DNA of 64,000 nt from an uncultured Roseobacter sp. (GTDB lineage Bacteria > Pseudomonadota > Alphaproteobacteria > Rhodobacterales > Rhodobacteraceae), in assembly GCF_947495275.1 (NCBI RefSeq), contig NZ_CANLYL010000010.1:1-64000 (forward strand), written 5' to 3'. Each line of letters begins with the position of its first letter. Within the stretch, counting starts at the first letter, position 1. The notes beneath the pieces were generated by a model, which worked only from the letters and a program-made list of their open reading frames with translations, did no database searches and was not told the origin of the DNA. Below are positions 1-64,000 of this stretch, piece by piece. The position numbers were made by a program, and so were the translations under genes.

Positions 1-54
1 CTTCGCCATGCTACTTCTCCATCTTGCAGAAATAGGCAAAGCCTAACCTGCTGG

Positions 55-252
55 GTGAAGCAGCCGGTACATCCCATTAGCCGACCTCCAGCGGACCTTT
101 CGGATGCTGCAGTCGCAGCCCGCATAGCAGCCGTTCGCTACTTGCTCGAAGTTGAGTACCGGCTGAACGACCAGCGTGTGGACAAGCCGGTCGTTCTAAG
201 CCCTAAATCCAACGGGGGCAGTGTAAGTGAACCAGACACCAAAGAGAGTTAG
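55..252 (+). CDS. hypothetical small protein, possibly the C-terminal part of a longer gene
   Basis: An open frame of 65 codons from a GTG. The same frame is open back to base 1, so the true start may lie outside the window. The middle (AAVAARIAAVRYLLEVEYRL, roughly residues 18-38) looks like an amphipathic helix; the tail is polar. I do not recognise a family. It converges on cap3, and the two stop codons overlap. It could be a small island gene or chance coding, so confidence is low. Confidence 0.3.
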   Translation: MKQPVHPISRPPADLSDAAVAARIAAVRYLLEVEYRLNDQRVDKPVVLSPKSNGGSVSEPDTKES

Positions 253-815
253 CCGTCTCGTTCGCTATACTGGTCTGGACATTTGCCGTCGATCTCGTGG
301 CCTCCCGCACCAAAAGCCTTGCTCCCGGTCAATGATTTCGCGGTGAGAACGACCTTGCCGAAGGTACCTTGCGCAGATAGCTCCCACGTCGCTGGATCAC
401 CGTCAGTACCCACAATCAACATGATGAAAGCGTCAAGATCGTGATCTGATTCTCTGTAGAGATTGAGAATGGACCTAGCATCCAGGGACGACGCGGTTGG
501 CCGCGGCGATGGATGCGTGTGCCAAGTTCCGATAAAGTGAAGGCCCGATCCATGCTTTTGGAGAATATCAGCTTGCACGCTCGGCCGGTGGGGAATGTAA
601 CCATGCCGAGTTCTACGGTCTTGAGGGAAAGGTCCGGACGCTACATCGATTGTACAGCGCCGCCCTGGTGCATTGGAGAAAAGCGGGCCACCGGCTTCAC
701 GATCTTTCCACCTCAATTGGCGGTGCTTCAACAACACCTCGACCGCTTTAGGCGCAAGGCTATATCGAAGTTCGAGGTGTTCGCATACCCAAGCAGACAT
801 CATGAGCTTTCGCAA
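249..815 (-). CDS. cap3: Cap3: JAB/JAMM-family isopeptidase of a type II CBASS
   Basis: 188-residue JAB1/MPN-type metalloprotease. The JAMM signature is complete: Glu40 in REAGGPLF, then GTWHTHPSPRPTASSLD giving His99-x-His101, seven residues, Ser109 and Asp112. In known type II CBASS, Cap3 cleaves the bond that Cap2 makes between the C-terminus of the CD-NTase and target proteins, limiting or recycling the primed enzyme. The start overlaps the end of cap2 by 16 bases, which suggests translational coupling. ATG codons at residues 5 and 6 are alternative starts. The role is inferred from family and neighbours; no key residue is missing. Confidence 0.9.
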   Translation of the reverse strand: MRKLMMSAWVCEHLELRYSLAPKAVEVLLKHRQLRWKDREAGGPLFSNAPGRRCTIDVASGPFPQDRRTRHGYIPHRPSVQADILQKHGSGLHFIGTWHTHPSPRPTASSLDARSILNLYRESDHDLDAFIMLIVGTDGDPATWELSAQGTFGKVVLTAKSLTGSKAFGAGGHEIDGKCPDQYSERDG

Positions 816-2593
816 ATCCAGCAGTTATCGCGACGGGTCCACGAGCGCTCGAACTCCCCACCGGCCTCGCATGGCCGACCTACGAACTTCTTCCATTCTT
901 CGGACCAGTTTCCGCCGACAGCACCGAGTACGCGAGTAGGACCGGACCAAATCCTGTGAACATGGGTCGGGTCGCCTGTTAGTTGCTCAAGGCAAAGATC
1001 AGCTATCAGACCGTGACCGCGCGCAAGTTGCGATGCTCCATAGGGTTGAAAAGCACCTCCGCAAGCGGGATGCGTCCGCGTCGTCGTGCTTTCCGTCCAT
1101 TCGGCGACACGAAGCAGGCTATCCCCGAACTCGCTCAAGCCGCACCCAAAACATGGCCCGCCTTCCGTAATCGACACTGCATGCGCGGCAACTGCGTGCG
1201 GCTCCAACCACCCGTAGATCGCCGTAGGCGGACGATCTTGGGCAAGACGCCATGCTTCGAACGCACCTTCATCCATCCAGGAGCCGATCGCAACGAGAAT
1301 GATGTCCGAGCTGCGCAAGACCTCCGGTTCAGTTTCCGCGATCGTCTGCCAACGGACATGATATTCACGCACATTTGGGAGATGTGGGAACTCATTGCGC
1401 AACCTATCAGCCAACGCGTCCGCCTTCCAGCGCCCCACGTCCGACATACCCAGGTCGTGTCTGGATGTGTTTTCACTCGCGAGTACTTCGGGGTCGACTA
1501 GATTTAGCCCACCCACACCCGCTTTCGCTAGAAGTGTGGCAACCCCAGATCCAAGGGAACCGCATCCCAACACAGTGACAGTCTTGCCTTGAAGTGCTCG
1601 CACTTCCGGCAGTTGGTCTCGCCCATGCACCCATGCCGCATCAAGACGCTCCACCTCCATAGGTGAAATTTTCAAAGATGCACTGGCTCGCCGTTGGATC
1701 AAAACCTCGCGCGACATCTTCTTGGCTCTGAACCCGGCCGTTACATGCTTGCGCCCGCGCTCGGTCTCCTTCCGCGCGCCTGGGATCTCATACGCAATCA
1801 TCGTCGCATGTGGTCGCGTCGGCAGCGCGACAGTCACCACCAAGGCACCCGGACCGCACATAAGCATCTTGATCAAAGCATCCCGCTCTGCTCCCGGTGC
1901 CGCCATGTCCAATAGTTGTTTGGCATTGCCGGGTAGTTCTTGCGGGTTGGGTAAGGCATCCGGTCTCAGGACCACCGCTTGCTCGAACACCCAGGGCCGC
2001 GTCTGGCGTCCATGCCGACGATTCAGCCATTCGATCAAGTGTTCCGAGTTATCAGATAGAACGATACCCGTTCGGCCTCTCCATAAGTAAGCCATGGGCC
2101 CAGCGTACTCGCTCGGCGCCAACAGCGATCGGATCGGCCGTGGCGCGCTCTTGCGCCCAAGATAGGATAAGAACTCGTCGGAGATTTCGCGCTCGATGAA
2201 TTCTGGATTCGACCAATCCGCCGCAAGCTCCAACAGCCTCTTCAGGTAGGCACGTGCAATCCCGACCGGATTGGCAGGATCTACCGGGGTTCGGCTGGGA
2301 AAGGCACAGATGAACCCATCTGCTTCCAGATGTGGAAGAGTGCCGAGCGCCGGCGGGCATCGCATGTAGAGCCGTGGTGCCGACCAGGGGAAGACGGCGT
2401 CGAACACCAAGTCTACCTCCACAACGTCTGGCTCGACCGCTACCCTGAAGCGCCAACCTGCGACCCAAGGCCCCTTTGGCAGACGTCGCAGATCGTCGGC
2501 AGTAAGTCTCTGTCCGCGCCATTGGGTCTCAGCAGCCCGACCGACACTACCAAGCACATCGCTCATGCCAGCAAGATCAGGCGTAGCGTTCAT
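800..2593 (-). CDS. cap2: Cap2: fused E2-E1 ubiquitin-transfer-like enzyme of a type II CBASS
   Basis: 597 residues. The N-terminal E2-like domain has the probable catalytic Cys96 in DGFICAFPS. The E1/ThiF domain has an adenylate-binding loop VLGCGSLGSG (341-350), a following acidic/Arg segment ENTSRHD (374-380) and a likely catalytic Cys511 in THPACGG. CxxC pairs at 481-484 and near the C-terminus (CWIC) could bind zinc. Cap2 activates the C-terminus of its partner CD-NTase and conjugates it to targets, priming nucleotide synthesis. The start lies inside the end of the CD-NTase gene (17-base overlap). Length and domain order match the family. Confidence 0.93.
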   Translation of the reverse strand: MNATPDLAGMSDVLGSVGRAAETQWRGQRLTADDLRRLPKGPWVAGWRFRVAVEPDVVEVDLVFDAVFPWSAPRLYMRCPPALGTLPHLEADGFICAFPSRTPVDPANPVGIARAYLKRLLELAADWSNPEFIEREISDEFLSYLGRKSAPRPIRSLLAPSEYAGPMAYLWRGRTGIVLSDNSEHLIEWLNRRHGRQTRPWVFEQAVVLRPDALPNPQELPGNAKQLLDMAAPGAERDALIKMLMCGPGALVVTVALPTRPHATMIAYEIPGARKETERGRKHVTAGFRAKKMSREVLIQRRASASLKISPMEVERLDAAWVHGRDQLPEVRALQGKTVTVLGCGSLGSGVATLLAKAGVGGLNLVDPEVLASENTSRHDLGMSDVGRWKADALADRLRNEFPHLPNVREYHVRWQTIAETEPEVLRSSDIILVAIGSWMDEGAFEAWRLAQDRPPTAIYGWLEPHAVAAHAVSITEGGPCFGCGLSEFGDSLLRVAEWTESTTTRTHPACGGAFQPYGASQLARGHGLIADLCLEQLTGDPTHVHRIWSGPTRVLGAVGGNWSEEWKKFVGRPCEAGGEFERSWTRRDNCWICESS

Positions 2594-3860
2594 CTCCGCC
2601 CAGCTTCACCGCAGGCCGCTCGTCCTTGGTTTCAAGAAAGTTGTTGGTCAGTGTCTCCGGAGCAGCAAGGGTTCCCCCCACTTGGGCCGCGTCGTCAACG
2701 AGAAGGCTCACATCCGTCGGAAATCTCGAACCGAGGGCGTCTAACATATACCGCACTGTGGCCTGAGGCGTGCTCGATCTGATCAGCGCCGCTTCCAGCT
2801 GCGCCTCCAAGTCCATTGCAGCTGAAGCAAATATCTGGCGGTCTGTATGGCTCCATCCTTGGTCAAGGCGCTCACCCGGGACAACCGGGTTCGGTATCTC
2901 TTGGCGCAAGATGTCGGGGAGTGCGCGCGCCACGGCAAGAAGGGCCAGATCATCGCGGCCGTTGAATGGTTTATAGCCCTGATGGTTCTTGAACACTTCA
3001 ACGACCGCCCACATGAGAGCTATCGACGCAAGGCCAACCAGATCCTGCTCGTCCCGCCAGGCCTTCAGGTAGCGAGAGACGAAGCGAACTTGGTCTCCGT
3101 GATCCCTCACGGCATCCCGGAACCAGTCTTCAAGTTTTCGCGGGTCGGACGGGATCCACTTGCCGCACCCGTCATCGCCGCGGCAGGCCAAACGCATCTG
3201 GTCAGCAGAGAGCCGACCATAGATTTCATTGGCAAAGTCATCATCGCGCAAATCCATGAAACCATCCCTGATCACACGGTTTTGGGCCATCGCCGTTTCG
3301 ACCAAGGTTACGAATTCTTTCTCCGGAACAGCGTAGAGCGCGATGTCCACGTGCGCCTCCCGGTCAATCTCGACACGAACGCAAGATGTCTTCTTTTTGA
3401 GCGTCCACCCGTTCTTTTCGCAAACATCTGATACAAGCTGCTCGACGGCTTTGAAGTAGCCATCTGCCGCAACAGAAGGTGCAAGAGCACCGTCGCGATT
3501 GATGTAACGTGTCGGAAGGAACATGCCATCGTCCAGATCGATCTGAAGCGGCGGCGTCTTGCCCTTCGCCGGATCGTTCACTGTGGAGTATGAAAAGCTT
3601 CCCTGCATCCGAAACTTCGGCCGACCGAAAGCCTCGGTGATATCCGCCTGCTCAGAGTTGAGTGCAACGATCGCATCACGCGTGACCATTTCGGTTATAG
3701 GAAATCGGTCGGTCCAGTCCTTCAGTCCCGAACGTATCGCGTCTCGCAACTCGTCACGGACCGCGCGCAGCTCTTCTTCACGCTCCTTGGGAAGCTTGAG
3801 CTTCTTGACGTAGCAGCTCTCGTTGGCACTGTTGAGCGCTTTATGTGCGTTCACCGGCAT
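2577..3860 (-). CDS. CD-NTase (DncV-like cyclic oligonucleotide synthase), sensor enzyme of CBASS
   Basis: 427 residues, close to V. cholerae DncV in length. The nucleotidyltransferase core shows the GS motif in MQGSFSYSTVND (Gly87-Ser88), the first two metal-binding acids in QIDLDDGMFLP (Asp108, Asp110) and the third in HVDIALY (Asp172). It is expected to make a cyclic di- or trinucleotide when phage infects; DncV itself makes 3',3'-cGAMP, but the product cannot be read here. The C-terminus (GGDERYA) is a free flexible tail, as expected for a Cap2 conjugation substrate. An upstream AGAAGGGAAC serves as the ribosome site. First gene of the cap operon. Confidence 0.93.
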   Translation of the reverse strand: MPVNAHKALNSANESCYVKKLKLPKEREEELRAVRDELRDAIRSGLKDWTDRFPITEMVTRDAIVALNSEQADITEAFGRPKFRMQGSFSYSTVNDPAKGKTPPLQIDLDDGMFLPTRYINRDGALAPSVAADGYFKAVEQLVSDVCEKNGWTLKKKTSCVRVEIDREAHVDIALYAVPEKEFVTLVETAMAQNRVIRDGFMDLRDDDFANEIYGRLSADQMRLACRGDDGCGKWIPSDPRKLEDWFRDAVRDHGDQVRFVSRYLKAWRDEQDLVGLASIALMWAVVEVFKNHQGYKPFNGRDDLALLAVARALPDILRQEIPNPVVPGERLDQGWSHTDRQIFASAAMDLEAQLEAALIRSSTPQATVRYMLDALGSRFPTDVSLLVDDAAQVGGTLAAPETLTNNFLETKDERPAVKLGGDERYA

Positions 3861-4024
3861 AATGTTCCCTTCTCGTTTTAATGGCCAAAAACATCAACTG
3901 GACTTTCAGCCTGTCGGATGGGACAACACCATGTAGCGGCTAGAGAGTCGTAAGCCCGCAACATATATGGCTTTTCCGACCTGATTCCAAGAGGTGGGTG
4001 TCCCGAAGTGTAGGAGAACAAAAC
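3861..4024. promoter_or_regulatory. divergent intergenic region of the CBASS locus
   Basis: 164 bases separate the CD-NTase start (minus strand) from the effector start (plus strand), so promoters for both arms must lie here or be absent. The plus-strand gene has TAGGAGAAC ending six bases before its ATG. No -35/-10 pair or operator stood out, so this is a positional inference only. Confidence 0.45.
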
Positions 4025-4780
4025 ATGTATGCACTATTGCCATGGAAAACTCTGGGTACGGCGCTGATGATCGTTGTCGGACTTGCCGTCTATGCAGACA
4101 ATTTCGGCGCTTGGGTTGGTGTGACGGTTTCCGACTCGGTGGTCATCCGCTACCTGCCAGTGGCTGTTCTTACGTTACTCGGTATTGTCTTCGGCCTCAC
4201 GGCCTACTGGGCACCATGGCGGTTCCTTTGGCGAACGATGCCTGTGCTCAACCGGACGGTGTTCCCGGACCTTAATGGTGTGTGGGTCGGGACGACTGCA
4301 TCGAACTGGCCGACGATTGAAAAGATGCGGAACGCGGCGACTACCGAGAGCGTAATCGACCTTGCTGAACTCTACGAAACAGCGGAGCGCCACGATGCCA
4401 TCGCGGTTGAGATTACCGCTTCGTTGTACTCATTAAGGCTTGCGACGGGGCTGAGTTCCATGGACGCTACGTCTTACTCAATCACCGCACGCCCCTGGAA
4501 GTGCCAGCATACGCCACGCATTCACCTCGCTTATGTGTATGAGCAGGAAACCAAAGACCCCTCGGCCACGGACGAAGAACGCCACATGGGGGCAGCCGAC
4601 CTCGTTTATGATGCGCATTCTCCGAATAGCCTCGAAGGTGTCTATTGGACGAGGCGAAGCTGGATCGAAGGGCTGAATACGGCTGGCCGTCTCAGATTAC
4701 GCCGAGTGGCGCCGTCGAAAGTTTCCTCGAAGACCCTTCGCGATTATGCCCTGGAAGAAAAGGCGCGGCTCGATCCATGA
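4025..4780 (+). CDS. cap15: Cap15-like membrane effector of CBASS (2TM plus beta-barrel domain)
   Basis: 251 residues from the ATG preceded by GGAG at the right distance; an upstream in-frame GTG at 3998 is less likely. Two hydrophobic segments lie at about 10-25 and 42-62, followed by a soluble domain opening with FPDLNGVWVG (80-89), the beginning characteristic of S-2TMbeta/Cap15 effectors. In described systems, cyclic nucleotide binding to the beta-barrel makes Cap15 oligomerise and disrupt the inner membrane, killing the infected cell. It is transcribed away from the CD-NTase operon, 164 bases from it. Assignment rests on architecture, motif and context. Confidence 0.82.
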   Translation: MYALLPWKTLGTALMIVVGLAVYADNFGAWVGVTVSDSVVIRYLPVAVLTLLGIVFGLTAYWAPWRFLWRTMPVLNRTVFPDLNGVWVGTTASNWPTIEKMRNAATTESVIDLAELYETAERHDAIAVEITASLYSLRLATGLSSMDATSYSITARPWKCQHTPRIHLAYVYEQETKDPSATDEERHMGAADLVYDAHSPNSLEGVYWTRRSWIEGLNTAGRLRLRRVAPSKVSSKTLRDYALEEKARLDP

Positions 4781-5097
4781 TGTCCATCTTCTGCTAGCAA
4801 TCCTACTGGTTTTGCGACGGAGAGCCTTCGTGTTTATTGATCCGTTGCCAACTGTCTAAGTCGGATATCCGTGTCGTTGGCTATTTCACAACAGCTGCCG
4901 ACCGATGCGAAACAGCAGCACGGTAGGTAGGTTTGGGCGCCGGAGCCGCCACTTCGCGAAGCTTCGTATAGTCCGCCTCCTGCGCATTTCTGGCCTTTAT
5001 GTCCACTGCAAAATTTGAGCGGCGCATCCGCATCCTTGAATGGCCGCTTTGATCTCTCCGTTGGAGCGATCTCGCATGTGCAGCGAACTCACACTTC
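4781..5097. other. non-coding stretch between the effector gene and the IS
   Basis: No convincing gene. A minus-strand open frame (4881-5162) crosses into the predicted IS end and has a composition unlike a protein. A long spacer of this kind beside an IS is common in islands and may hold decayed sequence. Confidence 0.5.
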
Positions 5098-5118
5098 CCG
5101 CCAATTCTGTGGAAAAAC
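5098..5118 (+). repeat. left inverted repeat of the IS
   Basis: Begins CCGCCAATTC and ends GTGGAAAAAC. It pairs with the complement of 6620-6640 (16 of 21 identical). The downstream side of the transposase gene ends 57 bases inside it. Confidence 0.55.
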
Positions 5119-5174
5119 AACGTGTTGCGAGCGCAGAAAGTAGTGTTTTGAGCGTGGTGCAAGCGCCTTTCTGA

Positions 5175-6560
5175 TCAGGCTTTGCGCGTTTGCTGCGGTG
5201 CAGGAAAGATCTTTGCTAGTTTCCGGATGTTCTGAGCTGTGGCAGCGAGGAGGAATTCGTCATTTGCGCCGCATGGTCCACGTAATCGGAGGCGACCCAG
5301 TCCTAGGATACGTTTGAGATGTGCAAAAAGCATCTCGACCTTCTTCCTGAGCTTCATGGAGATCGCGTATTGCTTGGTTTTGGCGATGTCGCGCGCGACC
5401 TGGCGGGCGTCTTCAGTTTCTTCTCGCGTGATCTTCCGCGCGTCGGCGTTCGGACAGCACTTGGATTTGGACGGGCAAGCTTGGCAGACCTCCTTGAGAG
5501 CACGATAGCGCGTAGTGCCTTTTCCCGTTGGCCCTCGGTTTGGATCGGAATAGTTGCGACGAAACTGCTTGAAAGCATGTCCCTCTGGACAGATGTACTG
5601 GTCGTTCGTGGCATCCCATTCGAAGTCGGCACGTGTCCACGTTCCGTCATTGCGGCCAGACTTATCGAAGACTGGGATGTGTGGTGCAATCTGGCGATCA
5701 ACCAACCAGCCAAGCAATGGCCCGGTGCCGTAGGCGGTATCGGCAATCAGACGTTCAGGATGCAGATCGAACTTTGCTTTGACCCGTTTCAGCATCGTTT
5801 TGGTTGATCCGACCTCCGCTTGTCGGATTGAGCGGGTCGCTTCGACATCGACGATCACACCGTGGTCTGTGTCGATCAGATAATTGTCAGAATAGCTAAA
5901 GAATGCTGGCCCTTTGCGTGCTGCCGTCCACTGGCTGGCCGGGTCAGAATGCGACGTGAACTTTGGCTGCACCTCGCTCGCCGCGCCGAATGCCGCCTCA
6001 TCCAGAGTGTCGAGATACTCGCGAACCGCGCGAGGCGCATCTTTTGGATCAATGCTTGATACGTCCCACTCTTCCTTTGGCGTGGAATTCTGTTTGTTCG
6101 CATCAGCCTCGATCAGACTGGCATCAATAGCCATGCGCTGGCCGCTGACGAGACCTTCCGCGATGCACCGCGCCACTGTCGTCTCGAATATATGACGCAG
6201 CAGTTCGCTGTCACGGAAACAGCCATGGCGGTTCTTGGAAAACGTCGAATGATCCGGCACCCGGTCGTTCAGGTCAAGGCGGCAGAACCAGCGATAGGAA
6301 AGATTCAAATGAACTTCTTCGCAAAGACGTCGTTCAGACCTGATCCCAAAGCAGTAGCCAACCAAAAGCATCCGGATCAGTAACTCGGGATCGACTGATG
6401 GACGCCCAGTATAGCTGTAGAAATCCGCCAGATGCGCGCGAATGCTGTCCAGATCGACAAACCGATCAATTGAGCGGAGCAGGTGATCTTGCGGGACATG
6501 ATCTTCCAGCGAGAACTCATAAAACAGTGCCGCCTGCGCTTCCTGCTTCGGTCCCATCAT
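5175..6560 (-). CDS. IS1182-family transposase
   Basis: 461 residues from the second of two adjacent candidate starts, chosen because GGGAGGG lies upstream; a TTG two codons earlier is the alternative. The N-terminus has the conserved DUF772-type helical domain (SLEDHVPQDHLLRSID and YCFGIRSERRL). A DDE-type catalytic core follows, with acids in MAIDASLIEAD and ADTAYGTG, and a C-terminal segment EMLFAHLKRILGLGRLRLRG typical of the family. It appears full length with no frameshift, so the element may still be active. Confidence 0.92.
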   Translation of the reverse strand: MMGPKQEAQAALFYEFSLEDHVPQDHLLRSIDRFVDLDSIRAHLADFYSYTGRPSVDPELLIRMLLVGYCFGIRSERRLCEEVHLNLSYRWFCRLDLNDRVPDHSTFSKNRHGCFRDSELLRHIFETTVARCIAEGLVSGQRMAIDASLIEADANKQNSTPKEEWDVSSIDPKDAPRAVREYLDTLDEAAFGAASEVQPKFTSHSDPASQWTAARKGPAFFSYSDNYLIDTDHGVIVDVEATRSIRQAEVGSTKTMLKRVKAKFDLHPERLIADTAYGTGPLLGWLVDRQIAPHIPVFDKSGRNDGTWTRADFEWDATNDQYICPEGHAFKQFRRNYSDPNRGPTGKGTTRYRALKEVCQACPSKSKCCPNADARKITREETEDARQVARDIAKTKQYAISMKLRKKVEMLFAHLKRILGLGRLRLRGPCGANDEFLLAATAQNIRKLAKIFPAPQQTRKA

Positions 6561-6619
6561 CCTCAATCCCTCCCTATAGGACGAATTGAATCAGCGACTT
6601 ACGTTTCGATCAAGCCCGA

Positions 6620-6640
6620 GTTTTTCAACAAAATACGCCG
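6620..6640 (-). repeat. right inverted repeat of the IS
   Basis: On the minus strand it reads CGGCGTATTTTG then TTGAAAAAC, matching the left repeat at 16 of 21 positions. It sits 60 bases upstream of the transposase start. Confidence 0.55.
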
Positions 6641-6992
6641 ATCGCGAGAAGAACCCGAAAATCCGCTCTCTTATTTCTCCTTCAGAATCCGTTGCACCGG
6701 AAAAGTTCGCCCGATTTGCGCGGAGACGGCTGTAGGAGATCGACACATCGTCAAAGCATCGATTTGGCCGCCCCCGCGCCAAAATTCCCGACTGGCGCCC
6801 CATGGAGAAATTTCTTGCCACCTTTCGGAGCAAACAGAGTTTTTCAACATAATCCGTCCGTCGGGTTATAAACGGCTGGACTTCTGAGCGCTGCAGAGCG
6901 GTACTGTCGACATATTCAGCCGCCCGGACACTGCCGGGCTCCACTCAGTACAGGGCGAGGGATTGGCCTTTGCCTGCAGAGTGGAGAGCCGA
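6641..6992. other. non-coding stretch with a second, solitary IS-end-like sequence (6837-6857)
   Basis: No supported gene. Positions 6837-6849 repeat exactly the 13 bases GAGTTTTTCAACA found at 6618-6630 in the right IS repeat, in the same orientation, and continue with an IR-like sequence. This suggests a remnant end of a second related element. A minus-strand open frame over 6591-6944 spans both copies and looks like a by-product. The last 30 bases contain the ribosome site of the next gene. Confidence 0.5.
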
Positions 6993-7256
6993 ATGACGAC
7001 AACCCACAGTTCCAACCAACGGAGCGGCGTATCAGGTCGTGCCCGTGCCAGACCCACGCGCCAGGCTGAGCTTCGAAAGCTGCTGGCCCGCAGGTCCGGC
7101 GCATCAATTGCGCAGATCCAGAAGGCCTTCAACTGGCAACCCCACACGGTACGGGCTGCCATTTCCGCACAACGCAAATCCGGATCTGTGATCGTCCGCA
7201 GCAATACCGACAAAGGATCGGTGTACCGGATTGTTGAAGAAAGCGGCAGCCAATGA
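6993..7256 (+). CDS. DUF3489-family small winged-helix protein
   Basis: 87 residues from the ATG preceded by GGAGAG; a TTG at 6963 is a less likely start. A basic N-terminal tail precedes a compact domain (LRKLLARRSGASIAQIQKA, then WQPHTVRAAIS) that resembles a helix-turn-helix/winged-helix fold, ending GSVYRIVEE. It belongs to DUF3489, which typically sits upstream of DUF2924 and a serine recombinase in alphaproteobacterial islands. Its role is not established; DNA binding, perhaps steering recombination or repressing the cassette, is my inference. It overlaps the next gene by four bases. Confidence 0.8.
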   Translation: MTTTHSSNQRSGVSGRARARPTRQAELRKLLARRSGASIAQIQKAFNWQPHTVRAAISAQRKSGSVIVRSNTDKGSVYRIVEESGSQ

Positions 7257-7666
7257 GCACGGGCCGGGCTGATCAGGTAACGGTGCGGATGGCTGAGATC
7301 GAAGCCTATGATCGCGCGGAGTGTCTTTATCGCTGGAAAGAGATGTTTGGGCGCTCGCCGCCAAAATACCTCTCGCCGCAGTTTATGAAGCGGGTGCTGA
7401 TCTGGGAAGCGCAAAACAGGGCGCTGGGCGGTGTGTCAGCCAAAACCACGCACCGCCTGAACCGGATCGCAACTGGCAAGATCGCCCCCACGATCGCAAA
7501 ACCGGGATCGCATCTTGTCCGGGAATGGAACGGGCGAACGTATCAGGTCGAGGTGACAAACAGTGGCTATGTCATGGATGGCAAACCATGGCGATCGCTG
7601 TCGGCCATTGCCAGACACATCACCGGTGCGCACTGGTCCGGCCCGCGGTTCTTCGGCGTACAGTGA
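7253..7666 (+). CDS. DUF2924-family protein of the recombinase cassette
   Basis: 137 residues. The N-terminal helical part contains ECLYRWKEMFGRSPPKYLS, and the C-terminal part has the family hallmarks LVREWNGRTYQVEV, YVMDGKPWRSLSAIAR and ITGAHWSGPRFFG. These resemble a small strand-rich domain plus a helix-turn-helix-like segment. The family is almost always found directly before a large serine recombinase, as here. Function is unknown. Its stop codon shares one base with the recombinase start (TGATG), indicating coupled translation. Confidence 0.88.
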   Translation: MSTGRADQVTVRMAEIEAYDRAECLYRWKEMFGRSPPKYLSPQFMKRVLIWEAQNRALGGVSAKTTHRLNRIATGKIAPTIAKPGSHLVREWNGRTYQVEVTNSGYVMDGKPWRSLSAIARHITGAHWSGPRFFGVQ

Positions 7667-9294
7667 TGCGTCGGATCCGCTGCGCCATCTATACCCGAAA
7701 AAGCTCGGAGGAGGGTCTGGAGCAGGACTTCAACTCGCTGGATGCGCAACGGGAGGCCTGTGAGGCCTATGTCGCCAGCCAGAAGCACGAAGGCTGGGAG
7801 TTGCTGCCAGATTGTTATGACGATGGCGGGATCTCGGGCGGTCATCTTGATCGGCCTTCCTTACAGCGTCTGATGCGGGCAGTGGACGACAAACGTGTGG
7901 ATCAGATCGTCGTCTACAAGATCGACCGGCTGACCCGGTCTCTGGCCGACTTCGCCAAGCTGGTCGAGCGTCTGGATCGGGCGGATGCGTCCTTCGTGTC
8001 GGTCACCCAATCGTTCAACACGGCCACCAGCATGGGGCGGCTTACCCTCAATGTCCTTCTGAGCTTTGCCCAGTTCGAGCGCGAAGTCACGGCGGAACGC
8101 ATCCGCGACAAGATTGCGGCCTCCAAGCGCAAAGGGCTCTGGATGGGTGGGACTGTCCCGCTCGGCTACGAGGCGGATGGCCGGACGCTGAAGATCGAAC
8201 CGGACGAGGCGAAAACCATCAGGGCTCTTTATGAACTGTATCTGGAACATGGTCTCATCCGTGTCGTGAAAGACCGCGCAGAGGATCTTGGCCTCAGGTC
8301 ACGTGAGCGCGTTCACAGGGCAGGGCGTATCTCCGGCGGCACCCCTTTTGATCGCAGCCACATCCATCACATCCTGAGCAACCCGATCTATGCCGGGCGG
8401 ATCCGGCACAAGGAACAGGTTTACAACGGACAGCATCCGGCAATTATCGGCCCGGTGACCTGGGACCAGGTCCAGCAGATGCTGAAAGAAGGAGCCGCAA
8501 CGGCCCGTGGCACAAAGCGCAGGGTCACACGATCGCCGCTGGCCGGCAAACTCTATGATGAAACCGGCGACCGCCTGACGCCCAGTGACAGCCGGAAGAA
8601 TGGCAGGCGACTGCGCTACTATATCTCTCACAGGTTGGTGAAGGATCGGAGCCGGAAGCATCCGGACGCCTGGCGTTTGCCGGCAGACCAGCTGGAGGGG
8701 CTGATTGCCGATCTGGTCAGACAGCATTTGAAGCGACCGGATGTTGCAATGCGGCTTATCCCGGATCTGCCCGCGTCAGAGGTCACCGCCAGATCAGCTG
8801 GCCTGCATGCCATCCGGCAGACCACGGAATGTCTGCATCTGATCGAACGCGCTGACATGAGCCAGGGAGAAGTGTCCGTTCGGTTGTGTCAGACCAGACT
8901 TGCCTCGGTTCTTAAATGTGATGCAGACCTGATCAACACAGAAGAGCTGATCCTCATGTCGCCATTCCGGATGCGCAGGCGCGGTGTCGAGCTGAAACTG
9001 CATCTTGGGGACGCGGCACCCAAAGCCGATGTGACGTTGGTTCGGAACATCGTCAAAGCGCAGAGGTGGATGGCGATGATTGTTGCCGGAAAGACATTCA
9101 CTGAGATCGCACAGGCCGAGGGCACATCAAAGCGCCGGGTGCAGGATGTTGTCGACCTTGCGATGCTCGCACCAGACATCCTGCATGCGATCGCAGCCGG
9201 TGAGCAGTCGGAGGGTGTGACGTCTGACCGTCTCATCAAGTCAGGCGTTCCCGCCGACTGGTCAGAACAGCGCGCAAAGTTCGCGAAGCTGTAA
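7666..9294 (+). CDS. large serine recombinase (site-specific integrase/resolvase)
   Basis: 542 residues. The start was set at the ATG overlapping the DUF2924 stop; the open frame runs 115 codons further upstream but is not coding there. The N-terminal resolvase domain begins CAIYTRKSSEEGL, with the catalytic serine most likely Ser13, and continues through LSFAQFEREVTAERIRDK. The middle Recombinase domain (about 180-300) includes GTPFDRSHIHHILSNPIYAG. The C-terminal part ends with a helix-turn-helix-like segment (TFTEIAQAEGTSKRRVQDV). It probably moves the surrounding cassette or island. It reads toward the tRNA-Gln boundary. Confidence 0.93.
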   Translation: MRRIRCAIYTRKSSEEGLEQDFNSLDAQREACEAYVASQKHEGWELLPDCYDDGGISGGHLDRPSLQRLMRAVDDKRVDQIVVYKIDRLTRSLADFAKLVERLDRADASFVSVTQSFNTATSMGRLTLNVLLSFAQFEREVTAERIRDKIAASKRKGLWMGGTVPLGYEADGRTLKIEPDEAKTIRALYELYLEHGLIRVVKDRAEDLGLRSRERVHRAGRISGGTPFDRSHIHHILSNPIYAGRIRHKEQVYNGQHPAIIGPVTWDQVQQMLKEGAATARGTKRRVTRSPLAGKLYDETGDRLTPSDSRKNGRRLRYYISHRLVKDRSRKHPDAWRLPADQLEGLIADLVRQHLKRPDVAMRLIPDLPASEVTARSAGLHAIRQTTECLHLIERADMSQGEVSVRLCQTRLASVLKCDADLINTEELILMSPFRMRRRGVELKLHLGDAAPKADVTLVRNIVKAQRWMAMIVAGKTFTEIAQAEGTSKRRVQDVVDLAMLAPDILHAIAAGEQSEGVTSDRLIKSGVPADWSEQRAKFAKL

Positions 9295-9341
9295 GCTGAG
9301 ACCTTCCGCAACCCCTCAAACCCGTACCGTCGGAATCGCAA

Positions 9342-9395
9342 ACAGAGACCAGGGCCTGAAACTGGCCCGATCTGCGCTCACGTGCGGGTCTCTGT
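9342..9395. repeat. 9-base inverted repeat between recombinase and tRNA
   Basis: ACAGAGACC at 9342-9350 is matched exactly by GGTCTCTGT at 9387-9395, with 36 bases between. There is no T-run, so it is not a standard terminator. It may be part of a recombination site or coincidental. Confidence 0.35.
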
Positions 9396-9476
9396 CGGAA
9401 ACCGCCTGTGCCAGGCGCCCGAAAACACGACACAATCAAGCGGCAAGTGCTCGGCAGTCAGAATCTCGGGAGTGGG

Positions 9477-9551
9477 TGGCTGGGATGGTAGGATTCGAAC
9501 CTACGGTACACTGTACCAAAAACAGTTGCCTTACCACTTGGCTACATCCCA
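9477..9551 (-). tRNA. tRNA-Gln (anticodon TTG), with encoded CCA
   Basis: Read on the minus strand, the gene starts TGGGATGTAGCC and folds into a full cloverleaf. The anticodon stem ACTGT/ACAGT encloses the loop TTTTGGT with anticodon TTG. The T-arm has GGTTCGAATCC. The acceptor stem TGGGATG/CATCCCA is followed by discriminator G and encoded CCA (9479-9477). Its 3' end points toward the recombinase and CBASS island, the usual arrangement when an island uses the tRNA 3' end as its attachment site. Confidence 0.95.
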
Positions 9552-9681
9552 ACGTGTGGCGGTAATTAAGCCCCTGTGCGCCGACGTGCAAGACCCGTTT
9601 TGGACAAAAATGGTGCAAAAATCCTGAACGCTCAGCAAATTGCATGGTGACAATCACGCTCCGAAGCCATGCAAGACAACC

Positions 9682-10677
9682 TTACTCTTTCGTAACATCA
9701 ATCAGAATCGCGCCGGAGCGGGCGGAGGCTTCGACGGCTTCATGTGCCTGTGCCGTGCTTGTCAGTGGAAAAACCGCCTCTACCGGACAATCGAGCACAT
9801 TTGCCTCAAGGGCGGTGTGTAGCCAATCAATAGTCTGCCGGCGCCGATCCTCTGGCAGCAGATAGATCAAGGCGATGTCGATGGTGACGGCCTTGAAAAG
9901 CAGCGGATAAAAGGGAAGGGTGGGTGACATTTCTTGCGCAGAACCATAAGCGGCAATAGTTCCGTTGGGGGCAATGACTTCGGTGTCAGTTTCAATGTTT
10001 TTGCCGAATTCGACCTCGACGATCCGCTCGATCAGCTGCCCATTGTTTGCATCCAGTATCTGTTGCGCAAGATCGGTAGCGCTATAATCCAGAACAGTGT
10101 CGGCACCAGCTTGTCGGCAGCGTTCCATTCCCGCCCCGCGCGCTGTCGCGATGACATTTGCACCGCCCCATTTGGCCAGTTTTACGGCAAGATGACCGAC
10201 AGTCCCCGCGCCGCCTTGGATCAACAGGGTCTTGCCCGAGACCGGACCATTCCCGAACACCACGTGAGCTGCGGTCAATCCCGGGATTCCCAGTATCGCA
10301 CCGGTTTCGAAGCTGACATTGGAAGGGAGCGAAACGGCTTGCTCTGAGGGCAGGCAAATCGATGCTGCAGCGGTGCCAAAAGCACGCTGCCATTGCCCGT
10401 TCCAAATCCACACCCGTTCTCCTATCCGAGACCGGGCGACACCCTGTCCAACCGCGCAGATAACGCCGGAACCATCGCTGTGCGGAATGATCTGGGGGAA
10501 GGCGGGTCTGGTGACGCCAGGCCGTGAACCGGCACGCGCCTTTACATCTGATGGGTTCACGCCGGAATAAACCAGCTCCACGCAGACTTCACCAGGCTCA
10601 GGTACGGGAGGGTCAATTTCGATCAGTTTCAGCACGTCACTTGCTGCGCCAAATGTTTCGTAAACAATTGCCTTCAT
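9682..10677 (-). CDS. NADPH:quinone oxidoreductase (zinc-free MDR family)
   Basis: 331 residues from the ATG six bases after GGAAG; a GTG one codon earlier is possible. It has the MDR N-terminal GroES-like fold (VYSGVNPSDVKARAG) and a Rossmann nucleotide-binding motif LIQGGAGTVGHLAVKLAKWGG. The structural and catalytic zinc cysteines of alcohol dehydrogenases are absent, which points to the zeta-crystallin/quinone reductase branch. It probably reduces quinones or unsaturated carbonyls with NADPH in the cytoplasm. It lies just outside the island boundary, divergent from the dehalogenase gene. Confidence 0.85.
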   Translation of the reverse strand: MKAIVYETFGAASDVLKLIEIDPPVPEPGEVCVELVYSGVNPSDVKARAGSRPGVTRPAFPQIIPHSDGSGVICAVGQGVARSRIGERVWIWNGQWQRAFGTAAASICLPSEQAVSLPSNVSFETGAILGIPGLTAAHVVFGNGPVSGKTLLIQGGAGTVGHLAVKLAKWGGANVIATARGAGMERCRQAGADTVLDYSATDLAQQILDANNGQLIERIVEVEFGKNIETDTEVIAPNGTIAAYGSAQEMSPTLPFYPLLFKAVTIDIALIYLLPEDRRRQTIDWLHTALEANVLDCPVEAVFPLTSTAQAHEAVEASARSGAILIDVTKE

Positions 10678-10773
10678 CACGAACTTCCTTTGTGTTTTGG
10701 GCGGATCGAGACTAGCCTACCCTTGCATCGCAGGAATGCCAGAGGCGATGCACTCATTTTTCGGAAGGTCAAG

Positions 10774-11679
10774 ATGCGGGTGCTGCGTACGCCAGATGCA
10801 AGGTTTGACGGCTTGACCGATTTTCCTTATCGGCCGAATTACCTCGGCGTCGATGACACATCGGGTGGCGCGTTGCGGCTGCATTACCTGGACGAAGGGC
10901 CCGCCGCGACCAACACAATTCTCTGCATGCATGGCGAGCCGACGTGGAGTTATCTCTACCGCCATATGATTCCCGTTTTTGTAAAGGCGGGGCATCGTGT
11001 GGTTGCCCCCGACCTTGTGGGCTTTGGCAGGTCCGATAAGCCGGTGGAACGCTCAGATTATACGTATCAACATCATGTCGACTGGATGGCGGATGCGTTG
11101 GAGCAGTTGGACCTGCAGGACATTACGCTGGTCTGTCAGGACTGGGGCGGGTTGATAGGTTTGCGGCTGCTTGCCGCGATGCCGCATCGCTTTGCCAGAT
11201 TGGTCGTTGCAAATACCGCGCTGCCGACAGGTGATCAGCCGATGGGTCGGGCGTTTGAAAGTTGGCGCAGCTATTCTCAGGAAACGCCGGAGTTCCGTGC
11301 CGGAAGAATTGTCAGCGGCGGGACGGTTTCGAAACTGTCAGAGGCAGAGATCGCCGCCTATGATGCGCCTTTTCCGGATGCATCCTATCAGGCCGGCGCG
11401 CGTGAATTCCCGATGCTGGTGCCTGATCGTCCGGATGATCCAGCATCAGAACCTAACCGCGCCGCATGGCAGGTGTTGCGCCGCTTGCAGCTTCCGGTAC
11501 TCACCGCGTTCGGAGCTGAAGACAAGGTTATGGCTGGTGGCGAAATCGCGTTCCAACGCGAGATGCCCGGGGCCGCGGGCCAGCCCCATGTGATCCTGGA
11601 GAGAGCAGGGCATTTTCTTCAGGAAGATGTCGGGCCGGAGCTGGCAGCGATCATAAATCAGTTCATTGCGGCCAACTGA
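10774..11679 (+). CDS. haloalkane dehalogenase (alpha/beta hydrolase, HLD-I type)
   Basis: 301 residues from the ATG after GGAAGG. The catalytic set matches Xanthobacter DhlA: nucleophile Asp123 with halide-binding Trp124 (CQDWGGLIG), oxyanion segment HGEPTW (53-58), cap-domain Trp164 as possible second halide ligand, Asp250 (GAEDKV) and His280 (AGHFLQED). It would hydrolyse carbon-halogen bonds of small haloalkanes to alcohols and halide in the cytoplasm. Such genes are frequent in marine roseobacters. An epoxide hydrolase is the nearest alternative, but DWGG and the cap Trp favour a dehalogenase. Confidence 0.85.
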   Translation: MRVLRTPDARFDGLTDFPYRPNYLGVDDTSGGALRLHYLDEGPAATNTILCMHGEPTWSYLYRHMIPVFVKAGHRVVAPDLVGFGRSDKPVERSDYTYQHHVDWMADALEQLDLQDITLVCQDWGGLIGLRLLAAMPHRFARLVVANTALPTGDQPMGRAFESWRSYSQETPEFRAGRIVSGGTVSKLSEAEIAAYDAPFPDASYQAGAREFPMLVPDRPDDPASEPNRAAWQVLRRLQLPVLTAFGAEDKVMAGGEIAFQREMPGAAGQPHVILERAGHFLQEDVGPELAAIINQFIAAN

Positions 11680-11698
11680 GACGGCGTAGGTAGCCTCG

Positions 11699-12202
11699 TT
11701 ATTCCCTGATCTCTTCCACGGAAACGCCCCAGAGGCGTGATTTTGGGGCCCATCCGCGATAGCCGCCGGATTTCAGTTGGCACCATTCCGGACCACATTT
11801 GCCAAGCCGTGCAATCACACCGGCTTCGAGTGCCGCGTTTATTGGGGCTTCCGGATCGGGCCGCATATGCAAAGGCAACATGTCCTGTTCCACGATCACG
11901 GTACGCACGCCTGACAAGAGCGAGTAGTGGACCCACCCCCCCTGACCATCGCGGTCTTCGACGCGGCGCCAATGCCCGTGCTCTGCGGTGATTCGCAGCG
12001 GCATATCGCGATGCTTGAAAACCCAGTCAATGCGATGGGTCAGCGACGGACCGCGCCGCACGTTGCCTTCTGCGGCTTTCATGGAAACGAACCGCGGCAA
12101 GGGAAGATGCGTGACCGGGCCCTTGTCCCGCGCAAGAGCAGGCTGGGCAGCAGCGGCAAAAACAAGCGCTGCGGCAAGGGCCGACAGGAAGAATTTGGTC
12201 AT
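11699..12202 (-). CDS. secreted SH3-domain protein
   Basis: 167 residues. The start is the ATG giving MTKFFLSALAAALVFAA, a clear signal peptide probably cleaved after ALA near residue 23; upstream in-frame sequence is not coding. Two bacterial SH3-like repeats follow: one with GNVRRGPSLTHRIDWVF and GHWRRVEDRDGQGGWVH, the second with MRPDPEAPINAALEAGVIARL and SGGYRGWAPKSRLWGV. Such periplasmic proteins are thought to bind the cell wall; the precise role is unknown. Divergent from the following dehydrogenase. Confidence 0.85.
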   Translation of the reverse strand: MTKFFLSALAAALVFAAAAQPALARDKGPVTHLPLPRFVSMKAAEGNVRRGPSLTHRIDWVFKHRDMPLRITAEHGHWRRVEDRDGQGGWVHYSLLSGVRTVIVEQDMLPLHMRPDPEAPINAALEAGVIARLGKCGPEWCQLKSGGYRGWAPKSRLWGVSVEEIRE

Positions 12203-12320
12203 GACATCGCCCGTTATTCGTATTTTGCTCTTTTGAGGGCCCGAGGTTCTTGTGCCCCGTCGCCATCTCCGCCACCATGCCATGAAAAGCATCGTTGCGC
12301 CAAGTCCGGGGAGGCTCAAA

Positions 12321-13307
12321 ATGTCAAAGCCAAAGCTGAGTGTTGTCGTTACGCGACGGTTACCCGAAGCGGTTGAAACACGTCTCTCTGAACTCTTTGA
12401 CGTCAAATTACGGCAGGATGACACGCCGATGAGCAGATCAGAGCTATCGGAAGCTGTCAAAGCGGCTGACGTACTGGTCCCCACGGTAACCGATGACATC
12501 GATTCTGCCTTGATCGGGCAGGCCAGCGACCGCCTGAAACTGATTGCGAACTACGGGGCGGGTGTCGATCACATAGACGTATCAACAGCGCGTCAGCGCG
12601 GCATTCTGGTGTCGAACACGCCCGGTGTTCTGACGGATGACACGGCTGACATGACCATGGCGCTTTTACTGGCGGTCCTGCGGCGTATTCCCGAAGGCCT
12701 GTCCGTCATGCAATCCGATACGTGGGAAGGTTGGGCACCGACCGCACATCTGGGTGGTCGTGTGGGCGGGCGCAGGCTTGGCATTTTGGGCATGGGGCGC
12801 ATTGGTCAAGCGGTTGCGCGGCGGGCTGCGGCCTTCGGCATGCAGGTGCACTATCACAACCGGCGACGGTTACGCCCTGAAATCGAAGCAGACCTTGAAG
12901 CGACTTATTGGGAAAGCCTGGATCAGATGGTCGCCCGGATGGACGTCATTTCGGTGAACTGCCCGGCCACGCCCTCGACGTTCCATCTGATGAATGCCCG
13001 TCGCTTGAAACTGATGAAGCCGGAGGCCGTGATCGTGAATACCTCGCGTGGGGAGGTCATCGACGAGAACGCACTGACGCGCATGCTGCGCGCGGATGAG
13101 ATCGCTGGTGCCGGGCTAGATGTTTACGAACACGGGACCAAGGTGAACCCGCGCCTGCGTGAATTGAGTAACGTTGTCCTCCTGCCGCACATGGGCTCTG
13201 CCACCCGAGAAGGCCGGTTGGAAATGGGCGAGAAAGTGATCATCAATATCAAAACCTTTGACGATGGCCACCGGCCACCGGACCAGGTTGTACCTTCCAT
13301 GCTTTGA
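12321..13307 (+). CDS. D-2-hydroxyacid dehydrogenase, glyoxylate/hydroxypyruvate-reductase-like
   Basis: 328 residues from the ATG after GGGGAGG. The NAD(P)-binding Rossmann motif is LGILGMGRIGQAVARR. Catalytic Arg lies in VNTSRGEVID, Glu in the GAGLDVYEH region and His in LLPHMGSAT. The substrate-loop NYGAGVDHID is typical of glyoxylate reductase (GyaR) relatives. It would reduce glyoxylate or hydroxypyruvate, a role that fits the glycolate-type oxidase encoded downstream. Substrate is inferred from similarity. Confidence 0.85.
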   Translation: MSKPKLSVVVTRRLPEAVETRLSELFDVKLRQDDTPMSRSELSEAVKAADVLVPTVTDDIDSALIGQASDRLKLIANYGAGVDHIDVSTARQRGILVSNTPGVLTDDTADMTMALLLAVLRRIPEGLSVMQSDTWEGWAPTAHLGGRVGGRRLGILGMGRIGQAVARRAAAFGMQVHYHNRRRLRPEIEADLEATYWESLDQMVARMDVISVNCPATPSTFHLMNARRLKLMKPEAVIVNTSRGEVIDENALTRMLRADEIAGAGLDVYEHGTKVNPRLRELSNVVLLPHMGSATREGRLEMGEKVIINIKTFDDGHRPPDQVVPSML

Positions 13308-13334
13308 CTTCCCTCTCAACAGATCGGAGACGAT

Positions 13335-15113
13335 ATGCGCTATTTTCTCAGTGGACTGACCCTGCTAGCCGCTTCCGCGGTGCATGCACAGCAAGCCGCC
13401 GACGCGGTACAACCCGAAGCTGCGACACAAGGCGCATTCCAGGCGATCTCGCCGGAGGTGGCGACCGCGCTGGACGCGAAATTTGCCGGTGTCCCGGTCG
13501 AGGCGCAGAACTGGATGGTGGCCGCAGCCAACCCCTGGGCGGTCAAGGCCGGTGCCGATGCGCTGGCAAATGGTGGCTCTGCAGCGGACGCGTTGGTCGC
13601 CGTTCAGGCGATGCTTGGACTGGTTGAACCGCAGTCCTCCGGCATCGGCGGTGGCGCATTTCTGGTGTATTATGACGCGGAAACGGCGACATTGACGACG
13701 CTCGACGGGCGGGAAACGGCCCCCTTGGCGGCAACACCTCGCCTGTTTCAGGACGGTGATGGCGAACCATTGGGTTTTTACGATGCGGTTGTGGGCGGTC
13801 TTTCGGTCGGAACGCCCGGTACTCCGGCCCTGATGGAGGATGCGCACGTGCGTTGGGGCAAGTTGCCCTGGGCAGATCTGTTGGCCCCGGCCATAGAGCG
13901 TGCCGAGAGCGGATTTGACGTCTCCCCGCGACTGGCAGGCTTGATCGAGGGCGATGCGGAACGGCTTGGGCGATTTGCCGCCACGTCCGAGTATTTCATG
14001 CCCGGAGGGACGCCGCTTGCGGCCGGTGATCTGCTGCAAAACCAGGCATATGCCGACACTCTGCGCGCCATGGCGGATGGCGGTGCGCGGGCGTTTTACA
14101 CCGGCGATATTGCGGCGGATATCGTGGCGACTGTGCAGGGGGCAGAAGGCAACCCCGGCGTGCTTTCTGCCGTTGATCTGAGCATTTACCGCGTCAAGGA
14201 GCGCCCGCCGGTCTGCGCGACCTACCGCGCCCACAACGTCTGCGGCATGGGACCGCCGTCATCTGGCGCTTTGACCGTTGGTCAAATCCTGGGGATACTG
14301 GAAAACTATGACCTGAGTGCGGGGCCAAATGATCCGGAGGTCCGGCGTCTGATCGGCGATGCCTCGCGTTTGGCCTTCGCCGATCGTGGTCGTTACATGG
14401 CGGACAGTGATTTTGTGCCGGTGCCGACAGAGGGGCTCGTTGCGCCCGCTTATCTGGCCGAGAGAGCCAAACTGCTGGGTGGTGATGCCGCGCTTGCAGA
14501 GGTTGCCCCGGGTACGCCGGAATTCGACCATGCGCTGATCTGGGCAGATGACGCCTCCATCGAACTGCCTTCAACCTCGCACTTCGTGATCGTCGATGCG
14601 ATGGGCAATGTGGCCTCGATGACAACAACCATTGAGAACGGGTTTGGCAGCCGGTTGATGGTGCGCGGGTTTCTGTTGAATAATGAGCTGACCGATTTCT
14701 CTTTCCGCTCGCAGGCAGATGGCGTGCCCATCGCCAATCGGGTGGAGCCGGGCAAACGCCCGCGGTCGTCCATGGCACCCAGCATCGTGATGAAAGACGG
14801 CGCGCCGGTTCTGGCCATCGGCAGCCCGGGGGGCAGCCGCATCATTGGCTATGTCGCCGAAAGCATCATCGCGCATCTGGACTGGGGGATGGACGTGCAA
14901 CAGGCCGTATCCGTCCCGCATGCGGTCAACCGGTTCGGCAAATACGATGTGGAGGAAGGGACTTCCGCCGAGGCGCTGACCGAAGCGTTGACCGGCATGG
15001 GGTTCGAGGTTGGCGCGCGCGCGCTTACGTCCGGGCTGCATGCCATCTCCATTGGTGAGACGCTGAAAGGGGGCGCTGACCCCAGACGTGAAGGCATCGC
15101 GCTGGGGCAATAG
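13335..15113 (+). CDS. ggt: gamma-glutamyltransferase (periplasmic)
   Basis: 592 residues with signal peptide MRYFLSGLTLLAASAVHA. The N-terminal region has the substrate-pocket segments SGIGGGAFLVYYD and LDGRETAP. The autoprocessing site is LPSTSHFVIVD, where the Thr would become the N-terminal nucleophile of the small subunit. The small subunit then shows NGFGSRLMVRGFLLNNELTDFSF, PGKRPRSSMAPSIV and GSPGGSRIIGYV. It cleaves or transfers the glutamyl group of glutathione and other gamma-glutamyl compounds in the periplasm. It lies between two oxidoreductase genes in the same direction with short gaps, so co-transcription is likely. Confidence 0.93.
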   Translation: MRYFLSGLTLLAASAVHAQQAADAVQPEAATQGAFQAISPEVATALDAKFAGVPVEAQNWMVAAANPWAVKAGADALANGGSAADALVAVQAMLGLVEPQSSGIGGGAFLVYYDAETATLTTLDGRETAPLAATPRLFQDGDGEPLGFYDAVVGGLSVGTPGTPALMEDAHVRWGKLPWADLLAPAIERAESGFDVSPRLAGLIEGDAERLGRFAATSEYFMPGGTPLAAGDLLQNQAYADTLRAMADGGARAFYTGDIAADIVATVQGAEGNPGVLSAVDLSIYRVKERPPVCATYRAHNVCGMGPPSSGALTVGQILGILENYDLSAGPNDPEVRRLIGDASRLAFADRGRYMADSDFVPVPTEGLVAPAYLAERAKLLGGDAALAEVAPGTPEFDHALIWADDASIELPSTSHFVIVDAMGNVASMTTTIENGFGSRLMVRGFLLNNELTDFSFRSQADGVPIANRVEPGKRPRSSMAPSIVMKDGAPVLAIGSPGGSRIIGYVAESIIAHLDWGMDVQQAVSVPHAVNRFGKYDVEEGTSAEALTEALTGMGFEVGARALTSGLHAISIGETLKGGADPRREGIALGQ

Positions 15114-15140
15114 CCCGCGCGCGGTCAGGAGGACGAACCT

Positions 15141-16541
15141 ATGGTCAAGCACGCCGATCTGCCGCGGAATGACACGGGGATAGAAACGGCTCTAGGGGTG
15201 CTGAAACAGCGCTTTGGCGAGCAACTTCAAACCGGCCAGGCCATTCGCGAGCAGCATGGGCACACAACCACATGGATCGAAAACCAGCCGCCCGATGCGG
15301 TGGTCTTTCCGGCCTCCACACAGGAAGTTTCCGATATTGTAACTGTCTGCGCGCAGCATGACGTACCCGTCATTCCCTTTGGAACGGGCACCTCGCTTGA
15401 AGGGCATGTCAATGCGCCGGCGGGCGGGGTGTGCATCGACGTGAGTCGGATGGACAGGGTGGTTGAGGTCAATCAGGGTGATCTTGATTGCCGTGTGCAA
15501 CCCGGTGTGACGCGTGAAGCGCTCAACACGCATCTGCGTGATCAGGGGCTGTTTTTTCCCATTGATCCGGGGGCCAATGCATCGCTGGGCGGGATGGCCG
15601 CCACCAATGCGTCGGGCACCAACGCTGTGCGCTACGGGACAATGAAGGACAATGTGCTGGCGGTTGAGGCGGTGATGGCGGATGGCAGGATCATTCGGAC
15701 AGGCACGCGTGCGCGAAAGTCATCCGCCGGGTATGATCTGACGCGTTTGCTGGTGGGTTCGGAAGGAACTTTATGCGTCATTACGGAAATCACCCTGCAA
15801 CTTCAGGGCATTCCCGAGGCGATAAGTGCCGCCAGTTGTTCTTTTGCCTCCGTGGATGCAGCCTGCCAGACCGTAATGTCGGTTATCCAATATGGTTTGC
15901 CGGTCGCCAGAATTGAACTGCTGGACGAAACCACGGTCAATGCCGTCAATGCCTATTCAAAGCTGAGCCTGCCGGAAACACCGCTTTTGCTGCTGGAGTT
16001 TCACGGAACTGAAGCCAGCGTGGCAGAACAGGCCGAGATTTTTGGCGCCCTTTCGGAAGAGCATGGCGGGATCGGCTATCAGGCCACGGCGACAACGGAA
16101 GAGCGTAACAGGCTCTGGCAGGCGCGGCATGACGCCTATTGGGCGATGTTGCAGTATCGCTCGGGCGCGCAGGGGATCGCCACGGATGTTTGCGTCCCCA
16201 TTTCCCGGTTGGCAGATTGTGTGGGGGAGGCGCAGGCCAAAGCGGCTGATCTCTCTTTGGTCGCACCAATTTTAGGCCATGCGGGGGACGGTAATTTCCA
16301 CGTCTCTCTGCTGGTCGATATGTCAAATGCCGAAGAATTGGAAAGGGCGGCGGGCTATGTAAGCTGGCTGAACGATCTGGCCATTTCAATGGATGGCACC
16401 TGCACGGGCGAGCACGGCATCGGGCAGGGCAAACGGCCCTATCTGGTCAAGGAACTGGGGGAGGCGACCCTGGTAATGTCGGCGATAAAACTGGCGCTCG
16501 ATCCGCAGAACATCATGAACCCGGGGAAGGTTCTGCAATAG
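15141..16541 (+). CDS. FAD-linked oxidase of the D-lactate dehydrogenase (cytochrome)/glycolate oxidase GlcD family
   Basis: 466 residues. The FAD-binding PCMH-type domain includes PVIPFGTGTSLEGH, DPGANASLGGMAATNASG and LLVGSEGTLCVITEITL. The C-terminal cap ends with GHAGDGNFH, the metal/substrate histidine motif, then CTGEHGIGQGK and ALDPQNIMNPGKVL. It oxidises a 2-hydroxyacid such as D-lactate or glycolate and passes electrons to the respiratory chain. No GlcE or GlcF partner is adjacent, which favours the single-subunit D-lactate-dehydrogenase type. The exact substrate is open. Confidence 0.87.
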   Translation: MVKHADLPRNDTGIETALGVLKQRFGEQLQTGQAIREQHGHTTTWIENQPPDAVVFPASTQEVSDIVTVCAQHDVPVIPFGTGTSLEGHVNAPAGGVCIDVSRMDRVVEVNQGDLDCRVQPGVTREALNTHLRDQGLFFPIDPGANASLGGMAATNASGTNAVRYGTMKDNVLAVEAVMADGRIIRTGTRARKSSAGYDLTRLLVGSEGTLCVITEITLQLQGIPEAISAASCSFASVDAACQTVMSVIQYGLPVARIELLDETTVNAVNAYSKLSLPETPLLLLEFHGTEASVAEQAEIFGALSEEHGGIGYQATATTEERNRLWQARHDAYWAMLQYRSGAQGIATDVCVPISRLADCVGEAQAKAADLSLVAPILGHAGDGNFHVSLLVDMSNAEELERAAGYVSWLNDLAISMDGTCTGEHGIGQGKRPYLVKELGEATLVMSAIKLALDPQNIMNPGKVLQ

Positions 16542-16672
16542 ACAACGCAGTTGGAAAAAGACCGGTGGCCTGACGCCCATCTTACCCGCAGTGCCAAACA
16601 CGGAGGCTCTTTTGCAAGGGGAGCTTCAGGTGGCTGCGGGCTTTGATGTCGCTTTCCCACCATGACCGGTCG

Positions 16673-16693
16673 GGCGCGTTTTGCGCCGTTTTT
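16673..16693 (+). terminator. short rho-independent terminator
   Basis: Stem GGCGC/GCGCC around a GTTTT loop, followed by G and five Ts, located 130 bases after the FAD-oxidase stop. The stem is only five base pairs, so its strength is uncertain. Confidence 0.5.
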
Positions 16694-16740
16694 CATCAAC
16701 GGCTAATGCTACCCAAACAGATTGTCATGGAGCCTGTGTC

Positions 16741-19242
16741 ATGAAAACCCAAGTCAAAGCCCTTGTCGTCGGCGGCGGTGCCGTTGGGACGTCCATTGCC
16801 TATCACCTTGCGCGCGCCGGGTGGGACGACGTGATGCTGCTGGAACGCGACGAGCTGACTTCGGGCTCTACCTGGCATGCGGCCGGACTGCTGCCCTATT
16901 TCAACATGTCTTATGCGACAACACACATCCACGACTACTCGATCCGTTTCTACAAAACGCTGGAGGAAGAGACCGGGCTCAATGCAGGCTTTGCCGTGGT
17001 TGGCAACCTGCGGATGGCACAGACGCAGGAGCGTATGGACGAATACATGCTTTATGCTTCCACTGCCGAGACCTGTGGCGTGCCATATCAATGGATGACG
17101 CCCGATGAGATCAAGGCAAAGTGGCCGCTCATTCGCACGGACGATCTGAAAGGTGCGCTCTATCATCACACGGATGGCTATATAAACCCCGCAGACGTGA
17201 CGATGGCCATGGCCAAGGGCGCGCGGCAACGCGGCGTGATGATCGAACGCAAATGGCAGGCCGATGCTTTCCACTGGAACGGCACGCATTGGGAAGTGAC
17301 CGCGACCAAAATGGCGGAAAAGGGCGGCAATCTGGTGCCCACGGAAGAACAGGTGGTGATCACGGCTGAACATGTTGTCACCGCCTCCGGCAACCACGCG
17401 CAGCGTACCGCCAAGATGCTCGGGATCAAGATGCCCGCAATCCCGGTGGAACATCAGTTCATCGTCATGGATCAGGACCCTGAGCTGGTGAAATTCCGCG
17501 CCGAAGGCAATGTCGAGCACCCGGTCATCCGCGATGCTGATGCGCAATCCTATGTGCGCGAAGAACGTGGTGGCTGGATATTGGGCGTCTACGAGAAAAA
17601 CGCGCCTGCGCGGTTTGAATACGGTGTGCCGGACAGTTTCCGCGCCGATCTCTTCCAACTCGACCTCGAACGGATCGAAGAGCAGTATATGGCGATGATC
17701 CACCGTGTGCCTTCCTGCGAGCAAAGCGGTCTCAAGGACGATTTCAACGGACCCATTTGCTATACGCCCGACGGCAACCCGCTGGTCGGCCCGGCGCCCG
17801 GCCTGCGCAACATGTGGCTGGCCGAGGGTTTTTCTTTTGGCATCACTGCCGCCGGCGGCACGGGTTATTACCTTGCGCAACTGATGGTCGAGGGCGAAGC
17901 CGAGATTGACATGGCTTCGCTTGATCCAAAGCGCTACGGCGACTGGATGACCACCGAATTTGCCGCGCGCAAGAATGAGGAATGCTACGACCACGTCTAC
18001 ATCCTGCATCACCCGGATGAAGAGCGCCCGGCCTGCCGCCCGTTGCGCACATCCCCGGCCTATGACCGGCAAGCTGTGCGCGGGGCGCAGTTTGGATTTG
18101 TAAACGGGTGGGAAAGACCAAATTATTTTGGTCCCCAGGACGCGCCAGACACTTTCGATCACGACGCGCGCAGCTTCCGCCGAGGCGGTTGGTGGCAATA
18201 TGCTGTTGATGAGGCAAAAGCGATCCGCGAAGGCGTTGGTCTGATTGATGCCACGGCCTTTACCAAACACTTGGTCAAAGGCCCGGGGGCCACGCAATTC
18301 CTGGACTGGTTCACGTGCAACAAGCTTCCCAATGTGGGTCGTATCAATCTGACTTATGCGCTTACAGGGCATGGCACAACGCGCACGGAATATACCATCG
18401 TGCGTCTGGCGCAGGACGAATATTACCTGGTCAGCGCCGGGGCTTGGACAGCCTATGACGCGGATTACCTGCGCAAGGCGATCGAGGATAAAGCACCGGA
18501 GTTCGGCTATATCGAATGCCATGATGTGACCACGCAGTGGGGCGTCTTTGCTATCGCGGGTCCGAAATCGCGCGATGTGCTGAACGAAATCGTCAAAGAT
18601 GCAGATCCGGCCACTGTGCTGTCAAACAAGCGGTTCCCGTGGCTGACCATGCGTAATATCGAACTGGGCATGTGCCCGGTGCGCGCCATCCGCGTGGCCT
18701 ATACCGGTGAGCTGGGCTGGGAATTGCATCACCCCATCGAGATGCAGAACTACCTGTTCGACCAGCTCGAAAAGGCCGGTGAGAAACACGGGATGAAACT
18801 GGTCGGTGCGCGCGCACAGAACTGGCTGCGGCAGGAAAAATCCTATCGCGCCTTTGGCACTGAACTGGGACGCGACGCCACGCCGCTGGAGGCCGATTTG
18901 CCGCGGTTTGTGGATATGTCCAAAGACTTTCACGGCAAGTCCAAAATGGAAGAGATTGGTGTGCGGTCCAAATGCGTCACTCTGTTGATCGACGGGCCGG
19001 AGGATGCCGATCCCTGGGGGCGCGAGGTGCTGTACCACGGGGAGACACGTGTCGGACGGCTGACCTCCGGCGGGTATTCCGTGGCCTTTGGGAAAAGCAT
19101 CGGGATGGGGTACGTCACGCCGGATCTGGCGGTCAAGGGCACAAGGCTGAAAGTGAAAATGCTCGATCAGCTTTGGGATGCCGAGATTGTCGAGGACAGC
19201 CCATATGATCCCAAAAACGAACGCATTCGGGTTGACGGATAA
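16741..19242 (+). CDS. dimethylglycine/sarcosine dehydrogenase-like flavoprotein with GcvT domain
   Basis: 833 residues from the ATG eight bases after GGAG. The N-terminal DAO domain has the FAD motif VVGGGAVGTSIAYHLARAG and STWHAAGLLP, whose His is the residue that covalently holds FAD in DMGDH and SARDH. The linker region includes FSFGITAAGGTGYYLAQLM. The C-terminal half is a GcvT/aminomethyltransferase folate-binding domain (IAGPKSRDVLNEI, YTGELGWELHHP, SYRAFGTELGRDATPLEADL). It would demethylate an N-methyl amine and pass the one-carbon unit to tetrahydrofolate. The length matches the family; dimethylglycine versus sarcosine cannot be decided here. Confidence 0.88.
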   Translation: MKTQVKALVVGGGAVGTSIAYHLARAGWDDVMLLERDELTSGSTWHAAGLLPYFNMSYATTHIHDYSIRFYKTLEEETGLNAGFAVVGNLRMAQTQERMDEYMLYASTAETCGVPYQWMTPDEIKAKWPLIRTDDLKGALYHHTDGYINPADVTMAMAKGARQRGVMIERKWQADAFHWNGTHWEVTATKMAEKGGNLVPTEEQVVITAEHVVTASGNHAQRTAKMLGIKMPAIPVEHQFIVMDQDPELVKFRAEGNVEHPVIRDADAQSYVREERGGWILGVYEKNAPARFEYGVPDSFRADLFQLDLERIEEQYMAMIHRVPSCEQSGLKDDFNGPICYTPDGNPLVGPAPGLRNMWLAEGFSFGITAAGGTGYYLAQLMVEGEAEIDMASLDPKRYGDWMTTEFAARKNEECYDHVYILHHPDEERPACRPLRTSPAYDRQAVRGAQFGFVNGWERPNYFGPQDAPDTFDHDARSFRRGGWWQYAVDEAKAIREGVGLIDATAFTKHLVKGPGATQFLDWFTCNKLPNVGRINLTYALTGHGTTRTEYTIVRLAQDEYYLVSAGAWTAYDADYLRKAIEDKAPEFGYIECHDVTTQWGVFAIAGPKSRDVLNEIVKDADPATVLSNKRFPWLTMRNIELGMCPVRAIRVAYTGELGWELHHPIEMQNYLFDQLEKAGEKHGMKLVGARAQNWLRQEKSYRAFGTELGRDATPLEADLPRFVDMSKDFHGKSKMEEIGVRSKCVTLLIDGPEDADPWGREVLYHGETRVGRLTSGGYSVAFGKSIGMGYVTPDLAVKGTRLKVKMLDQLWDAEIVEDSPYDPKNERIRVDG

Positions 19243-19262
19243 GGCGCCGAAAGCGCAGCAGT

Positions 19263-19910
19263 TCAGCCCTTTTTCGCAATGAAGGCAAGATTGTTGGCGG
19301 GCATTTCGACACGTTCAATTGTCGATGCGCCCGCGGCAATAAGGCAGTCCTCAATGAAACCGTCGTTTTTATAGCCAATATCGGGATCAGCAGCGCGCAG
19401 GTCTGCGTCAAATCGCCTGTCGCCTTCGCTGGTCAATTGCCCGTTTCGCCTGAAAGGGCCGTAGAGAATGAGCCGCCCGTCTGGCCGGAGGGCTTTTAGG
19501 GCTTCCGACAACACTGTCTCGGCGCTCGGCGTGTCGATTAGGTGCAGAAGATTGATCACAACGATCAAACCGTTGTCAGAATGGCGCCGGTGCCAACCCG
19601 TTTGAGTGGCATCAAGGGCCAAGGCCGGTCGAACGTTTGTGACCCCGGCATCAGCCGCATAGGCATTGATGCTGGCAAGCCGTGCAGGATCAACCTCGGT
19701 TGGCTGCCAAACCAGTTCTGGCAGGGCTGCCGCGAATGCAGCCACATGCTGGCCCGTTCCACTGGCGATTTCCAGCGCGGCACCGGTGTTGGGTGCGAAT
19801 TTGGCAAGCAGGCCAACCAGCGCATCCGCATTGCGCGCAGCGGCGGGCGCATGCAGCTTCGCGCCATCAGCTTGTTGCGCCACACTGGCATTGGATGGAA
19901 TTTTAGGCAT
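19263..19910 (-). CDS. DUF938 family SAM-dependent methyltransferase-like protein
   Basis: 215 residues. The class I methyltransferase motif I is ALEIASGTGQHVAAFA, followed by the acidic loop PTEVDP and the motif LLHLIDTPSAETVL. RPDGRLILYGPFRRNGQL is the usual strand-4/5 region of DUF938 proteins. The substrate is unknown; the family is annotated only as methyltransferase-like. The start ATG shares a base with the stop of the upstream oxidase gene, so the two are probably translated together. Confidence 0.8.
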   Translation of the reverse strand: MPKIPSNASVAQQADGAKLHAPAAARNADALVGLLAKFAPNTGAALEIASGTGQHVAAFAAALPELVWQPTEVDPARLASINAYAADAGVTNVRPALALDATQTGWHRRHSDNGLIVVINLLHLIDTPSAETVLSEALKALRPDGRLILYGPFRRNGQLTSEGDRRFDADLRAADPDIGYKNDGFIEDCLIAAGASTIERVEMPANNLAFIAKKG

Positions 19911-20980
19911 TACCGCAACCTGTCTGGCGTGAGGGCTACCACAACATCTGCATCAATCCCGGGCGTCTTTCCCAGAACCAGGTCGGCCAAAAGACGTGAT
20001 GCCGCGGGCGCGGTTTGAAACCCATAACCGCCCTGGCCAGCACACCAGACAAATTCCGGCTTTGCAGGGTCCCGCCCCAAAACGAGCGTCCGGTCGGGCG
20101 CGAAACTGCGCAACCCGGCCCAGCTGGATTGAAGCTGCGTGACAGGTTCCGTCACCACTTCTTCGTAGCGTGCCAACCCCTCTGCCAGCGTCAGGTCTTC
20201 GGCCCAGGCATCATGGGGCTCAACCGGGTCTTCGTCTGCGGGCGAGACCAGTAGAAACCCAGCGTCCGGTTTGGCATACCAGGTCTCTCCAACGCCAAAG
20301 AATATCGGCCATTTTCCAACATCATGATCTCCGGGTGCCGGGATGCGTGCAACAGAACGTCTATGTGGCACAATGTTCAGCGGCTCGACATCAGCCATTT
20401 TTGCGATTGTATCGGCCCAGGCGCCAGCGGCGTTGATCAGAGTTGGTGCGTGAAACTGTTCTTCGCCGCAGGTAACTTTCCACTCTCCATTTGCGTAACT
20501 TATGCTTTCCACACGTCGGCCTGTCTCGACGCGCCCACCGGATCGGCGCACGGTACGGGCGAAATCCTGCAAAAGCCGATCCGTATCAATGTCCAGCGCC
20601 TCCGTATGATAGGCTGCCAAGACAACCTTCTGGGCATCAAGAATAGGGACGAGGGCCAAGGCTTCCGCCACTGTGACAGGTTCAGTGCCAAGAGTGGCCA
20701 CGTCTCTCTGGAAGGCGTCGCGTTCATGGCTCCGGGCAATGAGCAGCAGGCCACGCGGGCTGAGATAGCCGTTTGTCTGAAGATAACCAAAACTGGCCCG
20801 GTTCAGCGCCTGAACGCTGGGCGCGCCGTAATTCTGTTCGATCAGTGCGGCGGACCGGCCCGAGGCGTGATAGCCAAGGGAGCCTTCTGCTTCCAGAACC
20901 ATTACATTGGCGGTGTCCGAGAGGCGCGCGGCAGCGGACAATCCGGCGATGCCGCCGCCGATGACGATGATGTCGGTCAT
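19910..20980 (-). CDS. FAD-dependent amino-acid dehydrogenase, D-arginine dehydrogenase (DauA)-like
   Basis: 356 residues. The DAO fold begins IIVIGGGIAGLSAAARLS, followed by SLGYHASGRSAALIEQNYG, which closely recalls Pseudomonas D-arginine dehydrogenase. The C-terminal FAD contact is WCAGQGGYGFQTAPAASRLLADL. It would oxidise a D- or basic amino acid to an imino acid, giving electrons to a non-oxygen acceptor. The start overlaps the aldo/keto reductase stop by four bases (ATGA). Substrate is inferred from similarity. Confidence 0.8.
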   Translation of the reverse strand: MTDIIVIGGGIAGLSAAARLSDTANVMVLEAEGSLGYHASGRSAALIEQNYGAPSVQALNRASFGYLQTNGYLSPRGLLLIARSHERDAFQRDVATLGTEPVTVAEALALVPILDAQKVVLAAYHTEALDIDTDRLLQDFARTVRRSGGRVETGRRVESISYANGEWKVTCGEEQFHAPTLINAAGAWADTIAKMADVEPLNIVPHRRSVARIPAPGDHDVGKWPIFFGVGETWYAKPDAGFLLVSPADEDPVEPHDAWAEDLTLAEGLARYEEVVTEPVTQLQSSWAGLRSFAPDRTLVLGRDPAKPEFVWCAGQGGYGFQTAPAASRLLADLVLGKTPGIDADVVVALTPDRLR

Positions 20981-21915
20981 GCCTGTTCTTCGATACGGTC
21001 CGTGGCAGGTGGCGGTGTCGGGCTGAGGGCTGCAAGCCGCGCATAGAGTTCCGCATCCATATCGAAATGCATCGCGGCAAGAGAGGGCCCGAGTTGCTCT
21101 GCGGAGCGCGCCGAAGTGATGGGCGTTGGGCCCATAGGATGCGCTGCGGCCCAGGCCACGGCCAGCGTTGGCGCATCAACCCCAATATCGGCAGCGACCT
21201 CACCCAGACCAACGGCGGCCTGATGCATCCAGTCCAGGCCGTAGCGAGCGGCGTACCGGTCGTCTTCGACCAATCTGCCGCCTCCGCCAGCCGCATACTT
21301 ACCAGTCAGAAGTCCACCCCCCAATGGCGAATATGGGGCGCACGCCACATCCTGATCGGCACACATCGGCAGAATTTCAACCTCTGCCTGACGTTTCACG
21401 AGATTGTACATCGGTTGCAGAATGTCGATTGTGAGATCGAATTTTGCCGCAATGCCAATGGCTTTGACAACCTGCCATGCGGCGAAGTTGGACACACCGA
21501 CATAGCGGATTTTTCCAGCGTTTTTGAGTTCCGCCAGAGCCTCCATGCTCTCGTGCAAATCCGTGTCCGGGTCGAAGCGGTGCATGTATAGGACATCAAC
21601 CATGTCCATGTTCAGACGCTGGCGAGAAATTTCGAACGATTGAGAGATGTTCTCCTTGGAACCGCCCCCTGTATAGGCCGCCTTGGTCGCGATGATCAGG
21701 CGGTCGCGTTGATTGCCAAACAGGGCACCAAGCAGTTTTTCGGAAGCGCCGTCATTGTACACATGCGCCGTGTCGAAATGTGTGACACCTGCGTCAATAG
21801 CGGCGTCAAACATCGCGCGCGAAGCGGCTTCATCAGCGCGACCGCCAAATTGCATGGTGCCAAACGCGAGGCGGCTTGCGGGGGTCCCATCCGGGCTGGT
21901 CAGAATTCTGGTCAT
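20977..21915 (-). CDS. aldo/keto reductase
   Basis: 312 residues from the internal ATG (MTRILTSPDG); twelve further upstream codons are possible but poor. The TIM-barrel signature is intact: FDTAHVYNDGASEKLLG with catalytic Asp and Tyr, the active-site Lys in IIATKAAYTGG, VLYMHRFDPDTDLHES and the NADPH-binding tail PITSARSAEQLGPSL. It reduces carbonyl compounds with NADPH. It is the first gene of a three-gene minus-strand operon with the amino-acid dehydrogenase and the DUF938 protein, and is divergent from the EctC-like gene. Confidence 0.88.
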   Translation of the reverse strand: MTRILTSPDGTPASRLAFGTMQFGGRADEAASRAMFDAAIDAGVTHFDTAHVYNDGASEKLLGALFGNQRDRLIIATKAAYTGGGSKENISQSFEISRQRLNMDMVDVLYMHRFDPDTDLHESMEALAELKNAGKIRYVGVSNFAAWQVVKAIGIAAKFDLTIDILQPMYNLVKRQAEVEILPMCADQDVACAPYSPLGGGLLTGKYAAGGGGRLVEDDRYAARYGLDWMHQAAVGLGEVAADIGVDAPTLAVAWAAAHPMGPTPITSARSAEQLGPSLAAMHFDMDAELYARLAALSPTPPPATDRIEEQA

Positions 21916-21988
21916 GAATGCAGAAGTGGCATGCACCTGCGGGCCATGCAATATTCAATTCAATTGCGGAACAGAAAAGAGGCGCTTC

Positions 21989-22375
21989 ATGATCATCGCA
22001 GATAAAGCGGTACTTGCGGGCACCGCGCGTGATGCATCCGGCCCCGGCTGGAGCAGCCTGCGGTTGCTGGTTAAATCCGATGGCATGGGGTTTTCCATGA
22101 CGGAAACCAGGGTGTTTCCGGGCGCGGTTCTCAACCTTCACTATAAAAACCATGTGGAAGCCTGCTATTGTATTGGTGGTCGCGGAACGGTTGTCGAGTT
22201 GGAATCTGGGACGTCTCACGACATCACACCCGGCGTTCTTTACGCGCCAAATGCGCATGATCGTCACGAGGTGCATGTCGCAGGGCCTGATCCACTGCAT
22301 CTCATCTGCGTATTCTCACCGGCCTTGCAGGGCGATGAAGTTCATGGCCCGGATGGCAGCTATGCCTCTTCCTGA
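21989..22375 (+). CDS. solitary ectoine-synthase-like cupin protein (EctC-like)
   Basis: 128 residues, the usual EctC length. It shares many EctC landmarks: DGMGFSMTETRVFPG, LHYKNHVEACYCIGGRG, TPGVLYAPNAHDRHEV and VFSPALQGDEVHGPDGSY. The Glu and His residues that bind iron and substrate in EctC appear present (NHVEACYC, HDRHE). EctC closes N-gamma-acetyl-diaminobutyrate to ectoine, but no ectA, ectB, ectD or ask-ect is nearby. Solitary EctC proteins are known and may serve another ring closure or salvage. It overlaps the next gene convergently by 16 bases. Confidence 0.82.
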   Translation: MIIADKAVLAGTARDASGPGWSSLRLLVKSDGMGFSMTETRVFPGAVLNLHYKNHVEACYCIGGRGTVVELESGTSHDITPGVLYAPNAHDRHEVHVAGPDPLHLICVFSPALQGDEVHGPDGSYASS

Positions 22376-22653
22376 GGAGCCGCACCCTCTGGCAGTGCGG
22401 CAAGTACAAATGCAATGACTTTTTCGCGGCTCATCTCGCAGGGATACAAACGTGCACCTGTGGTCAATCGGTAGTAATTGAAACTGATGTAATCTTTGCC
22501 CCCCAGTTCCTCCGCAACCAGCTTTGTCGATTTGCCGTCGTTGAATTGTGTTTTTGTGGCGATATAGCGACGCCTCTTCACACGCGCGTAAAAGGTGCCG
22601 TGTGGCAATGCGTCCAATGCCTCGGCCAAGCTACGCAAGGGGTCGTCGTTCAA
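22360..22653 (-). CDS. conserved hypothetical protein downstream of plsY
   Basis: 97 residues starting at a TTG that overlaps the plsY stop (TTGA), so it is translationally coupled. The sequence has a basic strand-rich core (GTFYARVKRRRYIATKTQF and ISFNYYRLTTGARLYPCEM) and ends acidic. No domain is recognised. The frame is open far upstream inside plsY, but that part is plainly a shadow of plsY. Confidence 0.6.
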   Translation of the reverse strand: MNDDPLRSLAEALDALPHGTFYARVKRRRYIATKTQFNDGKSTKLVAEELGGKDYISFNYYRLTTGARLYPCEMSREKVIAFVLAALPEGAAPQEEA

Positions 22654-23258
22654 GATTTCTGACCAATTTTTGGCTCTGTCCCCGCGCGTATGCGTGCAAT
22701 ATTGGAACGATGGCGCCAGAAGACAATCAGCGTGAGCAGAATGCTCAGCATCATGGCCTCGGGCACGCCAAGCAAAATCAACAACACCGTCGATGATGCA
22801 GCGGATACCAACGCGCCCATGGACGAAATGCGCGAAACCAGCGCACCGATCAGCCAGGCGACGCAGCAACCCACACCAACCGGAAAGCTCAAAGCCAGCA
22901 CGATGCCCAGAAACGTGGCCACCCCCTTGCCGCCAGCGAATTTCAGCCAGATCGGGTAGCAATGGCCCAGCATGGCAATCAACCCGGCAATTTGGGCAGT
23001 GTCTTCGCTGCCAAACTGGCGGGCGATCAGAACTGCCACAGCGCCTTTGCCTGCGTCCAGCAGAAGTGTCAGGGCCGCAGCGGTCTTGTTGCCAGTGCGC
23101 AGGACATTGGTCGCACCGATATTGCCGGACCCGATCTGCCGCAGATTGCCCAGCCCCATGATCCGTGCCAGCACCAGCCCAAAAGGAATGGAGCCGAGCA
23201 GGTAGCCAAACAGGCCCCAGGCAGCGAGGGCGGTCGCGGTATGTTCAATGATCGGCAT
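22650..23258 (-). CDS. plsY: glycerol-3-phosphate acyltransferase PlsY
   Basis: 202 residues with at least five hydrophobic segments. The three conserved PlsY loops are present: GSIPFGLVLARIMG, GSGNIGATNVLRTG and LKFAGGKGVATFLG. It transfers the acyl group of acyl-phosphate to glycerol-3-phosphate in the inner membrane, the first step of phospholipid synthesis, working with PlsX. Its start overlaps the stop of the dihydroorotase-like gene by one base. A position next to pyr genes is common in Rhodobacterales. Confidence 0.95.
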   Translation of the reverse strand: MPIIEHTATALAAWGLFGYLLGSIPFGLVLARIMGLGNLRQIGSGNIGATNVLRTGNKTAAALTLLLDAGKGAVAVLIARQFGSEDTAQIAGLIAMLGHCYPIWLKFAGGKGVATFLGIVLALSFPVGVGCCVAWLIGALVSRISSMGALVSAASSTVLLILLGVPEAMMLSILLTLIVFWRHRSNIARIRAGTEPKIGQKS

Positions 23259-24541
23259 CAGGATGTCTCGTAGACGCAGGTTCCGGCAACATAGGTTGCG
23301 AGCACCTTGCCCTGCATCCGCGCGCCATCAAAGGGGGTATTGCGCGATTTTGAGCGCAGCGTGGCGCGATCCATCAGAAACGGCACGTCCGGATCAAAGA
23401 GCACCAGATCCGCCGGGCTGCCGACGTGCAGCCGACCGCTTTCCAGTCCAAGCCGCTTGGCCGGGTTGAGCGACATCGCGCGCCACAATGTGGGCAGGTC
23501 GATCAGGCCCGCATGATAGAGCCGCATCGCCGCAGGCAGTAGCGTTTCCAAGGCAACGGCCCCTGATGCGGCCTCTTCAAATGGCAGGCGTTTGCTTTCC
23601 TCGTCCTGCGGTGTGTGCATGGAGGAGATCACGTCGATCAGGCCATTTTTGACCGCTTCGGCAACGGCCAACCGGTCCTGTTCGTCACGCAAGGGTGGCT
23701 TCAATTTGAAAAACGTACGGTAATCGGCCACGTCCAGCGCATTCAGCGTCAGATGGTGGATCGACGTGCCCGCGGTGATATCAAGCCCGTTTGCCTTGGC
23801 GCGTTCCAGCGCGGGCAGGGCGCGGGCGCAGGTGATCTGGTCCGCGTGGTAGCGCGCGCCCGTCATCTCGATCAGCGCGATGTCCCGGTCGAGCGCCATG
23901 CGCTCCGCCATGGGCGACACCGCGGGCAGGCCGCGCAGGGAGGCAAATTTTCCGGACGTGGCCGCCGCACCTCGGCTGAGCCCCGGATCCTGCGGGTGCG
24001 CAATGACCAGCGCGTCGAGGCTGCGCGCATAGGTGAGCGCTCTGGATAAAACCTTGGTGTCCGTCACAACCCGGTCGCAATCGGTGAAGGCAACGGCACC
24101 CGCATCCATCAGGAACCCGATCTCGGTCATCTCGCGGCCTTCGCGCCCTTTGGTCAGCGCGGCCATGGGCAACACATTGACAGGGGCGACCTCATTTGCC
24201 CGGCGCGTGACGAATTCCAGGGTCTCCGGGCTGTCGATAGCAGGTTCCGTATCGGGGCGTGTGACCATCGTCGTGATGCCACCCGCCGCCGCTGCCTGCC
24301 CCGCCGAGCGGTAACTTTCTTTGTGTCGGTCACCCGGTTCACAGACCTTGACGCCCAGATCGACAATGCCGGGCGCGAGATATTTGAGATGACAGTCAAT
24401 GACCCGACCGGACGTCAGGCGGGGTGCGTCTTTCGGCAGGTGTTTGGTGATGCGTCCGTCTTCAACAACCAGCCCGCCGATATTGATCTCGTTGGTTTCC
24501 GGATCAACGATGCGGGCATTCAGAAAGGTCAGTTTGGTCAT
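23258..24541 (-). CDS. dihydroorotase-like protein lacking metal ligands (PyrC', probably non-catalytic)
   Basis: 427 residues from the ATG giving MTKLTFLNARI. The overall fold is type I dihydroorotase (FKLKPPLRDEQDR, SLNPAKRLGLESGRL). However, the essential DxHxH motif reads DLGVK (61-65), the catalytic DHAPH segment reads SSMHTPQ (306-312), and the carboxylated Lys region (around AHPQDPG) is altered. Such proteins (Pseudomonas PyrC', PyrX) do not catalyse but form a complex with aspartate transcarbamoylase. This fits its place in the pyrB block. A true dihydroorotase should exist elsewhere in the genome. Confidence 0.85.
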   Translation of the reverse strand: MTKLTFLNARIVDPETNEINIGGLVVEDGRITKHLPKDAPRLTSGRVIDCHLKYLAPGIVDLGVKVCEPGDRHKESYRSAGQAAAAGGITTMVTRPDTEPAIDSPETLEFVTRRANEVAPVNVLPMAALTKGREGREMTEIGFLMDAGAVAFTDCDRVVTDTKVLSRALTYARSLDALVIAHPQDPGLSRGAAATSGKFASLRGLPAVSPMAERMALDRDIALIEMTGARYHADQITCARALPALERAKANGLDITAGTSIHHLTLNALDVADYRTFFKLKPPLRDEQDRLAVAEAVKNGLIDVISSMHTPQDEESKRLPFEEAASGAVALETLLPAAMRLYHAGLIDLPTLWRAMSLNPAKRLGLESGRLHVGSPADLVLFDPDVPFLMDRATLRSKSRNTPFDGARMQGKVLATYVAGTCVYETS

Positions 24542-24605
24542 TGCAGGCGGCTCCCACATGCGGCGTGCCGTCGGTTGTCAGAAAACCGCGCGCCAAAAAT
24601 CCTCA

Positions 24606-24707
24606 TCACGCCCCCACCCAGATCATCAGGCCCACCACCGCGAAGGCGACCAGCAGGGCAACCATGGCCACGCGGCCGGACATCTTCGGGTCTCTGGGCT
24701 CATTCAT
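24606..24707 (-). CDS. 33-residue single-pass membrane peptide
   Basis: A short gene of 34 codons beginning ATG AAT GAG CCC. The peptide starts MNEPRDPKMSGRVAM, continues as one hydrophobic helix (VALLVAFAVVGLMIWV) and ends GA. It fills the gap between the 180-residue membrane protein and the dihydroorotase-like gene on the same strand. No known family is recognised. The clean polar-helix layout and the otherwise empty gap support a real gene, but no strong ribosome site is visible. Confidence 0.55.
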   Translation of the reverse strand: MNEPRDPKMSGRVAMVALLVAFAVVGLMIWVGA

Positions 24708-24726
24708 GGCGTTATGTCCTTTGGGC

Positions 24727-25269
24727 TCATGCCAGCACCCACCAGATGGCCAAGCCGATCAGCAAGATGATTGCGAGAACAACCAGCGCGCTCCCGGCGG
24801 GGCTGCGCTTTGTGGCAGGTTGCGCCGCCGGAGTGCCGCTGTAGGGTTTGGCGCTGTCGGTGTTCAGCTCAACGCTGTGTTGCGCGGGTTTGGGATCGGT
24901 GTAACTGCCGATCAGGGTCAGATCGGCGCTCGGGGTCAGCACGGCGGGTGCGCCTGCAAAACTGCTGGAGAATAGCAACAGCACGTATCCTTCCAGCGCC
25001 TCCAGTTTGCCGCGATCCGCCGTAAGCGCTTCATCGTCAACCGCATAGCCATCTCTCAGATAGGCGCTCAATCCCACGCCCGTCAGATCAGCAACCGGAA
25101 AAATCTCCACACTGGCAGTGTTCAGATGCGGGCTGTCAAGAAGCTGGCGCGCCAGATCGGCCTTGGGCAGGGTCTTGAGCGCGCCGGCCACCTCCGCCGG
25201 GGCCATGTTTATGGCAAAGACGCGGATCACGCCGCTTTCTGCCCGTTTGATCTCGATGCTCCGGCTCAT
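24727..25269 (-). CDS. conserved tail-anchored membrane protein between pyrB and pyrC'
   Basis: 180 residues. The soluble N-terminal part (to about 125) has mixed strands and helices, including [13 protein letters not shown] Pro/Ala-rich linker follows, and one C-terminal hydrophobic helix ([19 protein letters not shown]) would anchor it in the membrane facing the cytoplasm. It overlaps the pyrB stop by four bases, so it is co-translated with pyrB. Function unknown. Confidence 0.75.
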
Positions 25270-26213
25270 GCCGGCTCCGCCCGGGTCAATCGCAAGTTCT
25301 GCGCCAACAGGTCCATGGTGGCCATGCGCACCGCAACGCCCATCTCGACCTGATCCTGAATGACGCTGCGGTTGATGTCATCGGCCAGCGTGCCGTCAAT
25401 CTCCACGCCCCGGTTCATCGGGCCGGGATGCATGACAATCGCGTCCGGTTTGGCATGTTTGAGCTTTTCCGCATCCAGCCCGTAGCGATGGTAATATTCG
25501 CGCTCGGACGGAATAAACCCACCGTCCATACGCTCTTTTTGCAGGCGCAGCATCATCACCACATCGACGTCCTTCAGACCGTCTTCCATGCTGTCAAAGA
25601 CCTCGACCCCGAATTCTGCAATGCCCGAAGGCATGAGGGTCGGCGGGCCGATCAGACGCAGGCGGTTTTCCATTTTGCCCAGCAGCATGATGTTTGAGCG
25701 CGCCACCCGGCTGTGGGCGATATCGCCGCAGATCGCGATGGAAAGCCGGTGCAACCGGCCCTTGGCCCTGCGGATTGTCAGCGCATCCAGCAGCGCCTGC
25801 GTGGGGTGCTCGTGACGCCCATCACCTGCATTCAAAACCGCGCAATTGACCTTTTGGGCCAGCAAATCCACGGCTCCCGAATGCGGATGCCGCACAACCA
25901 GCAAATCGGGATGCATGGCGTTCAGCGTCAGGGCCGTGTCGATCAAGGTTTCGCCCTTTTTGACCGAACTGGCCTGCATTGCCATGTTCATCACATCCGC
26001 ACCCAGCCGTTTGCCAGCGATCTCAAAACTCGCCTGCGTGCGCGTGGAATTCTCAAAGAACATGTTGATCTGGGTCAGACCCGCCAGCGCGTCGGCGTGT
26101 TTGTCGGGTTGTCTGTTCAGAGCCGCGTAGGTGTCCGCCAAATCCAGTAACGTCGTGATTTCTTCGGGGCGCAGGGCCTCGATGCCAAGCAGATGGCGGT
26201 GCGGGAACGTCAT
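25266..26213 (-). CDS. pyrB: aspartate carbamoyltransferase catalytic subunit
   Basis: 315 residues from the ATG giving [14 protein letters not shown]; the frame continues upstream but reads as non-coding. The carbamoyl-phosphate site [20 protein letters not shown], the [10 protein letters not shown] segment, RLQKERMD and [13 protein letters not shown] are all present. It makes carbamoyl-aspartate in pyrimidine synthesis. It leads a minus-strand block with the tail-anchored protein, the 33-residue peptide, the PyrC-like protein and plsY. The degenerate PyrC' next door probably assembles with it. Confidence 0.95.
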
Positions 26214-26329
26214 GGGCGGCAACCTATCGTGATTTGCCACCTTATAGGGATGGCGGGCCGGGCGGGCAAGCGGTGCCTGCCTGCGCAACGGCTGTTCAGT
26301 TCCGTCAATCCGGCGCGTAGAGTGGGGGC

Positions 26330-27103
26330 ATGGAATCAGCCGAATATCATCACGCACTGGCCCTTTTGGATTGGCAGGTCGAACTTGGCGCGACCGAGGC
26401 GATTTGCGACGCACCAGTGAATTGTTACGCGTTGCCGGATACGCTCGCCAAGCCCCGAAACGTGCCGCAGGCTGCGGCGAAACCAATGACCGCCAGCGCT
26501 CAGCCCGATCCAGTTGCGGAGGCCAGCAGATTGGCGGAAATGGCGCAGGATCTGGACGCATTGCGCGCAGCTCTTGCGGGATTTGAACACTGTGAGTTGA
26601 AACGCGGTGCACGCAATCTTGTCTTTTCCGATGGCATCCCGGGCGCGCCCGTGATGATCATCGGAGAGGCACCGGGGCGCGATGAGGACCGCGAAGGGCG
26701 ACCCTTTGTCGGGCGTGCAGGCCAGTTGCTGGACCGGATGCTGGCCGCCATCGACATGGGCCGCGCGCGTGCGGAAGCGCCCGTTTACATCACCAATGTG
26801 CTGCCCTGGCGCCCCCCCCAAAACCGTGACCCGCATCCCGAAGAGATAGCGATGATGCGTCCTTTTCTGGAACGTCATATTGCTTTGGCGGATCCGCAAG
26901 TGATTGTGATCATGGGAAATATCAGCGCGCAGGCGCTCTTGGGCAAGAGAGGTATCACCCGCCTTCGAGGCAACTGGACAGAATGCTTCGGGCGCCCCGC
27001 GTTGCCGATGTTCCATCCTGCCTATCTGCTGCGCCAGACGGGCGCGAAACGCGAAGCCTGGGCCGATCTTTTGAGCCTCAAGGCACGGGTGGGCAATGGT
27101 TGA
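26330..27103 (+). CDS. uracil-DNA glycosylase family protein (family 4-like, missing Fe-S cysteines)
   Basis: 257 residues. Motif A is [20 protein letters not shown] and motif C is [12 protein letters not shown], both characteristic of family 4 UDG. Of the four Fe-S cysteines of that family, only one is in place (FEHCELK). The first is Phe, the KCRPP Cys is Trp ([11 protein letters not shown]) and the fourth is Met (EIAMMRPFL). The protein probably removes uracil from DNA without a complete cluster, or has a shifted function. Its first 80 residues are a low-complexity leader. It overlaps the LysE gene by eight bases. Confidence 0.8.
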
Positions 27104-27707
27104 TCTGGTCATGCTCGTGGCATTCATACCGGCGGCACTTGCGCTGAATGTCACGCCGGGTGCGGATATGATGTTCTGTCTGGGACAGGGTATCAGGTCG
27201 GGGCCTCGTGCGGCTTGGGCTGCCAGTGCCGGCATATCGACGGGCAGTATGATTCACGTCCTGTTGGCAGGTGCTGGCCTGAGCACTTTGGTTGCGACGT
27301 TGCCTTATGCGTTTGACGTTATCAGATGGGTTGGCGTTGCTTACCTGCTATGGTTGGCGGCGCAAGCCTTGCGTCGCCCGGACACTCCCACGCAGGATCA
27401 GAACGCACCAAGAGGACGACCCTATGGCGCAGGCCTTTTGGTAAACCTGACGAATCCCAAGGTCATCCTCTTCGTATTGGCGTTCATCCCGCAGTTTGTC
27501 GACCAGAACGCAGGCCCGATATGGGTTCAGTTCTTGCTCTTCGGAGCGATCATTTCGGTCTGCGGTTTCTTTGTGAACGGGCTTGTCGGCGTGTTCGCGG
27601 CGTCGTTGGGTCAAAGACTGGCCCATGGCAGCCGGGTTCTGGATTGGGTGAGCGCGGGGATATTTACGGCACTTGCCGGACGACTCGCCGTATTGGAGAA
27701 AGCTTGA
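27096..27707 (+). CDS. LysE/RhtB-family amino-acid exporter
   Basis: 203 residues, the usual size, with about six hydrophobic segments. The family signature at the N-terminus is [25 protein letters not shown], and a second conserved stretch is [22 protein letters not shown]. It would export amino acids or derivatives across the inner membrane. It sits between the UDG gene (overlap) and moaB (one-base gap), so the three are likely transcribed together. Confidence 0.9.
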
Positions 27708-27708
27708 A

Positions 27709-28251
27709 ATGAGCCGAATTGACACAGCACTCGACTTCATGCCCGTCCGCATCGCGATCCTGACCGTATCGGACAGTCGCAGCATTTCCGAAGACAAGTC
27801 CGGTGATGTTCTGGTGGCGCGGCTGCTCGGCGCTGGCCACGAACTTGCGGATCGGCGGATTTTGCCGGATGAGCGCGACCAGATCGCCGGGCAATTACGT
27901 GTCTGGTGTGAAGATAACGCCGTTGACGTGGTGATTTCCACTGGCGGTACCGGCCTGACCGGGCGCGATGTTACGGTTGAAGCCCACCGTGATGTCTATG
28001 AAAAGGAGATTGATGCCTTTGGTACGGTCTTCACCATTGTCTCGATGCAGAAAATTGGCACCAGCGCGGTACAAAGCCGCGCCACGGGAGGGGTGGCCAA
28101 TGGTACCTATCTTTTTGCGCTGCCGGGCAGCCCGGGTGCCTGCAAAGATGCCTGGGATGAAATACTGGTTAAACAGCTCGATTATCGCCACCGGCCCTGC
28201 AATTTTGTCGAGATCATGCCGCGTTTGGATGAAAACCAGCGACGGAAATGA
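27709..28251 (+). CDS. moaB: molybdenum cofactor biosynthesis protein B
   Basis: 180 residues from the ATG one base after the LysE stop. It has the MoCF-binding fold motifs ILTVSDSRSISEDKSG, VISTGGTGLTGRDVT and FALPGSPGACKDAWDEIL. It adenylates molybdopterin (or is the MoaB paralogue of that activity) in Moco assembly. It is separate from the fdhD-mob-moe operon found about 13 kb away. Confidence 0.92.
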   Translation: MSRIDTALDFMPVRIAILTVSDSRSISEDKSGDVLVARLLGAGHELADRRILPDERDQIAGQLRVWCEDNAVDVVISTGGTGLTGRDVTVEAHRDVYEKEIDAFGTVFTIVSMQKIGTSAVQSRATGGVANGTYLFALPGSPGACKDAWDEILVKQLDYRHRPCNFVEIMPRLDENQRRK

Positions 28252-28267
28252 CATCCTGATACGTAAC

Positions 28268-28291
28268 ACCCTTGTGGGTTGGTATTTTTTT
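28268..28291 (+). terminator. weak terminator-like hairpin after moaB
   Basis: ACCC/GGGT with a four-base loop, then GGTA and seven Ts. The four-pair stem is short, so function is doubtful. Confidence 0.3.
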
Positions 28292-28344
28292 CGGCCCAGC
28301 TAGGTTATATATGGGATTGAACAAGCCAACAGGACGACGGCAAA

Positions 28345-29802
28345 ATGCGGTTCTTGCGCCAAAGCATGATCGGACTATTTCTGGCGGCGATCTCGTTGGG
28401 ATTGCTGATTTTTGCTGGTCAGATGATCCGGGACGCCGTGCAGGATCGCCTCAACGCGGATGCCGCGCCGCAGACAGCGCGCGAGCGTGTTTTTGCGGTA
28501 AACGTCCTGCGGGCGGAGGCGCAGAGTATCGTGCCAATTCTGGAAACCTTCGGAGAAGTCGCGTCCCGTCGTACGCTTGAACTGCGCGCTGCCGTTGGCG
28601 GGCGTGTGGTTGAGCTTGCTGAAAACTTCGAAGATGGTGGCGCGGTGCGCACGGGGGAGGTTCTGGTTCGGATCGATCCCGCAGATATGCAATCGGCGCT
28701 GGACCGGCTTAAGGCTGATCTGGCGGATGCAGAGGCTGAAGGCCGTGATGCAGCCCGTGCGCTCGATCTTGCGCGCGACGAGGAAGCTGCCGCGGAAGAT
28801 CAGGTGGCATTGCGACAAAAAGCATATCGGCGACAGGTTGACTTGGCAGCACGCGGTGTCGGTACATCGGCCGCTGTCGAAGAGGCAGAACTGGCCGCTG
28901 CAGCGGCCCGCGCGACCGTGTTGGCGCGCAGACAGGCCGTCACGCTGGCCGAAGCCCGTATCGATCAGGCAGCGACCCGACTGTCACGGTCCCGGATCGC
29001 TCTGGATGAAGCACGTCGAAATCTTGAAGATGCCTCTATCGAGGCACCTTTCGATGGGACGTTGAGCGAGACCGCAATCGTTGAAGGGCGATTAGTGTCG
29101 GTAAATGAGCGGTTGGCAGATCTGATTGATCCCAACGATCTGGAAGTGGCTTTTCGATTGTCGACCGCACAATACGCGCGACTGCTTGATGCGAATGGCG
29201 ATCTGGTCGCTGCCAAGGTCACGGCGACACTGGATGTGACAGGGGTTGATCTTGAAGCAACCGGAATGGTGAGCCGTGTCAGTGCTGCGACCGGCGAAGG
29301 GCAGACGGGGCGCCTTGTTTTTGCGCGTCTTTTCGAAGCGCGCGGGTTTCGTCCGGGCGATTTTGTGACCTTGAATATCCACGAACCGACCTTGGACGAT
29401 GTGGTGCGCCTGCCAGCGAGCGCGCTGGATGCGCAAAACCAGGTCCTGGTGATTTCGGGAGAAGACCGCCTCGAAATATTGGATGTAGCCTTGTTGCGCC
29501 GACAAGGGGACGAAGTTCTGGTGCAGGGTGAAGGATTGGCGGGCCGTGAAGTGGTAACCAGCCGGACGCCGCTTTTGGGGCCGGGCATTGCGGTGCGCCC
29601 CTTGCGGGGAGAAGGACGCAGTGAAGCAGCCGTGCCGGATATGCTTGAGCTGACCGAAGAGCGTCGCGCAAAACTCGTGGCCTTTGTGCAGGGCAATCTG
29701 CGCATGCCGCAGGATGCCAAGGAAAAGACCCTTGCGCAACTCGCCGAGCGAGAAGTGCCCGCCAAGATGGTTGCCCGCATCGAAAGCCGTATGGGGGGAT
29801 AG
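28345..29802 (+). CDS. RND efflux periplasmic adaptor (membrane fusion protein)
   Basis: 485 residues. An N-terminal hydrophobic helix (IGLFLAAISLGLLIFAGQMI) anchors the protein. A lipoyl/barrel-sandwich half (GGRVVELAENFEDGGAVRTG) is followed by a long Ala/Arg-rich coiled coil (about 115-220), the second lipoyl half (ASIEAPFDGTLSETAIVEG) and a beta-barrel. A 50-residue C-terminal tail (LTEERRAKLVAFVQGNLRM) extends beyond the usual fold. It links the inner-membrane pump downstream to an outer-membrane channel, which is not encoded nearby. The three-base gap to the pump gene indicates an operon. Confidence 0.92.
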   Translation: MRFLRQSMIGLFLAAISLGLLIFAGQMIRDAVQDRLNADAAPQTARERVFAVNVLRAEAQSIVPILETFGEVASRRTLELRAAVGGRVVELAENFEDGGAVRTGEVLVRIDPADMQSALDRLKADLADAEAEGRDAARALDLARDEEAAAEDQVALRQKAYRRQVDLAARGVGTSAAVEEAELAAAAARATVLARRQAVTLAEARIDQAATRLSRSRIALDEARRNLEDASIEAPFDGTLSETAIVEGRLVSVNERLADLIDPNDLEVAFRLSTAQYARLLDANGDLVAAKVTATLDVTGVDLEATGMVSRVSAATGEGQTGRLVFARLFEARGFRPGDFVTLNIHEPTLDDVVRLPASALDAQNQVLVISGEDRLEILDVALLRRQGDEVLVQGEGLAGREVVTSRTPLLGPGIAVRPLRGEGRSEAAVPDMLELTEERRAKLVAFVQGNLRMPQDAKEKTLAQLAEREVPAKMVARIESRMGG

Positions 29803-29805
29803 CGC

Positions 29806-32800
29806 ATGGCACGGCAAATTCCCCAAGCGGCCAGTGGCATCCTTTCCTATTTCACGCGTCACCGAACAATCGCCAATCTCCTTTTTGTGTCGCTCATTAT
29901 TGCCGGGCTGGCGGCCCTGCCGAACATGCGGACGCAGTTTTTCCCTGATGTCATTCTGGACAAGGTGACGGTTTCGACGAATTGGGATGCGGCAGGACCT
30001 GAAGAGGTCGACCGGGCAATTGTGCAGCTTCTGGAGCCTGCATTGCTGGCCGTGGAAGGTGTGGAAAGCTCAGCCTCCATCGCGCGCGAGGGGTGGTCTC
30101 GGATCACTCTGAGTTTTGAGCCTGATTGGGACATGTCGCGCGCCGCTGACGATGTTCAGAGTGCGGTGGATGCGGTCACTGAGCTTCCGGAGGACGCAGA
30201 TGAGCCGGAGGTACGTCGTACCGTGTGGCGGGACCGTGTCACCGATGTTGTGATCAGCGGGCCGGTGGCGCCGGAACAGTTGGCGCAATTTGCCGATGAA
30301 CTGGTGGTGCGATTGTTCGCGGCAGGTGTCACACGAACGACAATCCGGGGCGTTGCCGCGCCGCGCACATTAGTGGAGGTGCCCTCCGCGCGATTGATCG
30401 CACATGACATCAGCATGGCGGAAATCGCGGCGGCCATCGCTGCGGAAGCAGATACAGACCCCGCCGGCGATGTGTCGGGCTCAAACGCCCGCGTCAGAAC
30501 CGGTGTCGAAAAACGCGCGCCCGACCAGATTGCCGATATTGTCCTGCGATCCGAGCCCAATGGTGCGAAATTGCGGATTGGCGATCTGGCCACTGTCTCA
30601 CGCGAAGGCAGTGATCGCGAGCGCAGCTATCTTGTCGGCGTCAATCCGGCGATTTCTGTCAGGGTGGATCGATCCGCAAGGGGTGATGCGGTGGGCATCC
30701 AGGCAACGGTTGAGGATGTCGCTGAAAAGCTGGAAGCAACGCTGCCCGATGGGGTCACCATCGAACTTATTCGGACGCGTGCCGCCGCGATCACCGGGCG
30801 CCTGGACATTTTGATCGACAATGGGTTGATCGGTCTCGGTCTGGTCGTGTGCCTGCTGTTTTTGTTCCTGAATGCCCGGACGGCTTTCTGGGTCGCAGCC
30901 GGTATCCCGGTTGCAATGATGGCTGCGATTTCTTTGATGTATGCGGCTGGCATTACGCTCAACATGATTTCCCTTTTCGGCCTGATCATCACATTGGGGA
31001 TCGTCGTCGACGATGCCATCGTGGTTGGTGAACACGCGGACCATCGCGCGCGGCGGTTCAATGAAACGCCGTATCAGGCAGCGGAAAATGCCGCGCGGCG
31101 GATGGCAATGCCGGTATTCGCCGCCACTTTGACCACCGTGATTGCCTTTTTTGGACTGGTTGCGATCGGAGGCCGTTTTGGGTTGCTGATCAGAGACATC
31201 CCGCTGACGGTTATTGCCGTTCTGGTCGCGTCGCTGATCGAGTGCTTTCTGATATTGCCCAACCATATGGCGCACGCACTTGCCGCGCAGGCCAAGGAAC
31301 GTTGGTACGATTGGCCCAGCAGGCAGGTCAATCGTGGGTTCAGATGGGCGCGTGAAACCCTGTTCCGCCCGTTGATGGCTGGTGTGATCCGGGCGCGTTA
31401 TGTGGTTCTGGCCGGTGTCGTCGCGATACTGGCCAGTCAGGTTGCCATCTTCATCCGGGGCGACGTGCAATGGCGGTTTTTCAATGCGCCTGAACGGTCC
31501 TCTGTGACGGGCAACTTCGCCATGGTGGATGGCTCAACACGGCAAGATACGCTGGAAATGACACGTGAATTGCAACGCGCCACCGCCGAAGTGGCCGCAG
31601 AATACGAGGCGCGCTACGGTCTCAACCCGGTGGAGCATGTTCTGTCAGAGGTGGGCGGAACCACGGGGCGCGGTCTGGACGGAATGGATATCAAGGACAA
31701 AGACCTTCTTGGTGCGATTTCCATTCAGCTGATTGATGCGGATCTCAGACCTTATTCAAGCTTTGCCTTTGTCGGTGATTTGCAAGAGCGGGTGGTGAAC
31801 CATCCCCTGACCGAAGTTGTCTCGTTCCGCGGGTGGCGTTCCGGCCCCGGCGGCGATGCCTTGAGTGTTCGGCTTTCAGGCGGCGACACGGACACTTTGA
31901 AAGCCGCAAGCCTTGATCTGCAAAACGAGCTGCGCCAATACCCCGAAGTCTCAGCGCTGCAGGACAACCTGTCCTATGACAAGGAAGAACTGATCCTTGA
32001 CCTCACCGCACAGGGCCAGGCGCTTGGCTTTACGATTGATGACCTGGGACGTGTCTTGCGCAACCGGCTCGGCGGGATCGAGGCCGCGACCTATCCGGAC
32101 GGGCCGCGCAGCGCGACCATAGATGTTGAACTTCCCGCAGGCGAATTAACGGCCGATTTCCTTGACCGGACACAATTGCGCACACCGGCAGGCGAATATG
32201 TACCGCTGGCCGATATCGTAAGCGTGCAACGACGGATCGGTTTCAGTACGGTGCGGCGCGAGAACGGGATCAGGACGATTTCGGTTACCGGAGACATCTC
32301 CGAGGACAATCCCGCACGCGCCGCTGAGATACAACAGGCGCTGGAGCAGCAAATCCTGCCCCGCATCGCCAGTGAGTGGCAGATCGAATGGCAGCTTGCC
32401 GGGTTGGCAGAGCAGGAAGACACCTTTCTGAATGAAGCGATGACGGGGCTCATATTGTGCCTTTCGGGCATATATCTCGTATTGGCCTGGGTTTTTGGCA
32501 GTTGGACCCGCCCGATGGTTGTCATGGCGATCATCCCCTTCGGGCTTGTCGGGACGATCTATGGGCATGTGTTGTGGGATGTCCCCTTGAGCATGTTCAC
32601 GGTGGTGGGCCTGCTGGGCATGACTGGCATTATCATTAACGATTCTATTGTGCTGATCACCACCATCGACGAATACGCGCAGGATCGTGGCCTGATCCCT
32701 TCGATTATTGAGGGGACTTCCGACAGATTGCGTCCCGTTATGCTCACAACCATGACCACAGTTCTGGGCATGGCACCGTTGCTCTATGAGGGCAGCCGGC

Positions 32801-33207
32801 AGGCGCAATTCCTCAAACCCACGATCATCACGCTGGTCTACGGGTTGGGTTTCGGCATGCTTCTGGTCTTGTTGGTGGTTCCGGCGCTGGTTGCCGCCCA
32901 GCATGACATCGCCCGGCAGATGAATGCGATGCGGCGGGGGCTCACCGCGCCGGTTGCCGGTATCAAGATCGGATTTGCAGCCCTCTGGGCCTTGATCCTG
33001 TGCTGGTGCCTGGCAACGCTTGGCTGGGTTCTCTGGTATGGTGCCTTGCCCGAGACCCTTGCGGTGGCTTTCCCCGCAGTGACACAGCTTTCGGCACTCC
33101 TCGCCGCCCTGCTGCTCTTCCTCTCGGGGGTCGTTGTGATTGTTCTGGGTGCCTACGGCTTCACAGCTGCGGCTCTTTTCGCCAGACGTGCGCGCCGACA
33201 GGCTTAG
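29806..33207 (+). CDS. RND efflux transporter with a C-terminal two-helix extension
   Basis: 1133 residues, about 90 longer than typical AcrB/MexB-type pumps. The first helix (IANLLFVSLIIAGLAALP), the FFPDV entry motif, the transmembrane proton-relay region (GLIITLGIVVDDAIVVGEH, with paired Asp) and GMTGIIINDSIVLI in the second half are present. After the usual last helix the chain adds two further hydrophobic segments (FAALWALILCWCLATLGWVLW and LLAALLLFLSGVVVIVLG). Substrates are unknown. Its stop overlaps the convergent DsbD-alpha gene by four bases. Confidence 0.92.
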   Translation: MARQIPQAASGILSYFTRHRTIANLLFVSLIIAGLAALPNMRTQFFPDVILDKVTVSTNWDAAGPEEVDRAIVQLLEPALLAVEGVESSASIAREGWSRITLSFEPDWDMSRAADDVQSAVDAVTELPEDADEPEVRRTVWRDRVTDVVISGPVAPEQLAQFADELVVRLFAAGVTRTTIRGVAAPRTLVEVPSARLIAHDISMAEIAAAIAAEADTDPAGDVSGSNARVRTGVEKRAPDQIADIVLRSEPNGAKLRIGDLATVSREGSDRERSYLVGVNPAISVRVDRSARGDAVGIQATVEDVAEKLEATLPDGVTIELIRTRAAAITGRLDILIDNGLIGLGLVVCLLFLFLNARTAFWVAAGIPVAMMAAISLMYAAGITLNMISLFGLIITLGIVVDDAIVVGEHADHRARRFNETPYQAAENAARRMAMPVFAATLTTVIAFFGLVAIGGRFGLLIRDIPLTVIAVLVASLIECFLILPNHMAHALAAQAKERWYDWPSRQVNRGFRWARETLFRPLMAGVIRARYVVLAGVVAILASQVAIFIRGDVQWRFFNAPERSSVTGNFAMVDGSTRQDTLEMTRELQRATAEVAAEYEARYGLNPVEHVLSEVGGTTGRGLDGMDIKDKDLLGAISIQLIDADLRPYSSFAFVGDLQERVVNHPLTEVVSFRGWRSGPGGDALSVRLSGGDTDTLKAASLDLQNELRQYPEVSALQDNLSYDKEELILDLTAQGQALGFTIDDLGRVLRNRLGGIEAATYPDGPRSATIDVELPAGELTADFLDRTQLRTPAGEYVPLADIVSVQRRIGFSTVRRENGIRTISVTGDISEDNPARAAEIQQALEQQILPRIASEWQIEWQLAGLAEQEDTFLNEAMTGLILCLSGIYLVLAWVFGSWTRPMVVMAIIPFGLVGTIYGHVLWDVPLSMFTVVGLLGMTGIIINDSIVLITTIDEYAQDRGLIPSIIEGTSDRLRPVMLTTMTTVLGMAPLLYEGSRQAQFLKPTIITLVYGLGFGMLLVLLVVPALVAAQHDIARQMNAMRRGLTAPVAGIKIGFAALWALILCWCLATLGWVLWYGALPETLAVAFPAVTQLSALLAALLLFLSGVVVIVLGAYGFTAAALFARRARRQA

Positions 33208-34010
33208 CCTGCGGTGCAGCCTTGAATATCGACGGCATGGTTGTTGCCCAAAACCGTGAGCCTGATGGCCGAGCGATCCAGGGCAATGGTTCCGCCATTG
33301 ACATGAATCATTTCCGAGACACCGACGATCTCCCGGCCTGTGCGTTGGGTTTCGGCTTCGCTTACCCAGATTTCGCCGCTGCCGGGTTCGATGATCACCA
33401 CCTCATTGCCGCCGGTGGAGGGAACGGTGACACGCGCCTCGATGCGCAACCCGTCTGTCGTGGGCTCCATCCGGCAGGTAGCGGCCGCCACGCCCGCCTC
33501 CTTGGCCGAAAAAGGACGTTGTGCCAGGGCCGCTGCAATGGCCGGTGTCGGCTTCGAGCCGCTGTGCCGCAACGTCTCGTCGAAACTGACCGTATGGGGA
33601 ATGCAGATGTCGGCGCAAATTCCGATATCCATGACCAGTTTCACGCGCATTGGCTTGCCCGTCTTCTTTGGCTCAAGCGTGAAAGGAATGACGAGTTCGT
33701 CCGCGTAGCCTATGGAGCGCAGGCCATTTTGGTCAAAGACTTTCGGTGTTGGCCATGCGACTTGGACGGATTTCATGTTCTTGGATCCGGACCAGTTGAA
33801 TTGTGGCGGTATCCCTGCGTCTCCGGGCGTGCGCCAATAGGTTTTCCACCCGGGCTCAAGGGAAAGACGCACGGCAGCGACGCGGCTTCCGTCTGCCTGC
33901 ACCCAACCGGGCAACAACTCGGCTGAAACGGGTAAGTCAAATCGATCCTGGGCCAAACCGGGCAGCGCAGAGAGACATACGAGGGCGAGGGCAAGCGATA
34001 AGCGTATCAT
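33204..34010 (-). CDS. periplasmic DsbD-alpha-domain protein
   Basis: 268 residues with signal peptide [16 protein letters not shown]. It is related to the N-terminal domain of the thiol:disulfide interchange protein DsbD ([17 protein letters not shown]), with a paired-Cys motif in [17 protein letters not shown]. There is no membrane or thioredoxin part. Stand-alone forms probably receive electrons from CcdA/DsbD-type partners to handle periplasmic thiols. Partner and substrate are not evident here. Confidence 0.82.
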
Positions 34011-34128
34011 TCCTTCGATATGGGCGAACGCCGTTGAAATGCCAAGTCACGATCCGGTCAGCCATGTTTCGCCGTTTTTGGCAGGCATTTCCCTTGCACC
34101 CGGCAGGGTGCCGCGCCATTCTGAAGGT

Positions 34129-34713
34129 ATGACGTCTGCGCATTCCGAGATCGGTCCCCTTGATTTGAATGGCAAACTGCTGGTGGCAATGCCGTCTATG
34201 GGGGATTCGCGCTTCGAACGGTCCGTGATCATGCTGTGCGCGCATTCTGAGAAGGGGGCGATGGGGCTGATTCTGAACAAGCCCAGTGCGGATGTCCGCA
34301 TGAGCGATGTTCTGGACCAGTTGGAAATCCAGCCCTCCAAAAAAGCCGCAGCGATGCCAGTGCATTTTGGCGGACCTGTTGAGACTGGGCGCGGGTTTGT
34401 GCTGCATTCAAGCGACTATCAATCGAGCCTTCACACACTCTCGGTGCCCGGGGGCTTTGGGATGACAGCGACCTTGGATATTCTGGAAGAGATTGCCCGG
34501 GATCAGGGCCCAAGCCGCGCGATCATGATGCTGGGCTACGCGGGATGGGGACCGGGGCAGCTGGAAAACGAAATTGGACATAACGGTTGGCTTACGGCGG
34601 ATGCGTCGGCCAATCTGGTGTTCTCAACCTCAGCAAGTGACAAGTGGGTTGAAACGGTCAAGAGCCTGGGCATTGATCCTTTGGGTTTGTCTTCGACGGC
34701 GGGGCACGCCTGA
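34129..34713 (+). CDS. YqgE/AlgH family protein
   Basis: 194 residues from the ATG after GAAGG; thirty upstream in-frame codons are not needed. Family landmarks are [49 protein letters not shown] and [16 protein letters not shown]. YqgE proteins are widespread cytoplasmic proteins of unclear biochemical role, linked to regulation in Pseudomonas (AlgH). Confidence 0.9.
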
Positions 34714-34747
34714 TCCTTTTGGTGGCGTTGCCAGGGTGGTTGATAGG

Positions 34748-35695
34748 CTAGCGCGGGGCTGCGGCGCGCGCGAGGCGATCATTGATGGCGCGGCCCAATC
34801 CATGATCCGGTATTGGCGCGACCGCTATTGGCAAGCCCTTGGCGTCAAGTTGGTGCAAACTCTCAAAAAGGCGCGCGGCCGCTTCGTGAAGATCAGCATT
34901 TTCAGAGAGATTGAGATCGCAGGCCATCGCGCCGAAACCGAGCAAGACTTCCCCGGTGCGTTTCGCCGTAGCGTTCATGCGCAATGGGGCGTTTGGCGCG
35001 TAATGTGACGCCAGTTGACCGGGTGCCCTGATGCGTTTGGGGTCACGTGGCGTTTCAGCTTCTGCCAATGCGGTGCCAAGAGCCACTTCGATGATTTCAA
35101 TGGGCAGCCCACCTGCGCGCAGCAGAACAGGCGCCTCAGCCAGACCGACGATCGTGCTTTCCAGACCCACGAGGCAGGGACCATCATCCAGAATTGCCGA
35201 TACTTTGTCGCCCAATCCCGCCATCACATGGGCGGCTGTTGTTGGGCTTATGCGCCCGGATGGGTTTGCAGATGGCGCAGCGACCGGCCCCCCAAAAGCC
35301 CGCAGCAAAGCTTGCGCCGACTTTTGCGCAGGCACCCTTAGGGCCACTGTGGGCAACCCTGCAGTAACCAGCGACGACAAACCGTGTTCTGGCAGCAAGG
35401 GCAGGACCAACGTCAACGGTCCCGGCCAAAAGGCTTGCGCCAACCGGTCGGCTGTGTCTGACCATGCAACATAGGCTTGCGCCGTCGCGACGTCGGGAAG
35501 ATGCACAATCAACGGATTGAAGCTTGGACGCCCTTTGGCCTCGTAGATTGCCGCGACGGCGCGTCCATTGCGGGCGTCGGCCCCGAGACCATAGACTGTC
35601 TCTGTCGGAAACGCGACAAGTTGCCCACTTCCAAGGAGGTCCGCAGCCTTGGCGAAGCCGGCAGGTTCGGGGTGCAGGATTTTGGGCGCTTTCAA
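34748..35695 (-). CDS. tsaC: threonylcarbamoyl-AMP synthase (TsaC/Sua5)
   Basis: 315 residues, a Sua5-type length with an additional C-terminal domain. The YrdC domain contains LVAFPTETVYGLGADA, YEAKGRPSFNPLIVH, LRVPAQKSAQALL and AAPSANPSGRISPTTA. It makes threonylcarbamoyl-adenylate for the t6A modification of ANN-reading tRNAs. The C-terminal Sua5 domain includes RIRAPGQLASHYAPNAPLR. Divergent from the acyl-CoA dehydrogenase gene. Confidence 0.94.
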   Translation of the reverse strand: MKAPKILHPEPAGFAKAADLLGSGQLVAFPTETVYGLGADARNGRAVAAIYEAKGRPSFNPLIVHLPDVATAQAYVAWSDTADRLAQAFWPGPLTLVLPLLPEHGLSSLVTAGLPTVALRVPAQKSAQALLRAFGGPVAAPSANPSGRISPTTAAHVMAGLGDKVSAILDDGPCLVGLESTIVGLAEAPVLLRAGGLPIEIIEVALGTALAEAETPRDPKRIRAPGQLASHYAPNAPLRMNATAKRTGEVLLGFGAMACDLNLSENADLHEAAARLFESLHQLDAKGLPIAVAPIPDHGLGRAINDRLARAAAPR

Positions 35696-35826
35696 CTCAT
35701 CACACTCCGTGACGCCGCGTTTCGATTGCCGGACGCGGCGATGCGGCTCATGTATAAAACGCTAGACCTTTATAGGCTGTGGCCATTATTGCCAAGGTGG
35801 CCGATGACCCGGACGGAGACGATTTG

Positions 35827-37542
35827 ATGCCCTTTCATGCGCCAGTGGATGATTTCACCTTTCTGTTTGATCATGTTGTTGATTTTGCCCGGCTGCGTGA
35901 GACACAGCAGTTCGAAGATGCGACAGACGATGTAACCCGCGCAATCCTGACGGAAGCCGGAAAACTCTGCGACGAAGTGATGGCGCCTTTACAGCGCCCC
36001 GGCGACTTGCATCCGGCGCGGTTGGAAAATGGCGTTGTCCGCACTTCGCCAGGCTATGATACCGGCTGGAAGGCGATCGCCGAAGGCGGCTGGATCGGTA
36101 TGTCTGCGGATCCTGAATATGGTGGCATGGGGCTGCCGATGACGCTGACCTCGGCGGTCAACGAGATGATGAGCGGTGCGTGCCTGTCGTTGCAGCTGGC
36201 ACCTTTGATGAGCCAGGGCCAGATTGAGGCGCTGGAGCATCACGCAAGTGACGCCATCAAGGCACTTTATCTGCCGAAACTGATTTCCGGCGAATGGACG
36301 GGCACCATGAACCTGACAGAACCGCAGGCGGGATCGGATGTGGGGGCCTTGTCCAGTAAGGCGGTCGACAACGGCGATGGCAGCTATGCGGTCACGGGTC
36401 AGAAAATCTACATCAGCTGGGGGGATCATGATCTCGCGGAAAACGTCTGCCATCTGGTGCTGGCACGCTTGCCGGATGCGCCCGCTGGCACGAAAGGCAT
36501 CAGCCTGTTTCTGGTGCCTAAATTCATCCCCAATGAGGATGGCTCGCTTGGCACGGCAAATGGCGTGAAAGTTGTCAGCCTTGAGCACAAGATGGGTCTG
36601 CATGGCTCGCCCACTGCCGTCATGCAATATGATGACGCAACCGGCTGGCTGGTCGGGCCGGAACAGGGCGGAATGGCGGCCATGTTCACCATGATGAACA
36701 ATGCGCGCCTTGGTGTGGGCGGGCAGGGGATTGGCGTGGCCGAAGCCGCCTGTCAACACGCGGTGCAATACGCGCTTGAACGCAAACAGGGCAGAACCGC
36801 GCTGGCCGATGGTACCGGCACAATTCTGGATCACGCCGACGTACGCCGCATGCTAATGACCATGAAGGCGGATGTTTTTGCCGCGCGGGCCATTGCGCTG
36901 AGCTGTGCGATGGCCATTGATATGGCGCGTGCAACGGGCAGCGATGACTGGCGCGCCCGTGCCGCTTTGCTGACACCGATTTCAAAGGCGTTCGGCACCG
37001 ATACGGGCATGGCCACTGCAGAGATGGGCGTGCAGGTGCATGGCGGCATGGGATTCATCGAGGAAACAGGTGCGGCGCAGTTCAGCCGTGATGTGCGTGT
37101 CACTGCGATCTACGAAGGCACAAACGGCATTCAGGCGATGGATCTGGTGGCGCGCAAGATGATGGACGGTGGCGAGGCCGCGGCCCGGTTGCTCGATGAG
37201 GTTGAAGCGCTTGCCGAAGCGGCGCGTGGTACGTTGCCCGATCTTGCCGAACCGGTCTGGCAGGCCTCCGAAAGCCTGCGCGAAGCGACGGAGTGGCTGA
37301 ACGCGCAAGCGGATATGAATATCCGTTTCTCTGGCGCTGTGCCCTATTTGCGGGCATTTGCCCGGGTGCTTGGCGGCTATCTGCACCTCAAGGCGGCCCT
37401 GGCGGATCAGGGGGGTGCGCGTGAGAAACTGGCACGGTTTTATATCAAACGCCTGTTGCCGGAACACGCAGGGCTTCTGGCCCATGCACAGGCGGGATCC
37501 GAAGACCTCTTTGCGCTCAGCGCTGACGAACTGGCCGCCTGA
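35827..37542 (+). CDS. acyl-CoA dehydrogenase, DmdC-like long form
   Basis: 571 residues from the ATG eight bases after GGAGA. It has an extra N-terminal helix region (VDDFTFLFDHVVDF) and C-terminal extension typical of the long acyl-CoA dehydrogenases that include 3-methylmercaptopropionyl-CoA dehydrogenase DmdC. Core motifs are MNLTEPQAGSDVGAL, HGGMGFIEETGAAQFSRD and IYEGTNGIQAMDLVARK, where the Glu is the catalytic base. It oxidises an acyl-CoA with transfer to ETF; the ETF-QO is encoded at 48 kb. Whether the substrate is from DMSP or a fatty acid is not decided. Confidence 0.85.
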   Translation: MPFHAPVDDFTFLFDHVVDFARLRETQQFEDATDDVTRAILTEAGKLCDEVMAPLQRPGDLHPARLENGVVRTSPGYDTGWKAIAEGGWIGMSADPEYGGMGLPMTLTSAVNEMMSGACLSLQLAPLMSQGQIEALEHHASDAIKALYLPKLISGEWTGTMNLTEPQAGSDVGALSSKAVDNGDGSYAVTGQKIYISWGDHDLAENVCHLVLARLPDAPAGTKGISLFLVPKFIPNEDGSLGTANGVKVVSLEHKMGLHGSPTAVMQYDDATGWLVGPEQGGMAAMFTMMNNARLGVGGQGIGVAEAACQHAVQYALERKQGRTALADGTGTILDHADVRRMLMTMKADVFAARAIALSCAMAIDMARATGSDDWRARAALLTPISKAFGTDTGMATAEMGVQVHGGMGFIEETGAAQFSRDVRVTAIYEGTNGIQAMDLVARKMMDGGEAAARLLDEVEALAEAARGTLPDLAEPVWQASESLREATEWLNAQADMNIRFSGAVPYLRAFARVLGGYLHLKAALADQGGAREKLARFYIKRLLPEHAGLLAHAQAGSEDLFALSADELAA

Positions 37543-38588
37543 TGAAAGATCAATTGCCAGAGGGTCTGCGGTATCCTTGGGACGAGCCTCCCGCAGAAGG
37601 GGATGCCATCGAAATAGCACCAGGCGTTCTGTGGATGCGCCTGCCGCTGCCCATGAAACTCGATCACGTCAATATCTATGCGTTGGACGATGGCGACAGT
37701 TGGACCGTGATCGACACCGGATTTGCGTCCAAACGGAGCAAGGCGATTTGGCAGACCCTGATGGCAGGCCCTTTGAACGGCAAGCCCATCGGGCGCGTGA
37801 TTGTCACTCATCACCATCCCGATCATGTGGGTTTGGCGGGATGGTTCCAGACCGCGCATGGGGCCGAACTGGTCGCGACCCGCACCGCGTGGCTGACTGC
37901 TCGCATGCTGACGCTTGACGCGCAGGATGTGCCGTCGCGTGAAAACCTCGCGTTTTACCGCAGTGCTGGAATGGATGCCGATATTTACGAAACACGCGCC
38001 ACGGAACGCCCGTTCAACTTTGCCGATGTCGTGGCCCCGATGCCGCTGGGCTACACCCGCATCGAGCAGGGCGATGTGATCGAGATGGGTGGGCGGCGCT
38101 GGGATATTCACATAGGCAACGGTCACGCCCCCGAGCATGCGACCTTCTGGAGCCGGGACGATCATCTGGTGCTGGCGGGCGACCAGATTTTGCCCTCCAT
38201 CAGTCCCAACATCGGCGTCTATGCCACCGAACCGATGGCCGACCCGATTGCAGACTGGCTGGAGGCCTGCGAACGCCTGTCGACATTGGCGCGGCCTGAC
38301 CATCTGGTCTTGGGGGGGCACAAACTGCCCTTTACCGGTCTGCCCCTGCGGATGCGCCAATTGATTGACAATCATCATGGGGCTCTGACGCGCCTGCTTG
38401 ACTACATCGACACGCCCAAAACAGCGGCGGAGTGCTTTGCGCCCCTGTTCAAACGCAAGATTGGGGCGGCGGAATACGGCCTGGCGCTGGTTGAGGCTGT
38501 CGCACATTTGAGCCACCTCTATCAGTCGGGTCTTGCCAGCCGGACACGCCGCGCTGATGATGCCTGGGAGTATCAGCGCAAAGGATAG
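37542..38588 (+). CDS. MBL-fold metallo-hydrolase
   Basis: 348 residues. The metal-binding HxHxDH motif is VTHHHPDHVG, with further ligands in GHAPEHATFW and LVLGGHKLPF. The start overlaps the acyl-CoA dehydrogenase stop by one base (TGATGA). An MBL hydrolase beside an acyl-CoA dehydrogenase suggests a thioester or lactone hydrolase in the same pathway; this is inference from position. Confidence 0.87.
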   Translation: MKDQLPEGLRYPWDEPPAEGDAIEIAPGVLWMRLPLPMKLDHVNIYALDDGDSWTVIDTGFASKRSKAIWQTLMAGPLNGKPIGRVIVTHHHPDHVGLAGWFQTAHGAELVATRTAWLTARMLTLDAQDVPSRENLAFYRSAGMDADIYETRATERPFNFADVVAPMPLGYTRIEQGDVIEMGGRRWDIHIGNGHAPEHATFWSRDDHLVLAGDQILPSISPNIGVYATEPMADPIADWLEACERLSTLARPDHLVLGGHKLPFTGLPLRMRQLIDNHHGALTRLLDYIDTPKTAAECFAPLFKRKIGAAEYGLALVEAVAHLSHLYQSGLASRTRRADDAWEYQRKG

Positions 38589-38591
38589 ACA

Positions 38592-39053
38592 ATGGGTGAC
38601 AAGATCGAAACCTCCGCCGAGCTGGCAGAAGCAAACGCTTTGCCACGCCGTCACGAAGTGCATTGTGATCCCGAAACACCTGCGCCGGATGCACCGGAAC
38701 TACCTCAATCAATTGCCTCCAAACCGACGGCGCAAAAATCGCCGGCGCAATGGGCTTATGAACGTATCATCATCTACCTGAAGAACTTTGAAGAGCAGTT
38801 GGATAACGCGCATGAGGTGGCCATGGGTTTCACCGGGGGGGATGCAGGTGTCCTGCGGATCGAAGGGATGGGATACTTCGATCCCGATATCGTGACGTTT
38901 TACGGCAGCGATGGCGCGGGTGGCAAAACGCAGCTCATTCAGCATGTGAGCCAGCTCAATGTGATGCTGCGCGCTTTGCCCAAGCCTTCTGAAACCGTCG
39001 AAGCGCGCCGGATCGGTTTCCGGCTGGCTCAGGACATCGAAGATAATGCATAG
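38592..39053 (+). CDS. DUF6173-like conserved hypothetical protein
   Basis: 153 residues. A disordered, Pro/Ala-rich first 45 residues precedes a conserved domain with WAYERIIIYLKNFEEQLD, VAMGFTGGDAGVLRIEGMG and QLIQHVSQLNVMLRA. I believe this is the DUF6173 family found mostly in Rhodobacteraceae. Function is unknown. It follows the MBL gene by three bases, so it likely belongs to the same transcript. Confidence 0.75.
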   Translation: MGDKIETSAELAEANALPRRHEVHCDPETPAPDAPELPQSIASKPTAQKSPAQWAYERIIIYLKNFEEQLDNAHEVAMGFTGGDAGVLRIEGMGYFDPDIVTFYGSDGAGGKTQLIQHVSQLNVMLRALPKPSETVEARRIGFRLAQDIEDNA

Positions 39054-39205
39054 CTGTGGGGCAACCGGTTTCGCGACAGCAGAGTGCCAGGGCATGACCC
39101 TCTAACAGAATCATACGCATTTCGCCGCATCCTTTGGCCAAGCGGGTGACATGGCTGGAAGAATCTATTAGGGCTGGTCGAAACATCTTTAGAAGGGCTG
39201 CGGAA

Positions 39206-39340
39206 ATGGCAGATCACAAGCACGGTGACATGGAGATCACCACTCAGGAAAAAACCTTTGATGGTTTTATGCGTTTCACCACCAAAAGCGTGATCATTAT
39301 CATTCTTCTTTTGGTTGGCATGGCGATTTTCATCACCTGA
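39206..39340 (+). CDS. aa3-type cytochrome c oxidase subunit IV
   Basis: 44 residues: a short polar N-terminus (ADHKHGDMEITTQEKTFDGF) and one membrane helix (SVIIIILLLVGMAIFI). This is the layout of the bacterial aa3 oxidase subunit IV (PF07835) of alphaproteobacteria. The start is the ATG after a weak AAGGGCTGCGG; upstream codons in the same frame are not coding. It is encoded apart from the main oxidase genes, as often seen. Confidence 0.88.
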   Translation: MADHKHGDMEITTQEKTFDGFMRFTTKSVIIIILLLVGMAIFIT

Positions 39341-39366
39341 GCTGAACTGGCCCGCGGGGATAAATA

Positions 39367-39963
39367 ATGCGCTTACTGATGATCCTGGCCGCAGCGTCAT
39401 TGCTGACGGGATGTGCGGTCTCGTCCGTTTTCGAGGCATCGCCGGAAGAAATCGCTGCCAAGGTTTACGTTCCCGAGGGGCCGCCGAAGCTTACGATTTT
39501 CACAATGGTGAACAATACGACTGGCAGCGGTGGCCATACGTCCCTGATGGTGAGCGGGTCCCAACAGGTGATCTATGACCCTGCGGGGTCGTTCTTGCAC
39601 GCTGACGTAGCGGAACGCGGCGACGTGCTCTACGGGATGTCACCGGCCTGGGTACAGGGCTACAAGAGCGCGCATGCGCGCAGCACCTATCATGTTGTGT
39701 CCCAGGAAATCATAGTGACGCCCGCGCAGGCCGAACAAGCGCTGCAACTGGTACAATCCAAGGGTGCCGTCCCCGGCGCGTTTTGCGCCAATGCAACCTC
39801 CGCGATTTTGAAAGAAATCCCTGGCTTTGAAAATATTTCGGTGACGTTTTTCCCGATCAACCTCATGGAGCAGATTGCACAGCGTCCGGATGTGAAAACC
39901 GACAAATACTATGAGAATGACGAGGGCGACGTACGCGACGGGATCGAAGCTGCACAAAGCTGA
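39367..39963 (+). CDS. lipoprotein of unknown function
   Basis: 198 residues with a lipoprotein signal peptide and lipobox LLTGC (acylated Cys near residue 16). The mature part starts VSSVFEASPEEI and contains GGHTSLMVSG, VIYDPAGSF and an FCANATSAIL segment. The His and Cys in these positions recall NlpC/P60- or DUF4105-like folds, but I could not confirm a family. It is probably anchored in the outer or inner membrane facing the periplasm. Confidence 0.75.
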   Translation: MRLLMILAAASLLTGCAVSSVFEASPEEIAAKVYVPEGPPKLTIFTMVNNTTGSGGHTSLMVSGSQQVIYDPAGSFLHADVAERGDVLYGMSPAWVQGYKSAHARSTYHVVSQEIIVTPAQAEQALQLVQSKGAVPGAFCANATSAILKEIPGFENISVTFFPINLMEQIAQRPDVKTDKYYENDEGDVRDGIEAAQS

Positions 39964-39973
39964 TCGCAAACCC

Positions 39974-40300
39974 CTAACCTAAGAGATAGAGCGCGCCGAA
40001 TAGCGTCGCTGCTCCGGATATGATTGCGGCAAGCACGTTCTTGGTTGCAAGACCCACAAGCAGCGTCGCGGAGGCCGCCAACATGCGGGGCAGGTCGGGT
40101 TGCCCTCCCGTTGCGGCAGGCCAGACAACAAGCGGCGATACCATCGCCGGCAACATGGCCACGGCAGTATATCGCAAGTGCCGCAGCAACCATTTGGGCA
40201 TCGGGCGGTCCCCGACGATCCCGAGGAATGCAAAACGTAGAAAGTAACTGCCAAGGCCGAGGCAAATGATGACGGTCCAGAGGGTATTCGGCTCAGTCAT
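39974..40300 (-). CDS. azlD: AzlD-family membrane protein (branched-chain amino-acid exporter small subunit)
   Basis: 108 residues with about four hydrophobic segments; conserved YFLRFAFLGIVGDRPMPKW and LRYTAVAMLPAMVSPLV. It is the small partner of AzlC. It overlaps the end of azlC by eight bases, so the two form an operon. Confidence 0.9.
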   Translation of the reverse strand: MTEPNTLWTVIICLGLGSYFLRFAFLGIVGDRPMPKWLLRHLRYTAVAMLPAMVSPLVVWPAATGGQPDLPRMLAASATLLVGLATKNVLAAIISGAATLFGALYLLG

Positions 40301-41027
40301 TTTCTGCCTTTCGACGCTCTATAATGGCTTCCGCCTGCGCACCAGCGATCATTCCCAAGGCACCCGCAATGATCAGTCCCAGCGAATAGGGTACGCCCGC
40401 GGCCAGCAAGCTGACGACGATTGCGACACAGGCGGCGACGACGTGGGCTGCGGTGCGCAGCATGGGCGCGACCATCGCTAAAAAGGTTATGGGCAGTGCA
40501 AAATCGAGCGCCCAGCTTTCGGGCACCTGCGTGCCAATTGCTGCGCCGATGAATGTACTGATGTACCATGTCGGCACGATCGGGGTCAGTACACCGAAAA
40601 AATAAGCCATCCGCTGAGGCACGGTCATTTGCGGTTCTTTTTCAAATTGTGCAACGGAACAGGCGTAGGATTGGTCGACCGTGAAATACGCCGCAATGGC
40701 CCGCTGCCAGAGAGGGGCCGCGCCAATCCAGGGCGTGAGCGATGCCGAATACATCGCAACCCGTAAATTTACCGCGAGTGCAGAGGCCAGGACAATCAGT
40801 GTCGGGGCGTTTTCCTGCATCAGTTGCAACGCGGTAAACTGCGCCGCACCAGCGAAGACGACCGCAGAAAAGGCAAGCGTTTCCAGAACGTTGAGGCCCG
40901 CTTCCGTCGCCAGCACGCCAAACAGCATCGCAAAAGGCCCGACAACGAGCAAAAATGGGGTGCCGTCGGCTACCCCTTTCCAAAAGGCTGACGCCCTTGT
41001 GCGTGTTTTCGGTGTGGTGGAGGACAT
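40293..41027 (-). CDS. azlC: AzlC-family amino-acid exporter large subunit
   Basis: 244 residues, multi-span. Signature segments are FWKGVADGTPFLLVVGPFAM, VFAGAAQFTALQLM, NLRVAMYSASL and YFTVDQSYACSV. AzlCD pairs export branched-chain amino acids or analogues across the inner membrane. It is divergent from fdhD with only three bases between the start codons. Confidence 0.92.
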   Translation of the reverse strand: MSSTTPKTRTRASAFWKGVADGTPFLLVVGPFAMLFGVLATEAGLNVLETLAFSAVVFAGAAQFTALQLMQENAPTLIVLASALAVNLRVAMYSASLTPWIGAAPLWQRAIAAYFTVDQSYACSVAQFEKEPQMTVPQRMAYFFGVLTPIVPTWYISTFIGAAIGTQVPESWALDFALPITFLAMVAPMLRTAAHVVAACVAIVVSLLAAGVPYSLGLIIAGALGMIAGAQAEAIIERRKAEND

Positions 41028-41030
41028 GAG

Positions 41031-41960
41031 ATGCTTCTAAAGTTACCGCCAAGAGGTAGCTTAGCTTCGAGGGGGATGCAATTGGCCAGGCTCGACGATA
41101 CCGGCGACTATATCATCGCTCCCGATCCTTCGGCGGCGCGGCTGACCCGTTGCGTGGAGGGCACGGATCACGAAGGTCGGCGTGTCACTACAAATGTCGT
41201 CGAAGAACGCCCGTTGACCATCTTCCTCAATGGTCAGGAGATCGTCACGGCCATGACCATCGGGGACTATCCCGATTACCTCGCCCTTGGTTTTCTGCGC
41301 AATCAGGGCATGTTGCAGGCCGGGGATGAGATCACCGGCGTCGACTATGATGAAGAGCTGGAAACCGTGGTCGTGCGCACCGCGCGCCAGACGGATTACG
41401 AAGAGAAAATGCGCAAGAAAACCCGCACGAGCGGTTGTGCGGTTGGCACTGTTTTTGGTGATATGATGTCCGGACTGGAGGGCGTTCGACTGCCTGCGAC
41501 GCCTGTGCGTACGTCCTGGCTTTACGCATTGAGTGCCCGGATCAACCGGACCCCATCGCTCTACTTGGAAGCGGGTGCCATTCACGGTACTGTGCTCTGC
41601 CATCAGGATAAGCCTTTGGTTTATATGGAAGATGTCGGGCGACACAATGCGGTCGACAAGATCGCCGGATGGATGCTGGCGGAGAATGTCGATGCCGCAG
41701 ACAAGATCCTTTACACCACCGGGCGTCTGACCTCCGAGATGGTGATCAAAACGGCGATGATGGGCATTCCGGTGCTCGCATCACGCTCCGGCTTCACGGC
41801 CTGGGGGGTGGAAATTGCCAAGGAGGTTGGCCTGACGCTGATCGGTCGCATGAAGGGTCAGCGCTTCATGTGTCTTTCGGGAGAAGATCGCCTGACACGC
41901 GATGCAAACCCTCGCGAAATTGCGGAAGAGCCTCGCCGCGCCGGGCGCAAGGGGGCGTGA
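41031..41960 (+). CDS. fdhD: FdhD: sulfurtransferase for formate dehydrogenase
   Basis: 309 residues from 41031; an ATG at 41076 is another possible start. Conserved landmarks are VVEERPLTIFLNG, MTIGDYPDYLALGFLRNQG, TSGCAVGT, MEDVGRHNAVDKIAGW, YTTGRLTSEMV and LASRSGFTAWGVEIAKE. FdhD passes sulfur to the molybdenum cofactor of formate dehydrogenase. Only the first Cys of the CxxC loop of E. coli FdhD is present (TSGCAVGT), a variant seen in other bacteria. First gene of the Moco operon. Confidence 0.93.
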   Translation: MLLKLPPRGSLASRGMQLARLDDTGDYIIAPDPSAARLTRCVEGTDHEGRRVTTNVVEERPLTIFLNGQEIVTAMTIGDYPDYLALGFLRNQGMLQAGDEITGVDYDEELETVVVRTARQTDYEEKMRKKTRTSGCAVGTVFGDMMSGLEGVRLPATPVRTSWLYALSARINRTPSLYLEAGAIHGTVLCHQDKPLVYMEDVGRHNAVDKIAGWMLAENVDAADKILYTTGRLTSEMVIKTAMMGIPVLASRSGFTAWGVEIAKEVGLTLIGRMKGQRFMCLSGEDRLTRDANPREIAEEPRRAGRKGA

Positions 41961-42568
41961 TGAAGCAGCCGCTTGGAGTGATTTTGGCCGGTGGGCAGGC
42001 CACGCGTATGGGCGGCGGAGACAAGGGGCTGTTGCGTCTCGGCAAGCACTGCCTGCTTGACCACGTCATCGAACGGCTGTCGCCGCAAGTGGCTGGGCTG
42101 GCGCTCAATGCAAATGGGGATCCGGCGCGATTTGCCCGTTTTCAGCTACCCGTCTTGCCGGATAGTATTGAAGATTACGCCGGTCCCCTTGCGGGTGTGC
42201 TTGCCGGGCTCGATTGGGCGGCGGCGCAAGGTGCGGATACAATTGTGACGGCGGCGGCGGACACGCCGTTTTTTCCGGCCGATCTTGTCCCGCAACTGCT
42301 ATTGGCGGCCGAGGGAATGACGCAGCCTCTGGTTCTTTCCGCCACGCCGGATGCGGCGCGCGGACGCGTTCGGCATCCGACTTTTGGTCTTTGGCCCGTG
42401 GCTCTGCGCGACGATCTGCGCGCGGATTTGCAAGACGGCTTGCGCAAGGTGGTTTTGTGGACGGACGCGCACAACGGTCGCGAAGCCCTGTTCCCGGTGG
42501 CTTCAGTTGATCCGTTCTTCAATGTCAACACACCGGATGATCTGGCGCAAGCTGAGGCGTTGCTATGA
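41960..42568 (+). CDS. mobA: molybdenum cofactor guanylyltransferase MobA
   Basis: 202 residues. Nucleotide-binding loop GVILAGGQATRMGGGDKGLL, catalytic and Mg-binding TAAADTPFFPADLV, and product-site FFNVNTPDDLAQAEALL. It adds GMP to Mo-molybdopterin, giving the MGD cofactor. The start shares one base with the fdhD stop (TGATG). Length is as expected. Confidence 0.94.
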   Translation: MKQPLGVILAGGQATRMGGGDKGLLRLGKHCLLDHVIERLSPQVAGLALNANGDPARFARFQLPVLPDSIEDYAGPLAGVLAGLDWAAAQGADTIVTAAADTPFFPADLVPQLLLAAEGMTQPLVLSATPDAARGRVRHPTFGLWPVALRDDLRADLQDGLRKVVLWTDAHNGREALFPVASVDPFFNVNTPDDLAQAEALL

Positions 42569-43056
42569 AAATCTATGGCATTGTCGGGTGGAAGAATGCG
42601 GGCAAAACCGGGTTGATGGAGCGTTTGGTCAGTGAGATTTGCAGCCGCGGAATATCGGTATCGACCGTGAAACACGCGCATCACGTTTTTGACGTCGATC
42701 ATCCTGGGAAGGACAGTTACCGCCATCGGCAGGCAGGTGCTTCCGAGGTGCTTTTGGCATCGCGAAACCGCTTTGCATTGATGCACGAGTTGCGCGGTGC
42801 GCCAGAGCCAACGCTCGATGAACTGCTAGATAAACTCAGTCCGGTCGATCTGGTGCTCATCGAAGGATATAAGCGCGACGCGCACAGCAAGATCGAAGCG
42901 CACCGTTCAGAAACCGGTAACCCGTTGATTGCGCCAGAGGATCCAACGATCCGAGCTATCGCCAGTGACACCAAGATCAGCATGGATCGACCGGTTTTTG
43001 ACCTGAACGACACAAGCACAATCGCGGATTTCATTCTGGCCGAGGTGGGCCTGTGA
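42565..43056 (+). CDS. mobB: molybdopterin-guanine dinucleotide biosynthesis protein MobB
   Basis: 163 residues. P-loop GWKNAGKTGLMERLV, then TVKHAHHVFDVDHPGKDSYRHRQAGA and LVLIEGYKRDAHSKIE, all typical of MobB. It is a GTP-binding accessory protein of MGD synthesis. It overlaps mobA and moeA by four bases each. Confidence 0.94.
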   Translation: MKIYGIVGWKNAGKTGLMERLVSEICSRGISVSTVKHAHHVFDVDHPGKDSYRHRQAGASEVLLASRNRFALMHELRGAPEPTLDELLDKLSPVDLVLIEGYKRDAHSKIEAHRSETGNPLIAPEDPTIRAIASDTKISMDRPVFDLNDTSTIADFILAEVGL

Positions 43057-45128
43057 CGCTTTTTGACACAATCGTCATGGTTGATTGGTCTGGCGGCAAT
43101 GACACTGGAAAATCTCCCCGGAAAGATGCGATCTGGGCCTGTGTCGCGCGGGATGGGCGTACCGAGGCCCCTATCTATCTTCGCAACCGAAAGCTTGCCG
43201 AAGATTGGCTGGAAGACTTGCTTGCCGCTGAACTTGCTGCCGGGCGGCGGGTGCTGGCCGGGTTTGATTTTCCTTTCGGCTACCCGAAAGGATTTGCCAG
43301 CGCGATCACGGGCAAGGAGGATCCGTTCGCCCTTTGGGAATGGCTGGAGCAACGTATCGAGGACACGCCTCAAGCAAACAACCGCTTCGATCTTGCCGGC
43401 GAAATCAACCGTCAGTTTGGTGGTCATGGGCCGTTCTGGTTCAATTGCCTCAAACGCGAAATCGAGTGTTTGCCACGCGGGATGCAAGGTTATCAGAACC
43501 GTTTTCCTGAAAAACGCGCAGCCGAGGAACGGGCCCTCGGGGCGTTTACCTGCTGGCAGTTGGGCGGGGCCGGTGCGGTTGGCTCACAGGTATTGATGGG
43601 CCTGCCGGTTCTGGCCCGTTTGCGGCGCAAGTTCGATGCTGCCGCATGGCCTTTTGAACCGTTGACCAAACCCGTGGCGCTGGTTGAAATCTGGCCGTCC
43701 CTGACGCTCGATAGTGGCCCCGAGGGGATGATCAGGGACGCGTGGCAAGTGCGCGAGGTGGCACGCATGGTATCCGCGCTCGATCCCACTGAGCTGGGCG
43801 ATATCCTGGATGTTTCGGCCCCGGAAGAAGGGTGGATTTTCGGACTAGGCCACGAAGATTTGCTGCGTCAGGCCGCGTTGCGCCCGCCGCGATTGACCAA
43901 TGATTGCTTTGCGTTGCCGCCCGGCGTGAACTGGACGCCCGTCAAAGAGGCGCTGGCGATGCTGGAACAGCGTCTTTCGCCCGTGACCAGAACAATGAAC
44001 GTGTCGGTCACTGAGGCTGCGGGGTATGTTTTGGCTGAAAATGTCCTTGCAGAACGGGCGAACCCGCCGCTGCCGAATACCGCTGTGGATGGTTACGGCT
44101 TTGCAGGTGGTCGCGATGCGGGTGTGCATCAGCTGCCGCTCGCAAAAGCCAGAGCGGCTGCGGGCGATATGCCCGTCAATTTGCCGGAAGGGACTGCCAT
44201 ACGGGTGCTGACCGGTGCCGCATTGCCCTTGGGTGTCGATACGGTGATCTTGCAGGAGGACGTGACTGTAAACGGCGGTCAGATCGCGTTTCGTGGCCCC
44301 GTCAGGCAGGGGGCGAACACGCGGCAGGCGGGCGAAGATGTGGAACAGGGCGCATGCGCTCTCTCCAAGGGGACGCGTGTGGGACCGGCCGAAGCCGCGC
44401 TGCTGGCGGCTGTGGGCACAAAACGTGTCAGTGCCTATGAACCTTTGCGCGTCGCTGTCCTGTCGACCGGCGCAGAACTGGTGGAGGCAGGTGATTTTGC
44501 CGATCCAGGCCAGATATACGATGCAAATCGTCCGATGCTGTTGGAGATGGTGCGGCAGATGGGTCACCTTCCGGTGGATATTGGGCGTGTGCCCGATGAT
44601 CGGGAGACACTGCGCAATCGTTTGAACGAGGCTGCCGAGCAAGCTGATCTGATCCTGACCAGCGGTGGCGCTTCGGCAGGCGATGAAGACCACGTCTCGG
44701 CACTGTTGACAGAGGCGGGAGCAATGAGCCTTTGGCGGATTGCCGTCAAACCCGGCAGACCGCTCGCGCTGGGAATGTGGTCCGGTGCGCCGGTCTTCGG
44801 GTTGCCGGGTAATCCCGTGGCCGCGATGGTCTGCGCGCTCATCTTTGCGCGCCCGGCTATGGCCCGTCTGGCAGGGCAAAACTGGCTGGAACCTCAGGGA
44901 TTTGACGTGCCTGCCGCATTCACCAAACACAAAAAAGCCGGGCGTAGCGAATTTTTGCGAGCCCGAATGCGGGATGGCCGTGTTGAGATTTTCGCCTCCG
45001 AAGGGTCGGGCCGCATTTCCGGGTTGAGTTGGGCAGATGGATTGGTTGAACTGCCACCGGAAGCGGCCGAAATCAAACCTGGCAGCATGGTGCGCTACAT
45101 TCCGTTCAGCAGCTTTGGGCTAAGATGA
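43053..45128 (+). CDS. moeA: molybdopterin molybdenumtransferase MoeA with an extra N-terminal domain
   Basis: 691 residues: MoeA proteins are about 400, so there is an N-terminal addition of about 290. The addition starts VMVDWSGGNDTGKSPRKDAI and contains FDFPFGYPKG and VEIWPSL, recalling DUF429-type RNase H-like folds, but I cannot confirm the family. MoeA follows from about residue 292: LPNTAVDGYGFAG, LSTGAELVE, TSGGASAGDEDHV, KPGRPLALG and GLPGNPVAAMV. MoeA inserts molybdenum into adenylated molybdopterin. Last gene of fdhD-mobA-mobB-moeA. Confidence 0.9.
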   Translation: MTLFDTIVMVDWSGGNDTGKSPRKDAIWACVARDGRTEAPIYLRNRKLAEDWLEDLLAAELAAGRRVLAGFDFPFGYPKGFASAITGKEDPFALWEWLEQRIEDTPQANNRFDLAGEINRQFGGHGPFWFNCLKREIECLPRGMQGYQNRFPEKRAAEERALGAFTCWQLGGAGAVGSQVLMGLPVLARLRRKFDAAAWPFEPLTKPVALVEIWPSLTLDSGPEGMIRDAWQVREVARMVSALDPTELGDILDVSAPEEGWIFGLGHEDLLRQAALRPPRLTNDCFALPPGVNWTPVKEALAMLEQRLSPVTRTMNVSVTEAAGYVLAENVLAERANPPLPNTAVDGYGFAGGRDAGVHQLPLAKARAAAGDMPVNLPEGTAIRVLTGAALPLGVDTVILQEDVTVNGGQIAFRGPVRQGANTRQAGEDVEQGACALSKGTRVGPAEAALLAAVGTKRVSAYEPLRVAVLSTGAELVEAGDFADPGQIYDANRPMLLEMVRQMGHLPVDIGRVPDDRETLRNRLNEAAEQADLILTSGGASAGDEDHVSALLTEAGAMSLWRIAVKPGRPLALGMWSGAPVFGLPGNPVAAMVCALIFARPAMARLAGQNWLEPQGFDVPAAFTKHKKAGRSEFLRARMRDGRVEIFASEGSGRISGLSWADGLVELPPEAAEIKPGSMVRYIPFSSFGLR

Positions 45129-45517
45129 GTTTTCTCGGGCCAAACAAACCTCAGAGATCGTAGCGAACCCGGGAAACTGCAGCCTTTGGTGGTTGATGGC
45201 GCGATCCGATTTGGATGACCGTTCCTTGGTTTTATGTATTTGATCTCATCGCGCGACACGGGTTGGTTCAGGAGTGCTTCAGTGATGAGAACATGGTGGT
45301 GAGCAACGGACCCGATTTGATGTTTGGTCGCCACAGGCAAGACGCTTGAATGAGCTTCGCTGGCATTGGCGATCATTCGGGCGCGTCGATTTGCTTGGCG
45401 TAACTGGCTGAAAGATATCAGTTTCTAATTTTGCAAAGAGCAGCAACTTGATTTGCAAAATTGCGCATCGTCCAAAAATGACGAAGATTATCCAACCTTG
45501 CGAGCTGGGTTCCGATG
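45129..45517. other. non-coding convergent region with an 11-base perfect inverted repeat (45427-45462)
   Basis: No supported gene. A minus-strand open frame over 45095-45376 overlaps moeA and lacks any recognisable feature. AATTTTGCAAA (45427-45437) is mirrored exactly by TTTGCAAAATT (45452-45462) with a 14-base loop. The repeat is AT-rich and lies between two converging genes. It could act as a bidirectional terminator or a protein-binding site. Confidence 0.5.
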
Positions 45518-46558
45518 CTAGTCAAAGGTTCCTGCAACGCGACCCAGCAACATGAACGCCCGCGCGGTGCGGGTCTCGGCCAGGGCTGAGATTTCGCTGT
45601 CCGTTGCCGTCCTTTCGAAATCGGCAAAGGTTCTGTCAAACCGCCGTAGAAAATGATGGGCTGCATCGCGAAATATCGGATCCTGCTTCATACGCCCGGC
45701 CGTCAGGGCAAGAGAAGATCGGTCCCGCACCCCGCCGAGCGCTGCAATGGGGCGTCCGCGTGCGCCCTGTCCAAACTGCCGCCAAACCTCGGGACGCGCG
45801 CGATCCGGTCGCAGGTCATCCATGTAGATGCCATCCTGGCTGAGCAGCGTCAGTACGTCCTGAGAGGCTTGAACTAGTTGCGCGGCGGATCGGTCCTTGA
45901 GGGCGCGGCGCAAAGCTGAAAAGCCGGCTTCGTCCTCTGCGGTTTCCGGAAAGTTCAGCGCCCGGACAAAGTCTTCAACCGCAAGGGGGGGCGCCATATC
46001 TTCAGCGGAGGTGCCCAAGGCAAGTGCTGGCTGATCATCCGGCTGTGGGACAGATTTTGTTTGCACAGGTGGCGTTGCGGGGCGATCCGCCTCCCGTCGC
46101 GACGCGAATGTCGCAACGGTGGTTTCGGTCTTCCGCGTCGCCGCGGCAATCTCGTCGAGTTTTCGTGCGACCGAAGCGGGCTCCGGCCCGACCACACCGC
46201 TTTGGCTTTGAGCAATATAGGTCTGGCGAATGGCATCTATGGAGGCCTGCAATCGCTGGCTTTCTTCTCGCATCACGCGATTGGACCGTGCCGCCGTCGC
46301 GGCAACCCAGATCATGCCAACCGGCATGAACACCGTCAGCATCGTCATCAAAAACCGCACGCCGTCCAGATTTTCACTCAGATCATTCGGCAGAACCACG
46401 AAAAAGATCACTGCGCCCAGCAACCAGATGCAGGAGAGCGCTGTTGCCGCCATTTCAATGACAGTGACCCCTTCCGTTTTGGGGCGGTCATAAATCCCCA
46501 GCGGTGTCGGGCGCGCGCGCGCTTCGGTCGTCTCGGTGGTTTCAGCTGTGTCAGTCAT
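45518..46558 (-). CDS. conserved two-helix membrane protein of unknown function
   Basis: 346 residues. A short acidic N-terminus is followed by two adjacent hydrophobic segments (IEMAATALSCIWLLGAVIFF and FLMTMLTVFMPVGMIWVAA), then a long cytoplasmic part with a predicted coiled coil (SQRLQASIDAIRQTY) and an acidic, Pro-rich linker. The C-terminal third is helical, with a conserved-looking HHFLRRFDRTFADFE. No known domain is recognised. It follows greA in the same direction, fourteen bases away. Confidence 0.75.
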   Translation of the reverse strand: MTDTAETTETTEARARPTPLGIYDRPKTEGVTVIEMAATALSCIWLLGAVIFFVVLPNDLSENLDGVRFLMTMLTVFMPVGMIWVAATAARSNRVMREESQRLQASIDAIRQTYIAQSQSGVVGPEPASVARKLDEIAAATRKTETTVATFASRREADRPATPPVQTKSVPQPDDQPALALGTSAEDMAPPLAVEDFVRALNFPETAEDEAGFSALRRALKDRSAAQLVQASQDVLTLLSQDGIYMDDLRPDRARPEVWRQFGQGARGRPIAALGGVRDRSSLALTAGRMKQDPIFRDAAHHFLRRFDRTFADFERTATDSEISALAETRTARAFMLLGRVAGTFD

Positions 46559-46572
46559 GTCTCATGGTCCCG

Positions 46573-47043
46573 TCAGGCATAGACGATCTTGAGCACCTCA
46601 TAGGATTTTTCGCCGCCTGGCGTGCGCACTTCTACGCTGTCGCCTTCATCTTTGCCAATCAAGGCGCGCGCAATCGGCGATTTAATGTTCAAAAGCCCAT
46701 TTTCGACATTGGCCTCATGTTCGCCAACGATCTGCCAGGTCTTTTCTTCATCCGTATCTTCATCCACCAAGGTGACCGTTGCCCCGAATTTGATCGTACC
46801 GGACATTTTTGACGGGTCGATGACTTCGGCGAGCCCCAGAACGCCCTCAAGTTCCTTGATGCGTCCTTCGATGAAAGACTGTTTTTCGCGGGCGGAATGG
46901 TATTCGGCATTCTCGGATAAATCGCCATGTTCGCGGGCCTCGGCGATGGCCTTGATAATGGCAGGTCGCTCAACGGACTTCAGCTGCTTGAGTTCAGCTT
47001 CAAGATCTGTGTGGCCCTTGCGGGTCATCGGAATTTTGTCCAT
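46573..47043 (-). CDS. greA: transcription elongation factor GreA
   Basis: 156 residues. N-terminal coiled coil ([10 protein letters not shown] to [14 protein letters not shown]) carries the acidic tip ([12 protein letters not shown]), and the C-terminal FKBP-like domain has [18 protein letters not shown]. It rescues backtracked RNA polymerase by stimulating transcript cleavage. Confidence 0.96.
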
Positions 47044-47171
47044 CGGTGTCGTCCACGAAATGATGCGGCCCGCCGGGTTGCACCGGGGGGCCGCAGGTGA
47101 GAGATGCCAACTACCTGACCTAATGGTGAGGCAAAATGCAAGAGGGACGTGTCAGATTGGCACGCGCCAGC

Positions 47172-47552
47172 TTAGTCGTATTGGACGACCTCATATTCGA
47201 TATTGTCATGGTCGTGGAAATAGAACCGCCGCCCGGGTTCATAGTCGCCATGATTGCCCGGCGTGAATCCAGCGGTTTTTACCGCACTTTCCATCGCGTC
47301 GATGTCTTCGACGACAACCGCGATATGGTTCAGCCCGCCACGCGTGATGTAGCTGTTGGGTTTCTCGCCGGTCTGAACCTTTGGTGTGTAGAGCGCCAGA
47401 TAGTGGGTGTCCGTGCCCACGTGGATGGATTTCCCGCCATCCAGCGACGCGCCTTCCCAGCGAATACGCCAGTCAAAAAGATCACACATCCAGGCTGCCG
47501 TCGCATCAGCATCCGAGACTGTGTAGTTGGTGTGTTCAAGCATTGCCGCCAT
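47172..47552 (-). CDS. VOC-family (glyoxalase/dioxygenase-like) protein
   Basis: 126 residues from the ATG after TTGGAGG; a start three codons later is possible, and upstream codons are leader. Two beta-alpha-beta-beta-beta units: one begins LEHTNYTVSDADATAAWMCDLF, the second GGLNHIAVVVEDIDAMESAVKTAG. Metal ligands are likely His and Glu residues in HTNYTV, LNHIAV and the C-terminal NIEYEVVQYD. The substrate cannot be inferred. It is divergent from soxR. Confidence 0.85.
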   Translation of the reverse strand: MAAMLEHTNYTVSDADATAAWMCDLFDWRIRWEGASLDGGKSIHVGTDTHYLALYTPKVQTGEKPNSYITRGGLNHIAVVVEDIDAMESAVKTAGFTPGNHGDYEPGRRFYFHDHDNIEYEVVQYD

Positions 47553-47594
47553 TGCAAAATCCTCCAAATGCGTCTTGATCACATGTATCGTAAT

Positions 47595-47614
47595 TTCTAA
47601 ACCTAACTTGAGGT
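47595..47614 (+). promoter_or_regulatory. SoxR-box-like operator between the VOC gene and soxR
   Basis: AACTTGAGGT (47605-47614) is a perfect right half of the SoxR box (ACCTCAAGTT-AACTTGAGGT). The left half, at 47595-47604, fits at only about five of ten positions. It lies 16 bases before the soxR start, in the promoter gap shared with the VOC gene. Confidence 0.45.
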
Positions 47615-47629
47615 CAAGGAGTTTTTTGT

Positions 47630-48085
47630 ATGGCGATCAATGATGGTTTGTCGATTGGGGCATTGTCTGCGCGCACAGGTTTGGCGGTCTCTGCGATCCG
47701 TTACTACGAAGCGCAGGGTTTGATCAGACCCTGGCGCAATTCTGGGGGGCAGCGCCGGTTTCAGCGCTCCGATTTGCGGCGGCTCAGCTTCGTGATGATT
47801 GCACAGCAATTTGGCTTTACCTTGCCGCAGATTCGCGCGGAACTTGACAGATTGCCCGGCGGGCGCACGCCGACCAAGGCAGATTGGGCAAAGATAAGCG
47901 CTGGCTTTCGCGCCAGCCTGGACCAGAAGATAGAGACTTTGACCCGTCTGCGGGACAGTCTGGACGGTTGCATCGGATGTGGGTGTCTGAGTTTGCCCAA
48001 TTGTGCATTGTACAACCCAACTGATCGTGCTGCGGAAAAGGGACCGGGGCCGCGCTATCTGATGGGGGATCGACCTGAAACGTGA
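47630..48085 (+). CDS. soxR: SoxR: [2Fe-2S] redox-sensing MerR-type regulator
   Basis: 151 residues. MerR helix-turn-helix IGALSARTGLAVSAIRYYEAQGL at the N-terminus, dimerisation helix, and the SoxR cluster ligands Cys114, Cys117, Cys119 and Cys125 (CIGCGCLSLPNCALYNP). It senses redox-cycling compounds through oxidation of its cluster and twists the promoter of its target genes. The divergent VOC gene and a half-conserved box between them make that gene a likely target. Confidence 0.94.
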   Translation: MAINDGLSIGALSARTGLAVSAIRYYEAQGLIRPWRNSGGQRRFQRSDLRRLSFVMIAQQFGFTLPQIRAELDRLPGGRTPTKADWAKISAGFRASLDQKIETLTRLRDSLDGCIGCGCLSLPNCALYNPTDRAAEKGPGPRYLMGDRPET

Positions 48086-48237
48086 ACGGAACCGCGGAGA
48101 TCTGTGTCAAAATCGTCGTTTTCACCCCTTTATGACGCCCGGTTGCGATTGCATTGGGAGGTGACGTGGTTTAGCCAATCGCGAACGATTATTGCGCAGC
48201 GGGTGCTGTGCCCCGAAGGATTGTAAGGGAGCCGGGA

Positions 48238-49887
48238 ATGTCTGAGAGTGAACGCGAAGCAATGGAATACGATGTCGTCATTGTTGGCGCTGGTCCAGCA
48301 GGTCTGTCTGCGGCGATCCGGTTGAAGCAACTGGACGCTGATTGCAACGTGGTCGTGCTTGAAAAAGGCTCTGAAGTTGGCGCGCATATTCTCTCTGGTG
48401 CGGTGCTCGATCCGGTGGGTCTGGATGCATTGATCCCGGACTGGAAAGCAAAAGGTGCACCGCTGAACGTGCCGGTGACCGAGGACAATTTCTACATGCT
48501 GGGCGAGGCTGGGCAGTTGCGCATTCCGAATGCGCCGATGCCACCGCTAATGAACAATCACGGCAACTATATTGTTTCCATGGGTAACGTCTGCCGCTGG
48601 ATGGCGGAACAGGCAGAAGAGATGGGGGTCGAGATTTTCCCCGGTATGGCTTGTTCCGAGCTGGTTTACGGGGGCAACGGCGAAGTCAAAGGGGTTGTTG
48701 CAGGTGAGTTTGGCAAGAATGCTGATGGCAGCCACGGCGACAGCTATGAGCCGGGGATGGAATTACATGGCAAGTATGTTTTCCTGTCTGAAGGCGTGCG
48801 CGGCAGTCTGAGCAAACAGGTGATTGCGAAGTACAATCTCAGCGATGGGCATGAGCCTCAAAAATTCGGCCTTGGTATGAAGGAAATCTGGGAAGTTGAC
48901 CCTGCCAAGCACCGTGAAGGTACCGTAACCCACACGATGGGTTGGCCGCTGAATGGCAATGCAGGCGGCGGATCTTTTATCTATCACCTTGAAAATAATC
49001 AAGTTTACGTGGGATTCGTGGTCCACCTGAATTACAAGAATCCACATCTTTTCCCTTACATGGAATTCCAGCGGTTCAAGCACCACCCGATGGTTGCGGA
49101 TCTGCTGAAAGGGGGAAAACGCGTGGCTTATGGCGCAAGGGCAATCTCGGAGGGCGGTTTCCAGTCCATGCCAAAAATGGTCGCCCCGGGTGTTGCCCTG
49201 CTGGGCTGTTCGGTCGGTATGGTCAATGTCCCCCGTATCAAGGGCAACCACAATGCGATGTTGTCTGGTATGGCAGCGGCCGAGGCGGCGATCGGGGCGA
49301 TGTCAAACGGTCGGGCCAGCGACGAATTGGCGACTTACGAGGCCGAAGTCCGTACCGGCAAGATCGGTCAGGACCTGCGCAAAGTGCGCAACGTCAAACC
49401 GCTGTGGTCCAAATATGGGCTGACGGCCAGCCTGATCATGGGTGGACTCGATATGTGGACCAACACGCTTGGGTTTTCCTTTCTGGGCACGTTGGGGCAT
49501 GGGAAATCTGACGCGGATGCCACGGAAGAAGCGTCAAAACACACGCCAATTGACTATCCGAAGCCAGATGGAAAGCTGTCCTTTGACAGGCTGACCAATG
49601 TGGCTTTCTCTTTCACCAACCACGAAGAGAGCCAACCCGCGCATTTGACACTTACCAACGCCGATGTACCGATCAAAAGCAATCTGCCAAAATTTGCAGG
49701 CCCTTCAGCGCGCTATTGTCCGGCGGGCGTTTATGAGTTTGTTGAAGAAGAGGGCAAGGACACGCGCTTTGTCATTAATTTTCAAAACTGCGTCCATTGC
49801 AAAACTTGTGATATCAAGGACCCGGCACAGAATATTGTCTGGACGACGCCGCAGGGGGGTGACGGCCCGAACTATCCAAATATGTGA
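48238..49887 (+). CDS. electron transfer flavoprotein-ubiquinone oxidoreductase
   Basis: 549 residues from the ATG after GGGAGCCGGGA. FAD-binding VVIVGAGPAGLSAAIRL near the N-terminus, a hydrophobic/quinone segment, and the C-terminal 4Fe-4S motif with Cys in RYCPAGVYEF and NCVHCKTCDIKDPAQNIVW. It takes electrons from ETF and gives them to ubiquinone, linking acyl-CoA and dimethylglycine-type dehydrogenases (both encoded in this window) to the respiratory chain. Confidence 0.96.
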   Translation: MSESEREAMEYDVVIVGAGPAGLSAAIRLKQLDADCNVVVLEKGSEVGAHILSGAVLDPVGLDALIPDWKAKGAPLNVPVTEDNFYMLGEAGQLRIPNAPMPPLMNNHGNYIVSMGNVCRWMAEQAEEMGVEIFPGMACSELVYGGNGEVKGVVAGEFGKNADGSHGDSYEPGMELHGKYVFLSEGVRGSLSKQVIAKYNLSDGHEPQKFGLGMKEIWEVDPAKHREGTVTHTMGWPLNGNAGGGSFIYHLENNQVYVGFVVHLNYKNPHLFPYMEFQRFKHHPMVADLLKGGKRVAYGARAISEGGFQSMPKMVAPGVALLGCSVGMVNVPRIKGNHNAMLSGMAAAEAAIGAMSNGRASDELATYEAEVRTGKIGQDLRKVRNVKPLWSKYGLTASLIMGGLDMWTNTLGFSFLGTLGHGKSDADATEEASKHTPIDYPKPDGKLSFDRLTNVAFSFTNHEESQPAHLTLTNADVPIKSNLPKFAGPSARYCPAGVYEFVEEEGKDTRFVINFQNCVHCKTCDIKDPAQNIVWTTPQGGDGPNYPNM

Positions 49888-50044
49888 TCTGCGGAAGGGC
49901 GGCTATTTTTCCGCCTGAGTGATCGCTTTTTGGTGATCAGGTGAGACCGGGGAGAATCGCCATCGGTCGATCGGGGCCATTGCGATTGCGTCCGAACATG
50001 CTAGCTTAAAGCAAAAGCCCTTTTCGAATGAGGTCGAGCGTTTC

Positions 50045-51754
50045 GTGTTCCAAAAACTGATGACAACCGCTGCGGCGATTGCCGTTGTATCCGCATTGGC
50101 AGTGTCGGCGCATGCGCAATCCATTGCTGGTCCCTATCTGGCAGCACGATCCGCTGCATTGCAAAGCGATTTTGAGCAGGCTGCATCCTACTTCACCCAA
50201 GCGCTGGCCCGCGATCCTGGCAATGTTCAGCTGATGGAAAGCGCTGTTGTGTCCCAGCTCGCAATGGGACGCATAGAGCGGGCCGCGCCAATCGCTACGG
50301 CATTGGTTTCGTCGGGTCAACAAAGCCAGATTGCGGAACTGGTGCTGACCGCAAAATCGATCCTGGATGAGGATTATCAGGCACTTGCCGGCAAGATCCC
50401 GCAGGGAGAAGGCATCGGGCCGCTCGTTGATGGGTTGGTTGGTGCCTGGGGTCTGATGGGTGTCGGCAAGGTGAGCGAGGCCCTGGCTGGTTTTGACAAG
50501 CTCGCTGAGAGGCCCGGTCTTCTGGGCTTTGCGCTTTATCACAAGGCCATGGCACTGGCATCGGTTGGCGATTATGAAGGCGCCGAGCAGATTTTTGCAT
50601 CCGACGGCACCGGTTCGGTGGTGCAAACCCGCCGGGGTGTGCTGGCCCGGGTTGAGATCTTGTCGCAGCTGAATCGGGACGGTGAAGCCCTGGAGCTTTT
50701 GCAGCGCATGTTCAGCGGCGCGACTGATCCGGAGATTGACCTGATCGTTGCTGCGTTAAATGACGATGAACCCCTGCCATTCAAACATGTTGCCAGCGTT
50801 CAGGACGGATTTGCCGAAGTTTTCTATTCGGTGGCTGCGGCGCTGCGAAGCGAAGCAGGTCCGGAATATACGATCCTTTATGCTCAGGTCGCGCGCGCCT
50901 TGCGGCCGGGGCACGTCGATGCCTTGCTTCTGACGGCGGAGCTTTTCGAAACACTTGGCCAACATGATGAGGCGATTGTTGTCTACAAGGGCGTACCGTC
51001 TGATCATCCGGCCTACCACGCGGCGGAGCTGGGGCGGTCGGCGGCAATGCGTCGGTCGGGCAAACCTGAAGCCGCCATTGAGGTTCTGGAACAGTTGGCC
51101 CGAACCCATGGCCAGCTGGCATCCGTTCAATCGGCTTTGGGTGACGCGCTGCGTCAGGAAGATCGCTTTGCTGATGCGGTTGTGGCCTATGATCGTGCCG
51201 TGGCGCTTGCCGAAGACAGCGGCGGTCCAAGCTGGTTCCTTTTGTATGCCCGTGCCATCTCAAACGAGCGACAAGGAAACTGGGAGGCGGCAGAAGCAGG
51301 TTTTCGCGCCGCACTCGAAGTGAACCCGGGACAACCCCAAGTGTTGAACTATCTTGGTTATTCTCTGGTCGAAAAAACGGAAAAGCTTGATGAGGCGCTG
51401 GGTTTGATTGAGCAAGCGGTCGCGGCCAGCCCGGACAGCGGCTACATAATCGATTCCCTCGGCTGGGCGCTTTATCGTCTGGGCCGCTACGACGAAGCAG
51501 TTCCGCATATGGAGCGTGCGGTGGAGCTGATGGCCGTTGATCCGGTTGTGAATGATCACCTTGGTGACGTTTATTGGGCCGTGGGTCGCAAACGCGAGGC
51601 GGAATTCCAATGGGCGCGTGCGTTATCTTTTGTCGATGAAGATGATCCTCTGAGCGAGGCCAAGCCTGACCGGATTCGGCGCAAGCTGGAGATCGGGCTT
51701 GATGCCGTGCTTGAGGAAGAAGGGGCTGCTCCGCTGGAAGTTGCTCAAGATTGA
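50045..51754 (+). CDS. secreted tetratricopeptide-repeat protein
   Basis: 569 residues with a signal peptide (TTAAAIAVVSALAVSAHA). TPR-like helices run through the whole mature part, clearest at the C-terminal third: GNWEAAEAGFRAALEVNPG, LDEALGLIEQAVAASPDSG and GRYDEAVPHMERAVELM. It likely acts as a periplasmic scaffold. The stop overlaps the ispE start (TTGA). The GTG start at 50045 is accepted because the leader follows directly. Confidence 0.87.
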   Translation: MFQKLMTTAAAIAVVSALAVSAHAQSIAGPYLAARSAALQSDFEQAASYFTQALARDPGNVQLMESAVVSQLAMGRIERAAPIATALVSSGQQSQIAELVLTAKSILDEDYQALAGKIPQGEGIGPLVDGLVGAWGLMGVGKVSEALAGFDKLAERPGLLGFALYHKAMALASVGDYEGAEQIFASDGTGSVVQTRRGVLARVEILSQLNRDGEALELLQRMFSGATDPEIDLIVAALNDDEPLPFKHVASVQDGFAEVFYSVAAALRSEAGPEYTILYAQVARALRPGHVDALLLTAELFETLGQHDEAIVVYKGVPSDHPAYHAAELGRSAAMRRSGKPEAAIEVLEQLARTHGQLASVQSALGDALRQEDRFADAVVAYDRAVALAEDSGGPSWFLLYARAISNERQGNWEAAEAGFRAALEVNPGQPQVLNYLGYSLVEKTEKLDEALGLIEQAVAASPDSGYIIDSLGWALYRLGRYDEAVPHMERAVELMAVDPVVNDHLGDVYWAVGRKREAEFQWARALSFVDEDDPLSEAKPDRIRRKLEIGLDAVLEEEGAAPLEVAQD

Positions 51755-52638
51755 CGCAAAGCGATCCTAAATCGGTTCGGATATTCGCGCCCGCCAAAAT
51801 CAATTTGACCTTGCATGTGGTGGGTCAGCGTTCTGACGGCTACCATCTGATCGACAGTCTGGTGGCCTTTGCCGATATCGGGGATATTGTCGAACTGACG
51901 GTTGGCCCTCGGGAATTCAGTGTTTCGGGCCCGGAGGCACAACATCTGGGTTCTGAGGACAGTAATCTTGTCGTGCGGGTGGCGAAACTCTTCCCCGGCT
52001 TGCCTGATCTGAGCATCGCGCTCACAAAAAACCTGCCGGTTGCGTCAGGAATTGGTGGTGGATCGGCGGATGCGGCTGCGACCTTTCGCGGGTTGGCTGC
52101 AATGCAAGCTGGCCAGGCGGTCCCAAAGGTTGATCAATTGCTGGAACTTGGTGCCGATATCCCGATGTGCGTGAGCTGTGCCGCAGCGCGCATACGCGGT
52201 ATTGGTCAGGAGATCACAATATTACCGAAGATGCCGTCGCTGCACGCTGTTCTTGTGAACCCGAGAGCTGCAGTTTCGACACCAAAGGTGTTTCAGTCCC
52301 TTCCAGTGCGAAAGAATCCACCCATGCCGGTAGATCTCCCGAGCTTCGCCGGTGCGTCAGAATTTGCAGACTGGTTGTTGGCGCAACGCAATGATTTGCA
52401 GGCCACCGCCATTGCACTGGAGCCATCAATCGAGACGGTGATCCAAGCACTGGAAAGCCAGCCGGGGTGTCTGATGGCGCGTATGTCTGGGTCCGGGGCG
52501 ACCTGTTTTGGGGTGTTTAAAAACGCAGATGCATCGCTCGCTGCGGCCAAGGAAATTGGCCTGATGCATCCTGAATGGTGGGTGCAAGCGACGCATCTGG
52601 GAACACAGTCAGGCAGCGCCCAGCCGCAAATCAGTTGA
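51751..52638 (+). CDS. ispE: 4-diphosphocytidyl-2-C-methyl-D-erythritol kinase
   Basis: 295 residues from a TTG that overlaps the TPR stop. GHMP-kinase motifs: FAPAKINLTLHVVGQRSDGYH, LPVASGIGGGSADAAATFRGL and ARMSGSGATCFGVF. It phosphorylates CDP-ME in the MEP isoprenoid pathway. Convergent with the polyprenyl diphosphate synthase gene, overlapping by eight bases; the two serve successive stages of isoprenoid metabolism. Confidence 0.95.
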   Translation: MTQSDPKSVRIFAPAKINLTLHVVGQRSDGYHLIDSLVAFADIGDIVELTVGPREFSVSGPEAQHLGSEDSNLVVRVAKLFPGLPDLSIALTKNLPVASGIGGGSADAAATFRGLAAMQAGQAVPKVDQLLELGADIPMCVSCAAARIRGIGQEITILPKMPSLHAVLVNPRAAVSTPKVFQSLPVRKNPPMPVDLPSFAGASEFADWLLAQRNDLQATAIALEPSIETVIQALESQPGCLMARMSGSGATCFGVFKNADASLAAAKEIGLMHPEWWVQATHLGTQSGSAQPQIS

Positions 52639-53659
52639 TCCGTTCAACGACGTAATCTGCCAGATCGCTCAACATGTCCTTAATCTCGTGATCGGGCAGC
52701 GGCTTTAAAGCAGATTTCGCTTTTGCGGCCCAAACACGCGCTTGCGTGGCTGTTTCAGTCAGGGCGTTGTGCTTTCGCAGCAAAGCGAGAGCAGTCTCCA
52801 GATCCTCATCTGTTTGTCTGCCGCGTTCGATGGTGCGCACCCAGAAAGCGCGTTCGTGCTCGTCCGCCTTGGCAACCGCCTTGATTAGAGGCATCGTGAG
52901 TTTTCTCTCTCGGAAATCATCGCCGATATTTTTCCCGATGGTGCCCGCGTCTCCCTGAAAATCCAGGAGGTCGTCAACGATCTGGAACGCTATCCCCAGT
53001 GCGTCACCGTAATCAAAAAGCGCCTGCACCACGGCGCCGGGCGCATCGGCGATAACCCCCCCGACTTCTGTGGCGGCAGAAAACAATGCGGCGGTTTTGC
53101 CTCGGACAACTTGCAAGTAAATGGCTTCGGTTGTTGCGAGATCCTGGCTGGCGGTGAGTTGGAGCACTTCGCCCTCGGCAATCGTCGCCGACGCGTTGGA
53201 CAATATATCGAGGACGCGCAGGGAGCCGGTTTCGACCATCAGCTGGAAGCTGCGCGAAAAGAGATAATCGCCGACCAGAACGGATGACTTGTTGTCCCAC
53301 AGCAGGTTTGCCGTCGGGCGCCCGCGGCGTTGGCCGCTTTCGTCCACCACATCGTCATGCAGCAGCGTCGCCGTGTGAATGAATTCTACCGTTGCGGCAA
53401 GGTTCACATGATACGGCCCTTCATATCCGCAAAGATGGGCTGCCGCCAATGTAAGCATGGGGCGCAACCGCTTGCCACCTGCCTCCACCAGATGTGCAGT
53501 TACTTCGGGAATGCGTGGCGCGTGCTCCGAGGCCATGCGCGTCCGGATCAATGCATTCACAGCCAGCATGTCTTTGGCCAGATACGCGGCCATCCGATCA
53601 TGCGGTTTTTGTGAATTCTCCGTTTTCGGCATCAACTTCCCGCTTGCTAGGGTCGACAT
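52631..53659 (-). CDS. polyprenyl (octa/decaprenyl-type) diphosphate synthase
   Basis: 342 residues from the ATG giving MSTLASGKLMPKTEN; twenty upstream codons are not needed. Two Asp-rich motifs: LLHDDVVDESGQRRG and QIVDDLLDFQGD, plus GGKRLRPMLTLAAAHL. It elongates isoprenyl diphosphates to the ubiquinone side chain. The product length cannot be told; alphaproteobacteria mostly make Q10. Divergent from the DUF2007 gene by 29 bases. Confidence 0.93.
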   Translation of the reverse strand: MSTLASGKLMPKTENSQKPHDRMAAYLAKDMLAVNALIRTRMASEHAPRIPEVTAHLVEAGGKRLRPMLTLAAAHLCGYEGPYHVNLAATVEFIHTATLLHDDVVDESGQRRGRPTANLLWDNKSSVLVGDYLFSRSFQLMVETGSLRVLDILSNASATIAEGEVLQLTASQDLATTEAIYLQVVRGKTAALFSAATEVGGVIADAPGAVVQALFDYGDALGIAFQIVDDLLDFQGDAGTIGKNIGDDFRERKLTMPLIKAVAKADEHERAFWVRTIERGRQTDEDLETALALLRKHNALTETATQARVWAAKAKSALKPLPDHEIKDMLSDLADYVVERIN

Positions 53660-53688
53660 GGTGGTCTGTTTGCCTTTACATCTTTGAT

Positions 53689-53904
53689 ATGAAGGAACTT
53701 TTGCGTAGCACAGACCCAACGATCATTGCCTTTGCCACCGCCCTTCTTCAAGGGGAGCGTATAGCTTGCTTCGAGCAGGACGTAAACATGAGCGTGCTCG
53801 AAGGAGGTATCGGAATTTTCCCGCGTCGCCTGATGGTCAGGGCAGACCAACATGTCGCTGCAACGCGCGTTCTCGAAGATAATGACATCCCACTGGGGCT
53901 ATGA
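53689..53904 (+). CDS. DUF2007 family small protein
   Basis: 71 residues. MKELLRSTDPTIIAFATALL, then an alpha/beta fold with ACFEQDVNMSV and a C-terminal VLEDNDIPLG. DUF2007 proteins resemble PII-like signal-transducer folds; the function is not established. Its stop overlaps the methyltransferase start by four bases. Confidence 0.85.
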   Translation: MKELLRSTDPTIIAFATALLQGERIACFEQDVNMSVLEGGIGIFPRRLMVRADQHVAATRVLEDNDIPLGL

Positions 53905-54641
53905 ATGACAACCTGACTCGAGATGCTTTTCTTGGTGGGCGGGTGCAGCTTCTTCAGCCGCGTCACGGGTACCGCGCCGGGGCAGACCCGGTGCTGCTTG
54001 CGGCAAGCGTTCCAGCCCGTTCCGGGCAGTCCGTGCTGGACCTTGGATGTGGCGTTGGGGCGGCAATCCTTTGTCTGGGAGCCCGGGTCCCGGGGCTTTT
54101 GATGACCGGCGTGGAAATGCAGCCCGATTACGCCGATCTTGCGCGCCGCAATGGCGGCGATCAACTGGAGGTTATTCCGGCAGATATCAATGATTTGCCT
54201 CTTGACCTGCGCGAGCGCCAATTTGATCACGTGATGACCAATCCGCCCTATTTTGACAAAGCCGCACGGCGTGCTGGAAAGGACGGTGGGCGCGAAACCG
54301 CCGTTGGCGAGGTTACGCCGCTCGCAAAATGGGTGAAAATTGCCGCGAAACGCGCGCGGCCAAAGGGCTTTGTTCACGTGATCCACCGTGCTGAGCGATT
54401 GCCGGACATTCTCAGGGCACTGCCGGTGCACATGGGGAGTATTGAAGTGTTGCCGCTGACTCCGCGCGCGGGGCGTTTGGCTGAACTGGTCATTTTGCGG
54501 GCAAAAAAGGACGGGCGTGCCGCCTTTAAGCTGCACGCGCCGCTGATTCTCCACGAAGGATCTCGCCACGAAAAGGATGGCGACAGCTATGTTCCGGCGG
54601 TGAAATCCATACTGCGCGACGGTGCCGCGCTGGATTTTTGA
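53901..54641 (+). CDS. tRNA1(Val) (adenine-N6)-methyltransferase-like protein (TrmN6/YfiC family)
   Basis: 246 residues. Start with the family segment QLLQPRHGYRAGADPVLLAA, motif I VLDLGCGVGAAILCLGAR, and catalytic motif VMTNPPYF of N6-adenine methyltransferases. It would methylate A37 of tRNA1(Val). Coupled to the DUF2007 gene. Confidence 0.88.
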   Translation: MNDNLTRDAFLGGRVQLLQPRHGYRAGADPVLLAASVPARSGQSVLDLGCGVGAAILCLGARVPGLLMTGVEMQPDYADLARRNGGDQLEVIPADINDLPLDLRERQFDHVMTNPPYFDKAARRAGKDGGRETAVGEVTPLAKWVKIAAKRARPKGFVHVIHRAERLPDILRALPVHMGSIEVLPLTPRAGRLAELVILRAKKDGRAAFKLHAPLILHEGSRHEKDGDSYVPAVKSILRDGAALDF

Positions 54642-54752
54642 CAGGCGTTAACACAATTTTAACGGGTATCATGCCCATGCTGCTGATGCGGCGTGACTTG
54701 GCGCGCATGTTGTGCTCAACTCAACCCGTACCGTTGCAAACAGGAGGAATGA

Positions 54753-54917
54753 ATGAGCGTTACTGCACATGTCGACCAGCTGAAGAAGAAACATCAGTCC
54801 CTGAGCGAAGCCGTTGAAGAGGCGCAACGCGCGCCGGGCACCGATGATCTTGCAATCGCCGACCTGAAAAAGCAGAAACTACGCCTGAAAGAAGAGATTA
54901 CGCGGCTCTCCAGTTAA
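54753..54917 (+). CDS. YdcH/DUF465 family small helical protein
   Basis: 54 residues, preceded by a strong ribosome site CAGGAGGAATGA. The sequence VDQLKKKHQSLSEAVEEAQR, ADLKKQKLRLKEEITRL forms a helical hairpin typical of YdcH (PF04325). Its function is unclear in all bacteria. Confidence 0.85.
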   Translation: MSVTAHVDQLKKKHQSLSEAVEEAQRAPGTDDLAIADLKKQKLRLKEEITRLSS

Positions 54918-54918
54918 A

Positions 54919-54943
54919 GCCCGCGAGACAGTCTGGCGCGGGC
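54919..54943 (+). terminator. hairpin just after the YdcH gene
   Basis: GCCCGCG/CGCGGGC with an 11-base loop, two bases after the stop. No T-run follows, so it may protect the mRNA 3' end rather than end transcription by itself. Confidence 0.4.
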
Positions 54944-55155
54944 AGCGCATAGCGCCCCGCCGGTGACATGCAAGACACCGCTTCCGATCTCGTAAGGTCG
55001 ATGTCTGTTGTCTTTCCAGAAAGCTAAAACCGGCTTGATCGCTTGAAGCAATGGCGGTTGAGCGCAGATATCTGATGATGTCGGAGACCCTTTTCCGGGG
55101 ACTGACGCCAAAAGAGCATGAATGCAGGACTGCCATTGCGTGTGGTGTCCTGTTT

Positions 55156-56097
55156 TCAGGACCAATCCGCTGGATTTCTGATAACAAGTTGATCTGTGAT
55201 GTAGGTCGTTTTGCCAATCTCATGGAGCATCCAATCTCTGAACGCTCTGATCTGCGGTCGGTTTTCCGCGCCCTGCGGGCAGAGAAAACGGAAGCGCGCC
55301 CCGGTTGATAATGCCACTTTGTAAGGCATAACCAATCTGCCCTCATCTACTTCTTTGACCACAAGCGCACGTCGACCCAAGACAACGCCCATTCCGGCAA
55401 GTGCAGCATCAACCGCATGATCCGCCTGACTGAAGCGCGGGCCGTGGGTCGGCGCAAAATCTATCCCCACAGCCGCGAACCATGCTTGCCAGTCACATTT
55501 AGGCCTCAGGAAATTGATCGAATCGTCGAAAATCAGCGGCGCGGATTTGAGGCTCTCTGCATTAGGGTACTTCTCGGCCAATGCCGGTGTCATGACCGGT
55601 GCAACCCATTCGTGGGCAAGTGGCACTGCGTAAAGGTTCTCTTCTGGTTCACGACTGAAACGTATGGCCACATCAATTGCGTCGCGTCCAAAATCCATGA
55701 TCTTCAATGATGCGGAGAAACGAAGCTCAATTTCCGGGTGGGCTTGTGCAAACTCGTAAAGTCTGGGTGCTAGCCATTTTGCGGTGAAGGCAGGTCCGGC
55801 GGTAACCGTCAGGGTTTGCGTATCCTGGAGGCGTTGCGTGGTCCGCCATGCTTGGCCCAAAACCTGAAAACCCTCGGCGGCTCCCGGGGCCAGCGTTGCT
55901 CCCGCTTCGGTCAATTCAACTGCGCGGTTCAATCGTTGGAAGAGTGGTGCGCCCAAATGCTGCTCAAGTGATTTGATCTGAAAGCTCAATGCAGCCGGTG
56001 TCACAGAAAGCTCATCTGCGGCTTTCGCAAATGACATGTGGCGCGCAGCCGCATCAAAGGCACGTAAAGCGGTTAGCGGGGGGAGCTTGCGATGCAT
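55156..56097 (-). CDS. LysR-type regulator (GcvA-like)
   Basis: 313 residues from the ATG giving MHRKLPPLTALRAFDAAARH, the usual GcvA-type beginning; 25 further upstream codons are possible. HTH MSFAKAADELSVTPAALSFQIKSLEQHLG lies within the first 50 residues. The substrate domain has LIFDDSINFLRPKCDWQAWFA and a C-terminal REC segment. GcvA-like regulators often control amino-acid or redox genes; the target here is unknown. Confidence 0.9.
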   Translation of the reverse strand: MHRKLPPLTALRAFDAAARHMSFAKAADELSVTPAALSFQIKSLEQHLGAPLFQRLNRAVELTEAGATLAPGAAEGFQVLGQAWRTTQRLQDTQTLTVTAGPAFTAKWLAPRLYEFAQAHPEIELRFSASLKIMDFGRDAIDVAIRFSREPEENLYAVPLAHEWVAPVMTPALAEKYPNAESLKSAPLIFDDSINFLRPKCDWQAWFAAVGIDFAPTHGPRFSQADHAVDAALAGMGVVLGRRALVVKEVDEGRLVMPYKVALSTGARFRFLCPQGAENRPQIRAFRDWMLHEIGKTTYITDQLVIRNPADWS

Positions 56098-56333
56098 ATT
56101 CACATAAGTAAAACTTAACTGAAGCTGCGTAAAGTCTCGTTTGTACGCCATCAACATAAGTGACATATTCATGTCAGATCAGAAACGCTGAAGTAATTGA
56201 CGGGGACTGGGCATGTTTGAAGCGACCACAACAAGCGGGACACGTGACGCGATTCACAAAGCTCATGAAGAGCGTGCGCAGGCCTTGCGGGATGCATGGC
56301 ATTGGCTTTTCGCCTCACTGCGGTGATCTTACG

Positions 56334-56367
56334 AAACAAAAAAAGGGCCGGTCGCAATGACCGGCCC
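56334..56367 (-). terminator. rho-independent terminator of the phaA-phbB operon
   Basis: GGGCCGGTC (56345-56353) and GACCGGCCC (56359-56367) form a nine-pair stem with loop GCAAT. On the minus strand it is followed by TTTTTTTGTTT. It lies 20 bases after the phbB stop. Confidence 0.88.
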
Positions 56368-56387
56368 GTTGCTTCGCAGAACTGAAT

Positions 56388-57110
56388 TCAGACGAAGAAC
56401 TGCGCACCATTGGCAGAAATGGTCGATCCATTCACAAACCCGGAATCATCGGACGCCAGGAATACGACACATCTTGCGATTTCTTCGGGCTCGCCCAAAC
56501 GACCGGCTGGGATTTGGGCGATAATCGACTCGCGTACCTTTTCCGGTACAGCCATCACCATATCAGTCGCGATATACCCCGGACAGATTGCATTGGCGGT
56601 AATGCCTGCACGCGCACCTTCCTGCGCGAGAGATTTCACAATGCCTAGGTCTCCCGCTTTGGTCGCGGCGTAGTTTACCTGTGCGAATTGACCTTTTTGG
56701 CCATTGATTGAGCTGATCACAATGACACGGCCAAATTTGCGTTCGCGCATGCCGGGCCAGATCGGATGCACCGTATTGAAGACGCCTGTCAGATTGGTGT
56801 CGATGACCTCCTGCCACTGCTCTGGCGTCATCTTGTGGAAGGGTGCATCGCGCGTAATACCCGCGTTGGCGACGACCACGTCAATTGGTCCAAGGTCTGC
56901 CTCGACAGAGGCGAGGCCCGCTTTGCTGGCCTCATAATCTGCCACATTCCATTTATATGTTTTGATTCCCGTTTCGTCGGTGAACTTTGCGGCGGCTTCG
57001 TCGTTGCCGGCGTAGGTTGCCGCGACGGAATAACCTGCGTCTTTCAGGGCGTTGGAAATTGCGGCGCCGATCCCTCGGCTGCCTCCGGTGACAAGTGCGA
57101 CACGGGACAT
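56388..57110 (-). CDS. phbB: acetoacetyl-CoA reductase
   Basis: 240 residues from the ATG after AAGGAGAAT. SDR motifs: VTGGSRGIGAAIS, DVVVANAGITRD, catalytic VISSINGQKGQFAQVNYAATKAG (Ser, Tyr, Lys), and CPGYIATDMV. It reduces acetoacetyl-CoA to (R)-3-hydroxybutyryl-CoA for polyhydroxybutyrate. It follows phaA in the same direction with a 128-base gap. Confidence 0.94.
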   Translation of the reverse strand: MSRVALVTGGSRGIGAAISNALKDAGYSVAATYAGNDEAAAKFTDETGIKTYKWNVADYEASKAGLASVEADLGPIDVVVANAGITRDAPFHKMTPEQWQEVIDTNLTGVFNTVHPIWPGMRERKFGRVIVISSINGQKGQFAQVNYAATKAGDLGIVKSLAQEGARAGITANAICPGYIATDMVMAVPEKVRESIIAQIPAGRLGEPEEIARCVVFLASDDSGFVNGSTISANGAQFFV

Positions 57111-57238
57111 AGTCGGATTCTCCTTATTTTCTGGCAATGTTGTTACGCGCCTAATGGTCGTTGCGCAACTTTATTACGCAACCAATGTTGGTTTGAGGTG
57201 GAGGTCGGGCGGTGTGCGAAACGCCGCCCGTCACTTAG

Positions 57239-58414
57239 TTAAGGGCGCTCAAGGCACATTGCGACACCCATGCCACCGCCAATGCACAATGTCGCGAGGC
57301 CTTTCTTGGCGTTGCGTCGCTTCATTTCGAAGAGCAGTGTATTGAGAATGCGCGCGCCGGAAGCGCCGATGGGATGGCCAATCGCAATGGCCCCACCGTT
57401 CACATTTACAACATCCGGATTCCAGCCCATGTCCTTGTTGACCGCGCAAGCCTGCGCTGCAAAGGCTTCGTTCGCCTCAACCAAATCAAGGTCTTCAGCC
57501 TTCCAGCCCGCCTTTTCCAGCGCTTTGCGGCTTGCGTAAATCGGGCCGGCGCCCATGATCGAAGGGTCAAGGCCAACTGTCGCGTAGCTCGCGATCCGTG
57601 CGAGAGGTTCGATCCCGCGTTTTTCAGCGTCGTCGGCCGACATCATCAACGCAGCTGCCGCACCATCATTGAGGCCGGAGGCATTTGCAGCTGTTACGGA
57701 TCCGTCTTTGGTGAATGCAGGGCGTAGTTTCTGCATCGCTTCCATTGTCGCACCGTGACGAATGTATTCATCCTGATCGATGATGGTGTCTCCTTTGCGG
57801 CCCTTCACCGTAAAGGCCATAATTTCATCGGCGAACTTGCCGGCTTTCTGGGCGGCTTCCGCCTTGTTTTGAGAAGCGACAGCGAATTCATCTTGCTGAT
57901 CGCGACCGATCTGCCACTTCTCAGCAACGTTTTCGGCGGTTTGACCCATGTGATAGCCATTGAATGCGTCCCACAATCCGTCCCGAATCATCGTGTCGAT
58001 GTATTTCAGATCGCCCATTTTATGTCCGGCGCGAAGACTGGCCGCATGGGGTGAAAGTGTCATGTTCTCTTGACCACCGGCCGCGACAATCGAGGCATCG
58101 CCCAGTTGAATGTGCTGTGCCGCCAGCGCTACGGACCGAAGGCCGGACCCGCAGACCTGGTTGATGGTCCAGGCAGAACTTTCCTGAGGCAACCCCGCGT
58201 TGATATGCGCTTGCCGGGCCGGGTTTTGGCCTTGGGCTGCTGTCAGAACCTGACCCAGAATGGTTTCGGAAACTTCCGACGCGTCGACACCGGCACGCGC
58301 CACAACTTCCTTTAAAACGGCGGCGCCAAGATCGTGAGCGGGCGTGGTTGCGAACGAGCCGCCAAAACTGCCGACGGCAGTACGTGCGGCGGAGGCGATA
58401 ACGACATTCGTCAT
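57239..58414 (-). CDS. phaA: acetyl-CoA acetyltransferase (beta-ketothiolase)
   Basis: 391 residues, the common thiolase length. Active-site Cys in [16 protein letters not shown], His in [19 protein letters not shown] and Cys in [17 protein letters not shown]. It condenses two acetyl-CoA to acetoacetyl-CoA and supplies phbB in polyhydroxybutyrate synthesis. Confidence 0.95.
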
Positions 58415-58575
58415 GTGATTGGTCCTTTGCCAGTTCTAGGCAGGGGCAAACTGGGCTGGCCTTCAAATTAAGGCCGATATCCCCCACCACTCATTGGCGA
58501 ACCCATAACGCATCCAATTGTGCTCAGCAACCAACTGAGCAGTTGAGTTTCAACCGTGCATCGGCGCGTTCTTGA

Positions 58576-59430
58576 CTACATGGCTTTCTGAGTTGCCGCG
58601 TCGCGTAGCCAGTGAGGGCGGGTCGTGGCCGCGGCGAAGTGGAAACCTTGCAGGCAATCAACGCCTATTCTTACAAGCGTTTCGGCGTCTTCTTTGTTCT
58701 CGACGAACTCCGCAACGGTGAGCATGTCAAAGTGGCGGGCAATAGATACCAGGGCCGATGTCATGGCCTGATTATCCGGGTCGTTTGCAATGCCGCGGAT
58801 AAACTGCCCGTCGATCTTGAGGATATCGAAGAAAAAATCCTTGAAGTAGCGCAATGCGGTATAGCCTGCGCCAAAATCGTCCATGGCAAAGCAGATGCCT
58901 TCGATTTGCAAACGGTCCATGAAATCAACGACAAGTTCCGGGACCATCATCGCGGAGCTCTCGGTGATTTCGAGAATCAGCCTTTCGGCAATAAGGTCAT
59001 TGCGGGTCAGCCAGCGGTCTAACGTTCGGTTCCATTGCTGGTACCCAATCGACCGTGCCGACATATTGATGGAGAGCCGCAGGCCCGGATTGTCATTTAG
59101 CGCGCGCAAACCAAGACCGAGGGCAAGCGTATCCAACTGACGGCCAAGTTCGGAATTTTCGATGGTGTCCATGAAGTCAGACGCCGGAATAACCCGGCCA
59201 GTGTAATCCAAAACGCGGATCAACCCTTCGTAAAATGCGACTTTGCCTTGCGCGCGAGCCTGCATGACGGGCTGGAAAGCAAGCAGCACCTGCTTGTTCT
59301 TGATCGCCTCGGCCACCATGTCGATCGTGTTCTGATCCCGTTTCGATACTGCAAAGCTCAGCGGGCTTTCGGCGCCGGGTGGTACGTCTGCCAGTATTTT
59401 CTTTCTGTGTCCGGGCATCGTCTTCCTCAA
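58576..59430 (-). CDS. EAL-domain c-di-GMP phosphodiesterase
   Basis: 284 residues, EAL domain only; no GGDEF, sensor or membrane part. Signature is EGL rather than EAL (FYEGLIRV). Further catalytic positions are present: SINMSARS (Asn), LEITESS (Glu), DDFGAGYTALRYF (Asp pair), LKIDGQFI (Lys) and ENKEDAETL. It probably hydrolyses c-di-GMP. An ATG four codons later (59418) is another possible start. Confidence 0.88.
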   Translation of the reverse strand: MRKTMPGHRKKILADVPPGAESPLSFAVSKRDQNTIDMVAEAIKNKQVLLAFQPVMQARAQGKVAFYEGLIRVLDYTGRVIPASDFMDTIENSELGRQLDTLALGLGLRALNDNPGLRLSINMSARSIGYQQWNRTLDRWLTRNDLIAERLILEITESSAMMVPELVVDFMDRLQIEGICFAMDDFGAGYTALRYFKDFFFDILKIDGQFIRGIANDPDNQAMTSALVSIARHFDMLTVAEFVENKEDAETLVRIGVDCLQGFHFAAATTRPHWLRDAATQKAM

Positions 59431-59549
59431 ACTGATCTGCTTTTGACACCTTGCAGCCTAAAACGCTAAACCCGGGTTAATATTCTCATTTTGTTCTAAT
59501 TTAATATATGCTTTAATGCATTGAAAAATATGGTAAACAAAAGAGAAAT

Positions 59550-60134
59550 ATGAAAACGCGCTGCGAATGGGCTGGGCCCGAAAAAATCTATCTGGAGTAC
59601 CACGATACGGATTGGGGGGTGCCCGAGTATGACAGTCGCGCACTCTGGGAGAAGCTGGTTCTTGATGGTTTTCAAGCGGGCTTGAGTTGGCTCACGATTT
59701 TGAAAAAGCGGGAGAATTTCAGGACGGCATTTGCCGGATTCCAACCAGACATCGTGGCCGGATGGGGAGCGGATGAGGTTACACATTTGCTGGCCGATAA
59801 AGGGATCATTCGGCACCGAGGAAAAATCGAGGCGACGATTTCAAATGCGCGCGTGTGGCAGAAAATCGAGGCGCGCGAGGGCTTCGATACATTTTTATGG
59901 AATTATGTTGGTGGCACGCCGCTTGAAAATAGGTGGGCATCTGCGGATGAAGTGCCTGCATTTACTCCGCTGTCCACGCAGATTTCAAAGGATCTCAAGA
60001 AAGAGGGCTTTCGGTTCTGTGGCCCCACAATTGTCTATGCCTTCATGCAGGCTGTCGGGATGGTTAACGATCATTTGGTGAGCTGCCATCGACATGCCGA
60101 GGTTGCAGAATTGGCGCGCACAAAGAGCCGTTGA
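59550..60134 (+). CDS. tag: DNA-3-methyladenine glycosylase I
   Basis: 194 residues. RCEWAGPEKIYLEYHDTDWGVP and LDGFQAGLSWLTILKKRENF are hallmarks of Tag; the Cys near residue 5 and C-terminal HxxxCxRH-type residues (HLVSCHRHAE) bind zinc. It removes 3-methyladenine from alkylated DNA. It is preceded by an unusually AT-rich leader (59470-59549). Confidence 0.94.
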   Translation: MKTRCEWAGPEKIYLEYHDTDWGVPEYDSRALWEKLVLDGFQAGLSWLTILKKRENFRTAFAGFQPDIVAGWGADEVTHLLADKGIIRHRGKIEATISNARVWQKIEAREGFDTFLWNYVGGTPLENRWASADEVPAFTPLSTQISKDLKKEGFRFCGPTIVYAFMQAVGMVNDHLVSCHRHAEVAELARTKSR

Positions 60135-60158
60135 CTCTGTCCCGAACACGCGTATAAG
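60131..60158 (+). promoter_or_regulatory. sigma-70-like promoter of rpsD
   Basis: TTGACT (60131-60136) and TATAAG (60153-60158) with a 16-base spacer; both elements are near consensus. The first base overlaps the end of tag. About 108 bases of leader precede the rpsD start, enough for S4-type autoregulation, but I cannot show a fold. Confidence 0.55.
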
Positions 60159-60265
60159 CGCGGCTTCATTGGTGTTGGTGGCTCCCGCAAGGGACAGCCT
60201 GTCAGGTGCAAGCCAGAGGACAACGCCCTTCACGCCCCTCGGGGCCACATAGAAGGAGATCAGCC

Positions 60266-60886
60266 GTGACAAAACGCACGTCTGCCAAGTACAAAATCGA
60301 CCGCCGCATGGGCGAAAACATCTGGGGCCGTCCAAAATCCCCGGTGAATCGCCGCGAATATGGCCCCGGCCAGCACGGTCAGCGCCGCAAGGGCAAACTT
60401 TCCGATTTCGGTATCCAGTTGCGCGCCAAGCAGAAGCTCAAAGGCTACTATGGTGACCTGACCGAGAAGCAATTCCGCCGCATCTACGCCGAAGCCGAAC
60501 GCGTCAAGGGCGATACCGGTGAAAACCTGATTGGTCTGCTGGAGCGTCGTCTGGACGCCGTTGTCTACCGCGCGAAATTCGTGGCAACCGTTTTCGCGGC
60601 GCGCCAGTTCGTGAATCACGGCCATGTCAAAGTGAACGGCAAGAAGGTCAACATTCCTTCCTATCGGGTTCAGGAAGGCGACGTGATCGAAGTGCGCGAC
60701 CGCTCCAAACAACTGGCTGTGCTGCTCGAAGCGACACAATTGCCCGAGCGCGACGTGCCTGATTACGTCGAGGCGGACCATTCCAAAATGACGGCGAAAT
60801 TCGTGCGCACACCTGCTCTGGGCGACGTGCCATACCCTGTCATGATGGAACCAAACCTCGTCGTGGAATTCTACGCGAAGAACTAA
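60266..60886 (+). CDS. rpsD: 30S ribosomal protein S4
   Basis: 206 residues from a GTG after AAGGAG. Typical S4 segments: [44 protein letters not shown] and the S4 RNA-binding domain [21 protein letters not shown]. It is a primary 16S rRNA-binding protein. The zinc-free N-terminus is of the usual alphaproteobacterial type. Confidence 0.97.
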
Positions 60887-60909
60887 GGTTCCTCGCAATC
60901 ATTGCTTTG

Positions 60910-60949
60910 GGGCCGCGCCGGATCATGCCAGCGCGGCCCTTTCTTGTTT
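60910..60949 (+). terminator. rho-independent terminator after rpsD
   Basis: GGGCCGCGC (60910-60918) and GCGCGGCCC (60931-60939) form a nine-pair stem with a 12-base loop, followed by TTTCTTGTTT. It lies 23 bases after the rpsD stop and just before the hss start. Confidence 0.85.
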
Positions 60950-60961
60950 ATGGGGGGCGAT

Positions 60962-62380
60962 ATGACCAACTATCCAAACTACGGCCGCATTGACGGTCCC
61001 ATTGTCATCATCGGGTTCGGATCTATCGGGCGCGGTACGTTGCCGCTGATTGAACGGCATTTCGACTATGACCCGGAGCAGTTGGTTGTCATCGAGCCCA
61101 ATGAAAGCGTGGGTGACTTTCTGGACGCACGCGGCGTGCGTCACCAGCAGATCAAGATCACGCGCGACAATTACCGTGAGGTCCTTGGTGGGCATTTTGC
61201 CGCTGGCCAGGGGTTCTGCGTGAACCTGAGCGTTGATACATCTTCGCTTGATCTCATGAAGTTCTGTCGTGAACTGGGCGTGCTCTACATTGATACGGTG
61301 GTCGAACCCTGGGAAGGTTTCTATTTCGAGACCAGTGAGAATGCCGAGCGCACAAACTATGCGCTGCGCCAGAAGGTCCGCGATGAGAAAGCCGCCAATC
61401 CGGGCGGGACAACGGCAGTGTCCTGCTGCGGGGCCAATCCGGGCATGGTGAGCTGGTTCGTGAAAGAGGCGCTGCTGACACTGGCAAAAGACACCGGACG
61501 TGATGTTGAGGCGCCGACAAATCGGGCGGCGTGGGGGGCGCTGATGCAGTCACTGGGCGTCAAAGGCGTTCATATTGCGGAGCGGGATACGCAGGCCCGC
61601 CACGCGCCGCGCCCGCGCGGTACTTTTGTCAACACCTGGTCTGTCGAAGGGTTCATTTCTGAAGGTTTCCAACCCGCCGAACTGGGGTGGGGCACGCATG
61701 AGACATGGATGCCCGACAATGCCCACAGCTATGATACGGGCTGCCAGTCCGCAATCTGGCTGGAGCGTCCCGGCGCGATCACGCGCGTGCACACCTGGTG
61801 TCCGACGCCCGGGCCGCAGTTCGGTTTTCTGGTCACCCATAACGAAGCGGTGTCGATCTCGGATTATTATACCGTTGGTCCGGCGGAGGCGCCGGAATTC
61901 CGCCCGACCTGCCACTACGCCTATCATCCGAGTGACGACGCGGTCCTGTCCCTGCATGAAATGTTCGGATCCGGTCGTCAGCAAACGGTGCATCACATTC
62001 TTGAAGAAGATGAGATTGTTGAAGGCATCGATGAGTTGGGCGTGCTGCTTTACGGGCATGAGAAAAACGCCCTGTGGTACGGCTCGCGTCTGTCCAATGC
62101 GGAAACCAGGACGCTGGCTCCCTATCAAAATGCCACCGGTTTACAGGTCACATCCGCGGTTCTGGCGGGCATAGTCTGGGCGCTGGAAAACCCGAATGCC
62201 GGGATTGTCGAGACCGACGAAATGGACCACGCTCGCTGTTTGGACGTGCAACGGCCCTATCTTGGCCCGGTGGAGGCGCATTACACCGACTGGACGCCGC
62301 TTCAGGACCGCTGGGAGCTTTTCCCCGAAGACATTGACGAAAGCGATCCGTGGCAATTCCGCAATGTTCTGGCCAGTTGA
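60962..62380 (+). CDS. hss: homospermidine synthase
   Basis: 472 residues from the ATG after GGGGGGCGAT; in-frame starts upstream overlap the terminator. N-terminal NAD motif IVIIGFGSIGRGTLPLIERHF, VDTVVEPWEGFY-like core (IDTVVEPWEGFYFE), CCGANPGMVSWFVKEAL and a C-terminal dimer region with DESDPWQFRNVL. It makes homospermidine from two putrescine (or putrescine and spermidine), the main polyamine of several alphaproteobacteria. Confidence 0.93.
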   Translation: MTNYPNYGRIDGPIVIIGFGSIGRGTLPLIERHFDYDPEQLVVIEPNESVGDFLDARGVRHQQIKITRDNYREVLGGHFAAGQGFCVNLSVDTSSLDLMKFCRELGVLYIDTVVEPWEGFYFETSENAERTNYALRQKVRDEKAANPGGTTAVSCCGANPGMVSWFVKEALLTLAKDTGRDVEAPTNRAAWGALMQSLGVKGVHIAERDTQARHAPRPRGTFVNTWSVEGFISEGFQPAELGWGTHETWMPDNAHSYDTGCQSAIWLERPGAITRVHTWCPTPGPQFGFLVTHNEAVSISDYYTVGPAEAPEFRPTCHYAYHPSDDAVLSLHEMFGSGRQQTVHHILEEDEIVEGIDELGVLLYGHEKNALWYGSRLSNAETRTLAPYQNATGLQVTSAVLAGIVWALENPNAGIVETDEMDHARCLDVQRPYLGPVEAHYTDWTPLQDRWELFPEDIDESDPWQFRNVLAS

Positions 62381-62451
62381 GGCAATCGTGCAGATGACGG
62401 TGGCAGACCGCGCGGCACCTCGGTAAGGTCCGCCGGACAGGAGACGACCCG

Positions 62452-63537
62452 ATGACCACATCCCTATGCCCGCAACCCGGTATCATGGATATCGCTCTCT
62501 ATCAGGGCGGGGCGTCCAGTATCGACGGGCAGGCCGATCCGCTGAAACTCAGTTCCAACGAAAACCCCTTCGGCGCCAGTTCAAGAGCCATCTCTGCTGT
62601 TGCCGAGGCCGCCGCAGGGCTGCATCGCTATCCCACAACGGATCATGCGGGATTACGGTCAGCGATTGCCGATGTACATGGGCTGGACCCGGACCGTATC
62701 ATATGCGGTGTTGGATCGGACGAGATTTTGACCTTGCTCGCGCTGGCATTCGCCGGGCAAGGAGACGAAGTGCTCTACCCGGAGCACGGCTTTTCGATGT
62801 ACCGGATATTTGCCCTGTCCGCGGGGGCCACGCCGGTCGTTGCGCCGGAAACGGACCGGCGCGTGGATGTCGACAAACTCATCGAAAAGATCACCCCCGC
62901 AACGCGGCTGATCTACCTTGCCAATCCGGCCAACCCCACCGGGACTGCGCTCGACATGGGGGAAGTGACGCGGCTGGCTGATGCGGTTCCCGCAAATTGC
63001 CTGCTGGTGCTGGACGGTGCCTATGCGGAATTCTTTGACGGCTACGATGGGGGTGCGACCCTTGTGGAGGCGCGCGAAAACGTGGTGATGACACGCACCT
63101 TTTCCAAACTCTACGGGCTGGGTGGTCTGCGGGTTGGCTGGGGCTATGCGGCACAACATGTGATCGACGTGCTGAACCGTGTGCGTGGGCCGTTCAACCT
63201 GTCGTCGGTGGCACTGGCCGGGGCGCAAGGGGCCGTACGCGACCGCGATTTCGTCGATACCTGTTTGCAGGAAAACGCAGAGCAACGGGTGCGCCTGACT
63301 GGCGGGTTGCGCCAGCTTGGGATAGCTTGTGACGAAAGCCAGGCCAATTTCGTGTTGGCGCGGTTTGCGAATGAGCCCGAAGCGCTTGCCGCTGATCAGC
63401 ACCTCAAGGATGCGGGTATTCTGGTCCGCCTGGTGAAAGGCTATGGGTTCCCGGACGCCTTGCGTATTACGGTAGGGCGCGCGGAAGATGTCAGCCGTGT
63501 GCTGGAGGCATTGGCCTCCTTTAAGGGGGTGGAATGA
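62452..63537 (+). CDS. hisC: histidinol-phosphate aminotransferase
   Basis: 361 residues. LKLSSNENPFGASS, YPTTDHAGLRSAIA, IYLANPANPTGTAL and the PLP Lys segment TRTFSKLYGLGGLRVGWG. It converts imidazole-acetol phosphate to histidinol phosphate; such enzymes may also serve aromatic amino acids, which fits its overlap with the next gene. Confidence 0.94.
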   Translation: MTTSLCPQPGIMDIALYQGGASSIDGQADPLKLSSNENPFGASSRAISAVAEAAAGLHRYPTTDHAGLRSAIADVHGLDPDRIICGVGSDEILTLLALAFAGQGDEVLYPEHGFSMYRIFALSAGATPVVAPETDRRVDVDKLIEKITPATRLIYLANPANPTGTALDMGEVTRLADAVPANCLLVLDGAYAEFFDGYDGGATLVEARENVVMTRTFSKLYGLGGLRVGWGYAAQHVIDVLNRVRGPFNLSSVALAGAQGAVRDRDFVDTCLQENAEQRVRLTGGLRQLGIACDESQANFVLARFANEPEALAADQHLKDAGILVRLVKGYGFPDALRITVGRAEDVSRVLEALASFKGVE

Positions 63538-64000
63538 GCGCCATCTACGACCGTGTTGCGCTGATCGGATTGGGATTGATCGCCTCGTCCATGTTCTGGG
63601 CGAGCAAGAGGAGATCATTAGCAGGCGAAGTCACGGGCTTTGCGCGCAGCGCCGAGACACGCGAAACCGCCCGCCGGATCGGACTTTGCGACCGGGTCTG
63701 CGAAAGCGCGGCGGAGGCGGTAGAAGGAGCCGATCTGGTGGTGCTCTGTGTGCCGGTGGGTGCGATGGCGTCTGTCGCCGCCGAGATTGGACCCTTTTTG
63801 AAACCGGGCGCGACGGTTACCGATGTGGGCTCCGTCAAACGAGACGTGATTGAAAATGTCTGCGTGCATTTGCCAGATAATGTGCATTTCATTCCGGGCC
63901 ATCCTCTGGCGGGCACGGAGCATTCTGGTCCGGACTCAGGGTTTGCCGAGCTTTTTGACAATCGTTGGTGCTTGCTGGTGCCTGTTGAAGGATCAGACAG
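63534..64000 (+). CDS. prephenate/arogenate dehydrogenase, 5' part (cut by window end)
   Basis: First 155 codons, frame open to the end. Start ATG overlaps the hisC stop (ATGA). NAD-binding YDRVALIGLGLIASSM, LVVLCVPVGAMASVAAEI, VTDVGSVKRDVIE and the substrate motif FIPGHPLAGTEHSGPDSGF match TyrA/TyrC. It oxidises prephenate or arogenate on the tyrosine branch. The C-terminal part lies outside the window. Confidence 0.92.
   Translation, partial: MSAIYDRVALIGLGLIASSMFWASKRRSLAGEVTGFARSAETRETARRIGLCDRVCESAAEAVEGADLVVLCVPVGAMASVAAEIGPFLKPGATVTDVGSVKRDVIENVCVHLPDNVHFIPGHPLAGTEHSGPDSGFAELFDNRWCLLVPVEGSD

Follow-up and report, generated by a model that had tools for sequence, protein, structure and literature searches.

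A predicted type II CBASS locus with a Cap15-family effector on the opposite strand in an uncultured Roseobacter, and the recurrence of its layout in related loci

The type II CBASS of the Vibrio cholerae VSP-1 island (capV-dncV-cap2-cap3) is described as a four-gene operon with the phospholipase effector CapV in first position, and 3'3'-cGAMP is given as the product of its synthase, DncV (PMC10653837). A C-terminal Ala or Gly is reported as typical for CD-NTases that undergo conjugation (PMC11153139). Among systems with a Cap15 effector, whose mechanism is summarised in PMC10419184 and PMC10686824, the Yersinia-type protein is described as sensing uracil-containing dinucleotides (PMC10419184), and the Staphylococcus schleiferi type I-B CBASS is presented as a two-gene operon, CdnE03-Cap15, without Cap2 or Cap3 (PMC10686824). 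Panoptes (mCpol/OptS and OptE), reported to frequently adjoin CBASS (PMC12657218), has an effector, OptE, of the same S-2TM-beta family that signals inversely (PMC12657218, PMC12657230).

We analysed a window of 64,000 nucleotides from an uncultured Roseobacter sp. (contig NZ_CANLYL010000010.1), near the start of which an initial annotation, made from the sequence alone, had placed a type II CBASS with a Cap15-like effector. All four open reading frames were found where it had put them (Table 1), with profile matches far above chance, and the synthase and effector start codons point apart. Profiles, active-site residues and predicted fold all support the reading of the locus as a type II CBASS whose effector belongs to the Cap15 family. 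The locus is a known kind of anti-phage system, in a layout typical of its lineage.

Table 1. Features of the predicted CBASS locus and its neighbourhood (positions in the window).
Feature	Position	Strand	Basis
Cap3, JAB/JAMM isopeptidase	249..815	-	188 aa from TTG; PADLOC JAB, PF14464, JAMM residues
Cap2, E2-E1 fusion	800..2593	-	597 aa; PADLOC E1-E2, PF14461 + PF00899, Cys96/Cys511
CdnA, DncV-like cGAMP synthase (predicted)	2577..3860	-	427 aa; NF041078, PF21654, PF21713
Divergent intergenic region, 164 bp	3861..4024	.	alignment of six loci
Cap15-family effector with two TM helices at the N-terminus and a beta-barrel	4025..4780	+	251 aa; PADLOC 2TM, PF18153, AF2 model
Transposase (neighbour, outside system)	5175..6566	-	PF05598, PF13751
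DUF3489 - DUF2924 - large serine recombinase (neighbours)	6963..9294	+	PF11994, PF11149, PF00239 + PF07508

CBASS and Pfam models matched all four proteins. The synthase, CdnA, scored 279 bits against NF041078 (cut-off 150), 82.9 against PF21654 (24.9) and 54.1 against PF21713 (28.4), and its nearest solved chains were VC0179-like/DncV (best E 8.5e-33). The motifs that the initial annotation had listed were all present, namely G87-S88, D108/D110 and D172 in CdnA, the E2 and E1 cysteines (Cys96 and Cys511) in Cap2, and a JAMM set in Cap3 (E40, H99-x-H101 and D112, counted from the TTG at 815, where the real start may be an internal ATG). We take these residues to be the catalytic ones of their families. 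CdnA also ends in Ala, as expected of a conjugated type II synthase, and Cap2, which is expected to conjugate it, matched PADLOC E1-E2 (E = 2e-170), PF14461 (33.8, cut-off 25.4) and PF00899 (59.0, cut-off 28.1). Both Cap2 cysteines were kept in all 13 aligned Cap2 sequences (that of the window included), and its frame overlaps the two flanking frames by 16 and 17 bp. Cap3 matched PADLOC JAB (E = 8.5e-42) and PF14464 (26.0, cut-off 25.0), but scored 44.9 bits against the NCBIfam Cap3 equivalog NF050170, under its cut-off of 200.

The effector ATG sits within a longer open frame (3998-4780) and follows a likely ribosome-binding site, AGGAG, at 4012-4016. The protein matched the PADLOC 2TM model PDLC00674 over positions 1-246 of 246 (E about 3.3e-103) and PF18153 (37.1, cut-off 31.2), hydropathy places hydrophobic stretches inside residues 3-31 and 37-64, and the best PDB fold match of its AF2 model (pLDDT 82.2) was Cap15 (7n34/7n35). 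Together these indicate the two transmembrane helices and cyclic-dinucleotide receptor barrel of Cap15, and the predicted structure is Cap15-like, in keeping with the initial annotation. By sequence, phmmer returned 0 hits among PDB chains at E 10, and a profile search of PDB sequences gave four matches, Cap15 not among them. Similarity to solved Cap15 is therefore below detection, and the ligand of solved Cap15 is not transferable to this effector. The PDLNGVW motif, previously read as the start of Cap15, is present (residues 81-87) but opens the barrel domain rather than the protein; since the near-identical PDLNGTW occurs in OptE-like proteins adjoining two related loci (L006 and L007), the motif alone marks the S-2TM-beta family, not Cap15. 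The pairing of a DncV-like enzyme with a Cap15-type effector is likewise supported, and is less odd than first thought because a cGAMP-making CdnE03-Cap15 pair is already published (PMC10686824).

We consider the whole explanation, a complete type II CBASS whose Cap15-type effector is activated by a cyclic dinucleotide and transcribed divergently from its own promoter, to have a probability of about 0.9. Upon phage infection, CdnA would make a cyclic dinucleotide, most likely 3'3'-cGAMP; Cap2 would prime CdnA by joining its C-terminal Ala to targets, and Cap3 would take the conjugate off again. The signal would bind the beta-barrel of the effector, whose two transmembrane helices would then mediate oligomerisation and disruption of the inner membrane, so that the infected cell would die ahead of phage release. 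The effector would have its own promoter and be transcribed away from the synthase operon.

The opposite-strand position of the effector, 164 bases from the synthase, agrees with the coordinates first given, and its recurrence across the examined alphaproteobacterial loci is what is new here. In five relatives (L006, L007, L008, L017 and L037) the effector is 71-92% identical, adjoins the synthase and is divergent across the same gap, which bears out the initial annotation. Apart from the window itself, the examined alphaproteobacterial loci with a synthase above the NCBIfam cGAS cut-off were divergent in 18 of 18 cases, with a Cap15-type effector in 10 and CapV in 8. Type II loci outside Alphaproteobacteria with a recognised effector were co-directional (5/5). 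The divergent layout is the usual one for this synthase in Alphaproteobacteria, not a quirk of the window. It does not extend to every alphaproteobacterial CBASS: L074-L076 pair related cyclases scoring 112-137 bits (below the cGAS cut-off) with a co-directional CapV.

The shared back-to-back layout hints at separate control of effector and synthase, although it does not prove it, and the intergenic region should carry the 5' ends of both transcripts. Odds are even, in our judgement, that the layout has no regulatory meaning, being inherited with the lineage, with constitutive and similar expression of the two genes. It does track lineage, changing at least twice on a tree with 23 labelled CdnA rows (a count made without a shuffle control); a sigma-70 consensus scan of 3700-4100 returned 0 promoter-like sites, an inverted-repeat search of the gap 0 pairs, and no regulator gene was recognised beside the locus on the one side that the contig shows, the other being cut off by the contig end. 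Against a neutral layout, the gap measures 163-165 bp in all six loci (window and five relatives) and holds a conserved core at about 3897-3952 (mean column identity 83% in the six-locus alignment), but this region is 79-91% identical in four of the five relatives, a closeness that does not allow selection to be proved. The six aligned loci share, by eye, invariant GACT...AGTC arms; four bases prove nothing.

The 29 genome loci found with the effector include 11 in which its partner, once more divergent, is another cyclase (in 10 of them together with an E2-only protein), and modules therefore seem to be exchanged across a kept divergent junction; in another 12, a point against the interpretation, no CD-NTase was recognised beside the effector, several of these being fragments or contig ends. 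Tree tests were compatible with a single clade of E2-partnered effectors (p-AU 0.278), and a single clade of all CdnA-partnered divergent effectors gave p-AU 0.039, which, with a lnL difference of only 3.0 and a group chosen after the tree, is a hint only. A broader proposal, which we regard as doubtful, is that effectors of alphaproteobacterial CBASS are modules under their own control: the kept junction would let synthase modules (CdnA-Cap2-Cap3, or another cyclase plus an E2-only protein) and effectors (Cap15-type, CapV) swap, the effector's own promoter would set its dosage, and killing would need two independent inputs. With one effector family behind two barely aligning cyclases, it becomes possible to ask whether their signals are the same.

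It is very improbable that the effector kills unless restrained by the cyclic dinucleotide, as in Panoptes, with the divergent layout separating guard and toxin expression. The family shared with OptE and the position of the effector outside the synthase operon would fit such inverted signalling. However, the three of the five nearest relatives in which Panoptes adjoins the locus (L006, L007, L037) hold a Cap15-type effector plus a separate OptE-like protein beside mCpol, and on the tree their OptE group in a starred clade of their own (100/100); the window synthase is a CdnA with Cap2 and Cap3, not mCpol, and the top PADLOC match of the effector is a CBASS 2TM model, although the L007 OptE draws weaker matches from these models too. 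The locus itself is ruled out as Panoptes: mCpol (PF18182) was not found in the window's genome (one assembly, 99.99% complete, 60 contigs). A Panoptes remnant beside the effector is likewise rejected: a tblastn search of 1-260 and 4771-9400 with the relatives' neighbour genes returned four weak matches, with neither OptE nor mCpol among them. In two further loci (L110, L114), the gene beside a 2TM protein had no Pfam match, so these were not counted as Panoptes. Decay into a possibly non-functional locus is similarly remote: the window begins at base 1 of its contig (C10) and a transposase gene ends 395 bp beyond the effector, but the four frames are open, their overlaps retained and their catalytic residues intact. 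The DUF3489 - DUF2924 - serine recombinase genes are perhaps part of a mobile element carrying the locus.

With four genes and a Cap15 effector, the locus is a clean example of type II CBASS, and its layout would allow the promoters of synthase and effector to be measured separately; if control is separate, one-operon models of CBASS would miss a regulatory layer. The solved Yersinia aleksiciae Cap15 (PDB 7n34, 7n35) is the best fold match despite its lack of detectable sequence similarity. With S. schleiferi the locus shares a cGAMP-making synthase (a predicted one in the window) and Cap15 (PMC10686824), but it has Cap2 and Cap3 in addition. The short type II CBASS of Alphaproteobacteria, with E2 only, is likewise divergent and has effectors 38-56% identical to that of the window, but its cyclase is another one than CdnA (PADLOC PDLC00783), and an E2 bearing a SEC-C motif replaces Cap2/Cap3; these assignments come from scans of two cyclases and one E2. 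VSP-1 shares the DncV-like synthase, Cap2 and Cap3 in the same order, and differs in its effector, a phospholipase within the operon where the window has a predicted membrane barrel protein on the opposite strand.

The genes at the start of the window form a type II CBASS with a Cap15-family effector, a reading to which we give a probability of about 90%. The four reading frames of the initial annotation were borne out by an ORF check, as were the divergent start codons and the 164 bp between them, and neighbouring ORFs of the minus-strand operon overlap by 16 and 17 bp. PADLOC, Pfam and NCBIfam all assign CdnA, Cap2, Cap3 and a 2TM/Cap15 effector; the Pfam score of Cap3 was barely above the cut-off, and Cap3 did not attain the threshold of the NCBIfam Cap3 equivalog. 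In phmmer searches of the PDB, CdnA matched nine sequences (best E 8.5e-33), which were DncV and VC0179-like chains with another CD-NTase as the ninth, Cap2 had 19 matches, the top three being Cap2 chains (best E 6.7e-10), and Cap3 matched a chain named peptidase (E 4e-8). Residue alignments with relatives (15 synthases, 13 Cap2 and 10 Cap3, window proteins included) upheld the catalytic motifs initially described: GS, D-x-D and the third Asp are all present in the window CdnA, both cysteines occur in 13/13 Cap2, and the JAMM residues are found in the window Cap3. GG replaces GS in the two E2-partnered cyclases aligned and in the alphaproteobacterial locus L091. The last residue of the window CdnA is Ala; the C-terminal residue of type II CBASS synthases is described as typically Ala or Gly, conjugated to lysine (PMC11153139).

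Features of the window and of compared loci (L-numbers)
Feature	Sequence	Position	Strand	Remark
Candidate mobile-unit boundary	window	79-245		beyond Cap3
Cap3	window	249-815	-	
Cap2	window	800-2593	-	
CdnA	window	2577-3860	-	
Junction core	window	3897-3952		
Cap15-family effector	window	4025-4780	+	
Transposase, DUF3489, DUF2924, large serine recombinase	window	5175-9294		next to CBASS genes
Panoptes (mCpol + OptE-like)	L006	8089-8929		directly next to CBASS locus
Panoptes (mCpol + OptE-like)	L007	1888-2897		directly next to CBASS locus
Panoptes (mCpol + OptE-like)	L037	8816-9798		directly next to CBASS locus
Cas10-like gene and effector	L025	1-3451		
Cas10-like gene and effector	L026	277-4233		
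Two-gene unit	L032	5423-7456		
Two-gene unit	L033	5394-7471		
WYL-domain gene	L118	2815-3723		

A 30-effector alignment scanned against genome_contigs (84,980 species), with partner genes identified by phmmer, returned 29 loci. The effector was divergent to CdnA-Cap2 in five (L006, L007, L008, L017, L029) and to another cyclase in 11 (L009-L016, L018, L020, L021); an E2-only protein followed that cyclase in 10 of the 11, with none seen in L018, where the cyclase is just a fragment match. One locus (L019, Methylophaga) was co-directional with CdnA-Cap2-Cap3, and 12 (L022-L028, L030-L034), several of which are fragments or contig ends, had no recognisable CD-NTase next to the effector. Two near-identical contigs of the viral collection were likewise divergent. 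Within the 12, the Cap15-like effector of L025 and L026 adjoins a Cas10-like gene (Cas10-Cmr2 palm, Pfam) and could therefore be an effector of type III CRISPR; in L025 its frame seems broken. In L032 and L033, an uncharacterised 460-490 aa protein (sub-threshold SMODS match, L032 only) precedes a 2TM barrel protein, and each unit may be a divergent signalling pair.

Across a phylum-wide draw of 398 genomes, PF18153 occurred in six, the window's among them, with three loci divergent (G000, G536 and G777, the last apparently identical to L021) and three in which a neighbour gene runs in the same direction as the effector (G534, G770, G816), its SMODS match being sub-threshold in two and absent in one. 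The effector family was found in three of 385 genomes drawn class-wide, including the window's, and the other two loci (L092, L093) showed neither a recognisable Cap2 nor a known cyclase. The locus is rare among nearest relatives: the effector turned up in 3/193 genomes (the window's and G012, with G047 giving a weak match) and the synthase in 2/186 (the window's and G012).

Of the 62 plasmid records matched by tblastn with CdnA, 30 were listed. We took 11 alphaproteobacterial records (L037, L110, L111, L113-L117, L123, L124, L126), five reached via effector and six via synthase matches, leaving out eight Bradyrhizobium and one Agrobacterium listed rows and 32 unlisted records; the effector was divergent in all 11 examined (CapV in eight, Cap15-type in three). 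Pooled with seven chromosomal loci, most reached through the effector (L006, L007, L008, L017, L029, L073, L091), 18/18 alphaproteobacterial loci were divergent, 10 with a Cap15-type effector, and all 18 synthases passed the NCBIfam cGAS cut-off (150 bits). Outside the class, the effector was co-directional in 5/5 type II loci where one was recognised (L118, L119, L071, L072, L019), each with a synthase over the cut-off. Three out-of-class synthases over the cut-off were uncounted: L125, with no effector recognised next to it; L112 (Shewanella, 152.6 bits), which lacks Cap2 and has a 2TM protein gene in the same orientation; and the second synthase of L071, with an unrecognised co-directional neighbour. 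Seven class members fell under the cut-off (L074-L076, L083, L085, L086, L095), CapV being co-directional in L074-L076. A PF21654 draw gave 33 matches, 12 of them scored against the cut-off. On a tree with 23 labelled CdnA rows (without L017), the layout has to change at least twice.

Synthase and effector similarities run in opposite directions across these loci. The L073 synthase shares 41% identity with the window CdnA and the L029 and L091 synthases 31-32%, whereas the two E2-partnered cyclases tried barely align with it (L009, 33% over 18 residues; L014, 22% over 99, E 0.005); the effector is 56% identical to that of L009 and 50% to that of L014, against 31-32% for L073, L029 and L091. 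On a 35-protein S-2TM-beta tree the window group joins the E2-partnered effectors (14 rows, 96/88), nested in a 19-row set (100/99) without the other divergent CdnA-partnered effectors; a formal clade test was weak. Because of this conflicting kinship, synthase or effector modules have probably been exchanged across the divergent junction.

L006, L007 and L037, three of the five closest relatives, have an mCpol and an OptE-like gene adjoining the CBASS genes, the L006 mCpol continuing into the contig end. None lay within the 9.3 kb of L008, the L017 contig stops within the effector, and mCpol was not found in the window's genome. That Panoptes often adjoins CBASS is already published (PMC12657218). 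An inverted role for the window effector, toxic by default like OptE, is disfavoured, since the three OptE-like proteins form a separate starred clade on the S-2TM-beta tree.

Given the neighbouring transposase, DUF3489, DUF2924 and recombinase genes and the metabolic-looking ORFs that start at ~9.7 kb, the Cap15-type CBASS locus sits in a small island at the contig end. The DNA beyond Cap3 matches the corresponding stretch of L006 and L017 at 72-73% identity and may be a shared mobile-unit boundary.

Six intergenic regions align over a conserved core (gap 163-165 bp), in which GACT and AGTC arms spaced 41 bp are invariant across the six loci. A scan found no sigma-70-like site in the junction, and the visible side of the window locus yielded no recognisable regulator gene. 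Separate regulation of synthase and effector is a plausible hypothesis. Among the papers listed by literature searches, which cover little of the subscription literature, no title or opening abstract described a divergently encoded CBASS effector, and we do not claim the layout as unreported. The PADLOC model fits the effector over its full length, which shows that the family was already represented in earlier collections. The finding is sound and somewhat broader than the initial annotation saw, yet the system is of a known kind. A capW regulator gene is reported upstream on the opposite strand in 160 of 6,233 CBASS systems (PMC9122588), whereas the window has its effector in that position; in L118 (Paraburkholderia), where capV-dncV-cap2-cap3 are co-directional, a WYL-domain gene lies divergent to them, much as in the published CapW arrangement.
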